This document shows positions 1 to 64,000 of a stretch of DNA of 64,000 bases, piece by piece. The position numbers and the translations under genes are program-made. Source of the DNA: Prochlorococcus marinus str. MIT 9302 (GTDB taxonomy: Bacteria; Cyanobacteriota; Cyanobacteriia; PCC-6307; Cyanobiaceae); assembly GCF_000759975.1 (NCBI RefSeq), contig NZ_JNAM01000011.1, positions 1 to 64,000 on the forward strand, read 5' to 3'. The notes beneath the pieces are model-generated. The model did not search any database, was not told the origin of the DNA, and saw only the letters and a list, made by a program, of their open reading frames with translations. The stretch's first letter is position 1. Every line of letters starts with the position of its first letter.

Positions 1-388
1 ATGGGATGTAGAAGTAGGTTACAGACTCCCTAATAATCCAGAACTTGCCTTTTTTGTTAGAGGATTTAACTGGGATTACAAATATACACAAGACAATTCT
101 GGATTAGAAGGAGCAGTGAGTTGGCAAGCTACTCCGCACGTTGGTTTAGAAGCTTATGTATCGAATGAAATCTCAGCAGCATCAACAACAGCTAATAATG
201 ACCTACCAGGAACAGATGAAACTTTCTTTGGTCTAAGGATGAATATCACAGGTAATCCAGTCAAGTTTGAAAAAGCCAACTACAAGAAAAACATGATTAC
301 TCAAATGACTCAACCAGTAAAACGTAAATATGATGTACTTCTTGAACGTAACACAGGTGGATTTAGTAATAGGGTTGGTGGATCCTAA
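1..388 (+). CDS. C-terminal part of an outer-membrane beta-barrel protein (inverse-autotransporter-like), 5' truncated by window edge
   Basis: The frame is open from base 2 and ends at 388, so the gene begins left of the window. The visible 128 residues alternate polar and hydrophobic residues with aromatic girdle positions, as in beta-strands, and end in a VKRKYDVLLER segment. This resembles the closing strands of intimin/invasin-type inverse autotransporter barrels in layout. No passenger domain follows, because the stop comes about 17 residues after this segment. The next gene encodes a secreted Cys-containing protein only 40 bp downstream, so the two may be co-transcribed. The barrel class is inferred from pattern only; an ordinary porin C-terminus is possible. 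Confidence 0.5.
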   Translation, partial: WDVEVGYRLPNNPELAFFVRGFNWDYKYTQDNSGLEGAVSWQATPHVGLEAYVSNEISAASTTANNDLPGTDETFFGLRMNITGNPVKFEKANYKKNMITQMTQPVKRKYDVLLERNTGGFSNRVGGS

Positions 389-428
389 AAACGAACTCAA
401 ATAATTATTTTCTAAAACAATTTTACAA

Positions 429-1343
429 ATGAAATTCTCAAAATTACTCTCAAATACACTAATTACTGGGCTAACTGTTTTTGGCTCTACAGTACTTTTT
501 CCTTCCGAGAAAGTGTCTGCAGCAGCTTGCCCAGATCCATCAACTACAACTCTTACTAGTCTTGCTACCGGTGGTGATGCTACCAGCTTCTTTCAAGTTA
601 CTGAAGACAATGAACCTGGAGATGGAGGCTTTTGTGAGGGTACACCTGATTCGTACGGTGTAACTGTTTACAAAATGGGGTTTTGCACTTCTGATCCTGG
701 AAATCCGGCATCTGGATCTGCTCCTAATTACAGCAATTGTACTTGGACTTACGAGAACACAAGTGGAGAAGCAGCGTCCTTTGGAGCGGGAGCAACATTT
801 AATCTTTCTGATACTTATGCTACCAAACCTGCAGTCGGTTCTTATGACTACGCTGTGATTGTTATTGATAATGAATTTAGAATAAAAGCTAAATATGGAC
901 CAATAGGACCTGTAGGGGGCACAAGAACGACTTACTATACAACTTCAACTTTTCAAGAATCAGCAACATCAACTGATGGCACTCCACCAAGTACTTGGGC
1001 TGCAAGTACGGCTCCGCTTGACTCTTTTGATCCAGGTTCATCCTGTGAGGCTACTACAGATGCTAATGTGATTGGAGGAAAAATCTATGCTTATTTACTT
1101 AATTCTGCGGGCACAGTTATTACTGATGATTCAAGTGCAGGTGTCACAACATGCTCAGGGGTTGAAAAATTATTAGGTGTTATGAATATGAATAGTACAG
1201 TAAATATAACTGCAGCTACTACAGGTTTGAAGGCTACTTTTGTTGTTACTAATAATGGTGCATCAGTAATTCTAGATCAGGCTAATAATGAGATTGAATT
1301 TGATTCTGGTCCGTTCAGTGTCTCCTTTGAAGTAATTGAATAG
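429..1343 (+). CDS. Secreted Cys-containing protein of unknown function
   Basis: This 304-residue protein starts with a clear Sec signal peptide: basic MKFSK, a hydrophobic core, and a cleavage site near VSA-AA at about residue 34. The mature part is rich in Thr, Ser, Gly and Asp and has six Cys, enough for three disulfides. It has no membrane segment and no catalytic motif I recognise. It is probably exported to the periplasm or surface. It sits 40 bp behind the beta-barrel gene in the same direction, suggesting a partner or substrate relationship (inference). Function unknown. Confidence 0.75.
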   Translation: MKFSKLLSNTLITGLTVFGSTVLFPSEKVSAAACPDPSTTTLTSLATGGDATSFFQVTEDNEPGDGGFCEGTPDSYGVTVYKMGFCTSDPGNPASGSAPNYSNCTWTYENTSGEAASFGAGATFNLSDTYATKPAVGSYDYAVIVIDNEFRIKAKYGPIGPVGGTRTTYYTTSTFQESATSTDGTPPSTWAASTAPLDSFDPGSSCEATTDANVIGGKIYAYLLNSAGTVITDDSSAGVTTCSGVEKLLGVMNMNSTVNITAATTGLKATFVVTNNGASVILDQANNEIEFDSGPFSVSFEVIE

Positions 1344-1616
1344 ATAGATTACTTCTATTCAATCTATTCTCTTTTTTAGAAAGATTATTTTATTAATCAA
1401 GCAAGAGAGCTATGAAAACCACATTCAGCCATTTCTATTTGCTTCTAAAAAACACTTATTTGGAACCCAGTCTGTACTTAGCGATTAATTGCATATCTAT
1501 ACTCATCTTTGCAGTAAGACAACTCAACCTTGAGACTAATCTTAAATAAAGCTTTCTTGACTAAGAAGCTAAAGCCTCACTTGTTTGTTTTAGCTCTTGT
1601 TGCAAAGTCAATACAT

Positions 1617-1663
1617 GGTGCTTTGGTAGCACTAGTTCGCAGGTTCGAATCCTGTCGCCCCGA
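1617..1663 (+). repeat. tRNA-Pro(UGG) 3'-half fragment, copy 1 (attachment-site-like)
   Basis: It reads as anticodon stem GGTGC, loop TTTGGTA, stem GCACT, variable loop AGTTC, T-arm GCAGG-TTCGAAT-CCTGT, acceptor strand CGCCCCG and discriminator A. No matching acceptor 5' strand (CGGGGCG) or D-arm lies upstream, so this is not a functional tRNA. A few changes from copy 4 are visible (anticodon stem, loop position 6, variable loop). It fits a displaced 3' tRNA end left by integration, like the PRE1 tRNA-Pro repeats described in Prochlorococcus islands. Confidence 0.9.
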
Positions 1664-1686
1664 CTCAATCAAATCAAATTCATACT

Positions 1687-1713
1687 AGCGAGTCTCACAA
1701 CTCGCTTTTTTTT
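1687..1713 (+). terminator. Rho-independent terminator downstream of tRNA-Pro fragment 1
   Basis: Perfect 7-bp stem AGCGAGT/ACTCGCT with loop CTCACA, followed by eight T. The preceding TCATACTAG is shared with the terminator after fragment 4, so the repeated unit includes the tRNA 3' half plus its terminator. Confidence 0.75.
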
Positions 1714-1738
1714 ATTTCTCATTTGTCTTAAAATCTCT

Positions 1739-1790
1739 ACGGGCGAGGATTTATATACCTTTGGATAGCTTTGGAGGTTAGCTCGCCCGT
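1739..1790. repeat. Long-loop inverted repeat
   Basis: ACGGGCGAG (1739-1747) pairs perfectly with CTCGCCCGT (1782-1790). The spacer holds a nested ACCT/AGGT pair and two CTTTGGA words. It is unusually GC-rich for the region and lies just past the stop of the 39-residue gene on the minus strand. It could be an RNA hairpin or a protein-binding inverted repeat. Confidence 0.5.
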
Positions 1791-1792
1791 TA

Positions 1793-1912
1793 TTACTGAT
1801 ATTTATTGAGTAATCGATTATAAATTACCAACAATACTATTACTCCACCTATACCAAGAGCTGCATGGTATGGGTCATGATGATTAAGCCAAAGCTCCTC
1901 TAAAAATTCCAC
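1793..1912 (-). CDS. Small single-pass membrane protein, 39 aa, GTG start
   Basis: The frame starts at GTG with AAGGAG nine bases upstream, a good ribosome-binding site. The product begins MEFLEELWLNHHDPYHAALG, followed by one hydrophobic helix (GIGGVIVLLVIY) and a short basic tail. The function is unknown. The strong Shine-Dalgarno site and compact composition support a real gene. Confidence 0.55.
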   Translation of the reverse strand: MEFLEELWLNHHDPYHAALGIGGVIVLLVIYNRLLNKYQ

Positions 1913-1970
1913 AAAAGATTACTCCTTATATATTTAGAGTAATTGTTATCTAATCAAATATATAGAGTAA

Positions 1971-2978
1971 TTATTCTCTAATTAAATATCTTCTTTGTAA
2001 ATCAATGTTAGGCAATCTTTTTTCTGCATTGACTGATGCCTTTCCCTTGAGCCAGAAAGATAGAGGGGTCATAGTTATATCTAGCTCATTCGCAAGGACT
2101 TTTAGTGCTTTCAAGTCTGCTCCATAACCTGCTCTCTCTATCCAACTAGCCATTAGTGCAATATCGTGCTCAATGAAATTCATAAGTTTACGTGGGACCA
2201 TTGAATAGCGGACTGAAGGAGATTCCTTAGAGTTTATTTTTTGCCATAGAGCTGCCATTTCCTGCCCTGTCATCTCTTCTCCAGCAACATTCATTGATTC
2301 TCCCCAAAACCTTTTGGGATGTTCAAAAACAGCCCTTGTCCATAGTCCAACATCATCAACTGCAATGGTTTGCCAAACTTTGTCTTTATCGACAATTCCC
2401 GGGAAAATTGATTCAGAAATCTTCACACCGGGAAGATCACTATCGAAGTTCTCGAAGTAGCTAACAGGTCGAAGAATTGTTGAAATCTTTTTCAAACCAT
2501 TAATCAGGATGTATTCCTCAATATTCCACTTGCTTGTGAAATGTCCTGGTGCTGGCTCATTCTTTAGAGGATCCTTGGGTTTGCAAACCGAACTAAAAAC
2601 AAAGTGCTTTAATGTACCTAAGTCAGCAAGTTGCTTTACAACGTCTACTAAGTTTCTCCCTTGCTCTATTTCATATTCACGAACCATACTTCCACGGCCC
2701 AATACCCATCCTTTTGTGGGTGTCGTATTACCAAATATTCCATAAACCCCTGAAAAAACTCTTTTTAAGCTTTCTGGTTCAAGGAGATCCCCTCGAACAA
2801 TTTCTACATTTGGCAAGTTAGCCAAAACCTTTGCCCGCTTACTATTAGGAGAGCGAGTAATTGCTCGAATCTGATAAGCACCACTTTGGGACAAATGCCT
2901 TACAACTGAAGAACCCTGTCTACTGGAGGCCATTGTCACTGCAATAACAGGCCTAGAGCACTTTTTGATTAAGTTCTT
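1971..2978 (-). CDS. NmrA-like NAD(P)-binding oxidoreductase / epimerase-family protein
   Basis: About 335 residues in the atypical short-chain dehydrogenase (NmrA) family. The N-terminus has a Rossmann beta-strand and a diverged dinucleotide loop, TMASSRQGSSVV, followed by IRAITRSPNS, a typical NADP-phosphate region. Next come VRGDLLEPESL and FVFSSVC, the usual second and fourth strand motifs. I chose the internal ATG because the upstream in-frame extension (to 3011) is hydrophobic and unlike the family. The substrate is unknown; NmrA members can be redox sensors without catalysis. It is the only sizeable gene between tRNA-Pro fragments 1 and 2, so it looks like cargo. Confidence 0.75.
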   Translation of the reverse strand, partial: KNLIKKCSRPVIAVTMASSRQGSSVVRHLSQSGAYQIRAITRSPNSKRAKVLANLPNVEIVRGDLLEPESLKRVFSGVYGIFGNTTPTKGWVLGRGSMVREYEIEQGRNLVDVVKQLADLGTLKHFVFSSVCKPKDPLKNEPAPGHFTSKWNIEEYILINGLKKISTILRPVSYFENFDSDLPGVKISESIFPGIVDKDKVWQTIAVDDVGLWTRAVFEHPKRFWGESMNVAGEEMTGQEMAALWQKINSKESPSVRYSMVPRKLMNFIEHDIALMASWIERAGYGADLKALKVLANELDITMTPLSFWLKGKASVNAEKRLPNIDLQRRYLIRE

Positions 2979-3091
2979 CATAACTAGATAAATCGCCGAT
3001 AGAAAGACCAACTTGAGGAGTTAAGTCCAGATGTTAAGAAAAATTACATTAACTGTTACAAAATGTAAAGCATTTTCTTCTCAATCGTGAG

Positions 3092-3139
3092 TATGCTTTT
3101 GGGATCACTAGGTCGCAGGTTCGAATCCTGTCGCCCCGA
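3092..3139 (+). repeat. tRNA-Pro(UGG) 3'-half fragment, copy 2
   Basis: The T-arm and acceptor strand are perfect (GCAGG-TTCGAAT-CCTGT, CGCCCCG, A). The anticodon arm is decayed: one extra T in the loop and a G-to-T change in the 3' stem. No 5' tRNA half is present. It forms the left boundary of the type I restriction-modification cassette. Confidence 0.88.
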
Positions 3140-3169
3140 TTGGGATTACAAAGATTGCTAATATTGCTC

Positions 3170-3191
3170 GTGGGAAAAATGTGGGAAAAGA
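3170..3191 (+). repeat. Tandem 11-bp repeat pair, class A (left end of RM cassette)
   Basis: GTGGGAAAAAT is followed immediately by GTGGGAAAAGA, an exact 11-bp period starting 31 bp after tRNA-Pro fragment 2. A near-identical pair lies at the other end of the same cassette (8770-8791). The word AGTGAAC follows at 3212 here and at 8801 there. This is a candidate integrase arm-type or excisionase site (inference). Confidence 0.7.
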
Positions 3192-3358
3192 AATGGCTCA
3201 GAACGGACTTAAGTGAACAAAACTTTCTTATCACAAGGTTCTTTTTCTGAATTTGAAAGAGGATTTTTTCGAGCCATGGTAATCAATTAGGTATTCATAT
3301 AATCTTTAAAAGACAAAAAAATATAAACTGAAAAATAGATATTTAAATAGTTAATTTA

Positions 3359-3799
3359 ATGAAAAGAATCTTATATGTAGACATGGATAATGTTCTTGTT
3401 GACTTTCCTTCTGGTATATCAAGAATCTCTCTTGAATTACAGTCTGAATATGAAGATAGATTAGATGAAGTTCCAGGAATATTTTCTTTGATGAATCCTC
3501 TTAAAGGAGCAATTAATTCATATAAAAGACTTTCACAAAAATTTGATACATATATCCTTTCAACTGCTCCATAGAAAAACTCAAGCGGATGGAGTGATTA
3601 AAACAAATGGGTTAAAAAGTATTTAGGAGATGTTGCATATAAAAGATTAATTTTGAGCCATTATAAAAACCTTAATTATGGAGATTATTTAATAGATGAT
3701 CGTTTAGCAAATGGTGTAAATTTATTTAAAGGAGAACATATTCATTTTGGATCAGACAAATTCCCAGATTGGGAAAGTGTTTGTTCTTATTTGTTATAA
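3359..3799 (+). pseudogene. Broken cytosolic 5'(3')-deoxyribonucleotidase-like gene (NT5C/HAD family)
   Basis: The first 71 codons encode an HAD-type start, LYVDMDNVLVDFPSG, with the nucleophile motif DMD. The frame then meets TAG at 3572-3574 directly after STAP, where a Trp codon would fit the family, and TAA nine codons later. After that it stays open to 3799 with YLIDDRLANGVNLF, the conserved acidic HAD motif. Reading across both stops gives a full-length protein of about 146 residues with no frameshift. It is therefore a recent nonsense pseudogene. It would have dephosphorylated nucleoside monophosphates. It sits between tRNA-Pro fragment 2 and the hsd operon. Confidence 0.8.
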
Positions 3800-3810
3800 G
3801 TCAAAATTAT

Positions 3811-6147
3811 TTATACCCTAATTTCTTGATAAAGATATTTCTGGAAATCAATGAAAGTTTTTTGAATATTTTGAGCAGTTCCTAGCTTTTCCTGAGCGGC
3901 GCTTATACTTCCATATTTTGCCCTTATTACTGTACTTAAATTACTGACATCGATTTCATCTTCACCAATATCAATATAATTTCGTAAAACATATTCAATG
4001 AAGTCTTTTTCATTCTGATTCAAAAAATTCACTATCTTAGATTTATTAGTTTCTACCCTTAATCTTCTAGGGACTGGTTTTTTGGAATAAGCAATGTATT
4101 CGAGAACATCAAAAATATCACTATTTTTTGCATTAATTAGTTCTTGTAGTTTCTTTAAATCATCAATATGACAACCTTCCTTTTCAAGCTTTTCCAACAA
4201 CTCTTTTCTAGTGAGTGGATTTGCCCATAAAGTACGTAATTCAAATTCACTTTTGAATAGGTCTGGAAGTTTTAATTTTTCAAATAAACGTTTAAGAAAT
4301 TCTTCTGGACTAACAGGTTTTCCATCTAGATAAAAGTAGGTGCTTTTCATGCTTTGAATTTCTCTAAATTTACCATCACTCAACTTTATGCGAATTTTTT
4401 TTGGAGTCTCTCCATCATCGCCTCCCTCATTATTTCCGCCGTTATTACTTCCATTTTCTCCAATGTTATTTCCTCCTTCAATAATTGGCTTGATAGGACT
4501 TTCTGGTTCTATTGGATCACCATCCCATTCTGGATCATTAAACAACTTATATGCATTAACAAAGTCGATGATTGTGAAATAATATTTTCCTTCAAATAAC
4601 CTTGTTCCTCTTCCAATTATTTGTTTAAACTCAATCATATTATTTACTGGACGAAGCAAAACTACATTCCTTACATTTCTTGCATTTACTCCAGTACTGA
4701 GTTTTCTACTAGTTGTGAGAATAGTAGGAATTAATTTTTCATTATCTTGAAATTGTTTTAAATATGTTTCTCCAATAGCTGAATCTTTAGCCGTAACACG
4801 AACACAGTACTCAACTGGCTTATTTTTAGATTCCTGATTTATAAGATTTCTAATCAATCCAGCATGCAGTTGAGTCGCACAGAAAACTAGTGTTTTTTCG
4901 TCGTGATTTATCACAGAAAGTAATTCTTGTACTCGCTTTCTTTCTCGTTCTTCAATTACGATTGAACGATTAAAATCTTGCTCTTCATATATGCGATCCT
5001 CCTCTACTTCTCCTTCAAGAATTTCATCATCATTTGTATATTGATATTCATCGATAGTGGTTTGTATTCTTTTAACTTTGAAGGGAGTTAAAAATCCATC
5101 TTTAATACCTTCTTTAAGACTATAAACAAATACAGGATCACCAAAATATTTATAAGTATCTGCATTATTATTTCTCTTTGGAGTAGCAGTAAGACCTAAA
5201 TGAACTGCACTCGAAAAATGATTTAAAATATCTCTCCAACTACTTTCATCATTAGCACCGCCACGATGACACTCATCAATAATTACTAAATCAAAGAAAT
5301 CTTTTTCATATTGACCAAAATAAGGTTCATCTTTTTCTCCACTCATGAAGGTCTGAAAGATAGTGAAGAAAATACTTCCGTTTTTTGGGACCTCTTTATT
5401 CTTTGCAATATCTTTTGGATTTATCCGTACTAATGCATCTTCTTCAAAAGCCCCAAAATCTAAGAATGCTTGATTAGCAAGAATGTTTCTATCAGCCAGA
5501 AAAAGTATACGAGGTTGTCTCTTGGCATTCCTTTGTACAGTCCATCTACTTTTAAATAATTTCCATGCAATCTGAAAAGCAATAAATGTTTTTCCAGTTC
5601 CAGTAGCGAGGGTTAGTAAAACGCGATCTTTATTATTTGCAATCGAATGAACTACACGATTAACAGCAAGCTCTTGATAATAGCGAGCTTGCATTGCGCC
5701 GTTAAAATCTTCAAAAGGTATTGCATTGAATCGATCACTCCATTCATTAGTTTCTTTAAAGGTTCGTTTCCAAAGTTCTTCAGGTGAAGGGAAAGAATTA
5801 ATTATTCCTTCAGTCTTTGAATCATGATTTATTCCATAAATTTCTTTTCCATTAGTTGCGAAGCTATTCTTGAGTCTTAATTTTTGTGCATAAATCTTTG
5901 CTTGAGCGACTCCTTCTCCAACATCTAGCTCATCACTTTTTGCTTCTACCACAGCAAGTTTGATATTTTTGTATTCAAGTACATAATCAGCTTTTAATTT
6001 ACCTGTTCGAATACCACCTGCTCTTATTTCTCCATCATTAATTGGATATTCACGACGAACACGTATACCCAAAGAGATATCTGTTTCCCAACCGGCTTTT
6101 GATAACTGGGGATCAATAAGTTCAGCTCGAGTATCTGCTTCGTTCAT
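3811..6147 (-). CDS. hsdR: Type I restriction enzyme R subunit (endonuclease/translocase)
   Basis: A 778-residue motor and nuclease subunit of a type I restriction system. The N-terminal PD-(D/E)xK nuclease is visible as D54 with E68-A-K70. The SF2 translocase follows: Walker A ATGTGKT at 181-187, DECH box at 291-294, LTATPKR at 319-325, and motif VI QIIGRGTR at 509-516. A Gly/Asn-rich linker (about 553-578) precedes the C-terminal domain that contacts the methylase complex. It overlaps hsdS by 4 bp (ATGA), so translation is coupled. All catalytic motifs are intact, so the enzyme appears functional. Confidence 0.95.
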   Translation of the reverse strand: MNEADTRAELIDPQLSKAGWETDISLGIRVRREYPINDGEIRAGGIRTGKLKADYVLEYKNIKLAVVEAKSDELDVGEGVAQAKIYAQKLRLKNSFATNGKEIYGINHDSKTEGIINSFPSPEELWKRTFKETNEWSDRFNAIPFEDFNGAMQARYYQELAVNRVVHSIANNKDRVLLTLATGTGKTFIAFQIAWKLFKSRWTVQRNAKRQPRILFLADRNILANQAFLDFGAFEEDALVRINPKDIAKNKEVPKNGSIFFTIFQTFMSGEKDEPYFGQYEKDFFDLVIIDECHRGGANDESSWRDILNHFSSAVHLGLTATPKRNNNADTYKYFGDPVFVYSLKEGIKDGFLTPFKVKRIQTTIDEYQYTNDDEILEGEVEEDRIYEEQDFNRSIVIEERERKRVQELLSVINHDEKTLVFCATQLHAGLIRNLINQESKNKPVEYCVRVTAKDSAIGETYLKQFQDNEKLIPTILTTSRKLSTGVNARNVRNVVLLRPVNNMIEFKQIIGRGTRLFEGKYYFTIIDFVNAYKLFNDPEWDGDPIEPESPIKPIIEGGNNIGENGSNNGGNNEGGDDGETPKKIRIKLSDGKFREIQSMKSTYFYLDGKPVSPEEFLKRLFEKLKLPDLFKSEFELRTLWANPLTRKELLEKLEKEGCHIDDLKKLQELINAKNSDIFDVLEYIAYSKKPVPRRLRVETNKSKIVNFLNQNEKDFIEYVLRNYIDIGEDEIDVSNLSTVIRAKYGSISAAQEKLGTAQNIQKTFIDFQKYLYQEIRV

Positions 6148-7244
6148 AAGTTAATATTAAGTGTTTTCTTTAAGATTGAACTTTTAAGATTATCGAACAA
6201 TTCTGACTTCTTAATTAAATTAATATCTACCTTCTTTATTAGTTCCTTAGCATTTACTATGGTTTCAAGTATCTCTTTCAATTTGCTCTCTTCTGGAATC
6301 GGAATGGGTATTTGATTCAATTTTGCTTTGTTTAGCTTTGGTTGAGCCATCCCAGAAATAAAATCATCAATATTTTTAAAATTCAAATAGATCTCAACCC
6401 ATGATTGTATATCTTCTGAATTAAACTTCAAAACATGTGCGTGATTATTAACCCAAGATCTTCCACTAATTGAAAATGCAATAGGATAACTCCTTGATAT
6501 TAAGTTCGCACCGTCCTCAGAAATCAAAAGTAAATCATCGTCAAATATATACCCTTGAACATAATCAACAATCCCACTGGCTCCATAATATGGGGTTAAT
6601 CCATTTATTCTTTTTGATTTAGTTATTGGTTTTCTGTTTGAGTCTAGATTGGTAGAAATCTCATCAAGATATTTATTTTTCCAATTAAAGTTTTTGTTTC
6701 TAAGAAATTGAATAATAATTTGATTTAATAATTGAGAATAAATCAATACAGCCTTTCTTGATATGTTTTTTAATTTATGAATCTCATCAAAAGTAAAATC
6801 AAGCATCTCTATAATGCACACTTGTTCTGCTAATGGGGGCAATAAGAATGTAATACTTTCAATTTGCTTTTTACTTATAGAATTAAATATTGCGCCTGAA
6901 GTAACGTCAAGATTTTTAGAAATGCTAGATAAGACATAAAAGAGATAATTTTTATCAATATTACTTTTTACCCTAATAGCAGCTAAGCCACGCCCAATGC
7001 AAACTTCTTCAGTTGCTAAATTTATTGCACCAACTGGAGCTCTTACAGAAAAAAGTAAATCACCAGCTTTAGCAATCTTAGTAACTTCTCTTGTCCAAAT
7101 TGAAGGTGGTTTTAAAAACTTCTCTCCAAAATCCTTCTTGCCTTGGTAGAAAGGTAAACCTTCTTTTTCCTTATTGTAGTTTTCACTTTTAGGAGATTGA
7201 CCTGCAATAACATTAGCGACATCTGATAGTTTAACTAAACTCAT
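6144..7244 (-). CDS. hsdS: Type I restriction-modification specificity subunit S
   Basis: A 366-residue DNA-recognition subunit with two similar halves. Each half has a target recognition domain followed by a helical conserved region. The first runs from about residue 1 to 190 (KLSDVANVIAGQSPKSENY, with FSVRAPVG). The second runs from about 190 (YLDEISTNLDSNRKP, ISEDGANL, SISGRSWVNNHAHVL). The start overlaps the hsdM stop by one base (TAATG) and its end overlaps hsdR, giving an M-S-R operon on the minus strand. The recognised DNA sequence cannot be read from the protein. Confidence 0.93.
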   Translation of the reverse strand: MSLVKLSDVANVIAGQSPKSENYNKEKEGLPFYQGKKDFGEKFLKPPSIWTREVTKIAKAGDLLFSVRAPVGAINLATEEVCIGRGLAAIRVKSNIDKNYLFYVLSSISKNLDVTSGAIFNSISKKQIESITFLLPPLAEQVCIIEMLDFTFDEIHKLKNISRKAVLIYSQLLNQIIIQFLRNKNFNWKNKYLDEISTNLDSNRKPITKSKRINGLTPYYGASGIVDYVQGYIFDDDLLLISEDGANLISRSYPIAFSISGRSWVNNHAHVLKFNSEDIQSWVEIYLNFKNIDDFISGMAQPKLNKAKLNQIPIPIPEESKLKEILETIVNAKELIKKVDINLIKKSELFDNLKSSILKKTLNINL

Positions 7245-8701
7245 TACTGCAGTACACCTTTAATTCTCTCTAAACATTCAGCTGATTGTAAATCTAACTG
7301 TTCAATCTCATCAATAATTTCTCGAGGTGTTCGATTATCTATCTTTTCAATAGTGTTTGGATTCTTTGCTGTCAGGTCCCAAGTATCTTTATTGACTGAT
7401 CCAATATCTAATAACCAACTATTTTTGCTTGATTGTTTTGTCTTATAAGTTTCAAAAAAATCCTTTAAATCATTTTCATTCATCGGATTAGTTTTGCCCA
7501 TACTTCTCCCAACATCAAGTTGGTAATACCAAATTTGTTCTGTAGATTTACCTTTCTCAAAAAATAGGACAACTGTTTTTACTCCTGTCCCGATAAAAGA
7601 TCCTTGAGGTAAATCGAGAACAGCAAAAAGATTACAGTCTTCAAGTAGTTGCTTACGTAGTGCAATGCTTGCATTATCAACATTACTTAGAAAAGTATTT
7701 TTTATTACGACCCCACACCTTCCTCCAGACTTCATCATTTTTATAAAGTGCTGCAAAAATAAATAAGCTGTTTCAGAGGTTTTAATCGGAAAATTCTGCT
7801 GTATTTCTGAACGTTCCTTTCCCCCGAAAGGAGGATTAGCAAGTATTACATCTACCCTATCTTTTTGCTGAACATCTGCAAGATTCTCAGCAAGTGTATT
7901 TGTATGAATAATATTTGGAGCTTCAACTCCATGAAGAATCATATTCATAATTCCAATTACATAAGCAAGACTTTTCTTCTCTTTTCCATAGAAAGTGCTG
8001 TTTTGTAGTTGTTGAAATTCGGCTGCATTTAATTCTTTACTTTTACTCATCCAATCAAACGCTTCACATAGAAACCCTGCACTTCCAGCGGCACCGTCAT
8101 AAACAGTCTCACCAATTTGAGGATTGATAACTTTTACTATGCTTTTGATAAGAGGTCGAGGCGTGTAATACTCACCACCATTTCGCCCTGCATTCCCCAT
8201 GTTTTTGATCTTATCTTCATACAAACTGCTCAACTCAAGCTTTTCCTTATTGCTAAGGAATTTCAGATCATTTACTTTATTGATTACATCTCTAAGGGAA
8301 TAACCGCTTTGTAATTTATTTCTTAACTCAGAAAATATTTCGCCAATTTTGTAATCGATACTATTTGGATTCTCTGCGCTTTGTTTAAATCCAGCAAGAT
8401 GTGGGAAAAGCTCTTTATTAACAAACTCAAGTAAGTCATCCCCAGTTAATGCAATATCGTAATTAAGTTTCCCATCATAAGTCTTTGGATAAGCCCACTC
8501 ATTCCATCTAAATTCTTTGTCAATAATTCTTTCGTAAGTTTCTCCATTTAAAATTGCTGCTGTTTCTTTCTCCTCTTCATAATCATCTAGATATTTGAGA
8601 AATAGAATCCAACTAGTTTGCTCTATATAATCAAGTTCACTGCTGCAACCAGCATCTTTCCAAAAAACGTCATCTATATTTTTGAAGGCTTCTTCATACA
8701 T
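7244..8701 (-). CDS. hsdM: Type I restriction-modification DNA methyltransferase subunit M
   Basis: A 485-residue adenine-N6 methyltransferase of a type I system. It has an N-terminal helical HsdM_N domain (1 to about 165) and a GEYYTPR segment at 176-182. The SAM-binding motif I, DGAAGSAGF, is at 202-210 and catalytic motif IV, NPPF, at 289-292. It is first in the operon, so it methylates host DNA together with HsdS while HsdR cuts unmodified DNA. The upstream end lies about 190 bp from tRNA-Pro fragment 3, with a class A 11-bp repeat pair between. Confidence 0.95.
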   Translation of the reverse strand: MYEEAFKNIDDVFWKDAGCSSELDYIEQTSWILFLKYLDDYEEEKETAAILNGETYERIIDKEFRWNEWAYPKTYDGKLNYDIALTGDDLLEFVNKELFPHLAGFKQSAENPNSIDYKIGEIFSELRNKLQSGYSLRDVINKVNDLKFLSNKEKLELSSLYEDKIKNMGNAGRNGGEYYTPRPLIKSIVKVINPQIGETVYDGAAGSAGFLCEAFDWMSKSKELNAAEFQQLQNSTFYGKEKKSLAYVIGIMNMILHGVEAPNIIHTNTLAENLADVQQKDRVDVILANPPFGGKERSEIQQNFPIKTSETAYLFLQHFIKMMKSGGRCGVVIKNTFLSNVDNASIALRKQLLEDCNLFAVLDLPQGSFIGTGVKTVVLFFEKGKSTEQIWYYQLDVGRSMGKTNPMNENDLKDFFETYKTKQSSKNSWLLDIGSVNKDTWDLTAKNPNTIEKIDNRTPREIIDEIEQLDLQSAECLERIKGVLQ

Positions 8702-8769
8702 ATATTTACTTAATTTTAGGTATGAATTTTCAACTATTTTAGCCTTGATTTAACATTAGAAACTTTTAA

Positions 8770-8791
8770 CTGGGAAAAACGTGGGAAAAAG
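8770..8791 (+). repeat. Tandem 11-bp repeat pair, class A (right end of RM cassette)
   Basis: CTGGGAAAAAC then GTGGGAAAAAG, an exact 11-bp period and direct orientation, matching the pair at 3170-3191. It lies 99 bp before tRNA-Pro fragment 3. AGTGAAC follows at 8801, exactly 11 bp closer to the repeat than at the left end. Confidence 0.7.
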
Positions 8792-8889
8792 TCAACCTCT
8801 AGTGAACATTTACGAACAATATAAAACACTAGTATATTGCTACTACTGTTGTTATGACTAAAAAGTTAAAATATAGCTTAATTTGACCA

Positions 8890-8936
8890 GTTGCTTTGGG
8901 AGCACTAGGTCGCAGGTTCGAATCCTGTCGCCCCAA
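8890..8936 (+). repeat. tRNA-Pro(UGG) 3'-half fragment, copy 3
   Basis: GTTGC-TTTGGGA-GCACT-AGGTC followed by the complete T-arm and acceptor strand CGCCCCA. Two changes from the intact copy at 9641: one in the anticodon stem, and the last acceptor base G to A. No 5' half. It separates the RM cassette from the pilin cassette. Confidence 0.9.
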
Positions 8937-8973
8937 TCAGTCATAGAAATAGAAGTCAGATATTGCTTAATAA

Positions 8974-9010
8974 TGACCGCAGCTGTTTGCGGTCAAATTG
9001 CGGTCAAATC
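8974..9010 (+). repeat. Inverted copy plus tandem 11-bp repeat pair, class B (left end of pilin cassette)
   Basis: TGACCGC at 8974-8980 is the inverted form of the GCGGTCA core. After an 8-bp spacer, TGCGGTCAAAT occurs twice in perfect tandem (8988-8998, 8999-9009). The pair is repeated identically at 9534-9555. The right edge overlaps the stop codon of the pilin gene. It resembles an integrase or regulator binding array (inference). Confidence 0.75.
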
Positions 9011-9596
9011 AACAATCAACATATGGGATAGATCTTCCCATTCTTCTTGTTTGTTCAACAACCTTTGTAGCTCCTGTTTGAGGGTTATAACAACCAGAAA
9101 CTCCATATCCATTATTCTGATATACCGGTACTGGCATTGCTCTGAAGGTAAGTTTATTACTCCTTATTCTCATGTAAATATCAAAATACCCATCAGGTGT
9201 AGTCCAACTCATTGAATTTATAGTTGTGTAGTCCCTAGGAAGATTATTTTTGCAATAAGCAGGGTAATTTCTTCTGCAAGATACAACACTAACGTACTGT
9301 CCTAAATGACTTGTATATACTGGTAAAATTCCGTATTCAATGTAATAAGCCTGAGCTGCTTTTAAATAACCAGCGATGAGAACTGTTGGCTCTTTTTGTT
9401 TCGCTTTATCAGATGCATTTTGGAAACTAGGGATTGCAATTGCAGACAATATTCCAATAATTACAACAACAACTATTAATTCAACAAGAGTGAATCCCTC
9501 TTGATTTCTATTTAAATATTTTCTGACTAATCTTGCGGTCAAATTGCGGTCAAATCTATCTAATCTAATGCTAAATATAATATTCACATTAAGCAA
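9009..9596 (-). CDS. Type IV pilin-like protein with prepilin cleavage/methylation motif
   Basis: The class III prepilin signature is QEG-FTLVELIVVVVIIG, with cleavage after Gly, Phe at +1, Glu at +5 and one long hydrophobic helix. A secreted domain of about 150 residues follows. It has Cys residues near the end (SGCYNPQTG and a C-terminal YVDC) and in the middle (CRRNYPAYC), consistent with disulfide-stabilised loops. The ATG at 9596 gives a long leader. A TTG at 9542 would give a 15-residue leader of usual size, which I think more likely. It is the only gene between tRNA-Pro fragments 3 and 4. No assembly genes are adjacent, so it must use a pilus machine encoded elsewhere. Confidence 0.85.
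   Translation of the reverse strand: MLNVNIIFSIRLDRFDRNLTARLVRKYLNRNQEGFTLVELIVVVVIIGILSAIAIPSFQNASDKAKQKEPTVLIAGYLKAAQAYYIEYGILPVYTSHLGQYVSVVSCRRNYPAYCKNNLPRDYTTINSMSWTTPDGYFDIYMRIRSNKLTFRAMPVPVYQNNGYGVSGCYNPQTGATKVVEQTRRMGRSIPYVDC
9534..9555 (+). repeat. Tandem 11-bp repeat pair, class B (right end of pilin cassette)
   Basis: TGCGGTCAAAT twice in perfect tandem, identical to 8988-9009 and in the same orientation, 546 bp away. It lies 86 bp before tRNA-Pro fragment 4 and overlaps the pilin leader region, where it encodes FDRNLTA in the long-leader frame. The inverted TGACCGC copy seen at the left end is absent here. Confidence 0.75.
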
Positions 9597-9640
9597 AAAG
9601 ATTGCGATAAATAAAGACCTAGAGCTCTTTTTTTATATCT

Positions 9641-9687
9641 AGTGCTTTGGGAGCACTAGGTCGCAGGTTCGAATCCTGTCGCCCCGA
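9641..9687 (+). repeat. tRNA-Pro(UGG) 3'-half fragment, copy 4 (best preserved)
   Basis: AGTGC-TTTGGGA-GCACT (perfect anticodon arm, anticodon TGG), AGGTC, GCAGG-TTCGAAT-CCTGT, CGCCCCG, A. All pairings within the half are intact. The upstream sequence is T-rich and carries no acceptor or D-arm, so the 5' half is missing. Confidence 0.93.
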
Positions 9688-9709
9688 CTCTTATAATCCA
9701 AGTCATACT

Positions 9710-9736
9710 AGAGAGTTTGGGAGACTCTCTTTTTTG
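9710..9736 (+). terminator. Rho-independent terminator downstream of tRNA-Pro fragment 4
   Basis: Perfect stem AGAGAGT/ACTCTCT with a 7-nt loop and a following T-run. The preceding TCATACTAG matches the terminator after fragment 1, while the stem sequences differ by compensatory changes (AGCGAGT/ACTCGCT there). Confidence 0.75.
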
Positions 9737-9746
9737 TTGAAAAATC

Positions 9747-9782
9747 TGACGGCAGCAAGAGCCGTCAAATTGCCGTCAATCC
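9747..9782 (+). repeat. Inverted copy plus tandem 11-bp repeat pair, class B-prime
   Basis: TGACGGC (9747-9753), a 7-bp spacer, then GCCGTCAAATT and GCCGTCAATCC in tandem. The architecture is the same as at 8974-9010. The fourth base of the core is changed from C to G coordinately in the inverted and both direct copies. It lies 60 bp after fragment 4. Confidence 0.65.
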
Positions 9783-9917
9783 AGTAGTTTTGAGACTATT
9801 AATTTACTTTTTCCTTGTAGATTATGTATATAGAAGTGATCTTCAAACGAAAAAACTACAATATCTAACTAGAAGATTTATATTAAATAGAGCTTTAGAT
9901 AAAGTTTAAAAATAATA

Positions 9918-10148
9918 ATGAGATCTAATTTTCGCCCAAACATTCGATTAACCATAAACATACTTTTAGTAATTGGCACATTTGCTATAGCTTTAAAGCT
10001 CTCCCCAATAGCAGAGGTCTATCAAGAGAAAAATCTTTGTATTAAATATTTAAAACATCAAGTAGACCGAGAAACACTAATCAAAAGACTAAAAATAGTT
10101 AAGCAAGCAAATCCCTCTAGTATTTGTGACTCTATTCTTAAAAGTTAA
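9918..10148 (+). CDS. Small membrane-anchored protein, 76 aa, unknown function
   Basis: A basic N-terminus (MRSNFRPNIR), one transmembrane helix (about 11-28) and a soluble tail with two Cys. It is the first gene of a same-strand cluster reaching 11683, and its stop lies 4 bp before the start of the MauE-like gene, so it is probably co-transcribed. A frameshifted copy of its 5' end lies at 22349. Family not recognised. Confidence 0.65.
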   Translation: MRSNFRPNIRLTINILLVIGTFAIALKLSPIAEVYQEKNLCIKYLKHQVDRETLIKRLKIVKQANPSSICDSILKS

Positions 10149-10152
10149 AAAA

Positions 10153-10605
10153 ATGCAATTAAAGTCTCTTAAACCATTGATTGTAGTTTTTGGTACATCA
10201 TTAATTATAACTATTACCTTGATTAAAAACTTCCAAGTTTTTATGGGTATATCAATATGTCTTTTAGCGATGCTGAAGATTATGGATATTGAAGCTTTTG
10301 GTATAAGTTTTAAAAAATATGATTTAATTTCTTCTCGGTTTAACCAGTGGATTTATATTTATCCTTTTTGCGAATTATTAATTGGTATTAGTTTTTTACT
10401 TTCTGCACCACCCTCTTCGGTCATTTTAATTGCTTTTATTCTAGGCATTATTGGAATGGCATCAGTATTCAAGGCAGTTTACTTAGATAAATTAAAATTA
10501 AATTGTGCATGCGTAGGTGGATATGCAAAAACCCCTTTAGGAATTATTAGTTTTATTGAAAATCTTTTAATGGCAATCATGAGTTGTTTAATTCTACTTC
10601 GATAG
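10153..10605 (+). CDS. MauE/DoxX-type redox-associated membrane protein
   Basis: About 150 residues with four predicted membrane helices. The start at 10153 is preferred because the longer frame would overlap the preceding gene. The feature LKLNCACVGGYAKTPLGIISFIEN, seen here in pieces as NCACVGG and TPLGIISFIEN, is the CxC plus conserved Glu/Asn pattern of MauE-like proteins. These are linked to disulfide chemistry or metal handling in the cell envelope. It precedes a DUF411 metal-binding protein, supporting a thiol/copper role (inference). Confidence 0.75.
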   Translation: MQLKSLKPLIVVFGTSLIITITLIKNFQVFMGISICLLAMLKIMDIEAFGISFKKYDLISSRFNQWIYIYPFCELLIGISFLLSAPPSSVILIAFILGIIGMASVFKAVYLDKLKLNCACVGGYAKTPLGIISFIENLLMAIMSCLILLR

Positions 10606-10659
10606 CAAATTTATAAAAAATGAATTAATTTATTTTTAAAATCATAATTTCTGAAAAAA

Positions 10660-11178
10660 ATGGAATCTAATAAATTTATTATTAAAAGGAGTTTGCTTAA
10701 CTCTCTTTTATTTTCTGGTATTCTCTTCGTAAATACATTTAATGCTCAAGAAAGCGCTGCTAAAAATCAAGAAAATATAAATATCCCTAAAGTCCTTTCT
10801 TATAGATCAGAATCATGCAGTTGTTGTAAGAAATGGGTAAATCATTTACGAGATAATGGATTTGAAGTTGTTGATAACATTGTTGAAAATATCTCAGAAA
10901 TTAAACAACAATATAATGTTCCCAATAATTTAAGATCCTGCCACTCTGCAAAAATAGGCAACTACACGATTGAAGGCCATGTTCCGATTGAATCAATTAA
11001 CAAACTTTTTAAAGAGAAACCAAGTATCTCTGGTATAGCCGTTCCTGGTATGCCGCATGGATCTCCTGGAATGGAAACACATTCTCATGAATCACATTCT
11101 CATAATTATGAAACTTATAAAGTAGTTTCATATAGTAATAATGGCAATACAAAAATATTCGACCAAATTTCACCCTAA
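10660..11178 (+). CDS. DUF411 family periplasmic metal-binding protein
   Basis: A 172-residue exported protein: a basic start and hydrophobic segment to about residue 30, then the DUF411 domain. Diagnostic motifs are YRSESCSCCKKWVNHL, RSCHSAKIGNYTIEGHVP and GIAVPGMPHGSPGME, with Cys/His ligands typical of this copper-linked family. A His-rich stretch (ETHSHESHSHN) follows and may add metal binding. It lies in a tight cluster after a MauE-like membrane protein and before a DUF3721 protein. Confidence 0.9.
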   Translation: MESNKFIIKRSLLNSLLFSGILFVNTFNAQESAAKNQENINIPKVLSYRSESCSCCKKWVNHLRDNGFEVVDNIVENISEIKQQYNVPNNLRSCHSAKIGNYTIEGHVPIESINKLFKEKPSISGIAVPGMPHGSPGMETHSHESHSHNYETYKVVSYSNNGNTKIFDQISP

Positions 11179-11200
11179 AAAAATATTGATCAATTGAATT

Positions 11201-11422
11201 ATGACTTTTGTTTTTAAGAAAATAAAAACTCTCACTTTTTTCTTTTTCTTATTTCTAAATTTCAATCTTTCTTCTAATGCACATGTGAAGGGTACATTTT
11301 CTACCGAAAAAGAAGCTGAAAAAAAATCATTAGAACTTGGTTGCGAAGGAATACATAAAAATCAAGATAAATGGCTTCCTTGTGAGAACGAAAAAGAATT
11401 ACATAGATACCTAAGAAAATAA
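11201..11422 (+). CDS. DUF3721 family small exported protein
   Basis: 73 residues: signal peptide to about residue 27 (SSNA-H), then GTFSTEKEAEKKSLELGCEG and WLPCENEKEL, the two-Cys pattern of DUF3721 in cyanobacteria. The stop is immediately followed by the ATG of the next gene, so they are translated together. Function unknown; the context suggests envelope metal or thiol handling. Confidence 0.75.
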   Translation: MTFVFKKIKTLTFFFFLFLNFNLSSNAHVKGTFSTEKEAEKKSLELGCEGIHKNQDKWLPCENEKELHRYLRK

Positions 11423-11683
11423 ATGCAAAAAACGAAAATTAACAAAAGAAAAATACATAGAAAAGTAGCTGCACTTTCTGCAATCCCTTTACTAATTACT
11501 CTTATATCTGGAACTGCTTATAGTATTCTTCAGCCATTGGGAGTAGATGCTTTTTGGTTAATCAAATGGCATACAGGTAATTTTGGATTTTTTAATTTAC
11601 AGCCCTTTTATTCAATATTTCTTGGTATTTCCTCAATAATCTCTGTCATATCTGGCATTAAATTATTACAAAAAAAAACTTAG
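11423..11683 (+). CDS. Small two-helix membrane protein, PepSY-associated-TM-like
   Basis: 86 residues with two hydrophobic helices (about 15-35 and 60-80) and conserved-looking HRKVAALSAIPLLI and IKWHTGNFG motifs. The His residues recall the membrane helices of PepSY/iron-regulated or cytochrome-b-like proteins. It abuts the DUF3721 gene without a gap. The frame ends just after a run of nine A (11670-11678), beyond which another frame stays open (see 11682). Confidence 0.6.
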   Translation: MQKTKINKRKIHRKVAALSAIPLLITLISGTAYSILQPLGVDAFWLIKWHTGNFGFFNLQPFYSIFLGISSIISVISGIKLLQKKT

Positions 11684-11915
11684 AATTATCCAAAACAGCC
11701 GTCAATATGGAGCAAATAAGCCCTATCCATATTATTGGTTAGAAAAAGATGACTATCAAGATTACAAATTTTTACTCTTTCCTAATACAATTTATGGTGG
11801 TAGCTCAAAGTGGAAAGATGTAAAACGCTCAAGAAATTCCGACAAAAATCATATACTTCAAGCCGCAATAAATTCAAAAGAGCAAATTATTAGATATTTT
11901 GCAAGACCTTTTTAA
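11682..11915 (+). pseudogene. Protein-coding remnant without start codon, or frameshifted tail of the preceding gene
   Basis: Seventy-seven sense codons ending at TAA 11913. The text looks like real protein (SRQYGANKPYPYYWLEKDD, LLFPNTIYGG, KNHILQAAINSKEQIIRYF) with sensible amphipathic patterns, but no ATG, GTG or TTG lies at its beginning. The upstream membrane gene could read into it by slippage at the A-run. A 5'-deleted gene is the simpler explanation. The family was not recognised. Confidence 0.45.
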
Positions 11916-11977
11916 ATAATTACTGTTAAATTTTTAAATTACGAAATAACGATAAATTAATAATTGATATCAAAGTA

Positions 11978-12244
11978 ATGTCACTTAATGCAAAGCTTAC
12001 CTATAGAAATAAAGCTGCTCTTTATGGTTTAGTTCCTCATCAATGGGCCAAAGAATAATTGCTATCCTTACTTGTAGATGGCAATAAAGTACTAATGAAG
12101 GAATTAGAAGAAAATACTATTGAACAAATAAGAACTCTTCTTAATTATTTGGAGCAAACAGACCTATTAAAAAATAAAGAAATTCTTAGGTGTTTAGATG
12201 TAATAGCTAGGGAGTATGGAGGAGAAGTAGTAGATAAAAATTAA
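11978..12244 (+). pseudogene. Small gene split by an in-frame TAA
   Basis: It starts MSLNAKLTYRNKAALYGLVP and stops at TAA 12056-12058. It continues in the same frame with LLSLLVDGNKVLMKELEEN and on to YGGEVVDKN, TAA 12242. Together this is one 88-codon gene interrupted by a CAA-to-TAA type change. The distal part could restart at ATG 12095. The next open frame begins right after the final stop, suggesting a former operon. No family recognised. Confidence 0.5.
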
Positions 12245-12430
12245 ATGACTAATCCAGATCAAAAAACAATATTTCTAGAGCAGACTTATGACGAACTTAA
12301 ATCAATTTGATCTAAATCCCAAGACGAAACTGGAGCTACAGATATGGAAGTAAAAACTCTACTAAGAGAACTTGCTAGGGTTTGGGAAAAAGATATTGAT
12401 GACGATTACGACATAAATTGGGAAGTCTAA
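12245..12430 (+). pseudogene. Small gene split by an in-frame TGA
   Basis: MTNPDQKTIFLEQTYDELKSI, then TGA at 12308-12310, then the same frame continues (SKSQDETGATDMEVKTLLR, ELARVWEKDIDDDYDINWEV) to TAA 12428. It is acidic and helical, 60 sense codons in all. The ATG at 12344 could serve as an internal restart. It follows the preceding broken gene with no gap. Confidence 0.5.
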
Positions 12431-12663
12431 ATTTTTTTTGCTCTATTAGCTCTATTCATTACTATTCTCAAAATTTTATTTTTTATTGATAAATTAGAAA
12501 TAAAATAGAGAGTTAAAAATAAAACTATTTTTGCAAAAAATGAGATTTTCATAAAAATAACCTTTTACTTATAGAACCAAATTTCATTTAAAACTGCCAA
12601 GTTTGTAATAATTGCCCCTAGTTCTAATTCGAAAAAATAAATAATTTTTCTATAATTTTTTTT

Positions 12664-12804
12664 ATTGTAAAAATAGAGAAATTTACATTAATAAATAAAG
12701 ACAGATCAAGAATAAAAGTCTTTGAACTATTCGAAGATGTCTCCAAGCCTTCCCCATCTATTGTTGCAATCATGATTTCTTATGGTTGCGTTTATGAGAG
12801 ATAA
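12664..12804 (+). pseudogene. Remnant of a small repeated family (paralogue of 21849-22040)
   Basis: The frame encodes EKFTLINKDRSRIKVFELFED and SKPSPSIVAIM and ends YGCVYER. The product at 21849-22040 has EKFTLINKNKSRIKVFEPFED and then SKPSF. Both copies lack a convincing start directly before the conserved part. These are probable remnants of a dispersed small gene. Confidence 0.45.
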
Positions 12805-12816
12805 AGTAAACCAGAT

Positions 12817-12921
12817 ATGGAATGTAGCAGAGTAGAGAATATTAAAAATGCAAGAAAAGAATATAAACAGCTACTAGAAGAAGATTGGATGAAAACCAGT
12901 ATTTTTAGAAGTTATTTTTAA
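12817..12921 (+). CDS. Possible 34-aa peptide
   Basis: ATG frame MECSRVENIKNARKEYKQLL continuing EEDWMKTS to TAA, a single charged amphipathic helix. Its end overlaps the convergent minus-strand gene by 4 bp. Weakly supported. Confidence 0.35.
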   Translation: MECSRVENIKNARKEYKQLLEEDWMKTSIFRSYF

Positions 12922-13145
12922 GGATAAAAGCCCACTTTCCAGCGCATAACGCAATAACTTAGAGGGTTATATCCATTGCAATTCCAAAACTTAAATATTT
13001 TTACAGCAAAGTAATGAAAATTAGCATCATTGAAAAATGCCCAACCAAAATAGATTGCAAATGCAGTTAAAACAAACGCAGCATATTGAAGCCAATGAGT
13101 TCCAGACTTATCTACACCATTTTTATCAAAATTAGAATTACTCAT
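12918..13145 (-). CDS. Small membrane protein in an hli operon
   Basis: 75 residues with one membrane helix (WLQYAAFVLTAFAIYFGWAFF) and an aromatic, Cys-containing C-terminus. Its ATG directly follows the stop of the upstream hli gene, so the two are co-translated. Function unknown; the pairing suggests a role with the Hli protein in thylakoid membranes (inference). Confidence 0.7.
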   Translation of the reverse strand: MSNSNFDKNGVDKSGTHWLQYAAFVLTAFAIYFGWAFFNDANFHYFAVKIFKFWNCNGYNPLSYCVMRWKVGFYP

Positions 13146-13400
13146 TTAAAGGAGTGGATATGCTATCCATCCAAATAAGGTGTAGTTAATAATGACCGCC
13201 ATGAAGCCAATCATTGCAAGCCTTCCATTTGTTCTTTCTGCAATAAACCAATAGCTATTTGGCCATTCAAAATTTTTCCCAATATTGGATATTTGATCTT
13301 CTGAAACTGGAGTCTCTTTAGGAGTATTCTCCTGTTCAAGATAATAATTACTATCTGGGTAAAAGCTTTTGCTTGAAAAATTATCTTTAAATTTACTCAT
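13146..13400 (-). CDS. hli: High-light-inducible protein (HLIP, single-helix CAB-like)
   Basis: 84 residues: a polar N-terminal 50 residues, then the CAB/ELIP/HLIP helix ERTNGRLAMIGFMAVIINY with Glu-Arg and Asn as chlorophyll ligands and pairing residues. It ends FGWIAYPLL. Hlips bind chlorophyll and carotenoid and protect photosystems under high light. It leads a two-gene operon with the 75-residue membrane protein. Multiple island-borne hli genes are typical of high-light Prochlorococcus. Confidence 0.93.
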   Translation of the reverse strand: MSKFKDNFSSKSFYPDSNYYLEQENTPKETPVSEDQISNIGKNFEWPNSYWFIAERTNGRLAMIGFMAVIINYTLFGWIAYPLL

Positions 13401-13466
13401 TTTATTAGAAATTTTAACTTAAAGTATCATAAATAATAAAAAGGCTAAATAGGTTAAAAAGGTAAT

Positions 13467-13733
13467 TCATAAACCATTAATTATCTCGAAAGAACAAAAG
13501 CTAAGATTATCGCTTTTGCTATCAGCAGCCCTAAGATAACCACCCGCCTGTCTTTGAGAATAACTTGGTCTTGCATATTCTGAAGGATTGAAAAGTTCTC
13601 CTCTAAATTGGAATAAACCTTTAACTTTTACTGTAGATGGTACATCAGGAAAGCTCCTTAAGATACTTGTTTTCTTCCATACCTGAGAACGTAATCCAGT
13701 TAATCCCTTTTCATATCTTTCTTTTTCTTCTTC
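13467..13733 (-). pseudogene. Open coding-like frame overlapping the end of the Lys-rich gene (possible frameshifted tail)
   Basis: Eighty-eight codons without any start codon in a suitable place: ERYEKGLTGLRSQVWKKTS, SFPDVPSTVKVKGLFQFRGE, FNPSEYARPSYSQRQAGGYL and so on, to TGA at 13467-13469. The composition is clearly protein-like. It overlaps the last 34 bp of the upstream gene (13700-14056) in the -1 frame, inside an A/AAG-rich stretch. One indel there would fuse the two into a protein of about 190 residues. It is either a frameshifted single gene or a 5'-truncated neighbour. Confidence 0.5.
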
Positions 13734-14056
13734 TTAACTTTCTTTTTCTTTTTTACCTTTTCATAAATATCATCCGCCTTTTGTTCAATATTATCCAACT
13801 TATTTGAGATTTCCATTATAGCTTCAGCTTTTTTTTCTTTAACTACCGTATCTTTTACCTCAAGAATTTTAACTGGCTCTTCTTTAACTACAGTATCTTT
13901 TAACTCAATAATTTTAACTGGCTCTTCTTTAACTACAGTATCTTTTACTTCTTTTCTTTTAACTCCAAACCTACCTTTAATAAAATTGGTTATAAAAATA
14001 AGAACCGGAATATGAGCTAGACCGCCAATCACTATTCTAGTTTCTGAATAAGCCAT
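13700..14056 (-). CDS. Membrane-anchored protein with KDTVVKEEPVKI repeats and Lys-rich tail
   Basis: 118 residues: an N-terminal hydrophobic segment (IVIGGLAHIPVLIFITNFI), then three near-repeats of a 15-residue unit (KDTVVKEEPVKIIEL, KDTVVKEEPVKILEV, KDTVVKEKKAEA). A coiled-coil-like stretch (ISNKLDNIEQKADDIYEKV) follows, then a poly-Lys end. It is probably membrane bound with a charged cytosolic or lumenal tail. The C-terminus may be altered by a frameshift, since a long open frame continues in -1. No family recognised. Confidence 0.65.
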   Translation of the reverse strand: MAYSETRIVIGGLAHIPVLIFITNFIKGRFGVKRKEVKDTVVKEEPVKIIELKDTVVKEEPVKILEVKDTVVKEKKAEAIMEISNKLDNIEQKADDIYEKVKKKKKVKKKKKKDMKRD

Positions 14057-14122
14057 TTATGAGTTAAAAGAATTGAGATATTTAAGCATAAATTTAATTT
14101 TTATAATCCTTTTATTAAGCCA

Positions 14123-14266
14123 TTAACCAGGAAATTGATATGTGGTTGGTGTAGATGGTGAATTTAAATTTCGTTTCTTTCTTTTTGATCTCTTATAAAC
14201 AACAAATACTCCTAAGCCTAAAAAAGGAAGTAATAAACCTTCTACAAGTAAAGGAAAATTAATCAT
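14123..14266 (-). CDS. Small single-pass membrane protein, 47 aa
   Basis: MINFPLLVEGLLLPFLGLGV-type N-terminal helix followed by YKRSKRKKRN, a strong positive-inside anchor, and a Pro/Thr tail. It has an ATG start and clean stop. Function unknown; one of several tiny membrane proteins on this strand. Confidence 0.5.
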   Translation of the reverse strand: MINFPLLVEGLLLPFLGLGVFVVYKRSKRKKRNLNSPSTPTTYQFPG

Positions 14267-14287
14267 AGAAGTTGTAAAGATATACTT

Positions 14288-14440
14288 TTAGAGAGACCAA
14301 TTTCCAACGGGAACGAATTGAAACGCTCTTTTCTTTTCAGCCTCCTTGTAAAGAAAGTAGAAAAAATAACCTCTAGTAACAGTTATACAAGCGGTTAGAA
14401 ATGCTAAAGCGACACATATAGGGCAATGTGGAAATCCCAT
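14288..14440 (-). CDS. Small membrane protein, 50 aa, with CPIC motif
   Basis: Starts MGFPHCPICVALAFLTACIT, so a CxxC pair sits at the membrane entry. A helix and a polar tail FQFVPVGNWSL follow. It lies 22 bp upstream, in transcription order, of the 47-residue membrane protein. Function unknown. Confidence 0.5.
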   Translation of the reverse strand: MGFPHCPICVALAFLTACITVTRGYFFYFLYKEAEKKRAFQFVPVGNWSL

Positions 14441-14736
14441 ATTTAAAGTTTATTTTTGATTATATTGTTTAGAATCTATAGATATCAATAAGCAGAAATA
14501 CTAAATAGCTTGCCATAACTAGCATCTAGTCACAAATATATACATTCAAATATTGAGAGATGAAGAAAAATAAAGATACTTTTATCGAATTTAAGAGAAT
14601 TCAAGACGATTTATAATGCAAGTTTTAAAACAGTATCTAAAAAAACAGGCCTAAAAGAAGAGCTAATTGCCTAAAATTTTAGATCGAATAGCAATCGTAT
14701 TTAATAAAGCGGTGCAAAATCGCCAAGTAATAAGTA

Positions 14737-15024
14737 CTAATTGTTTCTATTGAAATTATTGTGTTTTTTATTATTAGGTCCATTTCTTTTCTCAGCCACA
14801 TTAACCCTTATCTCTCTTCCCATCCATTCAACATCTTGAAGATCATCAATAGCTTTTTTTTCTGAATTATGATCATTTAAATCTATAAAAGCAAAACCTC
14901 TTTTTCTTCCTGTTTCTCTATCAAGAGGTAAATAACATTTCTTTACTACTCCATAATTACTAAAAAGTTGTTCAAGATCTTCAACCTCAGTTTCCCAAGA
15001 TAAATTTCCAATAAAAATAGTCAT
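14737..15024 (-). CDS. RNA-binding protein with one RRM domain (cyanobacterial Rbp type)
   Basis: A 95-residue glycine-poor Rbp. RNP2 is IFIGNL at 3-8, RNP1 is RGFAFIDL at about 42-49, and an Asn/Arg/Lys-rich tail follows (NKKHNNFNRNN). This family binds RNA, is often cold- or stress-induced in cyanobacteria, and can localise thylakoid mRNAs. It stands alone with a long untranslated region on both sides. Confidence 0.93.
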   Translation of the reverse strand: MTIFIGNLSWETEVEDLEQLFSNYGVVKKCYLPLDRETGRKRGFAFIDLNDHNSEKKAIDDLQDVEWMGREIRVNVAEKRNGPNNKKHNNFNRNN

Positions 15025-15154
15025 TTCTTTAATTTTTTTTGTGAAGGTATAAATAGTTGCTTTGGACTAGTGAAGTTATCTCCAATCAAATGCTTCCATT
15101 GTTCTTACTCTAACTCTTTATTGGCTATATCAACTAGTAGAAAACTTAGATTTT

Positions 15155-15496
15155 TTACATGCCCATTGCTCTTCTAAGCTTTGCAGCCTCATCTAAACCT
15201 TCCATAACTGTAAATGTGGAATTTTCAGTTGCTTCTTTTCTTAGCTTTGAAAGCTCTTTATATTCCTCAGATTCATAAGCTTCAACAGCTGCTCTCATTG
15301 ATGGAAATTCACAAATAACTGCTAAATTGGCATCCTCAGTCCTCTCCTTCCCTTGAGGCTCTGTATCTTTTGCAAATACTTGACCTCCAACCTCTTTCAG
15401 CCATGGACCAACTTTATTTACATATTCATCAAATAAGTCTTGATCAATTATTTTTGCCGTTGATATCCAATAACCTTTAGCTCCTTTTTTATCCAT
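15155..15496 (-). CDS. DUF1330 family protein
   Basis: 113 residues forming one alpha/beta ferredoxin-like (dimeric barrel) fold. Visible family motifs are KGYWISTAKIID, WLKEVGGQVFAKD, VICEFPSMRAAVEAYESEEY and the C-terminal LRRAMGM. It is soluble and cytosolic. The family has no established reaction. It is monocistronic. Confidence 0.85.
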   Translation of the reverse strand: MDKKGAKGYWISTAKIIDQDLFDEYVNKVGPWLKEVGGQVFAKDTEPQGKERTEDANLAVICEFPSMRAAVEAYESEEYKELSKLRKEATENSTFTVMEGLDEAAKLRRAMGM

Positions 15497-15880
15497 TTAT
15501 TTATCTAGGTATTTAAATTAGATTACATCATTTCGTATTGATCAAATTTATTTTTTATCTTCTTTATGGATTAATCCAACGGCTTCTTTTCTTCCAATCG
15601 CTTATTGCTCCTTACTTATTAAATTAGTATGTTTTTTGTTTAGTCATTTCATTAGTTTGTTTGTTTAGTATCATATACACAGGATTAATAAGTGATTGAC
15701 ATTCTTTGCATTTTCTATATTGGATAGATCAAAGCAACTTAATTATCAGAAATTATTTGACTATTGCAGGTGTGATTCTTTTTCAAAAATTCTTTAGCAG
15801 GTCAATATTGCTTATTCTTATTTTTAGCTGAGATTAGTTAACAATAAGATATGAACAACAATAGAGATTTAGAAAAAGGC
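15497..15880. other. Intergenic stretch without recognised genes
   Basis: 384 bp of AT-rich sequence between the DUF1330 gene and the gene ending at 15881. There are repeated GTTTGTTTAGT words near 15650-15670 but no coding frame, hairpin or RNA I can support. Confidence 0.5.
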
Positions 15881-16174
15881 TTAACTCTCTAAATACCTGC
15901 AAATAAATTCAAAGTTCTCGTAGTCCATAGTTATTGTCTTAAAAATATCTGTTTCTATTCTTCTATCACAAAAATTCTTCAATTCAACTTTAATAGTGGG
16001 ATGTTTCATTGAGTAAGAGGGCGTAAAGCCAATGCGTTTTGCACGTTTATGCATATCTTTTTTAAGTCGAGGATCGCAGCCACAAAACACAATAGTTGGT
16101 CTAGAAGAATTACCAACTGAAGCATTAGAAATTCTTTGTTCTAAATCCGCTGCTATATTTTCAAGAACTTTCAT
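15881..16174 (-). CDS. Unknown cytosolic protein, 97 aa
   Basis: It has VFCGCDPRLKKDMHKRAKRIG, a Cys-Gly-Cys-Asp turn followed by basic helix residues, and a second Cys pair region (NFCDRR, FICRYL). No membrane segment. The start codon immediately follows the stop of the TM2-domain gene, so the pair is one operon. Family not recognised. Confidence 0.6.
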   Translation of the reverse strand: MKVLENIAADLEQRISNASVGNSSRPTIVFCGCDPRLKKDMHKRAKRIGFTPSYSMKHPTIKVELKNFCDRRIETDIFKTITMDYENFEFICRYLES

Positions 16175-16426
16175 TTAATCTTCTGCATCTTCAAATTCTC
16201 TTAGCAAACGAAAAGTTTTTGAAATAAAAGGTATGATCCATATCAACAAACCCACAATTGTTATCAACGCGAGAAGGAATCCCAAAATAGCTAAGAATCC
16301 CCCTGTCAAATCGCCTTCGTAGAAGCGATCAAGCCCAATTGGTGCGCCAACACCTAAAAGGAAGAGTCTTGTTAAAGTTTGTTTTTCTTTTTTTCTCAAC
16401 ATAAGTAAAAATAGGTTTTTATTCAA
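16175..16426 (-). CDS. TM2-domain membrane protein
   Basis: 83 residues (or 75 from the second Met). It has the TM2 pattern: helix one LFLLGVGAPIGLDRFYEGD, with the Gly/Asp-Arg-Phe-Tyr turn, then GGFLAILGFLLALITIVG as helix two, and an acidic tail. TM2 proteins are small inner-membrane proteins of uncertain role. It is first in a two-gene operon. Confidence 0.75.
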   Translation of the reverse strand: MNKNLFLLMLRKKEKQTLTRLFLLGVGAPIGLDRFYEGDLTGGFLAILGFLLALITIVGLLIWIIPFISKTFRLLREFEDAED

Positions 16427-16501
16427 CTAAGTTTATATCGACTGTCAATCACCAAAAAGTCAAAAAGAGAATAGATTGCTATTAATAAATAAAGGATATA
16501 A

Positions 16502-16651
16502 ATGAACCTAAAAGTCAATATAAATTTTTTAGAAAAATATTTAGCTAATGTATTAAATGATATTGAATACAAAAGAATTACAAAGAAATTAAAAGAATAT
16601 GATTTAATGGCGGACGTTGATGATCAAAGATTTCATCATTTTTGTTCCTAA
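16502..16651 (+). CDS. Small protein, 49 aa, unknown
   Basis: MNLKVNINFLEKYLANVLND continues to a His-rich end (RFHHFCS). It is a complete ATG-to-TAA frame with amphipathic helix periodicity and lies alone on the plus strand. Moderate support only. Confidence 0.4.
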   Translation: MNLKVNINFLEKYLANVLNDIEYKRITKKLKEYDLMADVDDQRFHHFCS

Positions 16652-16861
16652 ATTTAAGTTTATAGACTAGATTGAGAAACATTATTTGATAGTCCTCCTT
16701 AAGTAAGAGGCACTAAGTCGCAAAAGGGGGGGCTGAGACTATATATCTTGTATATATAGGTATGTAATTTGAACTCTATTAAGACTCTAACTCGCTTCAC
16801 TCGTTTAGCCATAACCTATTTTTAGTAAGAAAATATATGAGTTTTCTTATTTAATAGGTCG

Positions 16862-16908
16862 AGTGCTTTGGGTGCACTAGGTCTCAGGTTAGAATGCTGT
16901 CGCCTCGT
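16862..16908 (+). repeat. tRNA-Pro(UGG) 3'-half fragment, copy 5 (degenerate)
   Basis: AGTGC-TTTGGGT-GCACT-AGGTC-TCAGG-TTAGAAT-GCTGT-CGCCTCG-T. The anticodon stem is intact, but the T-arm and acceptor have about five substitutions, so it is the oldest-looking copy. A still weaker echo, GCACTAAGTCGCA, lies near 16709. Confidence 0.8.
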
Positions 16909-17022
16909 GTCTAAAATTCCAATTTATAGAAAGTTTCCAGGCCTGTATTTATTGAATTTGTTATTTTTTTACAAATTATGTGGAAAATAATCTTATCACG
17001 ACAAATAAAAGTGAATTTTTGA

Positions 17023-17745
17023 TTAATTAAATGTTTTTGAAGAGTTTTCGAGTGATTTATTTAATTCTGAGAGTTCTTTTTTAGTAAATTCGCGATATTT
17101 TCCTGTCGGAACGTCTAACTTAATATTCATAATTCTTACCCGCTTCAGTGATTGTACTCTGTATCCTAAGCACTCACACATTCTCCTAATCTGACGGTTA
17201 AGTCCTTGAGTAAGTATAATTTTAAATTTTTTTGGCCCCAATTGTTTGACGAAACAATTTTTAGTTGTAGTTTCTAATATTTCGACTCCACTACTCATGG
17301 TTTGAATAAATTCTCTATTAATTTGACGATTAACGCTTACGATGTATTCTTTTTCATGATTATTTCTTGCTCTGAGTATTTTGTTTACAATATCCCCATC
17401 GTTAGTTAAAAAAATCAATCCTTCACTGGACTTATCCAATCTTCCAATAGGAAAGATTCTTTTAGGATATTTAATGAAATCTATTATATTATCGGGTTCT
17501 ACTCCTATATCAGTGGTGCAAACTATTCCGACAGGTTTGTTAAAGGCTAAATATATGTTTTTTTGTTTCTTTGATTTTTCTATTCTTTTACCTTCAATTT
17601 CTACTTGATCATCATCCTCTACCTTTGTACCTATTTCAGGAATTTTTCCATTAATGGTTACTTTTCCTTGTTCAATAAGTCTATCTGCTCTTCTTCTAGA
17701 ACAGAAACCTACTTCACTTAAATATTTATTTATTCTGGTAGCCAT
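17023..17745 (-). CDS. rluF: RsuA/RluB/RluF-type pseudouridine synthase
   Basis: 240 residues: an N-terminal S4 RNA-binding domain (RINKYLSEVGFCSRRRADRLI), then the catalytic domain. The active-site segment is IFPIGRLDKSSEGLIFLTND, with the catalytic Asp in GRLD. GLNRQIRRMCECLGY is the conserved C-terminal motif. The HEKEYIV and LRARNN segments are closest to RluF, which modifies 23S rRNA in the peptidyl-transferase region, though RluB-like specificity cannot be excluded. An unusual triple 11-bp repeat lies just upstream. Confidence 0.85.
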   Translation of the reverse strand: MATRINKYLSEVGFCSRRRADRLIEQGKVTINGKIPEIGTKVEDDDQVEIEGKRIEKSKKQKNIYLAFNKPVGIVCTTDIGVEPDNIIDFIKYPKRIFPIGRLDKSSEGLIFLTNDGDIVNKILRARNNHEKEYIVSVNRQINREFIQTMSSGVEILETTTKNCFVKQLGPKKFKIILTQGLNRQIRRMCECLGYRVQSLKRVRIMNIKLDVPTGKYREFTKKELSELNKSLENSSKTFN

Positions 17746-17779
17746 TTTGTCAAAGTTACCTTTTTATATTTTAAATATG

Positions 17780-17812
17780 AGGACAACTTATGGACAAATG
17801 ACGGACAATTTT
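17780..17812 (-). repeat. Three tandem 11-bp repeats upstream of the pseudouridine synthase gene
   Basis: GGACAA occurs at 17781, 17792 and 17803 with an exact 11-bp period (units AGGACAACTTA, TGGACAAATGA, CGGACAATTTT). The inverted TTGTC follows. It lies 35 bp upstream of the start codon at 17745. It could be an operator or a further arm-type site like those at the tRNA-Pro fragments. Confidence 0.6.
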
Positions 17813-18112
17813 GTCAGGAATTTAAGCTAAAAATCCAAAATAATTCCATAATTCACAAAATCATTTATTTCATTAAAATCTACAATTTTTAATTATGTCA
17901 CTATTTAAGAAACTAAAACGGAAAACAATAATCAATGAGGTAATTTTTTGTCTCTTAGGAAAATTCATTTTTTTATAAGTTTTTTTAAGAAAAGTGGATT
18001 TTCTGAAAAGAAACTTTATTTTAAATATTAATAATTTAAGATGAGAAATTATCAAAGATTAGTCGATAGATTCATTCAGAAATTAAGATAGTGATTATTA
18101 AACAAAAATAAT
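17813..18112. other. Intergenic stretch, divergent promoter region
   Basis: 300 bp of AT-rich sequence between the divergently read synthase and membrane-protein genes. No RNA gene or further tRNA-Pro fragment is visible. Confidence 0.4.
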
Positions 18113-18718
18113 ATGATTAAATTCCCAATTAAATTGTTTTATATTTCTATATTGCCCTCTGCAATTTTATATATAGTAACGTTATATATATCTAATATTT
18201 ACAATATCAAACTTAGTCTCGTAGTTCGAGACCTTGCTCAAACCTGTGGATATCCAATTGGAGTTGGGATGATTTCAAATATTGGGATTTTGTTATGGGG
18301 AGCAGCTGCATCTATTTGTTTATTTACAACATTCTCGCAGGAAATTAATAGTGATTCATCTAAATTACTTTTACTTGGAGGGGTATTCTCAGGCTTACTT
18401 TGTATTGATGATTTCTTTCTACTTCATGATCGTTATTTAGGGCCGGATTTTCTGAATTTAACATACCTATCAATTTCTATTTTTTTATTCGTTAGATTTC
18501 GAAAGATATTAAAAAGAATTGGACTTTTTAACTTGGTAATTTCAATTTTGTTCCTTGGTTTATCTATTTTTTTTGATGGGGTAATTCAACAGATATTCAA
18601 TCAAAGTTATGATTTAACTCAATTAATTGAGGAAGGATTTAAATTTCTTGGCATTGCATGTTGGTTAAATTTTTGGTGTAAAGCTTCATATTATTCATTG
18701 AAATTTTGCAAATCCTAA
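18113..18718 (+). CDS. Polytopic membrane protein of unknown function, 201 aa
   Basis: About six hydrophobic helices. Conserved-looking polar residues lie inside or near helices: DDFFLLHDRYLG in the middle and LIEEGFKFLGIACW near the end. Paired Asp/His and Glu/Glu/Lys in membrane segments suggest a metal- or lipid-handling enzyme rather than a simple anchor (inference). No family was recognised and no operon partner is present. Confidence 0.7.
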   Translation: MIKFPIKLFYISILPSAILYIVTLYISNIYNIKLSLVVRDLAQTCGYPIGVGMISNIGILLWGAAASICLFTTFSQEINSDSSKLLLLGGVFSGLLCIDDFFLLHDRYLGPDFLNLTYLSISIFLFVRFRKILKRIGLFNLVISILFLGLSIFFDGVIQQIFNQSYDLTQLIEEGFKFLGIACWLNFWCKASYYSLKFCKS

Positions 18719-18930
18719 ATCAATAAATCTTTAAATCAAAAAGTTTAGAAATTATTAACTTTTATTTTTCATAAAGAATAATTAATATACTTCCAATATT
18801 AAAATTTTAGCTCCACTTTTTAGAATTTTAGTAATTGAATTTAATTCAACAGTAATTCCAAATTAGTCAAAATAATCTAAAGCCATAAATATTCCTATCA
18901 ATACTATTGCTGGCATTAGTAAGCGTTTAT

Positions 18931-19569
18931 TTAAAACAAACTCATTTGATCTGTTTCTTTTTTATTTATATCTTCTACTATCCAACCATCAGTTGACCAA
19001 TTAAACATTATTGGAAGTAAACCTTTTAATTCATTAGTATCTTTAACTTGCTCTGTCCATTGTTCCTCATATCCATTAGGGATAATTACAGGCATTCGGT
19101 GATGTAAAGGTTTAATTAGTTGATTTGGTTCAGTTGTTAAAACGCAGCAACTTTCGAGTTCAGCGCCATCAGGTGAAGTCCACTTGCTCCAGATTCCTCC
19201 TAACCAAAAAGTTTCATAATTCTCTTTTCGTATACGATATTTTTTTTCAAAAAAACCACTTGCTGGTATTAAGCATCTTTTGTGTTTCCAACTTCCACTA
19301 AATAATTTTTTTTCTTCTACGGTTTCTGATCTTGCATTAAATGGTCTTGGTTTTTTTTTATCAAAAGGGTCTTTAGCCCAAGGTGAAATAAAACCCCATG
19401 TCATAAAAGTAGTTTTAATTCTGCCTTCATTTTTAATTACAAGAACAGGATCAGTGGGTCTTATTAAATTTTGAGTCTCGTATTTAGAATGAAGTCCACT
19501 TGGATAGTCTTGTTTTAAAACCTTTGGTAACTTTTTAAACTTTGTTTTCAGCTCAAATCTTCCACACAT
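18931..19569 (-). CDS. SRAP (SOS-response-associated peptidase) domain protein, YedK/HMCES family
   Basis: 212 residues. Cys2, exposed after Met removal (MCGRFELK), is the catalytic nucleophile that links to abasic sites in single-stranded DNA. Other family residues are present: FNARSET, PASGFFEK with the active-site Glu, and HHRMPVII with the active-site His. This protein shields abasic sites during replication. It is complete and monocistronic. Confidence 0.93.
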   Translation of the reverse strand: MCGRFELKTKFKKLPKVLKQDYPSGLHSKYETQNLIRPTDPVLVIKNEGRIKTTFMTWGFISPWAKDPFDKKKPRPFNARSETVEEKKLFSGSWKHKRCLIPASGFFEKKYRIRKENYETFWLGGIWSKWTSPDGAELESCCVLTTEPNQLIKPLHHRMPVIIPNGYEEQWTEQVKDTNELKGLLPIMFNWSTDGWIVEDINKKETDQMSLF

Positions 19570-19763
19570 TGATTTTAATAAATCTTTTTATAGCTCACTT
19601 AAAAAAACGAGTCAATTTTTCTTATTTTATATCGAATGTCAATGTTATCAAATAAAAAATAATTAATATTTCTCAAAAAAATTCTTTTATTAAATGATTA
19701 AAAGAACTTGTAGATATTGCAAACCTTCCTCAAATTTAATTTAAATGCTTCACAATAAAAAAG

Positions 19764-19910
19764 ATGACAGATCCTATCCTCTATTTATCAATGTTACTTG
19801 GACTTGGCGGAGTTTATGTATTAATCTCTTCTTTCCATGATGATGACGATGGTGATGATGACGGAGAAAGATATATTTATAATCTCAATTACACTAATTT
19901 CGCTAAATAG
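19764..19910 (+). CDS. Small single-helix protein with acidic stretch, 48 aa
   Basis: MTDPILYLSMLLGLGGVYVL membrane helix, then SSFHDDDDGDDDGERY and a short tail. The Asp run is encoded by GAT/GAC triplets. This resembles short picocyanobacterial proteins with a helix plus poly-Asp. Function unknown. Confidence 0.5.
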   Translation: MTDPILYLSMLLGLGGVYVLISSFHDDDDGDDDGERYIYNLNYTNFAK

Positions 19911-20193
19911 TTGAAAAGTTTTTAAAGCTATTGCGATTATTAATAAAGGTTACTCTCCTTGAAAAGCTCCTATTCTAAGGAAGAAGTTTTCAAAACTACT
20001 GGGATATTATTATAAATAAAATTTCTATTCATCCTATTTTAACCTAAATATAATATTAATTTTAAAATCTAATTGCTGGTCCTCTATCCGTATATATTTG
20101 TACTTCAAACCGTACATCTTTGTAAGCCGGTTGCTTAGGGTGGCTAGTTATAACTAAGAAGAATCACACACAAGTTAAATGTTGTCAACACCG

Positions 20194-20364
20194 ATGAAAT
20201 CTTGCAAGAAATATGTTTTGAGTTACAAAGTTTCATCTAACAATATTAATCGATTTGGCCTCTATGCACGGGATGCATACGGTTGCTTGATGGTTGCGAG
20301 AGAATTTAATTCTTACGTGCATGCCCATCCAGGTTCTGTAATGAGAACCCCACAAAAATTTTGA
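20194..20364 (+). CDS. Small basic protein, 56 aa, unknown
   Basis: MKSCKKYVLSYKVSSNNINR then RFGLYARDAYGCLMVAREFN, ending PGSVMRTPQKF. A further in-frame Met lies five codons upstream (TTG/ATG at 20179). It looks like one alpha/beta unit. It is transcribed with the 50-residue gene 11 bp downstream. Family not recognised. Confidence 0.5.
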   Translation: MKSCKKYVLSYKVSSNNINRFGLYARDAYGCLMVAREFNSYVHAHPGSVMRTPQKF

Positions 20365-20375
20365 GGTAATTAATC

Positions 20376-20528
20376 ATGAATTTTAAAAGATCACCATTCG
20401 CAATTCAAGATAAAAACAAAAGAGACCTTGAAAATGCAAAAGATTATCCAACTATTGCAGATTTAATGAGAGAACAGAAAGACTCAAATACAGTCCACCA
20501 TAGGAGAGATCTAGATTCTCTTGGTTAA
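20376..20528 (+). CDS. Small protein, 50 aa, unknown (tandemly duplicated)
   Basis: MNFKRSPFAIQDKNKRDLEN to VHHRRDLDSLG. GAGGTAA, 10 bp before the ATG, is a usable ribosome-binding site. A decayed second copy of the start follows at 20550. Highly charged and soluble. Confidence 0.5.
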   Translation: MNFKRSPFAIQDKNKRDLENAKDYPTIADLMREQKDSNTVHHRRDLDSLG

Positions 20529-20549
20529 TTTTTGAATATATAGCTAGTT

Positions 20550-20651
20550 ATGAATTTTTAAAAATCACCATTTTCAATCCTAAATAAAGAAAGAAAAGAA
20601 ATTAATTTTACCAAGGGAATTTATAAGAGAAGCGTTCAATCAGAAATTTAA
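20550..20651 (+). pseudogene. Frameshifted tandem copy of the 20376 gene
   Basis: ATGAATTTTT then AAAAATCACCATTTTCAAT mirrors the start of the neighbouring gene. One extra T creates an immediate TAA. With that base ignored the frame reads MNFKKSPFSILNKERKEI to TAA 20649. Confidence 0.5.
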
Positions 20652-21059
20652 TCTTATAAAGATTTTGAGGATGAATATAAGAGAGATACAATTTAATCTA
20701 AAGATGTATTTATGCTAGATAGAATTTTAATTAAGCAAACATTTATTGATTTGAAAACCAAAATTTTGCTCATAATTTAGTAAAGATTAATTTACTGATT
20801 CAGTTTTATTAATTGATCACCTTATTTTTATTTTTCAAAACTTAAATTTCAGCACATCATTTTTTTTCTATACTAGGCTAACAAGAAACCCCTCCAGAAA
20901 TTCCAACTACTGAAAGGGTTATTAAACCGACTTGTACTATATAAAGTCAATCTATGTCTTGGAGTAAACGTAGAGCATACTCATGAGGTTTGGCCTCAAT
21001 ACATTTATAGCAAGATAATTATAAATCAACGAAAATTGCTTATGGATTTAGCTTCTTAT
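20652..21059. other. Intergenic stretch without supported genes
   Basis: 408 bp. It includes short plus-strand open stretches without good starts and a small GAGG/CCTC hairpin near 20991. Nothing here can be assigned. Confidence 0.4.
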
Positions 21060-21227
21060 TCATAAGGTAATATTTTCGCCCTTAATTTTATTTCTAAGCT
21101 CTTTGGGCACATAAGCAATATCTTTCTTAATTGCATCAATGGCTTCTTAATACTTTTCAGGTTCAGCTAAAAGCATTTTTATCAAATTGTATTGGCTTTC
21201 AATTTCTTGAGAAGAGAATTTTCCCAT
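21060..21227 (-). pseudogene. Small gene broken by an in-frame TAA
   Basis: MGKFSSQEIESQYNLIKML to EPEKY, then TAA at 21147-21149. The frame continues EAIDAIKKDIAYVPKELRNK to TGA at 21060. Reading through gives one coherent 55-residue helical protein, so a single point mutation has split it. Confidence 0.6.
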
Positions 21228-21288
21228 TAAAAAAAGAGGGTTTTATCCCTCAATATTAGATCCACTATCAATCAAAAAAGATTAATTA

Positions 21289-21600
21289 CTAATTTGATGC
21301 TGCTGCGATTTCTTTATGGACGGAGAGAAATTCTTGATCTGTTAAAACTGGAGTGACTTCAATTTCCACTCCAAAATTATCTACCCAGATATTACTCCAT
21401 TTCCAAATGTTCTGATGGTTTGAAGATTCAACTATTGCCCAACCATTAGCCCCTTCAGGATTTACTACTCGATTAACAACTTTAAACCCATCAAATTGAT
21501 CACCTTCGCATCCTCCTTCTACAAAGCCCGCGAAAGCTTCTGCCCCTTGCATATGACTTTCTTGATCTGGAAATTGCCAGTGTACTATGTATGATTGCAT
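21289..21600 (-). CDS. DUF3303 family protein
   Basis: 103 residues of ferredoxin-like alpha/beta fold. Family landmarks are SYIVHWQFPDQESHMQGAEA, the VVNPEGANGWAIVESSN strand and IWKWSNIWVDNFGVEIEVTP. The family is common in marine picocyanobacteria, with no known reaction. Monocistronic. Confidence 0.85.
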   Translation of the reverse strand: MQSYIVHWQFPDQESHMQGAEAFAGFVEGGCEGDQFDGFKVVNRVVNPEGANGWAIVESSNHQNIWKWSNIWVDNFGVEIEVTPVLTDQEFLSVHKEIAAASN

Positions 21601-21708
21601 AAATAAAATTCTAATTTTTTTTTAATATTAATTATTTAATTTAAAAATTAAATAAAAAATCTTTAAACACTAATTAAAATATTAATAAGCCTAAATAGCG
21701 AAAATAAC

Positions 21709-21733
21709 AAAAAAAAAAGACTCTTAAGAGTCT
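21709..21733 (-). terminator. Terminator-like hairpin on the minus strand
   Basis: AGACTCTTAAGAGTCT (21718-21733) is a perfect palindrome followed, on the minus strand, by about ten T. No minus-strand gene lies directly upstream, so it may end a small RNA made from about 21735-21880. Confidence 0.5.
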
Positions 21734-21848
21734 AGGTGATGGGGACTCCTATAATGACAAATTAAATAAGAACAAACAACCCCACCAATAGGTAATTTTC
21801 ATTAATAAGAAGCACCATATGTAGTGCTAGGACCTGAAAAAAGGTTGG

Positions 21849-22040
21849 GTGATGGGAATTTCCAGCTTTTTTTATTTGGGCGAATCTAACGCCCTTTTTT
21901 ATGAAAAATTTACTTTAATAAATAAAAACAAATCGAGGATTAAAGTATTTGAACCTTTTGAAGATAGTTCAAAGCCATCTTTCATAATTAGGGAACTTAT
22001 TACCAATAGTAAATTGCAAATAAGTATTAGCGCCTATTGA
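21849..22040 (+). CDS. Small repeated-family protein, start uncertain (may be a remnant)
   Basis: The conserved part begins EKFTLINKNKSRIKVFEPFED; a related copy is at 12664. The listed ATG adds an N-terminus (MMGISSFFYLGESNALF) that the other copy lacks, so the true start or intactness is doubtful. It may be a decayed gene. Confidence 0.35.
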   Translation: MMGISSFFYLGESNALFYEKFTLINKNKSRIKVFEPFEDSSKPSFIIRELITNSKLQISISAY

Positions 22041-22093
22041 TGAGGATAATTTATCTAGATAAATTAGGCAGAATATAAATTTAAGGGGGATTT

Positions 22094-22237
22094 ATGAGTG
22101 GAGATTATGAGACATTAGAAATCAATCAACCAAAAATCTCATATTTTCAGAAAAGATCCAAAAATAATACAGAATGGTTGGATGAATTAATCAACAAAAT
22201 TGAAGATATGAAAAACAACATATCCAAAGCTGCTTAA
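22094..22237 (+). CDS. Small helical protein, 47 aa
   Basis: AAGGGGGA five bases before ATG is a strong ribosome-binding site. The product starts MSGDYETLEINQPKISYFQK and ends in a coiled-coil-like helix (ELINKIEDMKNNISKAA). After TAA-TGA the same frame stays open for 29 codons (SYGIREIDEIKWLELRAKRY) to about 22339, so a longer gene may have been truncated. Confidence 0.5.
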   Translation: MSGDYETLEINQPKISYFQKRSKNNTEWLDELINKIEDMKNNISKAA

Positions 22238-22348
22238 TGAAAGGGAAAGAGCTATGGAATTAGAGAAATTGATGAAATAAAATGGCTAGAATTACGAGCT
22301 AAAAGATATATATTTAAGGGAAGTTATAGACCTAAATAAAGAATTCGA

Positions 22349-22412
22349 ATGAGATCTTATTTTCACCAAACATTCGACTAGCTAAAAACATTCTTTTAGC
22401 TTCCCCCATAAT
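22349..22412 (+). pseudogene. Frameshifted 5' fragment of the 9918 membrane-protein gene
   Basis: ATGAGATCTTATTTTCACC followed by AAACATTCGACTAGC aligns with the first 60 bp of the gene at 9918. It has a single C deletion and several substitutions, and similarity then ends. Evidence of duplication within the island followed by decay. Confidence 0.55.
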
Positions 22413-22516
22413 TTTTAAATTTAATTTATATATCAATAATAAAAACTAAGTGATATTCTCGAGAATTAATTTTATTTTAAAAATAGTCCTTTTTATATGA
22501 ATAAATTATTTAAAAT

Positions 22517-22663
22517 TTATTTAGCCTTCTTTAAATATAGATTCTTTGTATTTGCCTGATCTGATGTAAATAACAAAATTAATATAGTTCCAACTAAAAA
22601 TGAAAAAATCATTGTTAAACCAACAACCTCAACCATCTCACTAGGAAGATAATTTAGAAACAT
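22517..22663 (-). CDS. Small single-pass membrane protein, 48 aa
   Basis: MFLNYLPSEMVEVVGLTMIF with a membrane helix continuing to LILLFTSDQ, then a basic tail NTKNLYLKKAK. Complete frame and sensible topology; function unknown. Confidence 0.5.
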   Translation of the reverse strand: MFLNYLPSEMVEVVGLTMIFSFLVGTILILLFTSDQANTKNLYLKKAK

Positions 22664-22817
22664 AATGAATAGATCTCTTATTCTTAACTTAGCAATTGTA
22701 TATATTATGTAAAGTAAGTATTATTCCTTAAATTTCAAAAAGAACTTAGTGAGACTTTATCGTCTTTATTTAAGTCTATTTTCAGGATAAATCTTGTCTT
22801 ATTCCATCACAATTTTT

Positions 22818-23108
22818 TTACTTTGCTATTCCTATTTTCTTAAGCAATTTTAGATAAGGCAAGGCCCAATTACCAAAAGTAAAAGAGATTGTCGTGTTTT
22901 TTGTTGTTGGTAATAATGATTTAGAACGCAGAGAGGCTAATTTAGAGAATTGCTTAATAGTCTCTGCTTCTAGATTATCCATATACAATTTTTTTTGAAT
23001 ACCTCGGTCTTTCTTCTGTGGCAAATAATTTTCTATGAACCATAAAACTTGATCTAACTTTGATTTGTTAGGTATGTCATTAAATTGTTTATATTTCTTT
23101 TTGAACAT
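22818..23108 (-). CDS. Unknown basic protein, 96 aa
   Basis: Lys-rich and mostly helical, with FNDIPNKSKLDQVLWFIENY and a C-terminal WALPYLKLLKKIGIAK. No membrane segment or known motif. A start-less coding remnant sits directly upstream (23115). Confidence 0.5.
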   Translation of the reverse strand: MFKKKYKQFNDIPNKSKLDQVLWFIENYLPQKKDRGIQKKLYMDNLEAETIKQFSKLASLRSKSLLPTTKNTTISFTFGNWALPYLKLLKKIGIAK

Positions 23109-23114
23109 CTTTAT

Positions 23115-23210
23115 TTACCTCTTGATTCCTATATTAAATTTGCCATTTATGTACTTGAACGCAATAGTAAAAGCATCAAAATTATGTTCTTTTAATAATC
23201 CAGAAACGGA
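23115..23210 (-). pseudogene. Short coding-like remnant without start
   Basis: The frame reads SVSGLLKEHNFDAFTIAFKY then INGKFNIGIKR to TAA, 7 bp before the next gene. No ATG, GTG or TTG is present, so it is a 5'-truncated relic or starts at ATT. Confidence 0.3.
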
Positions 23211-23295
23211 AAAATAAATTAATTAAAAATTACATTATTTGTAATTAAAAAAAGGGGTTTGAAACTTTTTTTTTTGATCAGTTAAAAATAAGAAT

Positions 23296-23385
23296 TTAAT
23301 GTTTTGACTCTTTCACTTTCATTCTTTTTTGTGTTTGCCTTATTCTTTCTTCGAAGAATGATCGTCTATATGGGGTAACTTCTAC
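23296..23385 (-). pseudogene. Short coding-like remnant without standard start
   Basis: VEVTPYRRSFFEERIRQTQK then RMKVKESKH to TAA, a basic helix. GTA occupies the start position where GTG or ATG would be expected. Confidence 0.3.
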
Positions 23386-23653
23386 ATTTTACTTTCCAAA
23401 AGTCGGGCTTAATAAAGCCTATTGGCTCTGTTGAATTTTTCTTTTATTAGTAAGAGATTATGCATTGTCTTCTTCAGTTAATGAGAATCCCATTACCTAT
23501 TACAATGTAATGAGTCCATAGATATAAACTTAGATAAACGTTCATGATGAATAACACCTTGAAAAAATTTACGCGAGATTAATTTTTACTAGTTATTTTG
23601 TAAACAATAAATAATCAATCAATTTGAAAGATAATATTTTAATATTGGGTTAA

Positions 23654-23932
23654 CTAGGATAACAAAATAGTCTGAGAACCATCATTATTATCATGAATCA
23701 ATATTTTTTTTTCTGGAAAAATTTCTGATAATATTCTTTTCAAATTAGAATTATCGGAGTTAATTTTATTATTCATATTTTTTTTTGAATTAATTTTCCA
23801 ATTTTCATCTACAAATAGTTCTTTACCCTCACTATTTATTGTTTCTATGGATGTCTTATTTAGAATCTTAAGTAACAATTCGGAATCATAATCTCTAAAT
23901 TCTTGAGAGCTCTCTTCGAAATTTTTAATCAT
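23654..23932 (-). CDS. Unknown acidic protein, 92 aa
   Basis: Helical N-terminal half (FEESSQEFRDYDSELLLKIL), an Asn/Lys-rich linker, and a C-terminal strand-like DNNDGSQTILLS. Soluble and monocistronic. No family recognised. Confidence 0.5.
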   Translation of the reverse strand: MIKNFEESSQEFRDYDSELLLKILNKTSIETINSEGKELFVDENWKINSKKNMNNKINSDNSNLKRILSEIFPEKKILIHDNNDGSQTILLS

Positions 23933-24251
23933 TATTGAGTAATCTAATATTTCTAAATCTTGCTTTAAAAATTTCGAGAATACAAGGTATTAATTACCTA
24001 AAAATATATAATTTTCAAAAAATCTAAAGACTCAAATTTAAAAAGATGAATTAATCATTTACACCTTTTATTAACTTGTTAAGTTGCGAATAAGATCATC
24101 GAAAAAAAATCACAAGAGTATTTAACAAAGAAATTAGATTTTTAAGATGGTTGAATTCTTGAATAATATTACCATTTGTTTTTATGGCTGCATGCTCATC
24201 AATTATTCTTTATGGTGTTTTATTGATTCTAATAAAATATTTTTTTTTAAT
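23933..24251. other. Intergenic stretch without recognised genes
   Basis: 319 bp of AT-rich sequence. A short Phe-rich open stretch near 24180-24254 on the plus strand looks random. Nothing can be supported. Confidence 0.4.
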
Positions 24252-24386
24252 TTAAGCAGCTAAGTTTTCCTCAGATTTTGACATTATCATTGCGGCTTTT
24301 TTTAATAAACTGACTACTTCTTTTCTTCCAACTGCATTATCAGCTTGAAGCATTATTTCAACATATTTTTTATTTATTTTTTTCAT
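24252..24386 (-). CDS. Small helical protein, 44 aa
   Basis: MKKINKKYVEIMLQADNAVG then RKEVVSLLKKAAMIMSKSEE to TAA. It has strong amphipathic helices, Met/Lys rich and soluble. The complete frame and protein-like composition support a real gene of unknown role. Confidence 0.5.
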   Translation of the reverse strand: MKKINKKYVEIMLQADNAVGRKEVVSLLKKAAMIMSKSEENLAA

Positions 24387-24591
24387 AAAAATTTGTAATT
24401 TAATTCAAAATTACAACACCATAAGATGGAGTCAATAGTAAATAAATCTTATATTATTTATTTGATCATTTATTAAGCAATAATGATTGCTCATTTTATT
24501 ATCATTAAAAGTATTTTTAATTGATGATGCCAAACAATCATAAATATAAAAACTATCGAGAAATTATTTTTAAAATTAGCAATACTAATAA

Positions 24592-24807
24592 TTAGGCAAT
24601 ATTAAAGAATTTAAAAGCAAGAAATAATCCTCCAATTAGGATCAATATTGCACCTCCATAAAAAAGAAAAGGTATTATTGGATATTTATATAATGTGGAC
24701 CTAACTTTTTGTTGTATAGCTTTTTTATCAAGTTGAGGTAACTTTATATCTTCAGTTGTTTCTCTAGGCGAAATACCTAAATTTTTTCTTCTCTTTGCTT
24801 CTCCCAT
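24592..24807 (-). CDS. DUF2839 family membrane protein
   Basis: 71 residues starting MGEAKRRKNLGISPRE, the hallmark N-terminus of DUF2839. A charged linker and one membrane helix follow (IIPFLFYGGAILILIGGLFL). I chose the internal ATG because MGEAKRRK is the conserved family start. It is almost joined to the gene upstream (24810-25040). Function unknown. Confidence 0.85.
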   Translation of the reverse strand: MGEAKRRKNLGISPRETTEDIKLPQLDKKAIQQKVRSTLYKYPIIPFLFYGGAILILIGGLFLAFKFFNIA

Positions 24808-24809
24808 AT

Positions 24810-25040
24810 TTAATATTGAGTTATTCCCATACATTTTAAATAATTATTATCAGCTAAATCTAAAATTTGATCCCATTCTTCACGAGATGTTTCCAAAGGA
24901 TTTTTAAAATCTTTTTCAAATTTAAGAGTACATCTTTTTTGTATATTTTCTGGAGAATTATAATTTCTTAAAAAAATAACACTCAAATAAGATAATGATG
25001 ATAAAACTACAATTACCTTGGCAATTCTAAAAATATTCAT
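24810..25040 (-). CDS. Membrane-anchored small protein, 76 aa
   Basis: N-terminal helix (IAKVIVVLSSLSYLSVIFL), then a soluble part with two Cys and REEWDQILDLADNNYLKCMG. It ends 2 bp before the DUF2839 start, so the two form an operon. Family not recognised. Confidence 0.6.
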   Translation of the reverse strand: MNIFRIAKVIVVLSSLSYLSVIFLRNYNSPENIQKRCTLKFEKDFKNPLETSREEWDQILDLADNNYLKCMGITQY

Positions 25041-25064
25041 ATCTTAGATGATATTTCAATATGA

Positions 25065-25304
25065 ATGAATAAGTTACTTTTTGGTTTTATAATTTATTTA
25101 ATTTATTATAAAAATAATCAATTGATAAATTCTGTAAATTTAAACCATTTGACTATTGAGAATTTGATTATTACAGGGTTAATAATCTTTATTATTTAGA
25201 CAAATATTGGCAATATTTATTACCAATTATTAGGAATAACTTATGCATTTGGTAAAATACTTACTCTTACTTTTTTTAAATTCATTATATCAAGAGACTT
25301 TTAG
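25065..25304 (+). pseudogene. Small membrane protein gene broken by an in-frame TAG
   Basis: MNKLLFGFIIYLIYYKNNQL to GLIIFII, TAG at 25197-25199. The frame then runs on as TNIGNIYYQLLGITYAFGKI and LTFFKFIISRDF to TAG 25302. The whole 79-codon frame looks like a three-helix membrane protein in which a Gln codon became TAG. Confidence 0.45.
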
Positions 25305-25353
25305 TGAGCAAAGTAAATAAATCTTATTCAGGAAAAAAATAAATATTAAAAAC

Positions 25354-25467
25354 CTACTTTTGTGTTTTTAAATTTGAAGAATATTTTAAATTTACAATGT
25401 ATATCGCGACAATAGAAAGTATCAAAAAAAATAATAAGCTTTCCAAGGTAGATTGGGGCATAACCAT
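25354..25467 (-). CDS. Possible 37-aa membrane protein
   Basis: MVMPQSTLESLLFFLILSIV plus a short basic tail. The frame stays open upstream (LFFGLIMVMP), so the gene could be longer with a second helix. Weak support. Confidence 0.35.
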   Translation of the reverse strand: MVMPQSTLESLLFFLILSIVAIYIVNLKYSSNLKTQK

Positions 25468-25610
25468 AATTAGTCCAAAAAATAATATATTTCTAGAGAA
25501 ACGAATTCTGAAGAAAAATCAACCCTTTAATTATTTTTTATTTTCAAATTAATAAATTTAATTAATCTTATAAAATCTCTTAGAAAAAAAGTTTTTTTAA
25601 TCATTAACAA

Positions 25611-26927
25611 TTAACCAATTCCAATCCCAAAAAATGAATTTGCAATAAACAATAAACTAAATAAAGTTAAGAAAATCAATCCTATCCAACATATAGTTTT
25701 TAGAAAAAATCCATATCTATTTTCAATTGGCACTAATTTGCTATTTATAGTATCCATTGCCATCCATGCAAATAAAGGTGCCGTAAGGAAACTTCCCGTC
25801 ATTGCAGCAAATACAAAATCTTTTACCCCTATACCTCCAGACCTTGCAATTAGCAAAGCTATTAATGATGCAAAGATATGTACAATCATCCACAGTTGAA
25901 ATCTATTTCGCTCTGACTTGGAATCCATATGTCCAAAATCAGTTCCTCTCAATAAACCTTGAATAGCAGAAATACTTCTTGGATATGCATCTAGACAAGT
26001 AATTGTAGTACTAAACATTGCGGCAAATGCTGCAGGTATAATGATCCATTTAGCCCAACTGCCAATTGATTTAGTGTAAAGGAGTATTAATTTTTGAGCA
26101 AAGGAGACTCCACTTCCGGAAAGCATTCCATCGCCGGTACCATACATTGTTATTGCTCCAAGAGTAAGGAAGAAAATAGCAGTAACAACAGTTATTACGT
26201 AACCGAGATTAAAATCAAATTCTGCTTCACCAATATTTGGTTTATAATTTGAATCTTTTGCTCGAGAAAACATCCATAAAGAAGGCCAAACACATAACTC
26301 TACTGGGCATGGCATCCATCCCATTAGAGGGATCAAAAAAGCTAAGTTTGTTAACTTCCATGGGCTGGTTTCTGGTTCAAAAAAACTCATATTTAGAGAC
26401 TCATTTATTGAACCTTTGAATAAAAGCGATAAAACTGCAAATAATGTTAAAAAAGTTAGGAGAGATACTAAAAATTTTGAAATCCTATCAAGTGCTTTAT
26501 ATTTACCAAGAATTAATATCATTCCAGAAACAATCAGAATTCCTATTGACAAATCCATGGCTGGAAAAGCTGAGAAAAAGGGAATATTAGTTAAAAGGAC
26601 ACCAGAGACAAAACTTACAGCAGCTATTGTGAAAGTACCTGTAATTAGACTAACTATTAGAAATGAAGGAAGATATAAAGAATTCCGCTCTTTGAAACCT
26701 TCTAATAATGATTTACCAGTAGATGCTGTAAATCTAGTCCCAACCAACAAGAATGGATATTTTAAAAGATTAGTAAGAAGGATTAGGCCAACTAATGAAA
26801 ATCCAAACCTTGCACCAGCAGTAGTTGATGACAATAAATGAGAGCCCCCAATAGCCGCCCCAGCTAGCAAAATTCCTGGACCTAAACTTTTTTGTATGCC
26901 TTTTGTTAAATTCATGTCTTTAATCAA
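25611..26927 (-). CDS. Nramp-related transporter (divergent, APC fold)
   Basis: 438 residues and about eleven membrane helices. The Nramp-like start GPGILLAGAAIGGSHLL lies in helix 1, but the canonical metal-binding DPGN is replaced by IGGSH (residues 26-30). Helix 6 has GWMPCPVELCVWPS in place of MPH. This divergent group is annotated as Nramp-family but lacks the usual manganese ligands, so the substrate is uncertain. A second start is possible at Met5. It is complete, with two tiny genes just upstream. Confidence 0.8.
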   Translation of the reverse strand: MIKDMNLTKGIQKSLGPGILLAGAAIGGSHLLSSTTAGARFGFSLVGLILLTNLLKYPFLLVGTRFTASTGKSLLEGFKERNSLYLPSFLIVSLITGTFTIAAVSFVSGVLLTNIPFFSAFPAMDLSIGILIVSGMILILGKYKALDRISKFLVSLLTFLTLFAVLSLLFKGSINESLNMSFFEPETSPWKLTNLAFLIPLMGWMPCPVELCVWPSLWMFSRAKDSNYKPNIGEAEFDFNLGYVITVVTAIFFLTLGAITMYGTGDGMLSGSGVSFAQKLILLYTKSIGSWAKWIIIPAAFAAMFSTTITCLDAYPRSISAIQGLLRGTDFGHMDSKSERNRFQLWMIVHIFASLIALLIARSGGIGVKDFVFAAMTGSFLTAPLFAWMAMDTINSKLVPIENRYGFFLKTICWIGLIFLTLFSLLFIANSFFGIGIG

Positions 26928-26932
26928 ATAAT

Positions 26933-27049
26933 TTAATTTAATTTTTGAGCCCTTCTAAACTTATTTTTTAATACTCTTTTTTTAAACGCAAAATCAGATA
27001 ATGAGTGGAAAATAAAAAGAATAATTAGGAATCCTATTCTAACTTTCAT
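26933..27049 (-). CDS. Possible 38-aa membrane peptide upstream of the Nramp-like gene
   Basis: MKVRIGFLIILFIFHSLSDF then a very basic tail (KKRVLKNKFRRAQKLN). It ends 5 bp before the start of the transporter gene and may be a leader or small partner. Weak to moderate support. Confidence 0.4.
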   Translation of the reverse strand: MKVRIGFLIILFIFHSLSDFAFKKRVLKNKFRRAQKLN

Positions 27050-27076
27050 AAGATATCTCCTTCAAATATGCTTTTA

Positions 27077-27193
27077 TCAGATATTTATTTTGTATTCAAC
27101 CTCTTTTCTCCATAAGATCCTCAAAAACCTATCTAAAACATCTAATTCCTTTTTATCAAAACTTTTTATTTTCTTTTTATTTTGTTTTTGCAT
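27077..27193 (-). CDS. Possible 38-aa basic peptide
   Basis: MQKQNKKKIKSFDKKELDVL then DRFLRILWRKEVEYKINI to TGA. Highly charged helix. Same strand as the neighbouring small genes. Weak support. Confidence 0.35.
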   Translation of the reverse strand: MQKQNKKKIKSFDKKELDVLDRFLRILWRKEVEYKINI

Positions 27194-27329
27194 AAATTAT
27201 TATTTAAGTATTTCAACTTTAAAATGAGCTAAAAAAAACACAATAAGCAAAACTTCTTAAAACTCAACGTAGTTTGAATTGTTTTTAATTTGATATATAT
27301 TTTTCTGCCCTTCTTAATGCTTTTATTGC

Positions 27330-27641
27330 TCATCTATAATCAAGATTTTTTAATTTTTCCTGACTTTTACGTTCCAAAATTTTCACTATTTCATTTATCT
27401 TTATTTCATTAATTTTCAGTTTATGATCAAAAATAAGATCAAATTTTGAGCAATACAAACTAGATAATTCTTTTCTATATTCTTGAATCATTTTTTCATC
27501 ACAAGATTTAGAATTCAATATTGCATTAGCCTTAATTTTGTCGTCTAAAGCACCTTTAAAATTTCCTCGTTTAAATTTATTTTCACTTGATCTAGTTATC
27601 TTAATAAGATTTCCCAATATCAATCGCCAAGAATCATCCAT
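27330..27641 (-). CDS. Unknown helical protein, 103 aa
   Basis: Lys-rich all-helical protein: GNLIKITRSSENKFKRGNFK, then a Cys-containing middle (NSKSCDEK, SLYCSKF). The FKRGNFKGALDDKIKANAIL part resembles a single TPR-like hairpin. Soluble; function unknown. Confidence 0.55.
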   Translation of the reverse strand: MDDSWRLILGNLIKITRSSENKFKRGNFKGALDDKIKANAILNSKSCDEKMIQEYRKELSSLYCSKFDLIFDHKLKINEIKINEIVKILERKSQEKLKNLDYR

Positions 27642-27718
27642 TTTTTTGCTGACCTAAAATCAATCATATAAGCATCAAGAAAAAAGAATTCATTTTTAAT
27701 AATCAAATAAATAATTAA

Positions 27719-28018
27719 TTAGCCAATAACAAGTCCTCTTTCAAGAAGTAAATCGAAAACCTCCACACTTTTCGTTTTCCCAAATTGTGGGGGCTTATGT
27801 AAATCTAATATTTCAGCAAGGCACATTATCCAATAAGTATCTTTTTTTAAATTAAGACCTTCGCAAATATGAGAGGGAGCAGATTTAAAACATCCAAATT
27901 CTGTTGATATATTAATGTTGATGATTTGAGTTTCAAGTTCCAGACTTAAGAGTTCTATTTCTTGCTCAGAAAGGGATGACCCAAAAGAATATGATTCAAT
28001 TAAAAGTTGGTAATTCAT
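27719..28018 (-). CDS. Unknown protein, 99 aa
   Basis: Acidic N-terminal helices (SSLSEQEIELLSLELETQI), two Cys, and a C-terminal KTKSVEVFDLLLERGLVIG. Soluble. Lies 15 bp after the DUF3764 gene on the same strand, so probably one operon. Confidence 0.6.
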   Translation of the reverse strand: MNYQLLIESYSFGSSLSEQEIELLSLELETQIININISTEFGCFKSAPSHICEGLNLKKDTYWIMCLAEILDLHKPPQFGKTKSVEVFDLLLERGLVIG

Positions 28019-28033
28019 AAAAGAATTATTTTC

Positions 28034-28315
28034 TTAAGAAATCCAGCGAGTGATTTTTGTCCCCGCGTACATATGTCCTGAAGCTTCAACTATAGGTTTT
28101 GTTTCAGGATTCATAAAAATATCATATAAAACATTTTCTGGTCCTTGAAAAATTACAGTCGCCCTTTGAGGATCATCTAATGATTTCCCAATATAAAATG
28201 TTTTGACTCCCATTTCTTTAAACATAGTCTGCTGTTCTTTTGCATTCATATATGATTCATACTGTTCAAAAGTATTACTTAGTTGAAAATCTAAAATAGT
28301 CGTTTCAATAGTCAT
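28034..28315 (-). CDS. DUF3764 family protein
   Basis: 93 residues of dimeric alpha/beta-barrel type: TTILDFQLSNTFEQYESYM, GVKTFYIGKSLDDPQRATV, FMNPETKPIVEASGHMY, TKITRWIS. This pattern matches DUF3764 in marine cyanobacteria. Soluble. No established function. Confidence 0.75.
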   Translation of the reverse strand: MTIETTILDFQLSNTFEQYESYMNAKEQQTMFKEMGVKTFYIGKSLDDPQRATVIFQGPENVLYDIFMNPETKPIVEASGHMYAGTKITRWIS

Positions 28316-28449
28316 AAGAATAATTAAGCTTTTTTAAGTCTAAATCTTTATCAAAAAAATTAATCTAAAAAAATTAGTTTTTATTAAGCAAAGTGTTAAC
28401 TAATTTTCATTTATGAGTTATAAATCAACTATAAAAAACGATTTTAATT

Positions 28450-29793
28450 TTGGACTCAAAAATTTCTCAGAGAGAACAATGGACTAGTAAGCTAGGATTC
28501 ATTCTCGCAGCTGCTGGAAGTGCAGTAGGTCTAGGCAACCTTTGGGGTTTTGCTTACAGAGCATCTCAAGGTGGAGGTGCGGCGTTTGTACTTTTATATA
28601 TATTGATCGTTTTAATTGTATGTCTTCCAGTATTTGTTGCTGAAATGGCTCTAGGGAGAAACGCAATGGCAAGCACATTACTTGCTCCTGTTAAGCTGGC
28701 TGGAAAGAATTGGTATCCATTAGGAATTCTTTTCTTCATAGCTCCTCTAGGTATAGCATCATATTATTCAGTGATAATGGGATGGACTGCAGATACCTTG
28801 TTCCATTCTTTATTTTTTGGATTACCAAAGAATTTAACTGAAGCAGAAACCTTCTTTGGCTCGATTAGTAGTGGAAGCAGTGTTTTATTGGGGCACCTAT
28901 TAAGTCTTGTACTTACAGCCATAATAGTTTCATCAGGCATAAAAAAAGGTATAGAAAAGGTTACTAGATATTTCATGCCAATCCTTTTCATAATTATCGT
29001 GATTCTTGCTATTTGGGCTACTTCACTTTCAGGGGCATGGGAAGGATATAAAACATTTTTACTTAAGTTTGATTTTAATGAATTAAGAAATCCTCAAACA
29101 ATAAGAAACGCTTTTACACAAGCATTCTTTTCATTAAGTTTAGGGATTGGAATTATGGTTACTTACGCCTCATATCTAAATAAAAAAAGCAATCTCCCAA
29201 AACTAAGTGTTGGAGTCGCATCATTAGATACTTTGGTTGGACTAATGGCTGGATTTATAACTTTCCCAATAGTTTTAACATTCGGTTTAAGTGACGCTAT
29301 TTCTGAATCAACCGTTGGTGCATTATTTATATCAATTCCCACGGGCTTAGGTTCATATGGAGCGGTTGGAAGAATTGTAGCTGTTGCATTTTTTGCACTG
29401 GCTTATATTGCAGCAATAACTTCCTCTGTTTCATTATTGGAAGTTCCAGTTTCTTCTTTAATGGATAAATTTGGTTTTAAAAGAGAAAAATCTGTTTGGC
29501 TGATAACTCTTTTCCTTTTCTTAGCAGGCATTCCTTCTGCATTGAACTTAAACATTCTTGGAACTATTGATTCGATTTTTGGAGGGGTATTACTTATCTT
29601 TGGTGGATTCTTGGTTACTTTCTTTATGGGATGGGTAGTCCCTGGAAAATTTAATGAAGAACTTAGTGATTCAAAAGTTGGAATCAAAACGACACGTTAT
29701 TTGAAATTCATGACAAGATGGGTTGCGCCCCCAATTATTGGTTTTGGACTATTTATTAGTGTCTTTGATTTGCTGAAAGGCTGGGTAAGTTAG
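28450..29793 (+). CDS. Sodium-dependent NSS (SNF) family transporter
   Basis: 447 residues from a TTG start, since no ATG fits before the conserved N-terminus; about eleven or twelve helices. The LeuT-type signature GSAVGLGNLWGFAY lies at 23-36 and FFSLSLGIGIMVTYASYL in helix 6. It would co-transport Na+ with an amino acid or amine. The extracellular-gate Arg of LeuT (R30) is Gly33 here and the following Pro is Ala. The substrate cannot be named. Confidence 0.9.
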   Translation: MDSKISQREQWTSKLGFILAAAGSAVGLGNLWGFAYRASQGGGAAFVLLYILIVLIVCLPVFVAEMALGRNAMASTLLAPVKLAGKNWYPLGILFFIAPLGIASYYSVIMGWTADTLFHSLFFGLPKNLTEAETFFGSISSGSSVLLGHLLSLVLTAIIVSSGIKKGIEKVTRYFMPILFIIIVILAIWATSLSGAWEGYKTFLLKFDFNELRNPQTIRNAFTQAFFSLSLGIGIMVTYASYLNKKSNLPKLSVGVASLDTLVGLMAGFITFPIVLTFGLSDAISESTVGALFISIPTGLGSYGAVGRIVAVAFFALAYIAAITSSVSLLEVPVSSLMDKFGFKREKSVWLITLFLFLAGIPSALNLNILGTIDSIFGGVLLIFGGFLVTFFMGWVVPGKFNEELSDSKVGIKTTRYLKFMTRWVAPPIIGFGLFISVFDLLKGWVS

Positions 29794-30163
29794 AAAATTT
29801 TTACAAGTAATATACTTCGGAAATAAGGGGGGTGGTATAAGCGGATCAACAAATTAAATTGTGAAACTTTTTTCAAATTATTTTAAAACAATCTAAAAAA
29901 AATCTTCAATGTATAAGTATTTGCAGTGGTTATTGCTTAAAAATTAATATATTGGAGAAGTTCTTTTTTATTTTTTAAAAGCCAAAAAATTTTTTTCCAA
30001 AAAAATGTCTTACCGCGGATCCTTTTTTAATTAAGTATTAACTTTTAACTTAAATTTAATCTCAAACGTATCGCCAAAAACCATACCCAATAGAATCTAT
30101 ATAAGATACATTTAGGTGTTTAATTTAAAAGAAATAGAGCGCCTAAAAGAATAGATAACAACT
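29794..30163. other. Intergenic stretch upstream of selO
   Basis: 370 bp of AT-rich sequence with a GGGGGG run near 29829 and long A/T tracts. No gene, clear terminator or recognised regulatory site. Confidence 0.4.
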
Positions 30164-31870
30164 TTGATGTCAACCAAATCTGATTCATTAAAAGGAAAGC
30201 TTACAGAAAATTTTTCTGAATTTTCTCAACTATCTAACTATTCTTTTATGAATTCTCTTAAAGCAGATCCTCAATCAACAAAAGATGGAAATGATCATAA
30301 GCCGCGTTCAGTATATTCAGGTCATTATGTACCAGTTGTTCCAACTGCTATTCCAGAACCAGAATATATTTCCCATAGCAACAAACTTTTTAAAGAACTA
30401 AGGCTAAGCTCAGATCTTACTAAAGACAAGAATTTTTGTCGTTTTTTCTCAGGTGATATTTCTGTTGCTAGTTATCCAATGAGTCCTGTTGGTTGGGCAA
30501 CAGGTTATGCATTATCAATTTACGGAACTGAATATACCCAACAATGTCCCTTTGGCACTGGCAATGGTTATGGTGATGGCAGAGCAATTTCTGTTTTTGA
30601 AGGTTTATTCAATGGGAAAAGAATGGAAATGCAACTTAAAGGAGGAGGTCCAACTCCCTACTGTCGTGGAGCAGATGGCAGAGCTGTCTTAAGGTCTAGC
30701 GTACGAGAATTTCTCGCACAGGAATTAATGGATGCCTTGGGAATCCCTACCTCAAGATCTTTAACACTTTATGTCTCACGTTCAGAAATAGTTAGAAGAC
30801 CGTGGTATTCCAAAGGGTCCAGATATTTTGAACCTGATATCATGATTGATAATCAAGCGGCAATTACTACGAGAGTCGCTCCATCTTTTTTACGTGTAGG
30901 CCAGATTGAACTTTTTGCAAGACGAGTTCGTAATAATGCGCATGATGAGGCCCTCAATGAACTAAAGATGATAGTTCAACATCTAATTGATAGAAATTAT
31001 AAAGATGAAATTGGATATGAGATTTCAATTGAAAGTAAAGTAATAAAACTGGCTTCTTTATTCAGATCAAGACTTATATCACTTATAGCCAACTGGATGA
31101 GAGTTGGTTATTGCCAGGGTAATTTCAATAGTGATAATTGTGCTGCTGGAGGTTATACCTTGGATTATGGCCCCTTTGGATTCTGTGAATTATTTGATCC
31201 AAGATTTCAACCATGGACAGGTGGAGGTGAACATTTCTCATTTTTTAACCAGCCTTCTGCAGCGGCAATCAACTTTAAAACATTCTGTTCATCTCTTAGT
31301 CCTTTACTCTCAGAAAGCAAACAAGATCAAGAAAAGTTAGATCAAATCGAAAAAGACTTTTTTGAATTAATGAATAAGGAATTGATGAAAATGTGGGCAA
31401 ACAAGCTTGGTTTAGAACATTACAACGAAACTCTAATAAATGAATTTTTTAATCTCATGGTCATTTCAAAAGCAGACTATACAATTTTGTTCCGTAAACT
31501 CTCTGAAATCCCTTATAACTTAGATTCTTTAAAAGACTGTTTCTATTTACCAATTAATGACGAGCTCAATAATAGGTGGGAATTATGGCTTGAAAACTGG
31601 CAATCAGTCTTAAAGAAAGAGGGAAATATTAAAGCAAAATCGGCATCAATGAAATCCCTTAATCCAGTCTATACTTGGCGCGAATGGATGGTCGTTCCCG
31701 CATATGAAGAAGCTGAAAAGGGGAATTACAAAAAAATAAAAGAGTTACAGGATGTCTTTAGCAATCCATATGTAGAACAACCCCCAGAAATAGATCAAAA
31801 ATATAATCGACTAAAGCCAAGCCAGTATTTTAACTATGGAGGAGTATCTCATTACAGTTGTTCTTCATAA
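30164..31870 (+). CDS. selO: SelO/YdiU family protein adenylyltransferase
   Basis: 568 residues of the SelO pseudokinase fold, which transfers AMP to Ser, Thr or Tyr of target proteins and is linked to redox stress. Family motifs are present: QLKGGGPTPYCRGADGRAVL with the reversed glycine loop, FLRVGQIELFARR, NSDNCAAGGYTLDYGPFGF with the metal-binding Asn/Asp pair, and LFDPRFQPW. There is no C-terminal selenocysteine or Cys motif like the bacterial CxxU; it ends HYSCSS. The second codon is also ATG. Confidence 0.92.
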   Translation: MMSTKSDSLKGKLTENFSEFSQLSNYSFMNSLKADPQSTKDGNDHKPRSVYSGHYVPVVPTAIPEPEYISHSNKLFKELRLSSDLTKDKNFCRFFSGDISVASYPMSPVGWATGYALSIYGTEYTQQCPFGTGNGYGDGRAISVFEGLFNGKRMEMQLKGGGPTPYCRGADGRAVLRSSVREFLAQELMDALGIPTSRSLTLYVSRSEIVRRPWYSKGSRYFEPDIMIDNQAAITTRVAPSFLRVGQIELFARRVRNNAHDEALNELKMIVQHLIDRNYKDEIGYEISIESKVIKLASLFRSRLISLIANWMRVGYCQGNFNSDNCAAGGYTLDYGPFGFCELFDPRFQPWTGGGEHFSFFNQPSAAAINFKTFCSSLSPLLSESKQDQEKLDQIEKDFFELMNKELMKMWANKLGLEHYNETLINEFFNLMVISKADYTILFRKLSEIPYNLDSLKDCFYLPINDELNNRWELWLENWQSVLKKEGNIKAKSASMKSLNPVYTWREWMVVPAYEEAEKGNYKKIKELQDVFSNPYVEQPPEIDQKYNRLKPSQYFNYGGVSHYSCSS

Positions 31871-31915
31871 AAGGTGAATCCTAAAAATGCAGATTGAACA
31901 AATTACAGAAAAATA

Positions 31916-32338
31916 TTATTTATTTATGGTCGTAGGCATTCCAACTACTGATACAACTCCCACATGAAGTATAGCCGGCTTCTTTCCAATATTTTTCACA
32001 TAGTGGGCACCCCCATTATTACTCTCCACAAATGCATCGCCTGCTTTAAAGAAATTAATTTCTTTCCCCCTAAAGTGCCTTATTCTCCCTCTTGTGACAT
32101 GAATCAACATTGGGGCAGGGTGGGTATGAATTGGGGTTTCTATCCCTGCTGGAATCTTCACTTTTAAAAGTCTTAATTCAGGCTTACCTTCTGGATAATT
32201 AAAGTTTTTGCCACTTAATCCTTTTGAAGTTTGAATAAGAGGAATTACCTCAATCTTTTCTTCAGAAAGAGATGGGTATGGTAAAGCTAAAGTCCCAATA
32301 AAAAGGAAACATAATGGAATAAATTTTTTTAATTTCAT
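31916..32338 (-). CDS. Exported cupin-domain protein
   Basis: 140 residues with a signal peptide (KFIPLCFLFIGTLALPYPSLS-E) and one cupin barrel. Metal-ligand motif 1 is THPAPMLIHVTRGRI, with His residues. Motif 2 is GDAFVESNNGGAHYV. I chose the internal Met as start to give a normal signal peptide. It is probably a periplasmic metal-binding protein; no substrate can be assigned. Confidence 0.8.
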   Translation of the reverse strand: MKLKKFIPLCFLFIGTLALPYPSLSEEKIEVIPLIQTSKGLSGKNFNYPEGKPELRLLKVKIPAGIETPIHTHPAPMLIHVTRGRIRHFRGKEINFFKAGDAFVESNNGGAHYVKNIGKKPAILHVGVVSVVGMPTTINK

Positions 32339-32391
32339 TAGATATTTAAGTTTCACTAATAATAGGCAGTTTGCAAAAATAATAAACTAAT

Positions 32392-32553
32392 TTATTTTTT
32401 ATATAACTTTTCTAATTGCTTTATTTCCTCTCTTAAATCCTTACCTCTCTTATTTAATTTATTATTCTTAATAACTATTGGGATAATCCACCAAGCTTGA
32501 AGACCTAAAAAGATAAATACAAGAATCAATAATTCAAAAGTACCAGGCTGCAT
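32392..32553 (-). CDS. Small membrane protein, 53 aa
   Basis: MQPGTFELLILVFIFLGLQA membrane helix with WWIIP, followed by a basic helical tail (KLNKRGKDLREEIKQLEKLY). Similar in layout to small PLDc-N/SHOCT-like membrane proteins. Complete frame, function unknown. Confidence 0.55.
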   Translation of the reverse strand: MQPGTFELLILVFIFLGLQAWWIIPIVIKNNKLNKRGKDLREEIKQLEKLYKK

Positions 32554-32626
32554 TTGATAGATAACCCTTCTTTGTTAGTAACACTATTCTAAAAGTTGTT
32601 AAACATTCCTGAGATATTTAATATTT

Positions 32627-32845
32627 CTAGGCTGCTTCTAATTCAATATTAAGTTCAATACCCTTTAAAATGATTGCTTCTTTAAATTCAATAAGTTTGG
32701 AAATTATTCTTTGTTTCTCATTATCAGTTTTATAGATATCCTCTACAACTTCCTGCATTGCAAGTGTTACTTTTTGTAGTTTGATTTCTAAATCTTCCCT
32801 GTAATTCATGAGCTTAGAGAAATTATCTTTTCTATTAAAAAACAA
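32627..32845 (-). CDS. Unknown coiled-coil protein, 72 aa
   Basis: Almost wholly helical with heptad-like pattern: REDLEIKLQKVTLAMQEVVE and KQRIISKLIEFKEAIILKGI. The Met at residue 13 may be the true start. Soluble. No known motif. Confidence 0.5.
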   Translation of the reverse strand: MFFNRKDNFSKLMNYREDLEIKLQKVTLAMQEVVEDIYKTDNEKQRIISKLIEFKEAIILKGIELNIELEAA

Positions 32846-32957
32846 AATAATTAATAGTAAATAAGTACTTAACCTTAAAAGGATTGACAGCGAAACAATA
32901 AGAATATAATTTATAGTACAAATGTATTAAAAATCAGCCAGCCTTTAATGGAAAAAC

Positions 32958-33227
32958 ATGGAGCCTAAGTACTCATTCGGATGCAGCACTAGCAAACCAA
33001 ACGGATGCCTACTAAATCCTGAAGGCAGCAGAATGATCTTTTTCGAAGAATGCAAAAATTCCCCTAAACCTAATCTAAAAATTCATACTCATCTTTTTTA
33101 CGCAAATCACCTTGGAGAACCTGGAGGGTACAAATCCTCAGAGAAACTAAACATAGATGCAGCTTGGGAGAAGTGGCACGAGCTTCACCAAAAAGGCTGG
33201 ACGGAGGTCTATTACCATTACGGATGA
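32958..33227 (+). CDS. DUF1651-like small protein
   Basis: 89 residues. The C-terminal pattern NIDAAWEKWHELHQKGWTEV is typical of DUF1651, a family expanded in marine picocyanobacteria. The N-terminus has four Cys (GCSTSKPNGCL, EECKNS), which could bind metal. Soluble. Function unknown. Confidence 0.65.
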   Translation: MEPKYSFGCSTSKPNGCLLNPEGSRMIFFEECKNSPKPNLKIHTHLFYANHLGEPGGYKSSEKLNIDAAWEKWHELHQKGWTEVYYHYG

Positions 33228-33391
33228 GGGTTCCCCGTTAAGAAAATACTCAAAAAACCAACTATTTAACTTAATATGTAATGATATTGTTACATATATG
33301 TAGCATATATCTTGAAAATAACTTAATTTCGGCCTATTACTTTACATTCGTTAATACTAGTGTTACATTAGTTAACAATTACACAACTTCA

Positions 33392-33598
33392 ATGGCTAAT
33401 TCAAACGTTACGACTGAATCAGGAGGCAGACAAAACATGTTTCCTACTGAGACACGTCCTTACATAGATGAGTCTGTTTCATACGGCAGTTACCCTCAAA
33501 ATGCAGAAAAAGTTAATGGTCGTTGGGCAATGATCGGGCTTGTTGCATTAGTAGGTGCTTATGTTTCAACAGGACAAATTATTCCTGGCATTTTTTAA
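33392..33598 (+). CDS. hli: High-light-inducible protein
   Basis: 68 residues. I chose the ATG giving MANSNVTTES, because upstream codons are not protein-like. The chlorophyll-binding helix is NAEKVNGRWAMIGLVALVGA, ending TGQIIPGIF. The stop overlaps the next hli start (TAATG), so it leads a four-gene operon. AT-rich sequence with several TTACAT words precedes it. Confidence 0.92.
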   Translation: MANSNVTTESGGRQNMFPTETRPYIDESVSYGSYPQNAEKVNGRWAMIGLVALVGAYVSTGQIIPGIF

Positions 33599-33858
33599 TG
33601 ACTCCTCTTTATGGTTTTTTAGCTGTAATGGTATTATTTACAGCCATCCTCATTGCTTATCTAACTAAGCAATTTCAAAATGAAAATTCAAACTATTTAT
33701 CTACAAATCCAATGAAAAAAACAAACACAAAATCTAAAATAATCGAAAAAGAAAAAATTGTTGCTGAAACTCTCAACGGCAGATTCGCAATGCTTGGACT
33801 AATAGCTGCTATTGGAGCATATCTAACAACAGGTCAAATAATTCCTGGTTTCGTTTAA
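33598..33858 (+). CDS. hli: High-light-inducible protein with extra N-terminal helix
   Basis: 86 residues: an N-terminal membrane helix (MTPLYGFLAVMVLFTAILIA), a Lys-rich linker, then the Hlip helix ETLNGRFAMLGLIAAIGAYL ending TGQIIPGFV. Two-helix Hli proteins are less common than single-helix ones. The start overlaps the preceding stop by one base, giving coupled translation. Confidence 0.9.
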   Translation: MTPLYGFLAVMVLFTAILIAYLTKQFQNENSNYLSTNPMKKTNTKSKIIEKEKIVAETLNGRFAMLGLIAAIGAYLTTGQIIPGFV

Positions 33859-33887
33859 AACTTTACTAAAAAATCATTTAAATAAAA

Positions 33888-34016
33888 ATGGAAAATTCAA
33901 AATCAACTTATTGGCAAAATGCCGAGAGAACTAATGGGAGAATGGCAATGATGGGCTTATTTGCATTAGTTGTAAATTATGGCTTATTCGGCTGGATAAT
34001 ACCAGGAATCTTTTAA
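33888..34016 (+). CDS. hli: High-light-inducible protein, short form (42 aa)
   Basis: MENSKSTYWQNAERTNGRMA then MMGLFALVVNYGLFGWIIPGIF. It is almost only the Hlip helix, with Glu-Arg and Asn ligands. It is the third hli in the operon and the shortest. The next start is 1 bp after its stop. Confidence 0.88.
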   Translation: MENSKSTYWQNAERTNGRMAMMGLFALVVNYGLFGWIIPGIF

Positions 34017-34017
34017 A

Positions 34018-34197
34018 ATGAACTTAGGCTTACTTTTTCTTAAAGTAAATATTACAGGGGTAATAACTATTTCAGAACTTGATTGGGTCACAAACCATCA
34101 ATCTGAATTTTCAAGATTAGATATGGCTTTAGTTATTAAAATCGGCCGTCTTATGGACTCTGGAGTTGTGGAAATTGATAATAGATTGAATGTTTAA
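34018..34197 (+). CDS. Small protein co-transcribed with the hli cluster, 59 aa
   Basis: MNLGLLFLKVNITGVITISE continues with LDWVTNHQSEFSRLDMALVI and ends EIDNRLNV. The helical pattern around ELDWV and the short final strand suggest a small wHTH-like or helical bundle (uncertain). It closes the hli operon just before a strong terminator. Such a small gene following hli genes suggests regulation or assembly (inference). Confidence 0.65.
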   Translation: MNLGLLFLKVNITGVITISELDWVTNHQSEFSRLDMALVIKIGRLMDSGVVEIDNRLNV

Positions 34198-34220
34198 CTA
34201 TTAAAAATCAGATCGTCATG

Positions 34221-34258
34221 AGTGTTTGTCAATAGGGATACTGACAAGCACTTTTTTT
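34221..34258 (+). terminator. Rho-independent terminator of the hli operon
   Basis: Stem AGTGTTTGTCA/TGACAAGCACT (one G-T pair) with a 10-nt loop and then seven T. It lies 24 bp after the last gene. Confidence 0.85.
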
Positions 34259-34275
34259 AATGAGAAAATTAAATG

Positions 34276-34314
34276 TAAAAAAAAGAGATTGTTTCTTAGC
34301 TAAAAACAATCTCT
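34276..34314 (-). terminator. Terminator facing the minus-strand genes
   Basis: Perfect 11-bp stem AGAGATTGTTT (34284-34294) and AAACAATCTCT (34304-34314). On the minus strand it is followed by eight T. It ends transcripts from the 34408-35276 gene group. Confidence 0.8.
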
Positions 34315-34407
34315 CAATTACCTAATTCTTACATGAAAATTTCAAGTAAGCTCACAAATTATAACTGATTTTTTTTTATAGTAAATACGTAAAAATGCTT
34401 TTGATAT

Positions 34408-34623
34408 TTACCTTTTTAAACCGCCTCTTTTTATCCATAGAAACCATGTAACCCAAATAGGAGGGAGAAATCTGATTAAAAAGTTAATTTTATAAATATA
34501 AAATGGGGCATTTTCACTTTGAAATAAATTTATCAAAAAAGTAGATGTAGTTACCCAGAGTAAAATTATTAATATATTGGCTCCCAACAAAGCGAACTTA
34601 TTTTGTTTGAATATTTTTGGCAT
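34408..34623 (-). CDS. Two-helix membrane protein, 71 aa
   Basis: Helices at FALLGANILIILLWVTTSTF and FLIRFLPPIWVTWFLWI, basic C-terminus RGGLKR. It is the last gene before the minus-strand terminator. Unknown function. Confidence 0.6.
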   Translation of the reverse strand: MPKIFKQNKFALLGANILIILLWVTTSTFLINLFQSENAPFYIYKINFLIRFLPPIWVTWFLWIKRGGLKR

Positions 34624-34680
34624 AAGTCAAGTTTTTATATTAATAATTTTAAATTATCTCAGGAAATTTATTATTCATTA

Positions 34681-34932
34681 TCAAAAAAACTTTAAATTTA
34701 AAATCCATATCCAAATAAAAAAAATACTAAATTTTAATCCCTCTCCGAATAACATTCCAAAAGCAATAGGAGGTGAAAATATTAAAAAAAGAATAGAGAA
34801 TAAACTAAATAAAGCAAATGATCCTCTTAGAAAAAAATTCTTTCTTTTTAGTCTTCTTAACCTTTTTAAGGTATTCCATTCCCATTCGATAAACCCGTAG
34901 AACTTTTCTGATAATAAAAATAAATACTTCAT
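34681..34932 (-). CDS. Two-helix membrane protein, 83 aa
   Basis: A basic N-terminal third (WEWNTLKRLRRLKRKNFFLR), then two hydrophobic segments (FALFSLFSILFLIFSPPIAF and FSIFFIWIWILNL). Same strand as neighbours at 34408 and 34986, spaced 50-60 bp. Unknown function. Confidence 0.55.
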   Translation of the reverse strand: MKYLFLLSEKFYGFIEWEWNTLKRLRRLKRKNFFLRGSFALFSLFSILFLIFSPPIAFGMLFGEGLKFSIFFIWIWILNLKFF

Positions 34933-34985
34933 TAAAATTATTAATTTCTATCGGCTTTTCCTATTTATAAAATTAATTTCTCTTG

Positions 34986-35276
34986 TTAGCAATAAACTTT
35001 ATCTCCTTCTTTAGAAAGATAGTAAATTCTATTTTCTGAACTTACAAAAAAAGTTAATCCCTTATATTGTGATCTTCTAAACTTTTCTAATCTAAGTTTG
35101 TGTATATCCCAATTATCTGTACTTATATCAGGATTAAATTCTAGTTCTTTTAAGAAAGGTACATAATTTGGAATAATTTTTGTTTTTTGGGCTGACCTTT
35201 TATTTCGTCTTGAATAAAAAAATAATAAAAATAAAAGTACAAAAAAAAGAATTAATAATATTTTTGTCATTGTCAA
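34986..35276 (-). CDS. Membrane-anchored protein, 96 aa
   Basis: N-terminal helix (ILLILFFVLLFLLFFYS) followed by a basic segment and a soluble domain with LRLEKFRRSQYKGLTFFVSS and an NRIYYLSKEGDKVYC end. Probably anchored with the domain in the cytosol. Unknown function. Confidence 0.6.
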   Translation of the reverse strand: MTMTKILLILFFVLLFLLFFYSRRNKRSAQKTKIIPNYVPFLKELEFNPDISTDNWDIHKLRLEKFRRSQYKGLTFFVSSENRIYYLSKEGDKVYC

Positions 35277-35413
35277 TTTTTCTGATTTGAAAAAACTTTA
35301 TTTTGGAGAATCAAGAACTTTCCCAATAAATTTCTAAGTAAGTAAAAAATCCTATTTTTATATTCTTGTATTTTTGAATACTTTTCAAGGGTATACTCAA
35401 ATCAGATTATAAA

Positions 35414-35575
35414 ATGAGTCGCATTTTTAAAATGACTCAAAATTCCATGAATACTCCTTATGCAAAAAGAGTATCTGAAAAATTTAGAGAGGCTCAAAAC
35501 TATTTAAAAACTAATGGTTTTAGTAGATCAACTAAACATTTATTAGAGGATATTGAAAATTCTGTTGAAAAATAA
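35414..35575 (+). CDS. Small helical protein, 53 aa
   Basis: MSRIFKMTQNSMNTPYAKRV with a helix KFREAQNYLKTNGFSRSTKH, ending ENSVEK. It may be a ribbon-helix-helix-like or unstructured protein; unrecognised. An internal Met at residue 7 could also be used. Confidence 0.5.
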   Translation: MSRIFKMTQNSMNTPYAKRVSEKFREAQNYLKTNGFSRSTKHLLEDIENSVEK

Positions 35576-35688
35576 TAGCCTAACTCGTTTTAAATAGAAG
35601 ATATAATAATGAATAAATATTTCCCGAAATTATTTTAGGCTTCAAAAAACAAATTTTTAATATTCGAATAAAAACATTAATCTCAATA

Positions 35689-36462
35689 ATGTTTTTATTT
35701 TTGGTTAGTAGTTGCTCTTTTTTTTATGAAAATAAAGATCATACAAAAAAACAAAATAATAACCTCAACAAAGAAATTATAAATAATTTCTCTAAGGCAA
35801 TATCAAAAAATGCAGATAATTTTTTATTTTATTTAGAGAGAGGGAAAGCAAAACATGCTTATGGAGATTATATTGGGGCAATTAAAGATTTTAATGATTC
35901 ATTAAGACTCAATCCAAATTCAAAAGCCATTTTTAATAGAGCGAATTCCAAATATGCTTATGGAGATTACAATGGAGCAATTAAAGATTACGAGAAATTT
36001 ATATCAAGAAATATTTTTCAGGATCAAGTTTTTTATAGCATCGCCAATTCTCAATTCATTCTCCTTGAATATGAAAAGGCAATTGAAAATTACAGCAAAT
36101 CTATTAAGTACGATCAGGATGAAGAAAATGCCTATTTAAATAGAGGAAATGCAAAATTCAAAATCGGTGATTATATAGGTTCTATAAAAGACTATGAAAA
36201 GTCTCTAGAAATCAATGCAAAATCATATGTTGCACTGAATAATATGGGAGTTAGTAAATTTAAATTAAAAAAGTACAGAAACGCCCTACAAGATTTCAAA
36301 AAATCTCTGAAACTAAATCCCAATAATTACAATACTTTTTATAATAAATCCCTAACTCATTTTGAATTAAAAGAATTTAAAAAAGCTTGTATTGATTTAA
36401 AAAAATCAAACAAGCTTGGTAAAGAAATATTCAAGTCAGAATATTCAAAAATATGTTTTTAA
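35689..36462 (+). CDS. TPR-repeat lipoprotein
   Basis: 257 residues. A short signal with lipobox LVSSC (lipidated Cys near residue 9) is followed by about six tetratricopeptide repeats. Clear units are LERGKAKHAYGDYIGAIKDF, NRANSKYAYGDYNGAIKDYE, LNRGNAKFKIGDYIGSIKDY and NMGVSKFKLKKYRNALQDFK. TPRs mediate protein-protein contacts. It is probably anchored to an envelope or thylakoid membrane. Partner unknown. Confidence 0.85.
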   Translation: MFLFLVSSCSFFYENKDHTKKQNNNLNKEIINNFSKAISKNADNFLFYLERGKAKHAYGDYIGAIKDFNDSLRLNPNSKAIFNRANSKYAYGDYNGAIKDYEKFISRNIFQDQVFYSIANSQFILLEYEKAIENYSKSIKYDQDEENAYLNRGNAKFKIGDYIGSIKDYEKSLEINAKSYVALNNMGVSKFKLKKYRNALQDFKKSLKLNPNNYNTFYNKSLTHFELKEFKKACIDLKKSNKLGKEIFKSEYSKICF

Positions 36463-36499
36463 AAAAAATTTTTTAAAGTAAGTAATAATAAATTTCTTT

Positions 36500-36814
36500 C
36501 TATTTTGCAATAGTTGCCTCAAGTTCAGCTATTTCAGCCTCCAGCTTAGAAGTATCTTCACCTGCCGCAGCAGCTTTAGATAATGCTCTTTTCTTGAAAC
36601 TTAGTTTTGCCTTAGCTTGCTTCGCCTTTTTAGCGGCCTTTGCTGCAGGAGTTGAGCCGCCGCCGCCGCCACAGGCAATAAGATTATCGTTATTTATTTG
36701 ATTATCAAACTTCTCTGTAAGATGATTTGCAAGTAGTTCATTACCAACAAAGAAACTCAATGGGAATGCAATTAATGCTCCTAGGGAAAGTTTTAAAGAT
36801 TTGTTTAACTTCAT
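36500..36814 (-). CDS. Secreted Ala/Lys-rich protein with Cys-Gly5 motif
   Basis: 104 residues: signal-like N-terminus (LGALIAFPLSFFVGNELLA-N), then IACGGGGGSTPAAKAAKKAK, and a low-complexity helical region of Ala, Lys and Glu ending KLEAEIAELEATIAK. GCC/GCT-rich codons make it locally GC-rich against its surroundings. It could be a surface or DNA- or polyanion-binding protein (inference). No family recognised. Confidence 0.65.
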   Translation of the reverse strand: MKLNKSLKLSLGALIAFPLSFFVGNELLANHLTEKFDNQINNDNLIACGGGGGSTPAAKAAKKAKQAKAKLSFKKRALSKAAAAGEDTSKLEAEIAELEATIAK

Positions 36815-36910
36815 TTAATAATTAAATTTTTTAGATTCTATGCTTTCATATTCAGAAACAGGAAGGGCGAACATAATATTTAATATTTCACAATTTTTGA
36901 TGTATAAAAT

Positions 36911-38188
36911 TTATCTATTAACCAACTCAAATATATCTTCAGCGAGTTTTGAACTTAGTTTACTAGCTGCAAATTCAATAAAATGACTGTAGTCCAAAAA
37001 CCAACTAGTCGATTCAGCCTCTAGCGAATAATCAAGATAAATTATTTTTTTATTTTTTTCTATTTCTTTAGAAAAGGTTTCCCTGTAATCCTTCTCAATC
37101 AAGTACATCTCCCTTTCTAAAATTTTAGGTGCAAAAACAGGATTTCCAACTAGATGTTTTATACCAATCAAATATTTATAATTTTGCCCATTTAATTGCT
37201 CCTTTGATAAAGAACTAAAGTAATTAGGCGCATATACATAAATATATTTGTTATCCAAATAAAGATTTGCAGTAGAACTTATATTCCTTAATGTAGATTG
37301 TATTGAATAATTTTTTATCTTCTCATATTCTGCAAAATCTAAATTCAGTCTCTGTTCTAGTATCTCTTTAAGATTCTTATTCTTTTTATTTTCTTCTAAA
37401 TTTATAGTTAACTGTTTCTTTTCATAAGTTCCTGGACTCACTTTATTTATAGATCTCAAATCATCTACATAAGAAAGAAAATAGCTTCTTTTTTTTATCG
37501 AATTTAAAAATGTAATAACCCCACTACTTATATTTCCTAATGAGCTACTAGTTAAAAAATTTACGTACTCAATATTATTTGTATTAATCATCATGCCATT
37601 AGCAAAACTATATTCATTTCTCTTTTCATCATTTTCAGATAAAAGCCTCATAAAATTCCAGAAATCTTGGATACCTCCAAAACTTACTATTAGTTCTAGA
37701 GGTGGCAAGTAATCGTTAAATGGTTCGGAATTTAAATATCTAAAAGTCTCAACATGTTCTTGCCATGTATTAAAACCAGAATATGCAGCATTTACAAGAT
37801 CAATTTTAGGATTAATATTTCTTAAGTTTTTTTCTAACTGACTAGCAAAAGTTTTCTTATTATCAAATCCATAAAGACCTTCTCCCATAGCCACACTATT
37901 ACCAAGAAGCAAAATTCCATATGTATCTATTTTTTTATTTTCATGCTCAAAAGGTGTCTTTATAAAACCATTGCGATCACAAATTAAAAATTTGTAATTT
38001 TCGGGATTAATATGCTTATTTTCGCAATTTTCTCTCCAACCAGTCAGGGAATCAAATTTTGTTCCATTAGTAATTTTTGAATTTGATTTATTTATAAATA
38101 AGAAGGATAATTCTAAAATAAAAATTATTATTGGAATAAATATACTTGTATAAAGGATAAATTTTATAATTCCACTTTTACTCCTCAT
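36911..38188 (-). CDS. Membrane-anchored SGNH/GDSL-like protein
   Basis: 425 residues: one N-terminal membrane helix (8-30), then an SGNH-type fold. Block I reads LLLGNSVAMGEGL (Gly-Asn-Ser rather than Gly-Asp-Ser). Block III is near SFGGIQDFWN, and block V is DYSHFIEFAASKL with the Asp-x-x-His dyad. Such proteins often add or remove acyl groups on surface glycans. It is the last gene of a minus-strand group with a carbamoyltransferase. The Asn in block I keeps the nucleophile Ser, so activity is plausible. Confidence 0.75.
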   Translation of the reverse strand: MRSKSGIIKFILYTSIFIPIIIFILELSFLFINKSNSKITNGTKFDSLTGWRENCENKHINPENYKFLICDRNGFIKTPFEHENKKIDTYGILLLGNSVAMGEGLYGFDNKKTFASQLEKNLRNINPKIDLVNAAYSGFNTWQEHVETFRYLNSEPFNDYLPPLELIVSFGGIQDFWNFMRLLSENDEKRNEYSFANGMMINTNNIEYVNFLTSSSLGNISSGVITFLNSIKKRSYFLSYVDDLRSINKVSPGTYEKKQLTINLEENKKNKNLKEILEQRLNLDFAEYEKIKNYSIQSTLRNISSTANLYLDNKYIYVYAPNYFSSLSKEQLNGQNYKYLIGIKHLVGNPVFAPKILEREMYLIEKDYRETFSKEIEKNKKIIYLDYSLEAESTSWFLDYSHFIEFAASKLSSKLAEDIFELVNR

Positions 38189-38275
38189 TGAAAAATGTAT
38201 ATTACTTACAAATATATTTTAAAAATAAATATTAAATCTAACAATTCAAAATCTTTAAGGTCTTATTAATAAGAA

Positions 38276-38440
38276 CTAAATCGCTATGTAAGTAAATGGA
38301 ACAATAACTTGTACTACGCTTATTATTAAAATTATAATGATTACCAACAAAATTGCGGTTATCAAAGCAGCCTGAATAGGTGTTGCATTCTTCCAAGCAG
38401 ATAAAGTGATGTGTTTTAAAAATCGAAGAAAACTAAACAT
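38276..38440 (-). CDS. Small membrane protein of carbamoyltransferase cluster (DUF5989-like)
   Basis: 54 residues: an amphipathic start (MFSFLRFLKHITLSAWKNAT), one long membrane helix, and the C-terminal VPFTYIAI. A short membrane protein ending in a similar motif typically sits beside carbamoyltransferase genes (DUF5989), which is why I suggest that family. It starts 8 bp after the carbamoyltransferase stop. Confidence 0.6.
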   Translation of the reverse strand: MFSFLRFLKHITLSAWKNATPIQAALITAILLVIIIILIISVVQVIVPFTYIAI

Positions 38441-38448
38441 TTTAAATT

Positions 38449-40185
38449 TTAAGTTTTTCTTTTTAGCAATCCTAAATCAGTTAAAAGATAACGTAATTTT
38501 GTTCTCGAACAAACCATAAGTCCATCAACCAAGTCAAAAGAATTAGGATCTCCACTAACATTTAATGAAGAGTTAGCTAATATTTCGACTCCCATAGGTT
38601 CCAGAATAGATAATAACTTGTCTAAGGAAGAATTATTTTCAACAATTTGAATACGTGCTGTTCCATCAACATGGGTTGTTGGGAATTTTAAAGAAACATT
38701 ATCTTTAAGACATTGGCATGTTGCACTCATAGATTGATAGCAATCATAAATTTCAGGCCTTAATCTATAATATTTTTTCGCAATTTTATATCTCATAGCT
38801 GGTGCAGTTGGCCTAAAGGGACTTCTATTCTTTATTACCGTATTTAATTTTTTTACTGCATCTTTATTTTTTCCATCACATAGTAGAGATCTGTTACCTA
38901 GTGCTCTTGGACCTGTTTCACTACGCGATAATACTGTTCCAATTACTTCTCCTGCACTTATAAGTTCAGCAGCCTTCAAAAAAGCATCATCTTCATCTTT
39001 CTCTAAAATAGAAAATTGATTAAAAATAATTTGCTCTGTGAGAAATTCATCATTTCTTATTTCTTTTAAAGAAGGGAATAAAGAGGGCTTAGAAATTTTT
39101 AAATCAATGTACGAATTAGATTTTATGTAGCTATAAAAAGCTGCTCCAATAGCACAACCAGCGTCTCCAGGGCTTGGTGGAATAATTATTTCATCTATAA
39201 AAGGTAATTGAGCAAGACTATCAATTGATGCTGAGTTCATAGAAACTCCCCCCGAGAAAAGAAATCTTCTAGATCTAGTTATTTTATGGGCATGCGTAAA
39301 AATTTTTTGAAGTAGATAAATTGTTAAATCTTGGGCTCCCCTTGCTATGTCGGCGCATCTTTGAAAATCACTTTCTCCCGGTATAAGTTGTACAAAAGGA
39401 TTACGAGCAGGACCTAATAAATCCTCCAATTTACTATTAAATGAGTTAGATGTTGATAGATGATAATCAAAATAGCTCATATCAGAAATTATTTTATTAG
39501 AGGTGGAATCCCAATCCATTAGCCCCCTAACTAACTTTGCTGACTTACTTTTGGAATCTCCAAAAGAAGCTAATCCCATAACTTTATATTCACCTTCATT
39601 AATTGAAAATCCTAAGTAATCAGTAATACTTGAATAGAAAAGGCCCAAAGATACAGGATATGGACATTCCCATAACTCATTAATCTCTGATGGATTAACT
39701 ATTTGACTAATTGAAGCTGTACTTCTGTCTCCAAATCCATCAACAACTACAGAGCAAACATCTTTCTTAGAATTTGAATACGAAAGAGCTGTAAGTGAAT
39801 GTGACAAATGATGATCAGAATAGATTAATTTTGTTTCTAGTCCTTTAAATTCTTTTGCAAAATCTAGGTAACAAGAAACAGATGAGCGATTAAAATTACG
39901 AAACTGATGTACAAGAAGAGATAAACTTCTTGGCATATTTAGAGAGGCTTCTTTAACAATGTGAAGAAAAGCGCTTAATGGTCTTTCATAAAATGCAACT
40001 CTCTCTATATCCTTTATTTGGAGGTTGTTAGATTTTAGTAATTTACTTATTGCTCTCCGTGGGAATGATTTATCACCTTTGATTCTGCTTAAAGACTCTT
40101 CTCTGTAATAATCAATGAGGACTCCATTTTTATCGACTAATGCAGCAGCAGATTCATGATTATATCCGGAAACACCAATAAACAT
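38449..40185 (-). CDS. NodU/CmcH-type carbamoyltransferase
   Basis: About 578 residues from the Met giving MFIGVSGYNHESAAALVDKN, the family start. Upstream codons would overlap the neighbouring gene and are not family-like. The N-terminal Kae1-like domain carries the metal-site SDHHLSHSLTA and VVVDGFGDRSTAS. The C-terminal domain has SETGPRALGNRSLL. It transfers carbamoyl from carbamoyl phosphate to a hydroxyl, here probably a surface glycan or lipid. It lies between a ferritin-like gene and a small membrane protein. Confidence 0.92.
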   Translation of the reverse strand: MFIGVSGYNHESAAALVDKNGVLIDYYREESLSRIKGDKSFPRRAISKLLKSNNLQIKDIERVAFYERPLSAFLHIVKEASLNMPRSLSLLVHQFRNFNRSSVSCYLDFAKEFKGLETKLIYSDHHLSHSLTALSYSNSKKDVCSVVVDGFGDRSTASISQIVNPSEINELWECPYPVSLGLFYSSITDYLGFSINEGEYKVMGLASFGDSKSKSAKLVRGLMDWDSTSNKIISDMSYFDYHLSTSNSFNSKLEDLLGPARNPFVQLIPGESDFQRCADIARGAQDLTIYLLQKIFTHAHKITRSRRFLFSGGVSMNSASIDSLAQLPFIDEIIIPPSPGDAGCAIGAAFYSYIKSNSYIDLKISKPSLFPSLKEIRNDEFLTEQIIFNQFSILEKDEDDAFLKAAELISAGEVIGTVLSRSETGPRALGNRSLLCDGKNKDAVKKLNTVIKNRSPFRPTAPAMRYKIAKKYYRLRPEIYDCYQSMSATCQCLKDNVSLKFPTTHVDGTARIQIVENNSSLDKLLSILEPMGVEILANSSLNVSGDPNSFDLVDGLMVCSRTKLRYLLTDLGLLKRKT

Positions 40186-40204
40186 CTTAAAATTGCTAGA
40201 TACT

Positions 40205-40900
40205 TTAAAGGATAGATTTAGATGAAATTTCCATAAGATTTTTCCCTTCTCTTTTAAATTCATTTAAATTTAATTTTCTCGCCATATTTCCAGCGACAAA
40301 AGCCATTCCTTTATATAAAGGAGTTAGAATTTTGTCTAAAAACTTTAAATTTGCATCATATAATTTTCGTCCTTTGTTTTGAAGAGTCTCTCTAAAGCGA
40401 TACATAACCAGTTGCCAAGGTTGTAAAGCAGGGTAGTTTTTCAAGAAATATTTTTTAGCCATCCCATGATGTCGCAATTCATCCATCATAATGCTAGAAA
40501 TTATCTTACCTTCATCAGTATCTGAACCAACTAAATTTAATATATTTTCAAAAGATGATTTAGCTAAAAGTTCGTTTGTATAAACAAAAGCTATGAAGTC
40601 TTTTAATTTCATAGTATCAATTAGAAAACCCTTATTAGAGATGTAGCCTTTGATAATTAATGAAGGAGGGGTAAATCTAAATTCTCTAGCCTTTTCTAAA
40701 GATACCTTAATTCCTCTTTGAGAAAGCATTTTAAAAAAACATTTCGCATGCATATATTCATCTTTGGCGTGCATAAAATAACCTAATGCTTGCTTTGGGG
40801 TATCAGTTCCTTTACACGCTGCAAGCATTTCTAGGGCGGAAGCAAGCTCAGCATGTGCCGTTTCATAGAAAATAGGTAGTTCTGATTGAATATTTTTCAT
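40205..40900 (-). CDS. Ferritin-like di-iron protein
   Basis: 231 residues forming a four-helix bundle. A complete set of di-iron ligands can be read: E18, E48-x-x-H51, E110, E141-x-x-H144 (motifs HAELASA, DEYMHAK, NELLAK, MDELRHH). It is probably an oxygenase or hydroxylase rather than storage ferritin, given its pairing with a carbamoyltransferase 20 bp downstream (inference). It could hydroxylate the site that is then carbamoylated. It follows ychF on the same strand with a 6-bp gap. Confidence 0.85.
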   Translation of the reverse strand: MKNIQSELPIFYETAHAELASALEMLAACKGTDTPKQALGYFMHAKDEYMHAKCFFKMLSQRGIKVSLEKAREFRFTPPSLIIKGYISNKGFLIDTMKLKDFIAFVYTNELLAKSSFENILNLVGSDTDEGKIISSIMMDELRHHGMAKKYFLKNYPALQPWQLVMYRFRETLQNKGRKLYDANLKFLDKILTPLYKGMAFVAGNMARKLNLNEFKREGKNLMEISSKSIL

Positions 40901-40906
40901 CTTTTT

Positions 40907-41998
40907 CTAAACGTTGAATAAAAACTCCATTACATCTCCTTCATTAACAACATATTCCTTACCTTCACTTCTTAGTAAACCTTTAGTTTTTGCATTTGCA
41001 ATTGAACCTGAATCTATTAAGTTTTGATATGAAATGGTTTGAGCTCTAATAAATCCTTTTTCAAAATCAGTATGAATTACTCCTGCTGCCTGTGGCGCAG
41101 TCATCCCATCTTTTATGGTCCATGCTTTTGTCTCCTTTTCTCCGGTTGTGAAATAAGTTTTTAAACCCAATAATTTATATGTTGATCTAATTAAAGAACT
41201 TAATCCCCCTTCTTCTACGCCTAAACCAATAAGGTAGTCTTTTTTATCTTCTGGTTCTAACTCTATTAATTCAGATTCGACTTGCGCCGATATTTTTATA
41301 CATTCTGTATTTTCATTGCTTGCAAAACTCTGAACTTTTGATGAGAAATCATTACCTTCAGCTAAATCATTTTCATTCAAATTTGTTGCGTAAATAATTG
41401 GTTTAGCAGTAAGGAAGCCTAGTTGCTTAATTGTTAAATTTTCTTCTTCACTCAAAGATATTGATCTAACTGAAAGTCCTTTCTGTAGCTCTTCTTCAAT
41501 TTTTTCTAGTAAATTATCTTCTTTTGCTGCCTCTTTACTAGTTCTAACCTGTTTTTTAATTCTTTCTCTTCTTTTTTGGAGTTGGGATAAATCAGCTAAA
41601 TTCAATTCCAGATTAATTATCTCAATGTCATCCAAGGGATCTACCTTACCTGAAACATGAATTACATCACTATCTTCAAAGCACCTCACAACATGAACTA
41701 TTGCATCAACCTCCCTAATATTTGATAAAAATTTATTTCCCAAACCCTCACCTTTGCTGGCTCCTTTTACTAGTCCTGCGATATCTACAAATTCAATTTT
41801 TGTTGGGATAATATTTTGGCTAGAACTTAAATCACCTAACTCTTGTAACCTTTGATCTGGGACGGAAACTATACCTTTATTAGGTTCTATAGTACAAAAG
41901 GGAAAATTAGCCGCTTGAGCTTTAGCATTTTCGACAAGTGCATTAAATAAAGTTGATTTTCCAACATTTGGTAATCCAATAATACCGGCTTTTAACAT
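40907..41998 (-). CDS. ychF: Ribosome-associated GTPase/ATPase YchF (Obg family)
   Basis: 363 residues with an N-terminal P-loop GLPNVGKSTLFNAL, VDIAGLVKGASKGEGLGN as the switch/G3 segment, a coiled-coil insert, and a C-terminal TGS domain (WTIKDGMTAPQAAGVIHTD). The altered G4 motif ATNLNE explains the ATP preference of the family. It binds ribosomes and modulates translation under stress. This is a core gene and marks the right edge of the island. Confidence 0.96.
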   Translation of the reverse strand: MLKAGIIGLPNVGKSTLFNALVENAKAQAANFPFCTIEPNKGIVSVPDQRLQELGDLSSSQNIIPTKIEFVDIAGLVKGASKGEGLGNKFLSNIREVDAIVHVVRCFEDSDVIHVSGKVDPLDDIEIINLELNLADLSQLQKRRERIKKQVRTSKEAAKEDNLLEKIEEELQKGLSVRSISLSEEENLTIKQLGFLTAKPIIYATNLNENDLAEGNDFSSKVQSFASNENTECIKISAQVESELIELEPEDKKDYLIGLGVEEGGLSSLIRSTYKLLGLKTYFTTGEKETKAWTIKDGMTAPQAAGVIHTDFEKGFIRAQTISYQNLIDSGSIANAKTKGLLRSEGKEYVVNEGDVMEFLFNV

Positions 41999-42142
41999 TT
42001 GAAAAAATTTATGGAAAAATTATTCAGAAAACATCTTCTAGTAATATAGTATTTACTTAACCAATCTTGGATAAGTTAATTATAATCGACTTGATTATTT
42101 ATTTAGTTCCCAAATATTCTCAATTACTGTTTTTCAAAAGAA

Positions 42143-43204
42143 ATGCTTGATTTAATAAAAAAAAATATAAATCTAAGGAGTGGAATTATATTACTTTCTT
42201 TAACTATATTTTTCGTTTTCATAACCAATTCCTTCAAGAAAAATAAATCAAAAGACATTTCTGATTTTGTAGTTCAAGTTAAAAAAGGAATCCTCTCAGA
42301 TTCAATTAATACAAGTGGTGAAGTAAAAGCAATCAGGACAAGCAATATTGGACCTCGGAAGCAAGGTGTAATAAAAGAAATCAAAGTAGATGAGGGCGAT
42401 CTTGTAAAAAAAGATCAGGTTTTAGCTTCACTTGATGATGAAGACTTTATCTATAAAATTGAAGAACTTGAATTAAATGTAGAAAAACAAAAATCTGAAT
42501 TTTTAAGAAGAGAATATTTATATCAAGAAGGTGCAGTAAGCAAAGAAGATTACGAAAGTTATAAAAACAACTACAACATTAGTAGCGCCAAGCTTAATGA
42601 TGCAAAAGCTGAAAAAAATTTCTATCTCATTAAAGCTCCTTATGGAGGAAAGATAACTGCAAAATATGCGGAGATAGGATCTTATGTCACACCAAGTACA
42701 AACTTAAGTTCAGACCCTAAAACCAAAAACTTTATTTTTGAACTATCAGAGGGTCTAGAAATTGTTGCAAAAGTTCCTGAGAGTGACATTGGCAGAATAA
42801 AAACAGGTCAAGAAGCCTCAGTAAGAATTGAGGCTTATCCCTCAAAAAAATATAGTGCCATAGTTAAAAAAATAGCTACAAGAGCTGTAAAAGATAATAA
42901 TGTAACCTCATTCGAAGTAACTTTAAATTTTAAAGATATTTTTGAAGAAATTAAAATTGGAATGACTGCAGATCTTGAATTTAGAGTCGAAGGTAATGAA
43001 GAAAAAATCCTAGTGCCAACAGTTTCTATTGTCACAGAAAAAGGTGAAAAAGGAATTTTGAAAGTTGATAAAAACAATTCTCCCAAATTTGAAAAAATCG
43101 AAATTGGTATTAGTAGTGGAAATAAAACTTCAGTCATTGATGGCTTAGAACCTGGAGAGCAAATCTTTATTGATATTCCACCTTGGGCTAAGAAGAGAAA
43201 ATGA
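42143..43204 (+). CDS. Periplasmic adaptor (HlyD/RND efflux type)
   Basis: 353 residues: an N-terminal membrane anchor (SGIILLSLTIFFVFITN) and a lipoyl-like half (RKQGVIKEIKVDEGDLVKKD). A coiled-coil hairpin (about 108-150) and the returning half (IKAPYGGKITAKYAEIG) follow, then beta-barrel domains. It links an inner-membrane transporter to an outer-membrane channel. Its stop overlaps the polA start by 4 bp (ATGA). No transporter gene is adjacent. Confidence 0.88.
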   Translation: MLDLIKKNINLRSGIILLSLTIFFVFITNSFKKNKSKDISDFVVQVKKGILSDSINTSGEVKAIRTSNIGPRKQGVIKEIKVDEGDLVKKDQVLASLDDEDFIYKIEELELNVEKQKSEFLRREYLYQEGAVSKEDYESYKNNYNISSAKLNDAKAEKNFYLIKAPYGGKITAKYAEIGSYVTPSTNLSSDPKTKNFIFELSEGLEIVAKVPESDIGRIKTGQEASVRIEAYPSKKYSAIVKKIATRAVKDNNVTSFEVTLNFKDIFEEIKIGMTADLEFRVEGNEEKILVPTVSIVTEKGEKGILKVDKNNSPKFEKIEIGISSGNKTSVIDGLEPGEQIFIDIPPWAKKRK

Positions 43205-46131
43205 GTTTAAAATCTGAAAACTCTAAAAAACCAATTTTACTTTTAGTCGATGGCCACTCACTTGCTTTTAGAAGCTTCTATGCATTTAGCAAAGGGATTG
43301 ATGGAGGTTTAACCACTAAAGAGGGATTTCCAACAAGTGTCACTTATGGATTTCTAAAAAGTCTTCTGGATAATTGCAAAAATATTAGTCCTGAGGGTGT
43401 TTGTATTACGTTTGATACCGAAAAACCAACTTTCAGACATGAATTAGATCCGAATTATAAGGCCAATAGAGATGTGGCGCCAGATGTTTTTTTTCAGGAT
43501 ATTGAACAACTAGAAATCATTTTAGAAGAAAGCCTTAATTTACCAATTTTTAAATCTCCAGGATACGAAGCAGATGATCTACTAGGAACAATTGCAAATG
43601 ATGCTTCTTCTAAAGGATGGTGCGTGAATATTCTTTCTGGAGATAGGGACTTATTTCAATTAGTAGATGATCAAAAAGATATTTATGTACTTTATATGGG
43701 TGGTGGTCCATATGCAAAAAGTGGTAATCCAACCCTTATTAATGAAAATGGAGTAAAAGAAAAATTAGGTGTTGCGCCAGAAAGAGTAGTAGATCTTAAA
43801 GCCCTAACTGGTGATAGTTCTGATAATATTCCGGGTATTAAAGGAGTAGGTCCAAAAACTGCAATTAATCTACTAAAAGAGAACGACACTCTTGATGGAA
43901 TCTATCAGGCTTTGGACAAGATTCAGCAGAACAACGATAAGAAATATAAAGGATTCATCAAAGGTTCGGTTATAGAAAAGCTCAGAAACGATAAGCATAA
44001 TGCTTTTCTTTCCAGGGATTTAGCAAAAATAAATACTGAAGTGCCTTTGATATTAAGTGATGGTTATGAATTAAAAAATATAAATCAAGAACTTCTCTCA
44101 GAGTCACTGCAAAAACTAGAATTATCAACACTACTTCGGCAAATTGATATTTTCAATTCAACTTTTAGTAAAGGTGGTTTTGACAAAAATAACGTGGCGC
44201 AAGAGAAGGAGAAAGATCCAAAGGCCTCTAGTAAAAGTGAATTAGAAAATAGTGAAAATAAAATCCCTAAAATCAAAGTAACTGTTGTAAATGATTTTGA
44301 ATTACTTGATAAATTAATTCAAAGATTAGAAAAGACCAATGAGATAGTTTCTTTAGATACAGAGACTAATAGTTTAAATCCAATCGATGCGGAACTTGTT
44401 GGGATAGGACTATGTCTTGGAGAAGAAACTGATGATTTATTTTATGTACCTCTTGGTCATCAAACAAAAAAAGAGACCCCCAATCAATTATCGATTGAAG
44501 ATGTTTTCTCAAAACTAAGAACTTGGATAGAAGATCCAAAAAAAGAAAAGGCACTCCAAAATTCTAAATTTGACAGGCAAATATTTTTTAATCACGGACT
44601 TGATCTTAAAGGCGTAACCTTTGACACGTTGTTAGCAGACTATCTTCTAAATAATCAGGAGAAGCATGGGTTGAGTGAAATTAGTTTTAGATTATTTGGA
44701 TTTAAGCCTCCTTCATTTAAGGAAACAGTTGGGAAAAATAAAGACTTTTCATTTGTTGATATTAATGAAGCTAGTATTTACTGTGGTTATGATGTATTTC
44801 TAACTTTTAAGATTGTCAAAATTTTTAAAGAAAAATTTTCAACAGAAAAAAATGAATTAATCAAATTATTCGAAGAAATCGAGCTGCCCTTAGAACCGGT
44901 ATTGTCTCAAATGGAAATGAATGGAATAACCATCGACATCCCTTATTTAGATAAACTCTCAAAAGAACTAAAAAGTACCTTAGAAGATATTGAAAGTAAA
45001 GTTTATGAATTAGCAGAGGAGACTTTTAATCTATCTTCACCAAAACAACTTGGTGAGATCTTGTTTGAAAAATTAAATTTGGATAAGAAAAAATCACGGA
45101 AAACGAAAACAGGATGGAGTACAGATGCAGTAGTTCTTGAAAGATTAGTCGACGAACATGAAATAATCCAATATTTAATAAAACACAGAACTCTTAGCAA
45201 ATTACTTAGCACCTATATTGATGCTATTCCAAATCTTATAAACGAAAAGACAGGAAGAGTTCATACAAACTTTAATCAAGCTGCTACAGCGACTGGGAGA
45301 CTAAGTAGTAGCAATCCTAATCTTCAAAATATCCCTGTTAGGACTGAATTTAGTAGGAGAATCAGAAAAGCATTCTTGCCTGAAAAAAATTGGAAACTTT
45401 TATCAGCTGATTATTCTCAGATCGAATTAAGAATACTTGCTCACTTAGCGGATGAAGAAATACTAATTAACGCGTTTCATAAAAATAATGACATCCATTC
45501 TTTGACTGCAAGATTAATTTTCGAGAAAGAAGAAATATCATCCGACGAAAGGAGAGTTGGAAAAACAATAAATTTTGGAGTTATCTATGGTATGGGGATA
45601 AAAAAGTTTGCCCGTTCAACAGGAGTAAGTACTGCAGAGGCAAAAGAATTCCTAATAAAATACAAAGAAAGATATTCAAAAATTTTCAAATTTCTTGAAC
45701 TCCAAGAAAGGCTTGCCTTATCAAAAGGTTATGTTAAAACAATTTTTGGTCGAAAAAGAGAATTTAAGTTTGATAAAAATGGACTCGGAAGATTAATAGG
45801 GAAAGATCCTTACGAAATTGACCTGCAATCTGCAAGAAGGGCTGGCATGGAAGCACAGTCATTAAGAGCCGCAGCTAATGCACCAATTCAGGGTTCAAGT
45901 GCAGACATTATTAAAATTGCAATGGTTAAACTAAATAAGAAATTCATAGAAATGAATGTTCCCGCAAAAATGCTTTTACAAGTACATGATGAATTATTGT
46001 TTGAAGTTGAACCAGATTCTTTGGAATTTACTACGAAATTAGTAAAAAAGACTATGGAAGATTGTGTAAAATTAAATGTGCCTCTTTTAGTTGATATTGG
46101 TATTGGAGACAATTGGATGGAGACAAAATAA
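43201..46131 (+). CDS. polA: DNA polymerase I
   Basis: 976 residues with all three parts. The 5' nuclease comes first (LVDGHSLAFRSFYAF, YEADDLLGT, ALTGDSSDNIPG). The 3'-5' exonuclease is at about 350-560, with an intact DxE at SLDTETNSL. The polymerase domain has LSADYSQIELRILAHLADE, RRVGKTINFGVIYGMG and QVHDELLFEVE. Proofreading therefore appears active. It overlaps the adaptor gene upstream and precedes cysS by 24 bp, a likely co-transcription unit. Confidence 0.97.
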   Translation: MSLKSENSKKPILLLVDGHSLAFRSFYAFSKGIDGGLTTKEGFPTSVTYGFLKSLLDNCKNISPEGVCITFDTEKPTFRHELDPNYKANRDVAPDVFFQDIEQLEIILEESLNLPIFKSPGYEADDLLGTIANDASSKGWCVNILSGDRDLFQLVDDQKDIYVLYMGGGPYAKSGNPTLINENGVKEKLGVAPERVVDLKALTGDSSDNIPGIKGVGPKTAINLLKENDTLDGIYQALDKIQQNNDKKYKGFIKGSVIEKLRNDKHNAFLSRDLAKINTEVPLILSDGYELKNINQELLSESLQKLELSTLLRQIDIFNSTFSKGGFDKNNVAQEKEKDPKASSKSELENSENKIPKIKVTVVNDFELLDKLIQRLEKTNEIVSLDTETNSLNPIDAELVGIGLCLGEETDDLFYVPLGHQTKKETPNQLSIEDVFSKLRTWIEDPKKEKALQNSKFDRQIFFNHGLDLKGVTFDTLLADYLLNNQEKHGLSEISFRLFGFKPPSFKETVGKNKDFSFVDINEASIYCGYDVFLTFKIVKIFKEKFSTEKNELIKLFEEIELPLEPVLSQMEMNGITIDIPYLDKLSKELKSTLEDIESKVYELAEETFNLSSPKQLGEILFEKLNLDKKKSRKTKTGWSTDAVVLERLVDEHEIIQYLIKHRTLSKLLSTYIDAIPNLINEKTGRVHTNFNQAATATGRLSSSNPNLQNIPVRTEFSRRIRKAFLPEKNWKLLSADYSQIELRILAHLADEEILINAFHKNNDIHSLTARLIFEKEEISSDERRVGKTINFGVIYGMGIKKFARSTGVSTAEAKEFLIKYKERYSKIFKFLELQERLALSKGYVKTIFGRKREFKFDKNGLGRLIGKDPYEIDLQSARRAGMEAQSLRAAANAPIQGSSADIIKIAMVKLNKKFIEMNVPAKMLLQVHDELLFEVEPDSLEFTTKLVKKTMEDCVKLNVPLLVDIGIGDNWMETK

Positions 46132-46155
46132 ACCTTATGAAATACTTAATTTAAA

Positions 46156-47625
46156 ATGATCAAACTTTTTAATACTTTAAGCAAGAGAGTTGAGGTTTTT
46201 AAGCCTATTGATGATGTGGTAAAAATTTATTGTTGTGGAGTAACTGTTTATGATTTATGTCATCTTGGTCATGCCAGAAGTTATATAGCTTGGGATGTAT
46301 TGAGAAGATTTTTAATTTACAGTAATTTCAAAGTGAAGTATGTTCAAAATTTTACAGATATTGATGACAAGATCTTAAAAAGAGCTAAAGAAGAAAGCAG
46401 TTCAATGAAGGAAGTATCTGAAAAAAATATTATTGAATTTCATAAAGATATGGATTCTTTAGGAATAATGCGTCCGGATAGTATGCCAAGAGCAACGAAT
46501 CATATATGCAATATCTGCTCCTTCATAACAATCCTTGAGGACAAAGGTTATGCATACTCTAGTGATGGAGATGTTTATTATTCTGTTTTTAAAAATAAAA
46601 ATTATGGAAAGCTAAGTAATCAAAATATACAAGAACAAAATATCAATCAGCAAGGAAGAATGGCTAATGATGAAAATAGTAAAAAACTTAATCCGCAAGA
46701 TTTTGCACTATGGAAAAAAGCCAAAGATGATGAACCATTTTTTGATTCGCCATGGGGTAAAGGTAGGCCAGGATGGCATATTGAATGTTCGGCGATGGTT
46801 AAAGATGAATTAGGAGATACTATTGATATCCATTTAGGTGGTTCTGATTTGATTTTTCCACATCATGAGAATGAAATCGCCCAATCAGAAGCAGCCAATG
46901 GCAAAAAGCTAGCGAACTATTGGTTACACAATGGGATGGTCAATGTAAATGGACAAAAGATGAGTAAATCCCTGAAAAATTTTAAAACTATCAGAGAGCT
47001 AATTAAGTCAGGTATAAGCCCTATGACTTTGCGATATTTTGTTATGACTGTGAATTATAGAAAACCACTTGATTTTACTGAAGAAGCTTTAAGGAGTGCT
47101 TTAGAAGCTTGGAGAAACATAAATGTAGCCCTTTCTTTTATGGACCTTACAAAAGGTGCTTTTAGATCTATTGATAAAAATGAATCTATCGAAGAAGAAT
47201 ATAAAGAGAAAATAAGCTTTGAATTATCTCAAAAAAAACTTAAATTTTCAGAGGCTCTTGGAAATGACCTTAATACAGCAGGTGCTATTGCAATTATTTA
47301 CGATTTAGCAAAACCATTAAAAAACTTTTTAAACCAATTTCAAAGGGTCGAAGGTTTTAAAATAGACCTAAATGAAAAATTCTTTCTACTTGAGAATTTT
47401 AAAACTCTTGAAAAGTTGACTGAGGTACTTGGTCTTAAAAAAGAGGTTTTAGTAAAAAAAAGTAAAATAACAGAAGAAGAAATATCAACACTTATTAATG
47501 AAAGATTGAAAGCAAAAAAGGAAAAGAATTATACTAAGGCCGATGAAATTAGGAATTTGTTAAAAGAAAAAGGTATTGAACTTATTGATCAATCAAAGGA
47601 AATAACAACATGGATAAGAGTCTAA
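46156..47625 (+). CDS. cysS: Cysteinyl-tRNA synthetase
   Basis: 489 residues, class I synthetase. HIGH-type motif in LCHLGHARSYIAWDVL; zinc ligands from YCCGVTVYD, HIECSAM and HHENEIAQSEA; KMSKS loop QKMSKSLKNF; C-terminal helical anticodon domain. It charges tRNA-Cys. Full length and canonical. Confidence 0.97.
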   Translation: MIKLFNTLSKRVEVFKPIDDVVKIYCCGVTVYDLCHLGHARSYIAWDVLRRFLIYSNFKVKYVQNFTDIDDKILKRAKEESSSMKEVSEKNIIEFHKDMDSLGIMRPDSMPRATNHICNICSFITILEDKGYAYSSDGDVYYSVFKNKNYGKLSNQNIQEQNINQQGRMANDENSKKLNPQDFALWKKAKDDEPFFDSPWGKGRPGWHIECSAMVKDELGDTIDIHLGGSDLIFPHHENEIAQSEAANGKKLANYWLHNGMVNVNGQKMSKSLKNFKTIRELIKSGISPMTLRYFVMTVNYRKPLDFTEEALRSALEAWRNINVALSFMDLTKGAFRSIDKNESIEEEYKEKISFELSQKKLKFSEALGNDLNTAGAIAIIYDLAKPLKNFLNQFQRVEGFKIDLNEKFFLLENFKTLEKLTEVLGLKKEVLVKKSKITEEEISTLINERLKAKKEKNYTKADEIRNLLKEKGIELIDQSKEITTWIRV

Positions 47626-47707
47626 ATTTTAAGAAAAAAACCAATTTGAAATTTTTGTTTTTTAAATACACCTTTAAATGGGAAGATATTAGAAATATCA
47701 GAGAAAA

Positions 47708-48937
47708 TTGAAATACATTACTGTGCTCGGTTCTACTGGTTCAATTGGGACTCAAACTCTCGAAATAGCTAGTGAGCAGCCTGATAAGTTTAAAGCCGTA
47801 GCTCTTTCGGCAGGAAGAAATATTAATTTATTAACCGAACAAGTTAAAGCACATAACCCAGAAGTAGTTGCGATTGAGGATGAAAATCTTGTAGAAAATT
47901 TAAAAGAAAATATTAATAACTTAGATTTGGATAATGCTCCCTTGATTTTGAGTGGAAAGGAGGGGATTAACGCAGTTGCAGCATGGGATAAGGCAGATAC
48001 TGTGGTTACAGGGATAGTAGGCTGTGCAGGCTTAATTCCAACAATGTCAGCAATTAATGCGGGAAAAAATATTGCACTTGCTAATAAAGAAACTTTAATT
48101 GCAGCAGGGCCAATTGTTATTCCTGCATTAAAGAAAAATAATAGTAGGCTTTTACCTGCTGATTCAGAACACTCTGCTATCTTCCAATGTTTACAAGGAT
48201 TACCCAATTATGAAAATGCAGATTTTTCAACAGGAGAAATACCTAAAGGTTTAAAAGCCATACATTTAACAGCTTCTGGTGGTGCTTTCAGAGATTGGGC
48301 CGTTGAGGATTTAAAGCACGTCACAGTGGAAGATGCAACTTCACATCCTAATTGGGATATGGGAAAAAAAATAACTGTAGATTCTGCAACTCTTATGAAT
48401 AAAGGATTAGAAGTTATAGAAGCTCATTATTTATTTGGGACCTCTTACGAAAATATAGAAATAGTTATCCACCCTCAAAGTATTATTCATTCAATGATTG
48501 AGATGGAAGATTCTTCAGTATTAGCTCAATTAGGTTGGCCAGATATGAAACTACCTATTTTATATGCGATGAGTTGGCCTGAAAGATTCAAAACAAATTG
48601 GAAAAGATTAAACCTAAGTGAAATTGGAAAATTAACTTTTAAAGAGCCAGACGAGTTTAAATATCCATGCATGGGACTTGCCTATGCCGCAGGAAAATCT
48701 TCTGGGACTATGCCTGCAGTCTTAAATGCTGCTAATGAAATGGCTGTTGAACAATTCCTTAAAGAAAAAATTTCTTTTCAAGAAATTCCAACATTTATAA
48801 GTAAAGCTTGTGAATCACATATGGAGAATTTGAATTTGAGTCCCGAATTGGAGGATATTCTTGAAGTAGACAATTGGGCCAGACTTTTTGTTGAGCAAGA
48901 AATTAAAAAAGGGAAAAAATACGTAAGTATTGGATAA
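47708..48937 (+). CDS. dxr: 1-deoxy-D-xylulose 5-phosphate reductoisomerase
   Basis: 409 residues from a TTG start, the only start that fits [20 protein letters not shown], the NADPH loop. Catalytic segments are [57 protein letters not shown] and EVIEAHYLF, with metal and substrate ligands. It makes MEP in the non-mevalonate isoprenoid pathway, feeding chlorophyll, carotenoid and quinone synthesis. Confidence 0.97.
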
Positions 48938-48939
48938 AA

Positions 48940-49284
48940 GTGAATATTAAAAAGCATCTTCTACTATGCGCAACACCCACAAAACAGAAATGCTTTAAAG
49001 GCAATGAAGGTCAAAAAACATGGGAATGTTTGAAAAAGACTTTAAAAAAATTTGAGAATGATCCCTCTACAAAAAACGTTCATATATTAAGATCAAAAGC
49101 TGACTGTTTAAGGATATGTAAGAACGGCCCAATTCTTCTTGTTTGGCCAGATGGTATTTGGTACGAGAAAGTTTCTCCGGAAAAAATTTCAGAAATTTTT
49201 ACCTCACATATTATTAACGACAAGCCAATAGAAAAATGGATTTTTAAAAAAACACCATTTTTAAATAGTCCTAGATACTTATAA
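48940..49284 (+). CDS. Thioredoxin-like [2Fe-2S] ferredoxin
   Basis: 114 residues from a GTG start placed 2 bp after dxr. The four cluster Cys are visible as LLCATPTKQKC (first pair, with the 8-residue spacing of this family) and DCLRICKNGP (second pair). GILYEKV-like strands follow (here IWYEKVSPEKI). It may donate electrons to isoprenoid enzymes or elsewhere (inference from adjacency). The 3' end overlaps the convergent hydrolase gene by 14 bp. Confidence 0.85.
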   Translation: MNIKKHLLLCATPTKQKCFKGNEGQKTWECLKKTLKKFENDPSTKNVHILRSKADCLRICKNGPILLVWPDGIWYEKVSPEKISEIFTSHIINDKPIEKWIFKKTPFLNSPRYL

Positions 49285-50356
49285 ACCAGTTCTTTACGAC
49301 TTCGTCTGACCAGCAGCCATTAATCGAGTGAAAACCATTATGACCTCCTTTTTCAGTTATAAGAATAGTAAATTTATCAATAAGTTCTTTTCTTAAATTC
49401 AAAGTATCCTTATATGGAACCCAAGGATCATCCTTGGCATGAATAAAAAGCATTTTAGGTAATTTTTTTATTGAGTTTTGGACTCTAAATATTGGAGAAG
49501 CTTTAATATAATAATCTTCTAAAGAATTAAATCCCCAACTAGGAGCTGTAAATTTCTGATCAAATTCCCTTATACTTTTTAAACTTCTAATTTTTTTTCT
49601 TAATTTTTCGTTATTAAGAAGTTTTCCTTCATCATTAAATCCCTCCCATAACTGATTTTTTAAGCGGTGAAGTAACCATTTTTGGTAGATATAATTTCTA
49701 GATTTTTCAATACAGAGACTACATGATGATAAATCTAAAGGGCTACTCACGCAGGCCAGGCCATCTAAAAGTTTTTCTCCTTTGTTTTCATCGTAATCTA
49801 AGCAGGCATTTAAAAGAATTGTTCCCCCTAAAGATAATCCAACTCCGTAAATTGGAAGATTATTCATCTTAATGAGATCTTTAAACTCTAAATTAATTAA
49901 TTTTTTAAAATATTTAATTGCTGAAATAACATCACTGGAGCATCTGGCACAATAATTTCCCTTAGCCAAATATCTCGCAGACCCAGATCCTCTTAGATTT
50001 AATTTAAGAACACAGTAACCATTTTTTGCTAATTTCCTAGAGATTCTTCTTAACCCAAAGCGTTTAGTTGAGCCACCTAATCCATGTGTAACGATAACAA
50101 AACCTCTTAGAGAATTTAAGTCTTCAGGTAATTCTAAAAATCCCAGAAGATAATCACTTTCAAATTTGTCAAAACGAATTTTATTAATCGGAAAGAATAT
50201 TTTTTTATTTTTTTTTGATTTACCAAAATCAATAACAAAAGTATCTCTTAAAGTTTGTAAGTCACCACCTATCCAAGGTAAGACTTCTCGAAATGGCTTA
50301 TTTTTCAAGTACTCTGAAAAACCAGAAGATACACTATTATTTCTCCCCAACTCCAA
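49271..50356 (-). CDS. YheT-type alpha/beta hydrolase
   Basis: 361 residues of the UPF0017/ABHD1-3-like family. Oxyanion region THGLGGSTKRFG, NLRGSGSA, nucleophile elbow GVGLSLGGTIL, acid HAKDDPWVP, catalytic His in EKGGHNGFHS. It is probably a lipid or ester hydrolase. Its start overlaps the pntB 3' end by 20 bp, so it is the last gene of the pnt operon. Confidence 0.88.
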   Translation of the reverse strand: MELGRNNSVSSGFSEYLKNKPFREVLPWIGGDLQTLRDTFVIDFGKSKKNKKIFFPINKIRFDKFESDYLLGFLELPEDLNSLRGFVIVTHGLGGSTKRFGLRRISRKLAKNGYCVLKLNLRGSGSARYLAKGNYCARCSSDVISAIKYFKKLINLEFKDLIKMNNLPIYGVGLSLGGTILLNACLDYDENKGEKLLDGLACVSSPLDLSSCSLCIEKSRNYIYQKWLLHRLKNQLWEGFNDEGKLLNNEKLRKKIRSLKSIREFDQKFTAPSWGFNSLEDYYIKASPIFRVQNSIKKLPKMLFIHAKDDPWVPYKDTLNLRKELIDKFTILITEKGGHNGFHSINGCWSDEVVKNWFISI

Positions 50357-51776
50357 GATCCTTTAATTCTCCAATTAGATCATTTAATACTTTCTTTGCA
50401 TCACCAAAGACCATAGAAGTATTTGGTAGATCAAATAAATCATTTTTTATTCCGGAGTAACCTGCACTCATACCTCGTTTAATTACAAATACCGTTCTTG
50501 CTTCCTGCACATCAAGAACTGGCATGCCATATAAAGGAGATGAACTATCATTTTTAGCCTGAGGATTAACTACATCATTTGCTCCTAAAACTAAAACAAC
50601 ATCCGTTGCTGGAAAATCAGGATTTACAACATCCATCTCTTTAAGTTGTTCATAAGGAACATCTGCTTCTGCTAAAAGTACATTCATATGTCCAGGCATC
50701 CTCCCTGCTACAGGATGTATTGCATAGACAACTTCAATACCATTTTGTTCTAGTTTTTTTGTAACTTCCCTTAAAGTATGTTGAGCTTGAGCTACTGCGA
50801 GACCATAACCAGGAACAATTATTACCTTGTTTGCGGCCTCTAAAGTCAATGCACATTCTTCAACACTGCAAGAAGTTATATTTGTATACTCTCCTGATCC
50901 AGCAGATACTGTACTTTGCGCAGATAAAGATCCTCCAAAAAGGACTGAGACCAATGATCTATTCATGCCCTTACACATTACTTGAGTAAGTATTAGTCCT
51001 GCAGCTCCAACCATTGCGCCTGCTACTATCAATAGCTGACTATCTACAACGAAACCTGCTGCTGCTGCTGCAATCCCTGAATAGCTATTTAATAAAGATA
51101 TAACAACTGGCATATCTGCTCCACCAATTGGCAAAGTAACTCCGATTCCTAATAAAGAAGAAACTATAACTAAAAGCCAAATAGAACTTGTATTCCCGTT
51201 TATCAAATCAAAAAAGGCTATCAAGGAAGCAACTGCAAAAACAATGTTTACAAAATGTCTAAATTTGCTCTGAGTCCATCCTGGAGTTGACAACCAACCC
51301 TGCAACTTTGCCATTGCCACAATCGAACCAGTGAAAGTTATGGCACCTACAAATATAGAAACAGATATAGAAACTTCGTTAATCAGTGACTTGAAAAAAT
51401 CAAGATTTTCTAAACTATTAGAAATTGGAAAAATAGCTACCCCTAGTGCCACTAAAAGTGATGACATACCACCACAACCATTAAACAATGCAACTGTTTC
51501 GGGCATGGAGGTCATCGGTACTTTTTTTGCAAGTATTGCTCCGAACAAACTACCTATGCTTGATCCAATTATGATCCAAATCCAAGACTGAATAGCAATT
51601 CCAGAAGTACCCAAATAATAAGATAATAATCCTATTACTGATAACGACATTGCAAATGCAGCTAATCTATTGGCATCTCTTGCTGATTTTACTTTTGACA
51701 ATCCTTTTATTCCCAAAGCCAACAAAAGTACAGCTAGTAGGTCAATAACGAATTTAATGATTACAGGTAGATTCAT
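50337..51776 (-). CDS. pntB: NAD(P) transhydrogenase subunit beta
   Basis: 479 residues: about nine membrane helices then the NADP-binding domain dIII (VIIVPGYGLAVAQAQHTL, AIHPVAGRMPGHMNVLLAEA, LVLGANDVVNPQA). It couples proton translocation to hydride transfer between NADH and NADP+. It is third in the pntA1-pntA2-pntB operon. Confidence 0.96.
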   Translation of the reverse strand: MNLPVIIKFVIDLLAVLLLALGIKGLSKVKSARDANRLAAFAMSLSVIGLLSYYLGTSGIAIQSWIWIIIGSSIGSLFGAILAKKVPMTSMPETVALFNGCGGMSSLLVALGVAIFPISNSLENLDFFKSLINEVSISVSIFVGAITFTGSIVAMAKLQGWLSTPGWTQSKFRHFVNIVFAVASLIAFFDLINGNTSSIWLLVIVSSLLGIGVTLPIGGADMPVVISLLNSYSGIAAAAAGFVVDSQLLIVAGAMVGAAGLILTQVMCKGMNRSLVSVLFGGSLSAQSTVSAGSGEYTNITSCSVEECALTLEAANKVIIVPGYGLAVAQAQHTLREVTKKLEQNGIEVVYAIHPVAGRMPGHMNVLLAEADVPYEQLKEMDVVNPDFPATDVVLVLGANDVVNPQAKNDSSSPLYGMPVLDVQEARTVFVIKRGMSAGYSGIKNDLFDLPNTSMVFGDAKKVLNDLIGELKDLGVGEK

Positions 51777-51784
51777 ACTAATAA

Positions 51785-52078
51785 TTACTTCCTATTTGAG
51801 GGTTTACGACTAAACATTGCGAGCATTCGATCAGTCACGAAGAAACCACCTACAACATTGAAAAGAGCGAATCCAAGAGAAACTGAACCAATAATTAAAA
51901 GCGGTACGTTACCATCTGCTTTTACAATTAAAGTTAATGCTGCCAGCATTGTAATTCCTGAGATTGCATTTGCTCCACTCATTAAAGGAGTGTGAAGCGT
52001 TGGAGGAACTTTTCCTATCAACTCCAGACCCAACAAACTACCAAGTAAAAGGACCCAAAGAAGACTGATAAAAGACAT
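51785..52078 (-). CDS. pntA2: NAD(P) transhydrogenase subunit alpha part 2 (membrane)
   Basis: 97 residues with about three or four membrane helices and the motif TLHTPLMSGANAISGITML, which belongs to the C-terminal membrane part of PntA. The alpha chain is split in this organism as in many bacteria. It lies 8 bp before pntB. Confidence 0.93.
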   Translation of the reverse strand: MSFISLLWVLLLGSLLGLELIGKVPPTLHTPLMSGANAISGITMLAALTLIVKADGNVPLLIIGSVSLGFALFNVVGGFFVTDRMLAMFSRKPSNRK

Positions 52079-52090
52079 AATTTTAAAACC

Positions 52091-53221
52091 TCAATTTTCA
52101 AAAACTTTATTTTGAAGGACAACTCCTTCATCACTTAATAGACATCCAGAAATAATTTCATCCTCTTTATCTAATTTAATTAGACCATCTTTTATAAATG
52201 GTGTAATCAAAGATGTTAAGTTCTTAGCATAAAGTGAACTCGCATCGTAAGGAACTGATGATGGTAATTCACCAGCACCTATAAGCTTTACACCATCTTT
52301 AATAATGGTTTCATTTGATTTTGTTCCTTCACAGTTACCTCCTTGGGAAACTGCCAAATCAATCACTACTGCCCCAGGCCTCATTTTTTCAATCATTAGA
52401 GAGTCTATTAAAACAGGAGCCTTTTTGCCTAGAACTTGGGCAGTACAAATAGCAACATCAGCTTCAGATAAATATTTAGTTAAAGTAGCCTTCTGTTTTG
52501 AGAGAAATTCAGGAGTAACGGCCTTTGCATAACCACCTGCCTCGCCTGGTTTCTCGTCAACTTCAGGAAGTTCTATAAATCTTGCCCCAAGGGACTCTAC
52601 TTGTTCTTTAACAGCGGGTCTTATATCGGATACAAAAACTATTGCACCAAGTCTTTTTGCTGTAGCAACTGCCTGCAATCCTGCGACTCCTCCACCTAGA
52701 ACAACAACTTTGGCAGGTTGGACGGTGCCTGCTGCAGTCATAAGCATGGGGAAATATCTATCTAATTCACTTGCAGCTAAAAGAACTGCTTTGTATCCAG
52801 CTATATTGGCCTGTGAAGAGAGAACATCAGAAGATTGAGCCCTACTAATTCTCGGAAGCAACTCTAGTGATAAAGCTGAAACCTTATTACTATTTATTAT
52901 CCTAAGAAGTTCTTTATTACCATATGGGTTAAGAAGACCAATAAGAATAGCACCTTTCTTTAATTTAGTTAAATTATCTTCAGATGGAGTTTGGACACAA
53001 AATACTAAGTCAGCTTCACCCCAAATGTTTTGATCTAATTCCCTGATTATTGTGCCGCCCGACTTTTCATATAATAGGTCACTAAATCCTGATAATTTTC
53101 CTGCTGAACTTTCAATATAAACATCACATCCAAGGCTTTTTAATTTCTTTACTGCTTCTGGCGTCGCTGAAACTCTCCTTTCACCAGAGCTTGTTTCGGA
53201 AGGAATAAGTATCTTTGTCAA
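52091..53221 (-). CDS. pntA1: NAD(P) transhydrogenase subunit alpha part 1 (NAD-binding)
   Basis: 376 residues, domain dI of the transhydrogenase. ERRVSATPEAVKKL at the N-terminus, and the Rossmann segment KVVVLGGGVAGLQAVATAKR. GYAKAVTPEFLSKQ and VIDLAVSQGGNCEGT are typical of PntA/alanine dehydrogenase folds. First gene of the operon, 12 bp before pntA2. Confidence 0.96.
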   Translation of the reverse strand: MTKILIPSETSSGERRVSATPEAVKKLKSLGCDVYIESSAGKLSGFSDLLYEKSGGTIIRELDQNIWGEADLVFCVQTPSEDNLTKLKKGAILIGLLNPYGNKELLRIINSNKVSALSLELLPRISRAQSSDVLSSQANIAGYKAVLLAASELDRYFPMLMTAAGTVQPAKVVVLGGGVAGLQAVATAKRLGAIVFVSDIRPAVKEQVESLGARFIELPEVDEKPGEAGGYAKAVTPEFLSKQKATLTKYLSEADVAICTAQVLGKKAPVLIDSLMIEKMRPGAVVIDLAVSQGGNCEGTKSNETIIKDGVKLIGAGELPSSVPYDASSLYAKNLTSLITPFIKDGLIKLDKEDEIISGCLLSDEGVVLQNKVFEN

Positions 53222-53344
53222 TTTATTTATTTTTTTAACATAATAAATATAAATTGAAGAAAGTCAAAAGTCTTGGATTTTTGTTAATAATATATTTTCT
53301 TTTTTACAAAAAATAGCTATCTAGAATATAGGTACTAAAAACAA

Positions 53345-53923
53345 ATGAGTATAAAAGCAATCGAATGTCCTGATGGAGTTTGTCACAGCCATCATGGAGG
53401 TCATGCTGTTCCCAGGCAAGCTATGCAGAAAAATTTAGAAAAGCATGGTAAAGACTGGTGCGAGAAATTAGCAGAAAGAATTTATGAAATGTCAGTTGAT
53501 ACTTATTCACAGACAGTCATGCCAAGTTTACACTCTGCAGGTTGGCAAAGAAGACATTTAGATTGGGAATTCAAGCTAGCAGAAAATGATTCTGAACCTG
53601 ATGAAGCTCTTGTTGAAGGAATTATCAATGCCACAGAAAGCTTTTTAAGAAGTAGTGAGGTTCATCGATTATTTATTCAGGAATTAGTCCAGGGCACATT
53701 TGAAGAAGCAAATGACAAAAAAATAATTTCTAAAGCAATAAAATCTATCATTGAAGAAGAAATTGTTAGTTCACTAAGAGAAAAAAAAGAAAATCTTTTG
53801 AAAAAAATATCCACGAAATTAGTATCAGAAGAAAAAGTTAGCGAGGAACTTGCAATAAATTCAGCCAAAGAGGGTTTTGAAGAAGTCGAAAGGCTACTTG
53901 CAAATCATAGCGAGGCAGTTTAA
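53345..53923 (+). CDS. Conserved cyanobacterial protein with His-rich N-terminus, 192 aa
   Basis: Begins MSIKAIECPDGVCHSHHGGH, with two Cys and four His close together, a possible metal site. The rest is helical: WCEKLAERIYEMSVDTYSQ, LHSAGWQRRHLDWEFKLAEN, and a long coiled-coil tail from about 120. Soluble. Probably core in picocyanobacteria, but no function known to me. Confidence 0.75.
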   Translation: MSIKAIECPDGVCHSHHGGHAVPRQAMQKNLEKHGKDWCEKLAERIYEMSVDTYSQTVMPSLHSAGWQRRHLDWEFKLAENDSEPDEALVEGIINATESFLRSSEVHRLFIQELVQGTFEEANDKKIISKAIKSIIEEEIVSSLREKKENLLKKISTKLVSEEKVSEELAINSAKEGFEEVERLLANHSEAV

Positions 53924-54077
53924 CTCTAATTCTTTATATTTTCTTTATAATTTCCGCAAAAACAGCTCCAAATATAAATAAAAAATTAAATTATTGTTGG
54001 GAAGTACAAAGTTGTAACTTATTAGACAATATATATATTATTCCATGTGCTTATCTATATACAAATTTTAAGTTTCA

Positions 54078-54302
54078 ATGGAAAGTTTCATTAGAAAAAG
54101 AATTGATATTGCTACCTGTTGGGCTACCAATAGAATTTCTGCAATGGATACTTTAGAAAGATATGAAGACAGTTATGCAATAGCAGAAGAATTCAGAGAG
54201 TGGATATTACATATTGGAGAAAAGAATGAAAACTTAAGTGATTCTATTTTAAACTTCCCAAAGGAATTAAAGGACTTATTAGACCAAAAAATAAATGATT
54301 AA
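54078..54302 (+). CDS. Unknown small protein, 74 aa
   Basis: MESFIRKRIDIATCWATNRI then SAMDTLERYEDSYAIAEEFR, all-helical. Followed at once by a terminator-like hairpin. Soluble; family not recognised. Confidence 0.65.
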   Translation: MESFIRKRIDIATCWATNRISAMDTLERYEDSYAIAEEFREWILHIGEKNENLSDSILNFPKELKDLLDQKIND

Positions 54303-54321
54303 ATAATAAATCCTTCCTGTG

Positions 54322-54350
54322 AAACCCGAACTTCATTATTTGGGTTTATT
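54322..54350 (+). terminator. Possible terminator
   Basis: AAACCC (54322-54327) pairs with GGGTTT (54342-54347) around a 14-nt loop, followed by ATTTATT. The stem is short, so support is modest. Confidence 0.4.
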
Positions 54351-54378
54351 TATTATTATTAGTGAAATTAGTAAATAA

Positions 54379-55755
54379 ATGGAAAATAAAGAGAAAAATT
54401 CAAACGTAGAAAATGTTGTAATTATTGGCTCAGGCCCTGCAGGTTATACAGCCGCAATATACGCAGCAAGAGCAAATCTTCAACCTATGCTTGTAACGGG
54501 ATTTAATTCCGGTGGAATTCCTGGTGGTCAATTAATGACTACGACCTTTGTTGAAAATTATCCAGGATTCCCTGATGGAGTACTTGGCCCTGAATTAATG
54601 GACCTAATGAAGGCTCAAGCTGAACGATGGGGTACAAATTTATACGAAAGTGATGTTGTCTCAATCAATACTGATTTACATCCTTTTGAATTAAAAACTT
54701 TGGACGGGAATTTAAAAGCTAACTCAATTATTATTGCTACTGGAGCAAGTGCAAATAGACTAGGCGTTATAAATGAAGATAAATTCTGGAGTAAAGGAAT
54801 AAGTGCTTGTGCAATTTGTGATGGAGCGACACCACAATTTAGAGATGAAGAATTAGCGGTTATAGGAGGAGGAGACTCTGCATGTGAAGAAGCCGCATAC
54901 CTAACAAAATATGGAAGCAAAGTGCATTTGATTGTTAGATCAGAAAAATTAAGAGCTAGTGCAGCAATGGTTGATAGAGTAAAAGCGAATCCAAAGATAG
55001 AAATCCACTGGAACACAAAAGTTGAGAAGGCTAATGGTTCTGAATGGCTTGAGAAAATAGAAACTTATCACTCTGATGAAGGGAAAGGGGAAATTAATAT
55101 AAAGGGACTTTTTTATGCGATAGGGCACACACCAAATACAAAATTTTTGGATAACAAAATTGATCTTGATAATAAAGGATATATAGCTTGTAAATCAGGC
55201 AGGCCAGAGACGTCTATTGAAGGTATTTTCGCGGCAGGTGACGTTGTTGATTCAGAGTGGAGGCAAGGAGTTACTGCTGCAGGAACAGGATGTATGGCGG
55301 CATTAGCTACTGAAAGGTGGCTTGCCGAGAAAAACTTAGCAAAAACAATAATTAGAGAAACACCCGAACCAGAAAAAAAACTAAATTCTTCAGATTTTAA
55401 TGAAGAGGAAGTTAATGAAGAGACTTTCGATTCAAACTCTGAATGGCAGAAAGGTAGTTATGCATTAAGAAAACTTTATCATGAGAGTAAGAAACCTATC
55501 TTGGTTATTTTTAGTTCCCCAAGCTGCGGCCCATGTCATGTTTTGAAACCTCAGTTAAAAAGAGTAATCAAAGAACTAGATGGTGCAGTGCTCGGCGTAG
55601 AAATAGATATTGATAAAGATCAAGATATTGCAAAACAAGCAGGTATTAACGGCACACCAACAGTTCAACTTTTTAAAGAAAAATTATTAAAACAACAATG
55701 GCAAGGTGTTAAACAAAGAAGTGAGTTTAAAGACGCTATAAAAAATATTATCTAA
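54379..55755 (+). CDS. NADPH-thioredoxin reductase with C-terminal thioredoxin domain (NTRC type)
   Basis: 458 residues. The reductase part (1 to about 320) has FAD loop IIGSGPAGYTAAIYAARANL, active site CAICDG, NADPH loop IGGGDSACEEAAYL and FAD motif GIFAAGDVVD. An acidic linker leads to a thioredoxin domain with SSPSCGPCHVLKPQL and NGTPTVQLF. The fused enzyme reduces peroxiredoxins with NADPH, independent of light-driven ferredoxin. Full length with both redox Cys pairs. Confidence 0.95.
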   Translation: MENKEKNSNVENVVIIGSGPAGYTAAIYAARANLQPMLVTGFNSGGIPGGQLMTTTFVENYPGFPDGVLGPELMDLMKAQAERWGTNLYESDVVSINTDLHPFELKTLDGNLKANSIIIATGASANRLGVINEDKFWSKGISACAICDGATPQFRDEELAVIGGGDSACEEAAYLTKYGSKVHLIVRSEKLRASAAMVDRVKANPKIEIHWNTKVEKANGSEWLEKIETYHSDEGKGEINIKGLFYAIGHTPNTKFLDNKIDLDNKGYIACKSGRPETSIEGIFAAGDVVDSEWRQGVTAAGTGCMAALATERWLAEKNLAKTIIRETPEPEKKLNSSDFNEEEVNEETFDSNSEWQKGSYALRKLYHESKKPILVIFSSPSCGPCHVLKPQLKRVIKELDGAVLGVEIDIDKDQDIAKQAGINGTPTVQLFKEKLLKQQWQGVKQRSEFKDAIKNII

Positions 55756-55764
55756 AGTAATTGC

Positions 55765-56028
55765 TTATTTATTATTCCTCTTAGGATTATTTTTATTAGT
55801 TGAAGGTTTAGCGCCTGTATTTCTCTCTCGATAAGTTATCCTACCTCTAGAAAGATCATAGGGGCTAATTTCAACTAATACTTTATCTCCAGCTAATAAT
55901 TTAATTCTAAATTTAGTCAATTTCCCTGCAGCTCTACACAAACATTGATGCCCTTCAGGTTGTTCTAAAGTAACCAAATAAAATCCATTCCCCTGCTCTT
56001 TTTCTATTACTCCTGAAGTTTCAATCAT
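55765..56028 (-). CDS. infA: Translation initiation factor IF-1
   Basis: 87 residues with the S1/OB fold: SGVIEKEQGNGFYLVTLEQP, RAAGKLTKFRIKLLAGDKVLVEI (two pieces of it), and SPYDLSRGRITYRER. The N-terminal half differs from standard IF-1 (EGHQCLCRAAGKL with two Cys, where HISGKMR is usual) and there is a basic Asn/Lys tail. It may be the cyanobacterial variant paralogue. Confidence 0.88.
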   Translation of the reverse strand: MIETSGVIEKEQGNGFYLVTLEQPEGHQCLCRAAGKLTKFRIKLLAGDKVLVEISPYDLSRGRITYRERNTGAKPSTNKNNPKRNNK

Positions 56029-56120
56029 TAAATAATTATGTACTAAATTTATATTATCAGAAAAAGATTGGCCAAAATTGATTTAAGAAAAATTACCAAC
56101 TAAAAAATATATAATTCAAA

Positions 56121-56333
56121 TTAAATTGAAAATTTAATTTCATTAATTATTTGAAGTTGACCATAGTAAAAATTTGCTTTCGCAATTTTTTCAGAATCTT
56201 CTAATTGATCAAAAAAAACAAAGCCAAGGGTTTCCCATAATGAAGATCCGCAAACATTATTCAATTCATTTTTTGCTTCTTTTGCAAAATTTTCTAGCTT
56301 TCGTTCAAGATTTTTAGATTTAGAGACAGACAT
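56121..56333 (-). CDS. Unknown small protein, 70 aa
   Basis: The start MSVSKSKNLERKLENFAKEA is preferred over an upstream Met that adds a non-matching hydrophobic stretch. Helical, with CGSSLWETLGFVFFDQLEDS in the middle. It is 53 bp downstream of ycf39 in reading order. Family not recognised. Confidence 0.65.
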   Translation of the reverse strand: MSVSKSKNLERKLENFAKEAKNELNNVCGSSLWETLGFVFFDQLEDSEKIAKANFYYGQLQIINEIKFSI

Positions 56334-56386
56334 AATAACTAATAAAGGATAGTACAAATATACTATATTAGTCTTGGATTGCAATA

Positions 56387-57349
56387 TTAAAAAGGCAATC
56401 TCTTTTTTTCTTCAATATTTAGATCGGCTTCCATTTCCCTTAATCTTTTAAGAATTTGTTGGTAGTACTCTTTAATATAACTCTCTAAAGATGTCATATC
56501 TTCTTTTTTTAGATCAAATATTTCGTAGGTTTTGCTCATATCAGCATCTAAAGATTCTCCACTACTTGTTACTTCAGCAAAAGCCAGCCTTTCAGCAACA
56601 TTTAAAGAATCTTGAAAAAAAGAAACTACTTTTTGAGTAACATTAATAATGAAAGGGGAAACTCTAAAAATTTTAGCCTTTTTTTCGCTAAATTTTTCAC
56701 ATAGAGATATAACTTCGTTTGAATCCCATGCTTTGGGACCAACTAATGGCAATGAAGTTCTTTGAGTTTTTGGATTATTTACTGCTGCAACTATAAATTT
56801 CGCCATATCTTGAGTATTCATATAAGCAACTTTCGTTGGAGTACCACTCATCCATACTGCCTGACTATCTAGGACTGGAATTGCAAATTGACCTATAAGT
56901 CCCTGCATAAATGCAGCACATTTGAAGATTGTATAATCTAGATCTGAATTCTCAAGAAGTCTTTCAGTACAATATTTAATGTCCATTAATGGAACATTCC
57001 TAAATTTCTCAGTAAGTAGTATTGAAAGAAATATTACCCTTTTTACATTTAATGATTCACATGCATTGAATAAGTTAAGTTTTCCATCCCAATCTATTTC
57101 GTAAATACTTTTAGGATCATCAGGTCTACTAGTTGCGGCATCAATAACGACTTCAATATCTTGCAATGCATACTCAATATCTGAAGAAATTAATAAATTT
57201 CCTCTTGTTAGTTCACAACCCCACTCCTGAAGAAAAGAAGCTTTTTTTGGGTTTCTAACAAAGCATCTTACTTCATGTCCATCTTCTATAGCTTGCTTTG
57301 CTATTTGCCTTCCAAGAGTCCCTGTCGCTCCTACTAAAAGAATCTTCAT
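56387..57349 (-). CDS. ycf39: Ycf39/HCF244-type NAD(P)-binding PSII assembly factor
   Basis: 320 residues, atypical SDR. Dinucleotide loop VGATGTLGRQIAKQA, VRCFVRNPKKASFLQEWGCE and TRGNLL are hallmarks of Ycf39. It helps insert chlorophyll into nascent D1 and acts with Hlips in PSII reaction-centre assembly. It lies near psbD, psbC, petM and ycf4, a photosynthesis-gene neighbourhood. Confidence 0.93.
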   Translation of the reverse strand: MKILLVGATGTLGRQIAKQAIEDGHEVRCFVRNPKKASFLQEWGCELTRGNLLISSDIEYALQDIEVVIDAATSRPDDPKSIYEIDWDGKLNLFNACESLNVKRVIFLSILLTEKFRNVPLMDIKYCTERLLENSDLDYTIFKCAAFMQGLIGQFAIPVLDSQAVWMSGTPTKVAYMNTQDMAKFIVAAVNNPKTQRTSLPLVGPKAWDSNEVISLCEKFSEKKAKIFRVSPFIINVTQKVVSFFQDSLNVAERLAFAEVTSSGESLDADMSKTYEIFDLKKEDMTSLESYIKEYYQQILKRLREMEADLNIEEKKRLPF

Positions 57350-57406
57350 ATTTAAGATTTACTTAACCTGTAGACCATAACTCACTTTGTTATGTATTCG
57401 TGAGAA

Positions 57407-57505
57407 TCAATCTCCCTGAAACTTTAATAATAATGCACCACCAACCAATCCTATTGGTATCAGTATCCAAAAAACTGCTGCAATACTAAAAATTTCTTTA
57501 GCCAT
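57407..57505 (-). CDS. petM: Cytochrome b6f complex subunit PetM
   Basis: 32 residues: [20 protein letters not shown] then [12 protein letters not shown]. One transmembrane helix with the typical MAxEI start and LLxxQG end of PetM. A small peripheral helix of the cytochrome b6f complex. Too short for most gene callers, but sequence and context fit. Confidence 0.9.
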
Positions 57506-57598
57506 AGTAAAATAAAATCATTAATATAATTTACATTCAATATACATTTATTTGTTAAAAAAGTAGATAATGCAAATATCTTGAAAATTTTTGAATAT

Positions 57599-58543
57599 AT
57601 GTTTCCCCACTTTAAAGAAAAAAATATTAACTATCCTAATTACTGGAATTGGAATGGTTTTAAAATTTGTTGGAGTGTTAAAGGAGAAGATAATAAAATT
57701 CCAATTATATTTCTCCACGGATTTGGTGCTAGTCGAAAACATTGGAGAAAAAATTTAGAATATTTTGCAAAAAGGAATTGTGCCTCTTATTCTTTGGATT
57801 TAATAGGATTTGGAGATTCAGATCAACCTGGAATAAGACAAATTGGAAAATTAAATAATGAGATTTGGTGTAATCAAGTGAAAGACTTTATTGCACAGGT
57901 TATAAGACCAAGAAATTCTGAAAAAGTCATTCTTATTGGCAATTCCCTAGGCTCACTAGTGGCCTTAACATGTGCTGTTTCATTAGAGGATGAAATCGCA
58001 ACAGTTATTGCATCGCCCCTACCAGATCAAATTCAGGGAAACAAAAAAAATATAACAAATAAACCATTATTCAAAAAATTTAAAGATAGATTCATAAGAA
58101 TATTTTTTATATTTTTCCCTTTAGAGATTATTTTATTTTTAATAATTAAATTAGGAATCATAAAACTGGGGCTAAATTCTGCCTATTTCAAAAAAGATAA
58201 TATTGATTGTGAACTAATAGATTTAATAACAAAGCCGGTTTTAAAGAGAACTGCAGCCAGATCATTAAGAGCAATGTGTATTGGAATGTCTTCAAGAGAT
58301 GAAGAATTTCAAGCCTCTTACCTTTTAAGAAAACTTAGCACCTCAAAAAAAGTTCCTTTTTTATTAATTTGGGGAGATAAAGATAATTTCATACCTTTGT
58401 TTCTTGGTAAAAAGATTGCAAATTTCCATAGATGGGTAAAATTAAAAATAGTATCCAATTCAGGGCATTGTATCCATGATGAAGATCCTTCAGTATTCAA
58501 TAGCATCTCTTATGAGTGGATTAAAGATTTAAAAACCTTTTAA
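57599..58543 (+). CDS. Alpha/beta hydrolase
   Basis: About 314 residues from the ATG; a TTG 18 bp upstream is less likely. IPIIFLHGFGASRKHW gives the oxyanion hole, ILIGNSLGSLVALT the nucleophile Ser, IWGDKDNFIP the acid, and SNSGHCIHDEDP the His. The family includes chlorophyll-linked and lipid esterases in cyanobacteria; substrate unknown. It is followed within 3 bp by ilvN. Confidence 0.9.
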   Translation: MFPHFKEKNINYPNYWNWNGFKICWSVKGEDNKIPIIFLHGFGASRKHWRKNLEYFAKRNCASYSLDLIGFGDSDQPGIRQIGKLNNEIWCNQVKDFIAQVIRPRNSEKVILIGNSLGSLVALTCAVSLEDEIATVIASPLPDQIQGNKKNITNKPLFKKFKDRFIRIFFIFFPLEIILFLIIKLGIIKLGLNSAYFKKDNIDCELIDLITKPVLKRTAARSLRAMCIGMSSRDEEFQASYLLRKLSTSKKVPFLLIWGDKDNFIPLFLGKKIANFHRWVKLKIVSNSGHCIHDEDPSVFNSISYEWIKDLKTF

Positions 58544-58546
58544 AAT

Positions 58547-59071
58547 ATGAAACATACATTATCAGTTCTTGTAGAAGACGAATCTGGAGCTTTGAGCAGG
58601 ATCTCAGGTCTCTTTGCTAGAAGGGGATTCAACATAGATAGCCTTGCAGTAGGCCCTGCTGAATCCAAAGGGATTTCAAGATTAACAATGGTTGTAGAAG
58701 GTGACGATGAAACTCTTCAACAAATGACTAAGCAACTTAATAAGTTATTTAATGTTTTGGGAGTTGTAGACTTTACCAATCTCGCAGCCGTCGAAAGGGA
58801 ATTGATGTTACTAAAAGTTTCATCAAAAGAAGATACCAGAAGTAATATCTTAGATATAGTTCAAATATTCCGTGCAAAAGTTGTAGACGTTTCAGATATA
58901 GCCTTAACGCTTGAAGTGGTTGGAGATCCTGGGAAGTTAGTTGCTTTAGAGAAATTACTCGAACCCTATGGAATACTTGAAATCGCAAGAACTGGCAAAG
59001 TAGCTCTTAAGCGCTCTTCAGGAGTTAATACAGAAATGTTGAAAATTAATAAATATTCTCTAGAAATTTAA
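58547..59071 (+). CDS. ilvN: Acetolactate synthase small (regulatory) subunit
   Basis: 174 residues: N-terminal ACT domain ([33 protein letters not shown]) and the C-terminal ALS_ss_C domain ([30 protein letters not shown]). It confers valine feedback control on acetolactate synthase in branched-chain amino acid synthesis. Also called ilvH in other species. The 3' end overlaps the convergent cyclophilin gene by 4 bp. Confidence 0.96.
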
Positions 59072-59679
59072 TTAGATATCTTGACTTCCTTGATATAGTC
59101 TTCTTTATTGATTTTTTCAAGTACATCTAATCCTTTAATAATTTTTCCAAAAACGGAATATCTTCCGTCTAGTTCTGGAATCTTATTAGTTACAAAAAAA
59201 AATTCAGTAGAGGAAGAGTTATTTTCCCCTCTCTTAACCATAGCGATTGAACCACTCTCAAAAGTATTAACTAAATTTTGATTTTCATAAGGGTTTTTTA
59301 TTTGATAATTGTATCTTGGTTTAATTTCTTCTTTAAACTTTATTTCTAAAGGTATTGAGGGACTTGTCTTATAAAGGGTTTGATTTTGTTCAATATTAAA
59401 TTTATTTTCTGGATTTACACCTCCATGTATAAATTTTAGTTGGGGATAATTAATTATCTTATAAAATTTTTTATTTTTATAAATATTATTATCTATATTT
59501 TCTAGGAAGTTGGATACGGTAACAGGGTTATCTTTTCCAAATAATTTAACCTCAAAATCACCTTTTGAAGTTTTAAAGTAGGCTATTTTATTATCTTTTG
59601 TACATTTAAAATTAAGTTTTTGACAGTAATAATTTGAATCAATCTCATTTTTAACACTACAAGCTGTCACAAAAAACAA
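59068..59679 (-). CDS. Cyclophilin-type peptidyl-prolyl isomerase, lipoprotein
   Basis: 203 residues. A short signal with lipobox VTAC suggests lipid anchoring near residue 7; the start may be further upstream. Cyclophilin landmarks are [54 protein letters not shown] and GLDVLEKI. The usual FH.I and GDPTG loops are altered ([17 protein letters not shown]), so activity is uncertain. Confidence 0.85.
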
Positions 59680-59720
59680 ACCCTGGATGAAAGATAATGA
59701 TTTAAATAAAAAATTTTTTT

Positions 59721-60278
59721 TTATTTTAAACCCTCCAAATTAACATTCAAAAATTTAGCCAGCCGAGCTCCTTCTTCTTCCACTTGAAGAAGTGGTTTAA
59801 GTTCACTTGCTCCGCTTAGAGGGAGAGGTTTTTTTCTACCTTTAAGTACTAATACAATTCTTCTTCTAGGATTAAATCCCTCACTTATATCCAACTTAAC
59901 TGATTTAATTTCATCGAAATTTAATTTAACTTCAATTTCTTTAAATAAACCTTTTCTTTTTATTTCTACAGATTTTGATGATTTATCAAAATAATTAGTT
60001 CCTGAACCAAAGTTAATATAAACCAAATACCATAAATAAAAATTTAATAAATTTGCTAAAACGCCATATGCACCCATTATGATTCCTTGCGGGATAAACA
60101 ATAAAGTTGATGGATTCCCCAGAGGTAATAGATCCTTTCCTGTATAACTTGATAAAGATGCCAAAAGAAAGCCAAGCCCCCCTATCGTCAGCATTCCACC
60201 AATAATATAATTAGAAATTTTTCTTGATCCACCAATTTTTTGTTCGATTTTATCGAAAGACGTGAGGTCTGAATTCAT
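59721..60278 (-). CDS. ycf4: Photosystem I assembly protein Ycf4
   Basis: 185 residues: KIGGSRKISNYIIGGMLTIG, then LGFLLASLSSYTG and PQGIIMGAYGVLANLLNFYL (two membrane helices). The soluble part has INFGSGTNYFDKSSKSVEIK and GFNPRRRIVLVLKGRKKPLP. It is a thylakoid scaffold for PSI assembly. Divergent from psbD across a 180-bp promoter region. Confidence 0.96.
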   Translation of the reverse strand: MNSDLTSFDKIEQKIGGSRKISNYIIGGMLTIGGLGFLLASLSSYTGKDLLPLGNPSTLLFIPQGIIMGAYGVLANLLNFYLWYLVYINFGSGTNYFDKSSKSVEIKRKGLFKEIEVKLNFDEIKSVKLDISEGFNPRRRIVLVLKGRKKPLPLSGASELKPLLQVEEEGARLAKFLNVNLEGLK

Positions 60279-60460
60279 TTTTATCTTTTTTTAGATCCTA
60301 ATTCAGATAATTTAACAAACTAAGGGAGTATTCTTACCTAATTTTTAATAAAAAAGTCAGGAAAGCTTTACAAGGCATTTCAGATATACAAATTTTTCCC
60401 CACATTACTCTCAATCTTTGTTACAGTCACACCGTATCCCGAAGCTAAAAACGATTTCTC

Positions 60461-61537
60461 ATGACGATCGCAGTTGGTAGCGCCCCACAAAGAGGATGGT
60501 TTGATGTCCTCGATGATTGGTTGAAGCGCGACCGCTTTGTATTTATTGGTTGGTCCGGACTACTTCTACTTCCTTGTGCATATCTTGCTATAGGTGGTTG
60601 GTTCGTCGGAACAACATTTGTTACCTCATGGTACACACACGGAGTTGCAAGCTCATACCTTGAAGGTTGTAACTTTTTAACAGCAGCTGTAAGTACCCCT
60701 GGAGATGCCATGGGACACAGTCTTCTATTTTTATGGGGTCCTGAGGCCCAAGGTAGTTTCGTTAGATGGCTACAACTTGGTGGTCTTTGGAACTTTGTTG
60801 CATTACATGGAGTATTTGGCCTTATTGGTTTTATGCTTCGTCAGTTTGAAATTGCTGGCCTTGTTGGAATTAGACCATACAACGCATTAGCTTTCTCAGC
60901 CGTAATTGCAGTTTTCACAAGTATTTTCCTTATTTACCCTTTAGGACAGCATAGTTGGTTCTTCGCACCTTCATTTGGTGTTGCGGCGATTTTCCGTTAC
61001 ATCCTGTTCATTCAAGGTTTTCACAATATAACTTTAAACCCATTCCACATGATGGGTGTAGCTGGAATTCTTGGTGGTGCTCTACTTTGCGCTATTCATG
61101 GAGCTACAGTACAAAACACTTTGTATGAAGATACAAGTATTTATTCAGATGGTAAGGTTCAAAGTTCAACATTTAGAGCTTTTGACCCAACACAAGAAGA
61201 AGAAACTTATTCAATGATCACAGCGAATAGATTCTGGAGTCAAATCTTCGGTATTGCTTTCTCAAACAAGCGTTTCCTTCACTTCTTGATGCTATTTGTA
61301 CCTGTTATGGGTATGTGGACATCTTCGATTGGTATCGTCGGCTTAGCATTAAACTTAAGAGCTTATGATTTCGTAAGCCAAGAGATCCGTGCAGCAGAAG
61401 ATCCTGAATTTGAAACTTTCTATACAAAAAATATACTTTTGAACGAAGGTATGCGAGCATGGATGTCTTCTGTGGATCAACCACACGAAAATTTTGTATT
61501 CCCTGAGGAGGTTCTTCCACGTGGAAACGCCCTTTAA
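60461..61537 (+). CDS. psbD: Photosystem II D2 reaction-centre protein
   Basis: 358 residues and five membrane helices. [20 protein letters not shown] at the start; the helix with [33 protein letters not shown] with chlorophyll and iron His ligands; and the [21 protein letters not shown]-terminus. It pairs with D1 to hold the PSII electron-transfer cofactors. It overlaps psbC by 17 bp. Confidence 0.98.
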
Positions 61538-62903
61538 TAATTTATTAAGAGCTCCAAACCAAAGTATTGAAGAGACTGGTTATGCCTGGTATGTAGGCAA
61601 CGCAAGACTAATCAATTTATCTGGACGTTTATTAGGAGCTCACATTGCTCATGCTGGACTTATAGTCTTTTGGGCAGGCGCAATGATGCTCTTTGAGGTT
61701 AATCATTTTACTTTTGATAAACCAATGTGGGAGCAAGGTTTAATCTGTATGCCACATGTAGCTATGTTTGGTTACGGAATAGGCCCTGGTGGTGAAGTCA
61801 CTGATATCATGCCTTTCTTCCAAGCAGGTGTGGTTCATTTGATAGCCTCTGCTGTTCTTGGTTTTGGTGGTATTTACCATTCATTAGCAGGTCCAGAAAA
61901 ACTTGAAGAAGATTTCCCATTTTTCTCTACTGATTGGAGAGATAAGAATCAAATGACAAATATCCTTGGATATCATTTGATTGTTCTAGGTGTAGGTGCA
62001 TTAGCATGGTCAGTTAACTGGTGTTTTATTGGCGGTGCATATGATACTTGGGCACCTGGAGGTGGAGAAGTCAGACTTGTCAATCCAACTTTAGATCCAA
62101 GGGTTATTCTTGGTTATCTATTTAGATCTCCATGGGGAGGCGCTGGTTCAATAATCGGTGTTAACTCAATCGAAGATATAGTTGGTGGACATGTCTATGT
62201 GGGTGTAACTGCAATTATTGGAGGATTATTCCACATCTTTACCAAACCATTTGGATGGGCAAGAAGAGCATTTATCTGGAATGGTGAAGGACTATTAAGT
62301 TATGCACTAGGTGGAATTTGTGTAGCAAGTTTTATTGCATCTACATTCATCTGGTTTAACAATACTGCTTACCCATCTGAATTTTATGGCCCTACAAACG
62401 CTGAAGCTTCACAGGCCCAAAGCTTTACTTTCCTTGTGAGAGATCAAAGAATTGGAGCCAACGTAGGCACAACGATGGGACCAACAGGTCTAGGTAAGTA
62501 TCTCATGAGATCTCCTACAGGTGAAATTATATTTGGTGGTGAAACAATGAGATTTTGGGATTTCAGAGGTCCATGGTTAGAGCCTTTAAGAGGTCCTAAC
62601 GGATTGAGCCTTGAGAAAATCCAAAATGATATTCAGCCTTGGCAAGTTAGAAGAGCTGCTGAATATATGACTCATGCTCCTAACGCTTCTATCAACTCTG
62701 TTGGTGGAATTATTACAGAGCCTAATGCTGTTAATTTTGTTAATTTAAGACAATGGTTAGCCGCAGCTCAATTCTTCTTAGGATGGTTTACATTCATCGG
62801 TCACCTTTGGCATGCTGGTCGTGCTAGAGCAGCCGCTGCTGGTTTCGAAAAAGGAATCGACAGAAAGACTGAACCAGCTCTAGAAATGCCTGATTTAGAT
62901 TAA
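61521..62903 (+). CDS. psbC: Photosystem II CP43 chlorophyll-binding protein
   Basis: 460 residues from the conserved GTG start, which gives [12 protein letters not shown] after initiation; a further upstream frame start is not family-like. Six membrane helices with many chlorophyll His. The large lumenal loop contains GPTGPEASQAQ-like sequence (here [19 protein letters not shown]) and the [18 protein letters not shown] region. It ends at a strong terminator. Confidence 0.98.
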
Positions 62904-62923
62904 TTTCTACTTCATAAAAAAAA

Positions 62924-62952
62924 GCCCTATCTTTTGATAGGGTTTTTTTTTG
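62924..62952 (+). terminator. Terminator of psbDC (bidirectional)
   Basis: Perfect stem CCCTATC/GATAGGG with TTTT loop, extended by A/T pairs, followed by nine T. An A-run on the left allows termination from the maf side as well. Confidence 0.9.
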
Positions 62953-62963
62953 TTAATTTTTTT

Positions 62964-63575
62964 TTATTTAGGTAAATTTTCTCTGAGCCATGGCAAACTT
63001 AACCCCATTACATTACTGAAACAACCTTCTATTTTTTCTATATATTTACCTCCAATACCCTCCAACGCAAATCCTCCAGCACAATATAAAGGTTCAAGAG
63101 TATCTACATAACTCTTGATTTCCCAATCCTCCAACTTCGAAAAATAAACTCTCGAACTTACTGTTTGTTTTATAGTTTCAGTGATTTTGAACATCTTAGA
63201 AGTCGAATCAATTATTCCAATTAAAAGAGTGTGTCCAGTATGCAAACTCCCAGATTCTCCTGACATTTTTTTCCATCTGTAAATGGCTTCTTCTTTGTTA
63301 GATGGTTTTCCATATGCTTCCCCCTTAAATTCAAAGATTGAATCACATCCTAGAATTGCCGAAGGTCCAAAATTAAATTCTTCAGGCAATAATTTTTTTT
63401 GAATATTTTCAGATATACTATTAGCCTTTTGAAAAGATAATTCCAAAGCTAAATTAAATATATTTTTTTCTTTTATTGCAGTTTCATCAAAGTTACTTGA
63501 TTTTTGAATAAATTCAATTTGACAGTTTTCAAGTAATTTCTTTCGAGATTGTGAAGCAGAGGCTAGAATTAACAC
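62964..63575 (-). CDS. maf: Maf-like nucleotide pyrophosphatase
   Basis: 203 residues. N-terminal [13 protein letters not shown] (S/R-rich substrate loop), [27 protein letters not shown] with the catalytic Asp, and [12 protein letters not shown]-like [13 protein letters not shown]. Maf proteins hydrolyse non-canonical or pyrimidine nucleoside triphosphates and are linked to division arrest. Convergent with psbDC. Confidence 0.94.
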
Positions 63576-63641
63576 AAATTTTTTTTCAAATTATAATTCA
63601 ATTTACTAATTAATAAATTTCAAAATTAATATAAATTACTA

Positions 63642-64000
63642 ATGAAATTAGAAGCTAAATTACATACAATAAAGAGACCGATAATGGTCCTGGGCACTTC
63701 CAGTGGAGCAGGTAAATCATTAACTGTTACGGCTATTTGCAGGATTCTTAAAAATTTAGGAGAGGAGCCAATACCTTTTAAAGGGCAAAATATGAGTAAC
63801 AATGCTTGGGTTGATTGGAATGGGGGAGAGATGGCATATTCACAGGCCCTGCAAGCTTTTGCTTGTGGTATAACTCCTTCTTCAGAGATGAATCCCGTTT
63901 TATTAAAACCGCAAGGCAATTCGACGAGTGAGGTGATTCACCTTGGGAAAAGTATAGGAATAACAACTGCCAAAAATTACTATAAAGATTGGTTTATTCC
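63642..64000 (+). CDS. cobQ: Cobyric acid synthase, 5' part (runs off window)
   Basis: 119 codons visible. P-loop-like [20 protein letters not shown], then [13 protein letters not shown] and [18 protein letters not shown], all diagnostic of CobQ. It amidates adenosyl-cobyrinic acid diamide in cobalamin (pseudocobalamin) synthesis. Truncated at the right edge. Confidence 0.95.

What the first reader, a model, noticed from the sequence alone, without database searches (positions are those of the whole stretch)
36911..40900. Ferritin-like, carbamoyltransferase, small membrane protein, SGNH: candidate surface-modification operon
A di-iron protein with full ligands sits directly before a carbamoyltransferase, followed by a DUF5989-like peptide and an SGNH protein with GNS in place of GDS. 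Hydroxylation followed by carbamoylation and acyl editing of a surface glycan or lipid is a coherent, untested pathway, and it lies at the island edge where phage-receptor variation is expected.
Basis: partly seen in the sequence, partly recalled or inferred. Interest (0 to 1): 0.55.

Follow-up and report, generated by a model that had tools for sequence, protein, structure and literature searches.

The report
Di-iron protein with a carbamoyl-transfer cassette
Some Prochlorococcus strains carry a compact, movable set of genes in which an iron-binding protein travels with a carbamoyl-adding enzyme, apparently taking the place of a membrane partner of unknown role found in similar gene sets, which gives a testable way into what those partners do.

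Summary
The four genes are real and form one unit. In 26 of 26 ferritin-like loci from a genome scan, the carbamoyltransferase follows and then the small membrane peptide. In 115 genomes of the genus, intact ferritin-like genes and this carbamoyltransferase subfamily occur in the same 12. All six di-iron ligands are invariant in 27 sequences. An SGNH gene is adjacent in 29 of 30 entries, two of them on weak evidence.

The unit is not an island edge but a 5.3-kb insert (35578-40903) after ychF that also holds a Gly-rich small-protein gene and a TPR gene. In 26 of 28 loci without it the flanks lie 164-167 bp apart.

The closest known arrangement is the carbamoyltransferase-SxtJ-SxtK/DUF5989-SGNH cassette, but SxtJ is missing. 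Of 53 cyanobacterial carbamoyltransferase loci, 11 have the ferritin-like gene, 38 SxtJ, none both. A Sphingobium plasmid has ferritin-like, carbamoyltransferase and DUF5989 genes in a row; its ferritin-like protein ends in an SxtJ-like helix. I infer a di-iron oxidase working with a membrane carbamoyltransferase. The acceptor is unknown; a surface glycan is only plausible.

The parts
35578..40903 (.). Inserted module between ychF and the 53-aa ORF
   Evidence: Flanks of module-less loci match the window up to 35576/35577 and from 40904/40907 onward; 26 of 28 module-less loci have the two flanks 164-167 bp apart; G081 keeps only the first parts of FER and TPR.
40205..40900 (-). FER: ferritin-like di-iron protein, 231 aa, with an extra C-terminal helix (161-209 in the model)
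   Evidence: (six ligands invariant in 27); Pfam Rubrerythrin E 0.0021, below its cut-off; dN/dS 0.16-0.22 against four relatives.
38449..40185 (-). CT: NodU/CmcH-type carbamoyltransferase, 578 aa
   Evidence: PF02543 and PF16861; solved relatives include decarbamoylnovobiocin carbamoyltransferase, GdmN and TobZ; start chosen from relatives.
38276..38440 (-). K: 54-aa membrane peptide, SxtK/DUF5989-like, ends VPFTYIAI
   Evidence: Next to CT in 30 of 30 entries; weak profile match to DUF5989; no Pfam DUF5989 hit.
36911..38188 (-). SG: SGNH-fold protein with an N-terminal helix, GNS motif, S98/D399/H402
   Evidence: best fold match CgnD, Z 18.1, 252 residues, 3.9 A.
36500..36814 (-). GGG: 104-aa small protein, N-terminal hydrophobic stretch, conserved Cys followed by a Gly run, Lys/Ala-rich tail
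   Evidence: Beside SG in 22 of 30 entries; the only match in the own genome.
35689..36462 (+). TPR: tetratricopeptide protein with a lipobox-like start (VSSC, read by eye)
   Evidence: Pfam TPR_1 E 8e-31; in 23 of 30 entries; inside the inserted stretch.
40907..41998 (-). ychF, flanking gene, not part of the module
   Evidence: Matched in 60 of 61 genomes, weak paralogue matches counted.
35414..35575 (+). 53-aa conserved ORF, other flank, not part of the module
   Evidence: Its stretch lies 164-167 bp from ychF in 26 of 28 module-less loci.

Best explanation
A horizontally moving cassette whose core is a di-iron ferritin-like protein (FER), a carbamoyltransferase (CT) and a DUF5989-like membrane peptide (K), with an SGNH protein (SG) nearly always beside it in Prochlorococcus. 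It is a variant of the CT-SxtJ-SxtK-SGNH cassette in which FER has taken over from SxtJ. Proposed working: FER sits on the inner face of the membrane through its C-terminal helix and oxidises, most likely hydroxylates, a membrane-presented acceptor. CT then puts a carbamoyl group from carbamoyl phosphate on the new or a neighbouring hydroxyl, held at the membrane by FER and K. SG, anchored by one helix, acts on the product by hydrolysis or transfer. Shown here: the unit, its co-inheritance, the conserved ligands and triad, the absence of SxtJ, and the folds (as moderate-confidence models). Inferred: horizontal movement (from the changing neighbourhoods), oxygenase chemistry, order of steps, membrane docking, side of the membrane, acceptor.
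For: FER-CT-K in 26 of 26 loci of the genome scan and 30 of 30 entries, 29 of them distinct, in 7 neighbourhood clusters. FER and this CT in the same 12 of 115 genomes. SxtJ and FER never together in 53 CT loci. SxtJ absent from G000, G033 and G241 and found in the other 4 of the 7 genomes of the same search. The same FER-CT-DUF5989 order on a Sphingobium plasmid; its FER aligns over the ferritin-like domain with all six ligands in register and carries an SxtJ-like helix (20.2 bits; best of 400 tail-shuffled controls 2.6). FER-linked CTs, Sphingobium included, lie on one side of a tree branch (100/98; all 200 bootstrap trees). Purifying selection on FER.
Against: No activity or substrate evidence. 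Pfam matches of FER are below cut-off, and ferritin-like folds also store iron or remove peroxide (recalled). The SxtJ-like tail is seen only in Sphingobium; Prochlorococcus FER tails do not match SxtJ. FER lies upstream of CT, whereas SxtJ lies downstream in 14 of the 23 J-type loci and upstream in 9. Outside Prochlorococcaceae I have one FER-CT example. The branch to the Prochlorococcus CT clade is long (4.23), so its join with Sphingobium could be a long-branch artefact. Four of the 53 CT loci have neither FER nor SxtJ within 1.5 kb, so a partner is not always nearby.
Confidence: 0.45

Rival explanations
1. FER is a membrane adaptor or a redox/iron switch that holds or controls CT in place of SxtJ, without oxidising the acceptor.
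For: Mutual exclusion with SxtJ, a small hydrophobic protein in which I recognise no metal site; SxtJ-like helix at the end of the Sphingobium FER.
Against: All six metal ligands are invariant in 27 sequences and in register in Sphingobium, more than a pure adaptor needs.
Confidence: 0.25
2. The cassette tailors a peptide: the small GGG protein (or another peptide) is the substrate, oxidised by FER, carbamoylated by CT and cut by SG, much as the crocagin pathway does with a different iron oxygenase.
For: The best solved fold match of SG is CgnD, the crocagin peptidase: Z 18.1, 252 residues, 3.9 A, against 15.1 for the next. The crocagin cluster also has an iron-dependent dioxygenase and a carbamoyltransferase (passages). 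GGG is the only such gene found in the genome and is next to SG in 22 of 30 entries.
Against: GGG is missing from 8 of 30 entries, one of them cut by a contig end. No sequence match of SG to CgnD, and CgnD is not among the 50 Foldseek rows listed. GGG has an export-type N-terminus (by eye), so it may leave the cytosol where CT should act.
Confidence: 0.12
3. The acceptor is a surface glycan or lipopolysaccharide and the cassette varies phage receptors.
For: Glycosyltransferase, GDP-mannose/fucose and polysaccharide-export-type genes near the unit in L045, L047 and L053, three of the four loci whose flanks I scanned. Patchy presence: 12 intact of 115 genomes. Cyanophages carry other carbamoyltransferases.
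Against: In 17 of 30 entries FER sits directly behind ychF, and the window insert holds no glycan gene. No PADLOC hit.
Confidence: 0.15
4. Chance neighbours in a variable region.
For: The ychF site is variable, and most FER hits are close relatives.
Against: 7 neighbourhood clusters, a Sphingobium copy, the same 12 genomes both ways.
Confidence: 0.01

Closest known systems
SxtI-SxtJ-SxtK-SxtL genes of cyanobacterial sxt clusters (PMC2679770, PMC2885083; passages read), and like cassettes elsewhere in Prochlorococcus
   Same: A carbamoyltransferase, a 54-codon small protein and a GDSL/SGNH protein of about 1280 bp, side by side (for the sxt lengths).
   Different: No SxtJ; a ferritin-like protein precedes CT; CT is shorter (578 aa against 612) and the FER-linked CTs form a separate group from the J-type CTs I put in a tree (no sxt sequence in it); K gets no Pfam DUF5989 hit. 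No other sxt gene was looked for and nothing here points to toxin making.
Sphingobium sp. TomTYG65 plasmid pTomTYG65a operon (L119)
   Same: Ferritin-like, CT, DUF5989 in that order; no SxtJ among the annotated genes.
   Different: Its FER has a clear SxtJ-like transmembrane tail; a cupredoxin-like gene lies upstream and a methyltransferase downstream; no gene annotated as SGNH in the stretch, where most genes are 'hypothetical'.
Crocagin pathway (CgnC, CgnD, CgnI; PMC10070186, abstract and passages read)
   Same: Iron oxygenase, a Ser-Asp-His hydrolase and a carbamoyltransferase; SG folds most like CgnD.
   Different: CgnC uses 2-oxoglutarate and is not a ferritin-like protein; no CgnB/CgnE peptide binder was looked for; no proven precursor peptide here.
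COQ7 / rubrerythrin / AurF group of ferritin-like di-iron proteins
   Same: Ligand pattern and four-helix fold; weak hits to Rubrerythrin in 13, COQ7 in 5 and AurF in 1 of 27 members.
   Different: The window protein is below the curated cut-offs; no room for a separate rubredoxin domain is seen in the 231 aa.

Membership tests
NodU/CmcH-type carbamoyltransferase | Both domains PF02543 and PF16861 over their cut-offs | tested here: met
   107.6 and 113.1 bits against cut-offs 24 and 27.
NodU/CmcH-type carbamoyltransferase | Carbamoyl transfer to a hydroxyl | not testable with these tools
   Sequence similarity to solved carbamoyltransferases only.
CT-SxtJ-SxtK-SGNH cassette | SxtJ (PF19588) beside CT | tested here: not met
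   No SxtJ-profile hit with the 11 FER-linked CTs; no PF19588 in G000, while 4 of the 7 genomes of the same search had it.
CT-SxtJ-SxtK-SGNH cassette | SxtK / DUF5989 (PF19451) | tested here: inconclusive
   No Pfam hit; profile comparison P 1.5e-4, probability 51%; the Sphingobium counterpart is DUF5989, E 3.5e-9.
CT-SxtJ-SxtK-SGNH cassette | Adjacent SGNH/GDSL gene | tested here: met
   28 of 30 entries by an iterated profile (L046 among them is remote: 27% over 160 aa, Pfam E 0.053). L045 by Pfam Lipase_GDSL E 7.8e-4, below cut-off; L047 only by eye.
Ferritin-like di-iron carboxylate proteins | Four Glu and two His in two ExxH motifs on a four-helix bundle | tested here: met
   Invariant in 27 of 27; fold Z up to 13.7, model pLDDT 69. 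The tool warns that Z near 13 can be unspecific for helical bundles.
Ferritin-like di-iron carboxylate proteins | Bound di-iron and oxygen chemistry | not testable with these tools
   Needs purified protein.
Rubrerythrin | PF02915 over its cut-off | tested here: not met
   18.9 bits against 22.8.
SGNH hydrolase | Ser-Asp-His triad on the SGNH fold | tested here: met
   S98, D399, H402 invariant in 17 rows; fold matches Z 12.8-18.1 in the 50 rows shown.
SGNH hydrolase | Canonical GDS block I and GxND block III | tested here: not met
   GNS and GIQD in the window protein and nearly all relatives (L043 has GSS, L046 GDS). Canonical motifs are recalled.
Crocagin-like peptide pathway | Precursor peptide processed by the enzymes | tested here: inconclusive
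   GGG accompanies SG in 22 of 30 entries; no processing evidence.
Anti-phage defence system | Match to a known defence family | tested here: inconclusive
   No PADLOC hit for six proteins; absence from the library is not proof.

The most novel reading that the evidence does not exclude
A di-iron oxygenase has replaced SxtJ as the membrane partner of a carbamoyltransferase (in one lineage it ends in SxtJ's last helix), giving an oxidise-then-carbamoylate machine. In the ychF-linked form its substrate is the exported Cys-Gly-rich GGG protein: a di-iron and carbamoyl peptide-modification system released by a CgnD-like SGNH protein.
Probability: 0.08. Interest if true: 0.88.

Novelty: new variant of a known kind. 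Interest (0 to 1): 0.6.

Why it matters
SxtJ and SxtK stand beside carbamoyltransferases in many cyanobacteria and in rhizobial plasmids. A 2010 review calls the sxt copies functionally uncharacterised (PMC2885083, passages), and a 2009 paper proposes, without a test in the passages I saw, that they act together with SxtI (PMC2679770). A natural exchange of SxtJ for a di-iron protein, with one case ending in an SxtJ-like helix, gives a direct handle: either SxtJ is the membrane dock of the carbamoyltransferase, or it brings in an oxidation partner. It would also point to a carbamoylated product, unknown so far as I can tell, in a very abundant ocean phototroph (abundance recalled). My searches of the open-licence paper library did not show a description of the pairing: no paper, one paper for (PMC4390845, listing only, not opened), four for (passages of one read, PMC3037559).

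Tried and rejected
Island edge: rejected, the window copy is a discrete insert. Two of the 28 module-less loci (L082, L089) have other sequence after ychF.

Defence system: no PADLOC hit, not pursued. PHROGs gave the phage 'Nol-like carbamoyltransferase' family for CT (E 2.8e-67) and a weak tail-fibre hit for the Gly-rich GGG protein (E 0.0022), which I take as composition.

Phage-borne origin: no close FER relative in viral contigs, phages or plasmids. Phage carbamoyltransferases are distant, 25-30% identity in the 25 rows shown of 137 records.

K as plain DUF5989: no Pfam DUF5989 hit.

SxtJ homology of Prochlorococcus FER tails: looked for and not found (at most 1.4 bits; hhalign E 0.59).

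Sequence link of SG or of three other CT-linked SGNH proteins to CgnD: none. The CgnD match is of fold only and is not among the 50 Foldseek rows.

Wider FER search: the Sphingobium protein has no other plasmid relative. In 386 cyanobacterial genomes 3 had FER. Genomes of other phyla could not be reached by the genome search; the one genome-contig scan used two narrow patterns, so distant FER genes may exist unseen. Ten further carbamoyltransferase loci on plasmids gave no FER-profile hit; three of them had SxtJ and DUF5989. A crude ExxH motif scan there flagged frames in L154, L157, L160 and L162 that I took as chance and did not check.

Tree labels: L143 was labelled 'none' in the tree because the first SxtJ profile missed it, but the wider profile finds SxtJ there. 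This does not touch the FER group.

PDB sequence search with the FER profile gave a ribosomal protein and an HD-domain protein first and ferritins only at E 0.06-0.11.

SxtJ and DUF5989 searches in the own genome alone found nothing and had no positive control; SxtJ was repeated with positive genomes, DUF5989 was not.


Full report
WHAT IS THERE. The window lies in a Prochlorococcus-type genome (G000, 1.75 Mb, contig C11; all 26 relatives of the scan are labelled Prochlorococcus). On the minus strand, directly after ychF, run FER (40205-40900), CT (38449-40185), K (38276-38440) and SG (36911-38188). FER, CT and K are separated by 19 and 8 bp. CT should start at 40185, where the three relatives start. 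Purifying selection is seen throughout (dN/dS against four relatives: FER 0.16-0.22, CT 0.13-0.17, K 0.08-0.12, SG 0.20-0.29).

FER. Weak Pfam hits to Rubrerythrin and COQ7, below cut-off for the window protein. In 27 sequences E18, E48, H51, E110, E141 and H144 are invariant, the pattern of a di-iron carboxylate protein (recalled). The predicted model (pLDDT 69, pTM 0.56) matches bacterioferritins, ferritins and Dps proteins over residues 1-159 (Z up to 13.7, 137 residues, 3.4 A). For helical bundles the tool warns that Z near 13 can arise from a common arrangement, so the fold rests on the ligand pattern as much as on Z. Residues 161-209 form an extra helix in the model.

CT. Both carbamoyltransferase domains are present, with solved relatives such as decarbamoylnovobiocin carbamoyltransferase, GdmN and TobZ. 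It is the only match of the own genome in the carbamoyltransferase searches.

K. A 54-aa hydrophobic peptide ending in VPFTYIAI. It has no Pfam DUF5989 hit, but a profile comparison with DUF5989 peptides gives P 1.5e-4 and probability 51%, and it shares their P-F-x-Y ending.

SG. One N-terminal helix, then an SGNH fold (model pLDDT 70). Ser98, Asp399 and His402 are invariant in 17 rows; block I is GNS and block III GIQD in nearly all relatives, so GNS is a family trait and not a loss. The fold match that stands out is CgnD of crocagin biosynthesis, Z 18.1 with 252 residues at 3.9 A, against 15.1 for the next. CgnD is a Ser-Asp-His hydrolase that frees the crocagin core from its leader peptide, in a pathway that also has an iron-dependent dioxygenase and a carbamoyltransferase (PMC10070186, abstract and passages; the paper does not use the word SGNH in its text). 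This is a fold likeness only: no sequence match was found, and CgnD is not among the 50 Foldseek rows listed.

CO-OCCURRENCE. A scan of 84,980 species genomes with the FER alignment gave 26 loci, all Prochlorococcus. In 26 of 26, CT follows FER and K follows CT. Over 30 entries (29 distinct, since L026 and L034 are the same contig) FER-CT-K holds in 30 of 30. SG is found by an iterated profile in 28 of 30, downstream, upstream or divergent; L046 among them is remote. Of the other two, L045 has a GDSL-like gene next door (Pfam below cut-off), and L047 an SGNH-looking one by eye only. The 29 loci fall in 7 neighbourhood clusters. In 115 genomes of the genus at least 85% complete, FER was found in 13, one of them (G081) a remnant. 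In the same 115, this CT subfamily (833 bits or more; the next CT scores 263) is in 12, the same 12 that have intact FER. Fisher p is 1.6e-16, without correction for kinship. In 386 genomes of the phylum FER is in 3, and the three CTs over 800 bits are in the same three.

THE INSERT. Of 30 ychF loci examined (the best-scoring of 61 genomes), two carry the module and 28 do not. In 26 of the 28, the stretch with the 53-aa ORF (window 35414-35575) lies 164-167 bp from the end of ychF. In the window this gap is 5.3 kb and holds TPR, GGG, SG, K, CT and FER. In G081 only the first parts of FER and TPR remain and the rest is gone. So TPR and GGG came and went with the four genes. GGG is beside SG in 22 of 30 entries and TPR is in 23; both also accompany SG where the unit sits elsewhere or in another orientation (L048, L051, L052, L057). 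GGG has no second match in the own genome.

RELATION TO THE SXT-TYPE CASSETTE. In published sxt clusters sxtI (carbamoyltransferase) is followed by sxtJ (405 bp), sxtK (165 bp) and sxtL (1278-1281 bp, GDSL type); SxtJ and SxtK are proposed to act with SxtI, and SxtL to remove the carbamoyl group (PMC2679770, passages). Other carbamoyltransferase loci of Prochlorococcus show that set: Pfam SxtJ over cut-off in the two proteins tested (L058, L060) and Pfam DUF5989 in the two tested (L058, L059). Over 53 cyanobacterial CT loci with 1.5 kb on each side, scored with profiles made here, 11 have FER and K, 33 have SxtJ and a DUF5989-type peptide, 5 have SxtJ alone, 4 have none of these, and none has FER and SxtJ together. 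The 53 are those that the searches returned as loci, not every CT found. SxtJ (PF19588) was absent from G000, G033 and G241 and present in the four other genomes of the same search.

SPHINGOBIUM. The best-ranked plasmid relative of CT is on Sphingobium plasmid pTomTYG65a (31% identity). The gene order is a cupredoxin-like gene, P0005, CT, a DUF5989 gene and a methyltransferase. P0005 is ferritin-like: it aligns with the FER profile over residues 12-188 with all six ligands in register (hhalign P 7.9e-5, probability 61%; 17.5 bits against at most 9.6 in 1000 shuffles). Its tail is strongly hydrophobic, and residues 188-222 match the last helix of SxtJ (20.2 bits; best of 400 tail-shuffled controls 2.6). 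Prochlorococcus FER tails show no such match. Of ten other plasmid carbamoyltransferase loci read, none gives a FER-profile hit and three have SxtJ and DUF5989. In a tree of 46 CTs, all 13 FER-linked ones, Sphingobium included, lie on one side of a branch (100/98; all 200 bootstrap trees). The tree is unrooted, the Prochlorococcus branch is long (4.23), and the program warns of long branches and uneven amino-acid make-up, so one common origin is favoured rather than proven.

HOW IT PROBABLY WORKS. Ferritin-like proteins with this ligand set often activate oxygen (COQ7, AurF and others; recalled). With CT next door and an SxtJ-like membrane helix in one relative, the simplest reading is an oxidise-then-carbamoylate complex at the membrane, with SG acting on the product, perhaps taking the carbamoyl or another group off or moving it. 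The acceptor is open. Of the four loci whose flanks I scanned, three have glycan-type genes: L045 (glycosyltransferase), L047 (GDP-mannose/fucose genes) and L053 (polysaccharide-export type). That makes a glycan or lipid-linked acceptor plausible. For the ychF-linked form there is no such gene in the window insert, and the conserved GGG protein makes a peptide acceptor conceivable.

VERDICT. The finding is a new variant of a known cassette type, with an unexpected exchange of SxtJ for a di-iron protein.

Noticed in passing
window 36500-36814 and relatives in L048, L051, L052, L057: Small exported-type proteins with a conserved Cys followed by five or more Gly and a Lys/Ala-rich tail; in the 22 entries that have one it lies on the strand of SG and just downstream of it. 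Function unknown.
   Followed up: partly
L108 (G081), about 7904-8258: Deletion scar of the module: first parts of FER and of the TPR gene remain, the rest is gone.
   Followed up: yes
L046 14099-16487: A second carbamoyltransferase with SxtJ and a DUF5989-type peptide lies about 4 kb from the FER-type cassette on the same contig.
   Followed up: partly
L043 6507-7634: A fatty-acid-hydroxylase-family gene lies beside the FER cassette, on the opposite strand.
   Followed up: no
L119 5845-6252: A cupredoxin-like gene with a signal-peptide-like start overlaps the start of the Sphingobium FER gene; a possible electron partner.
   Followed up: no
L120 (Marine virus AG-345-D19) 5871-7211: A short viral contig from a single-cell sample carries a distant carbamoyltransferase near SGNH-like and sulfotransferase-like frames (read by eye).
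   Followed up: no
window 33281-34016: Small proteins that look like high-light-inducible proteins (by eye) cluster just beyond the insert.
   Followed up: no
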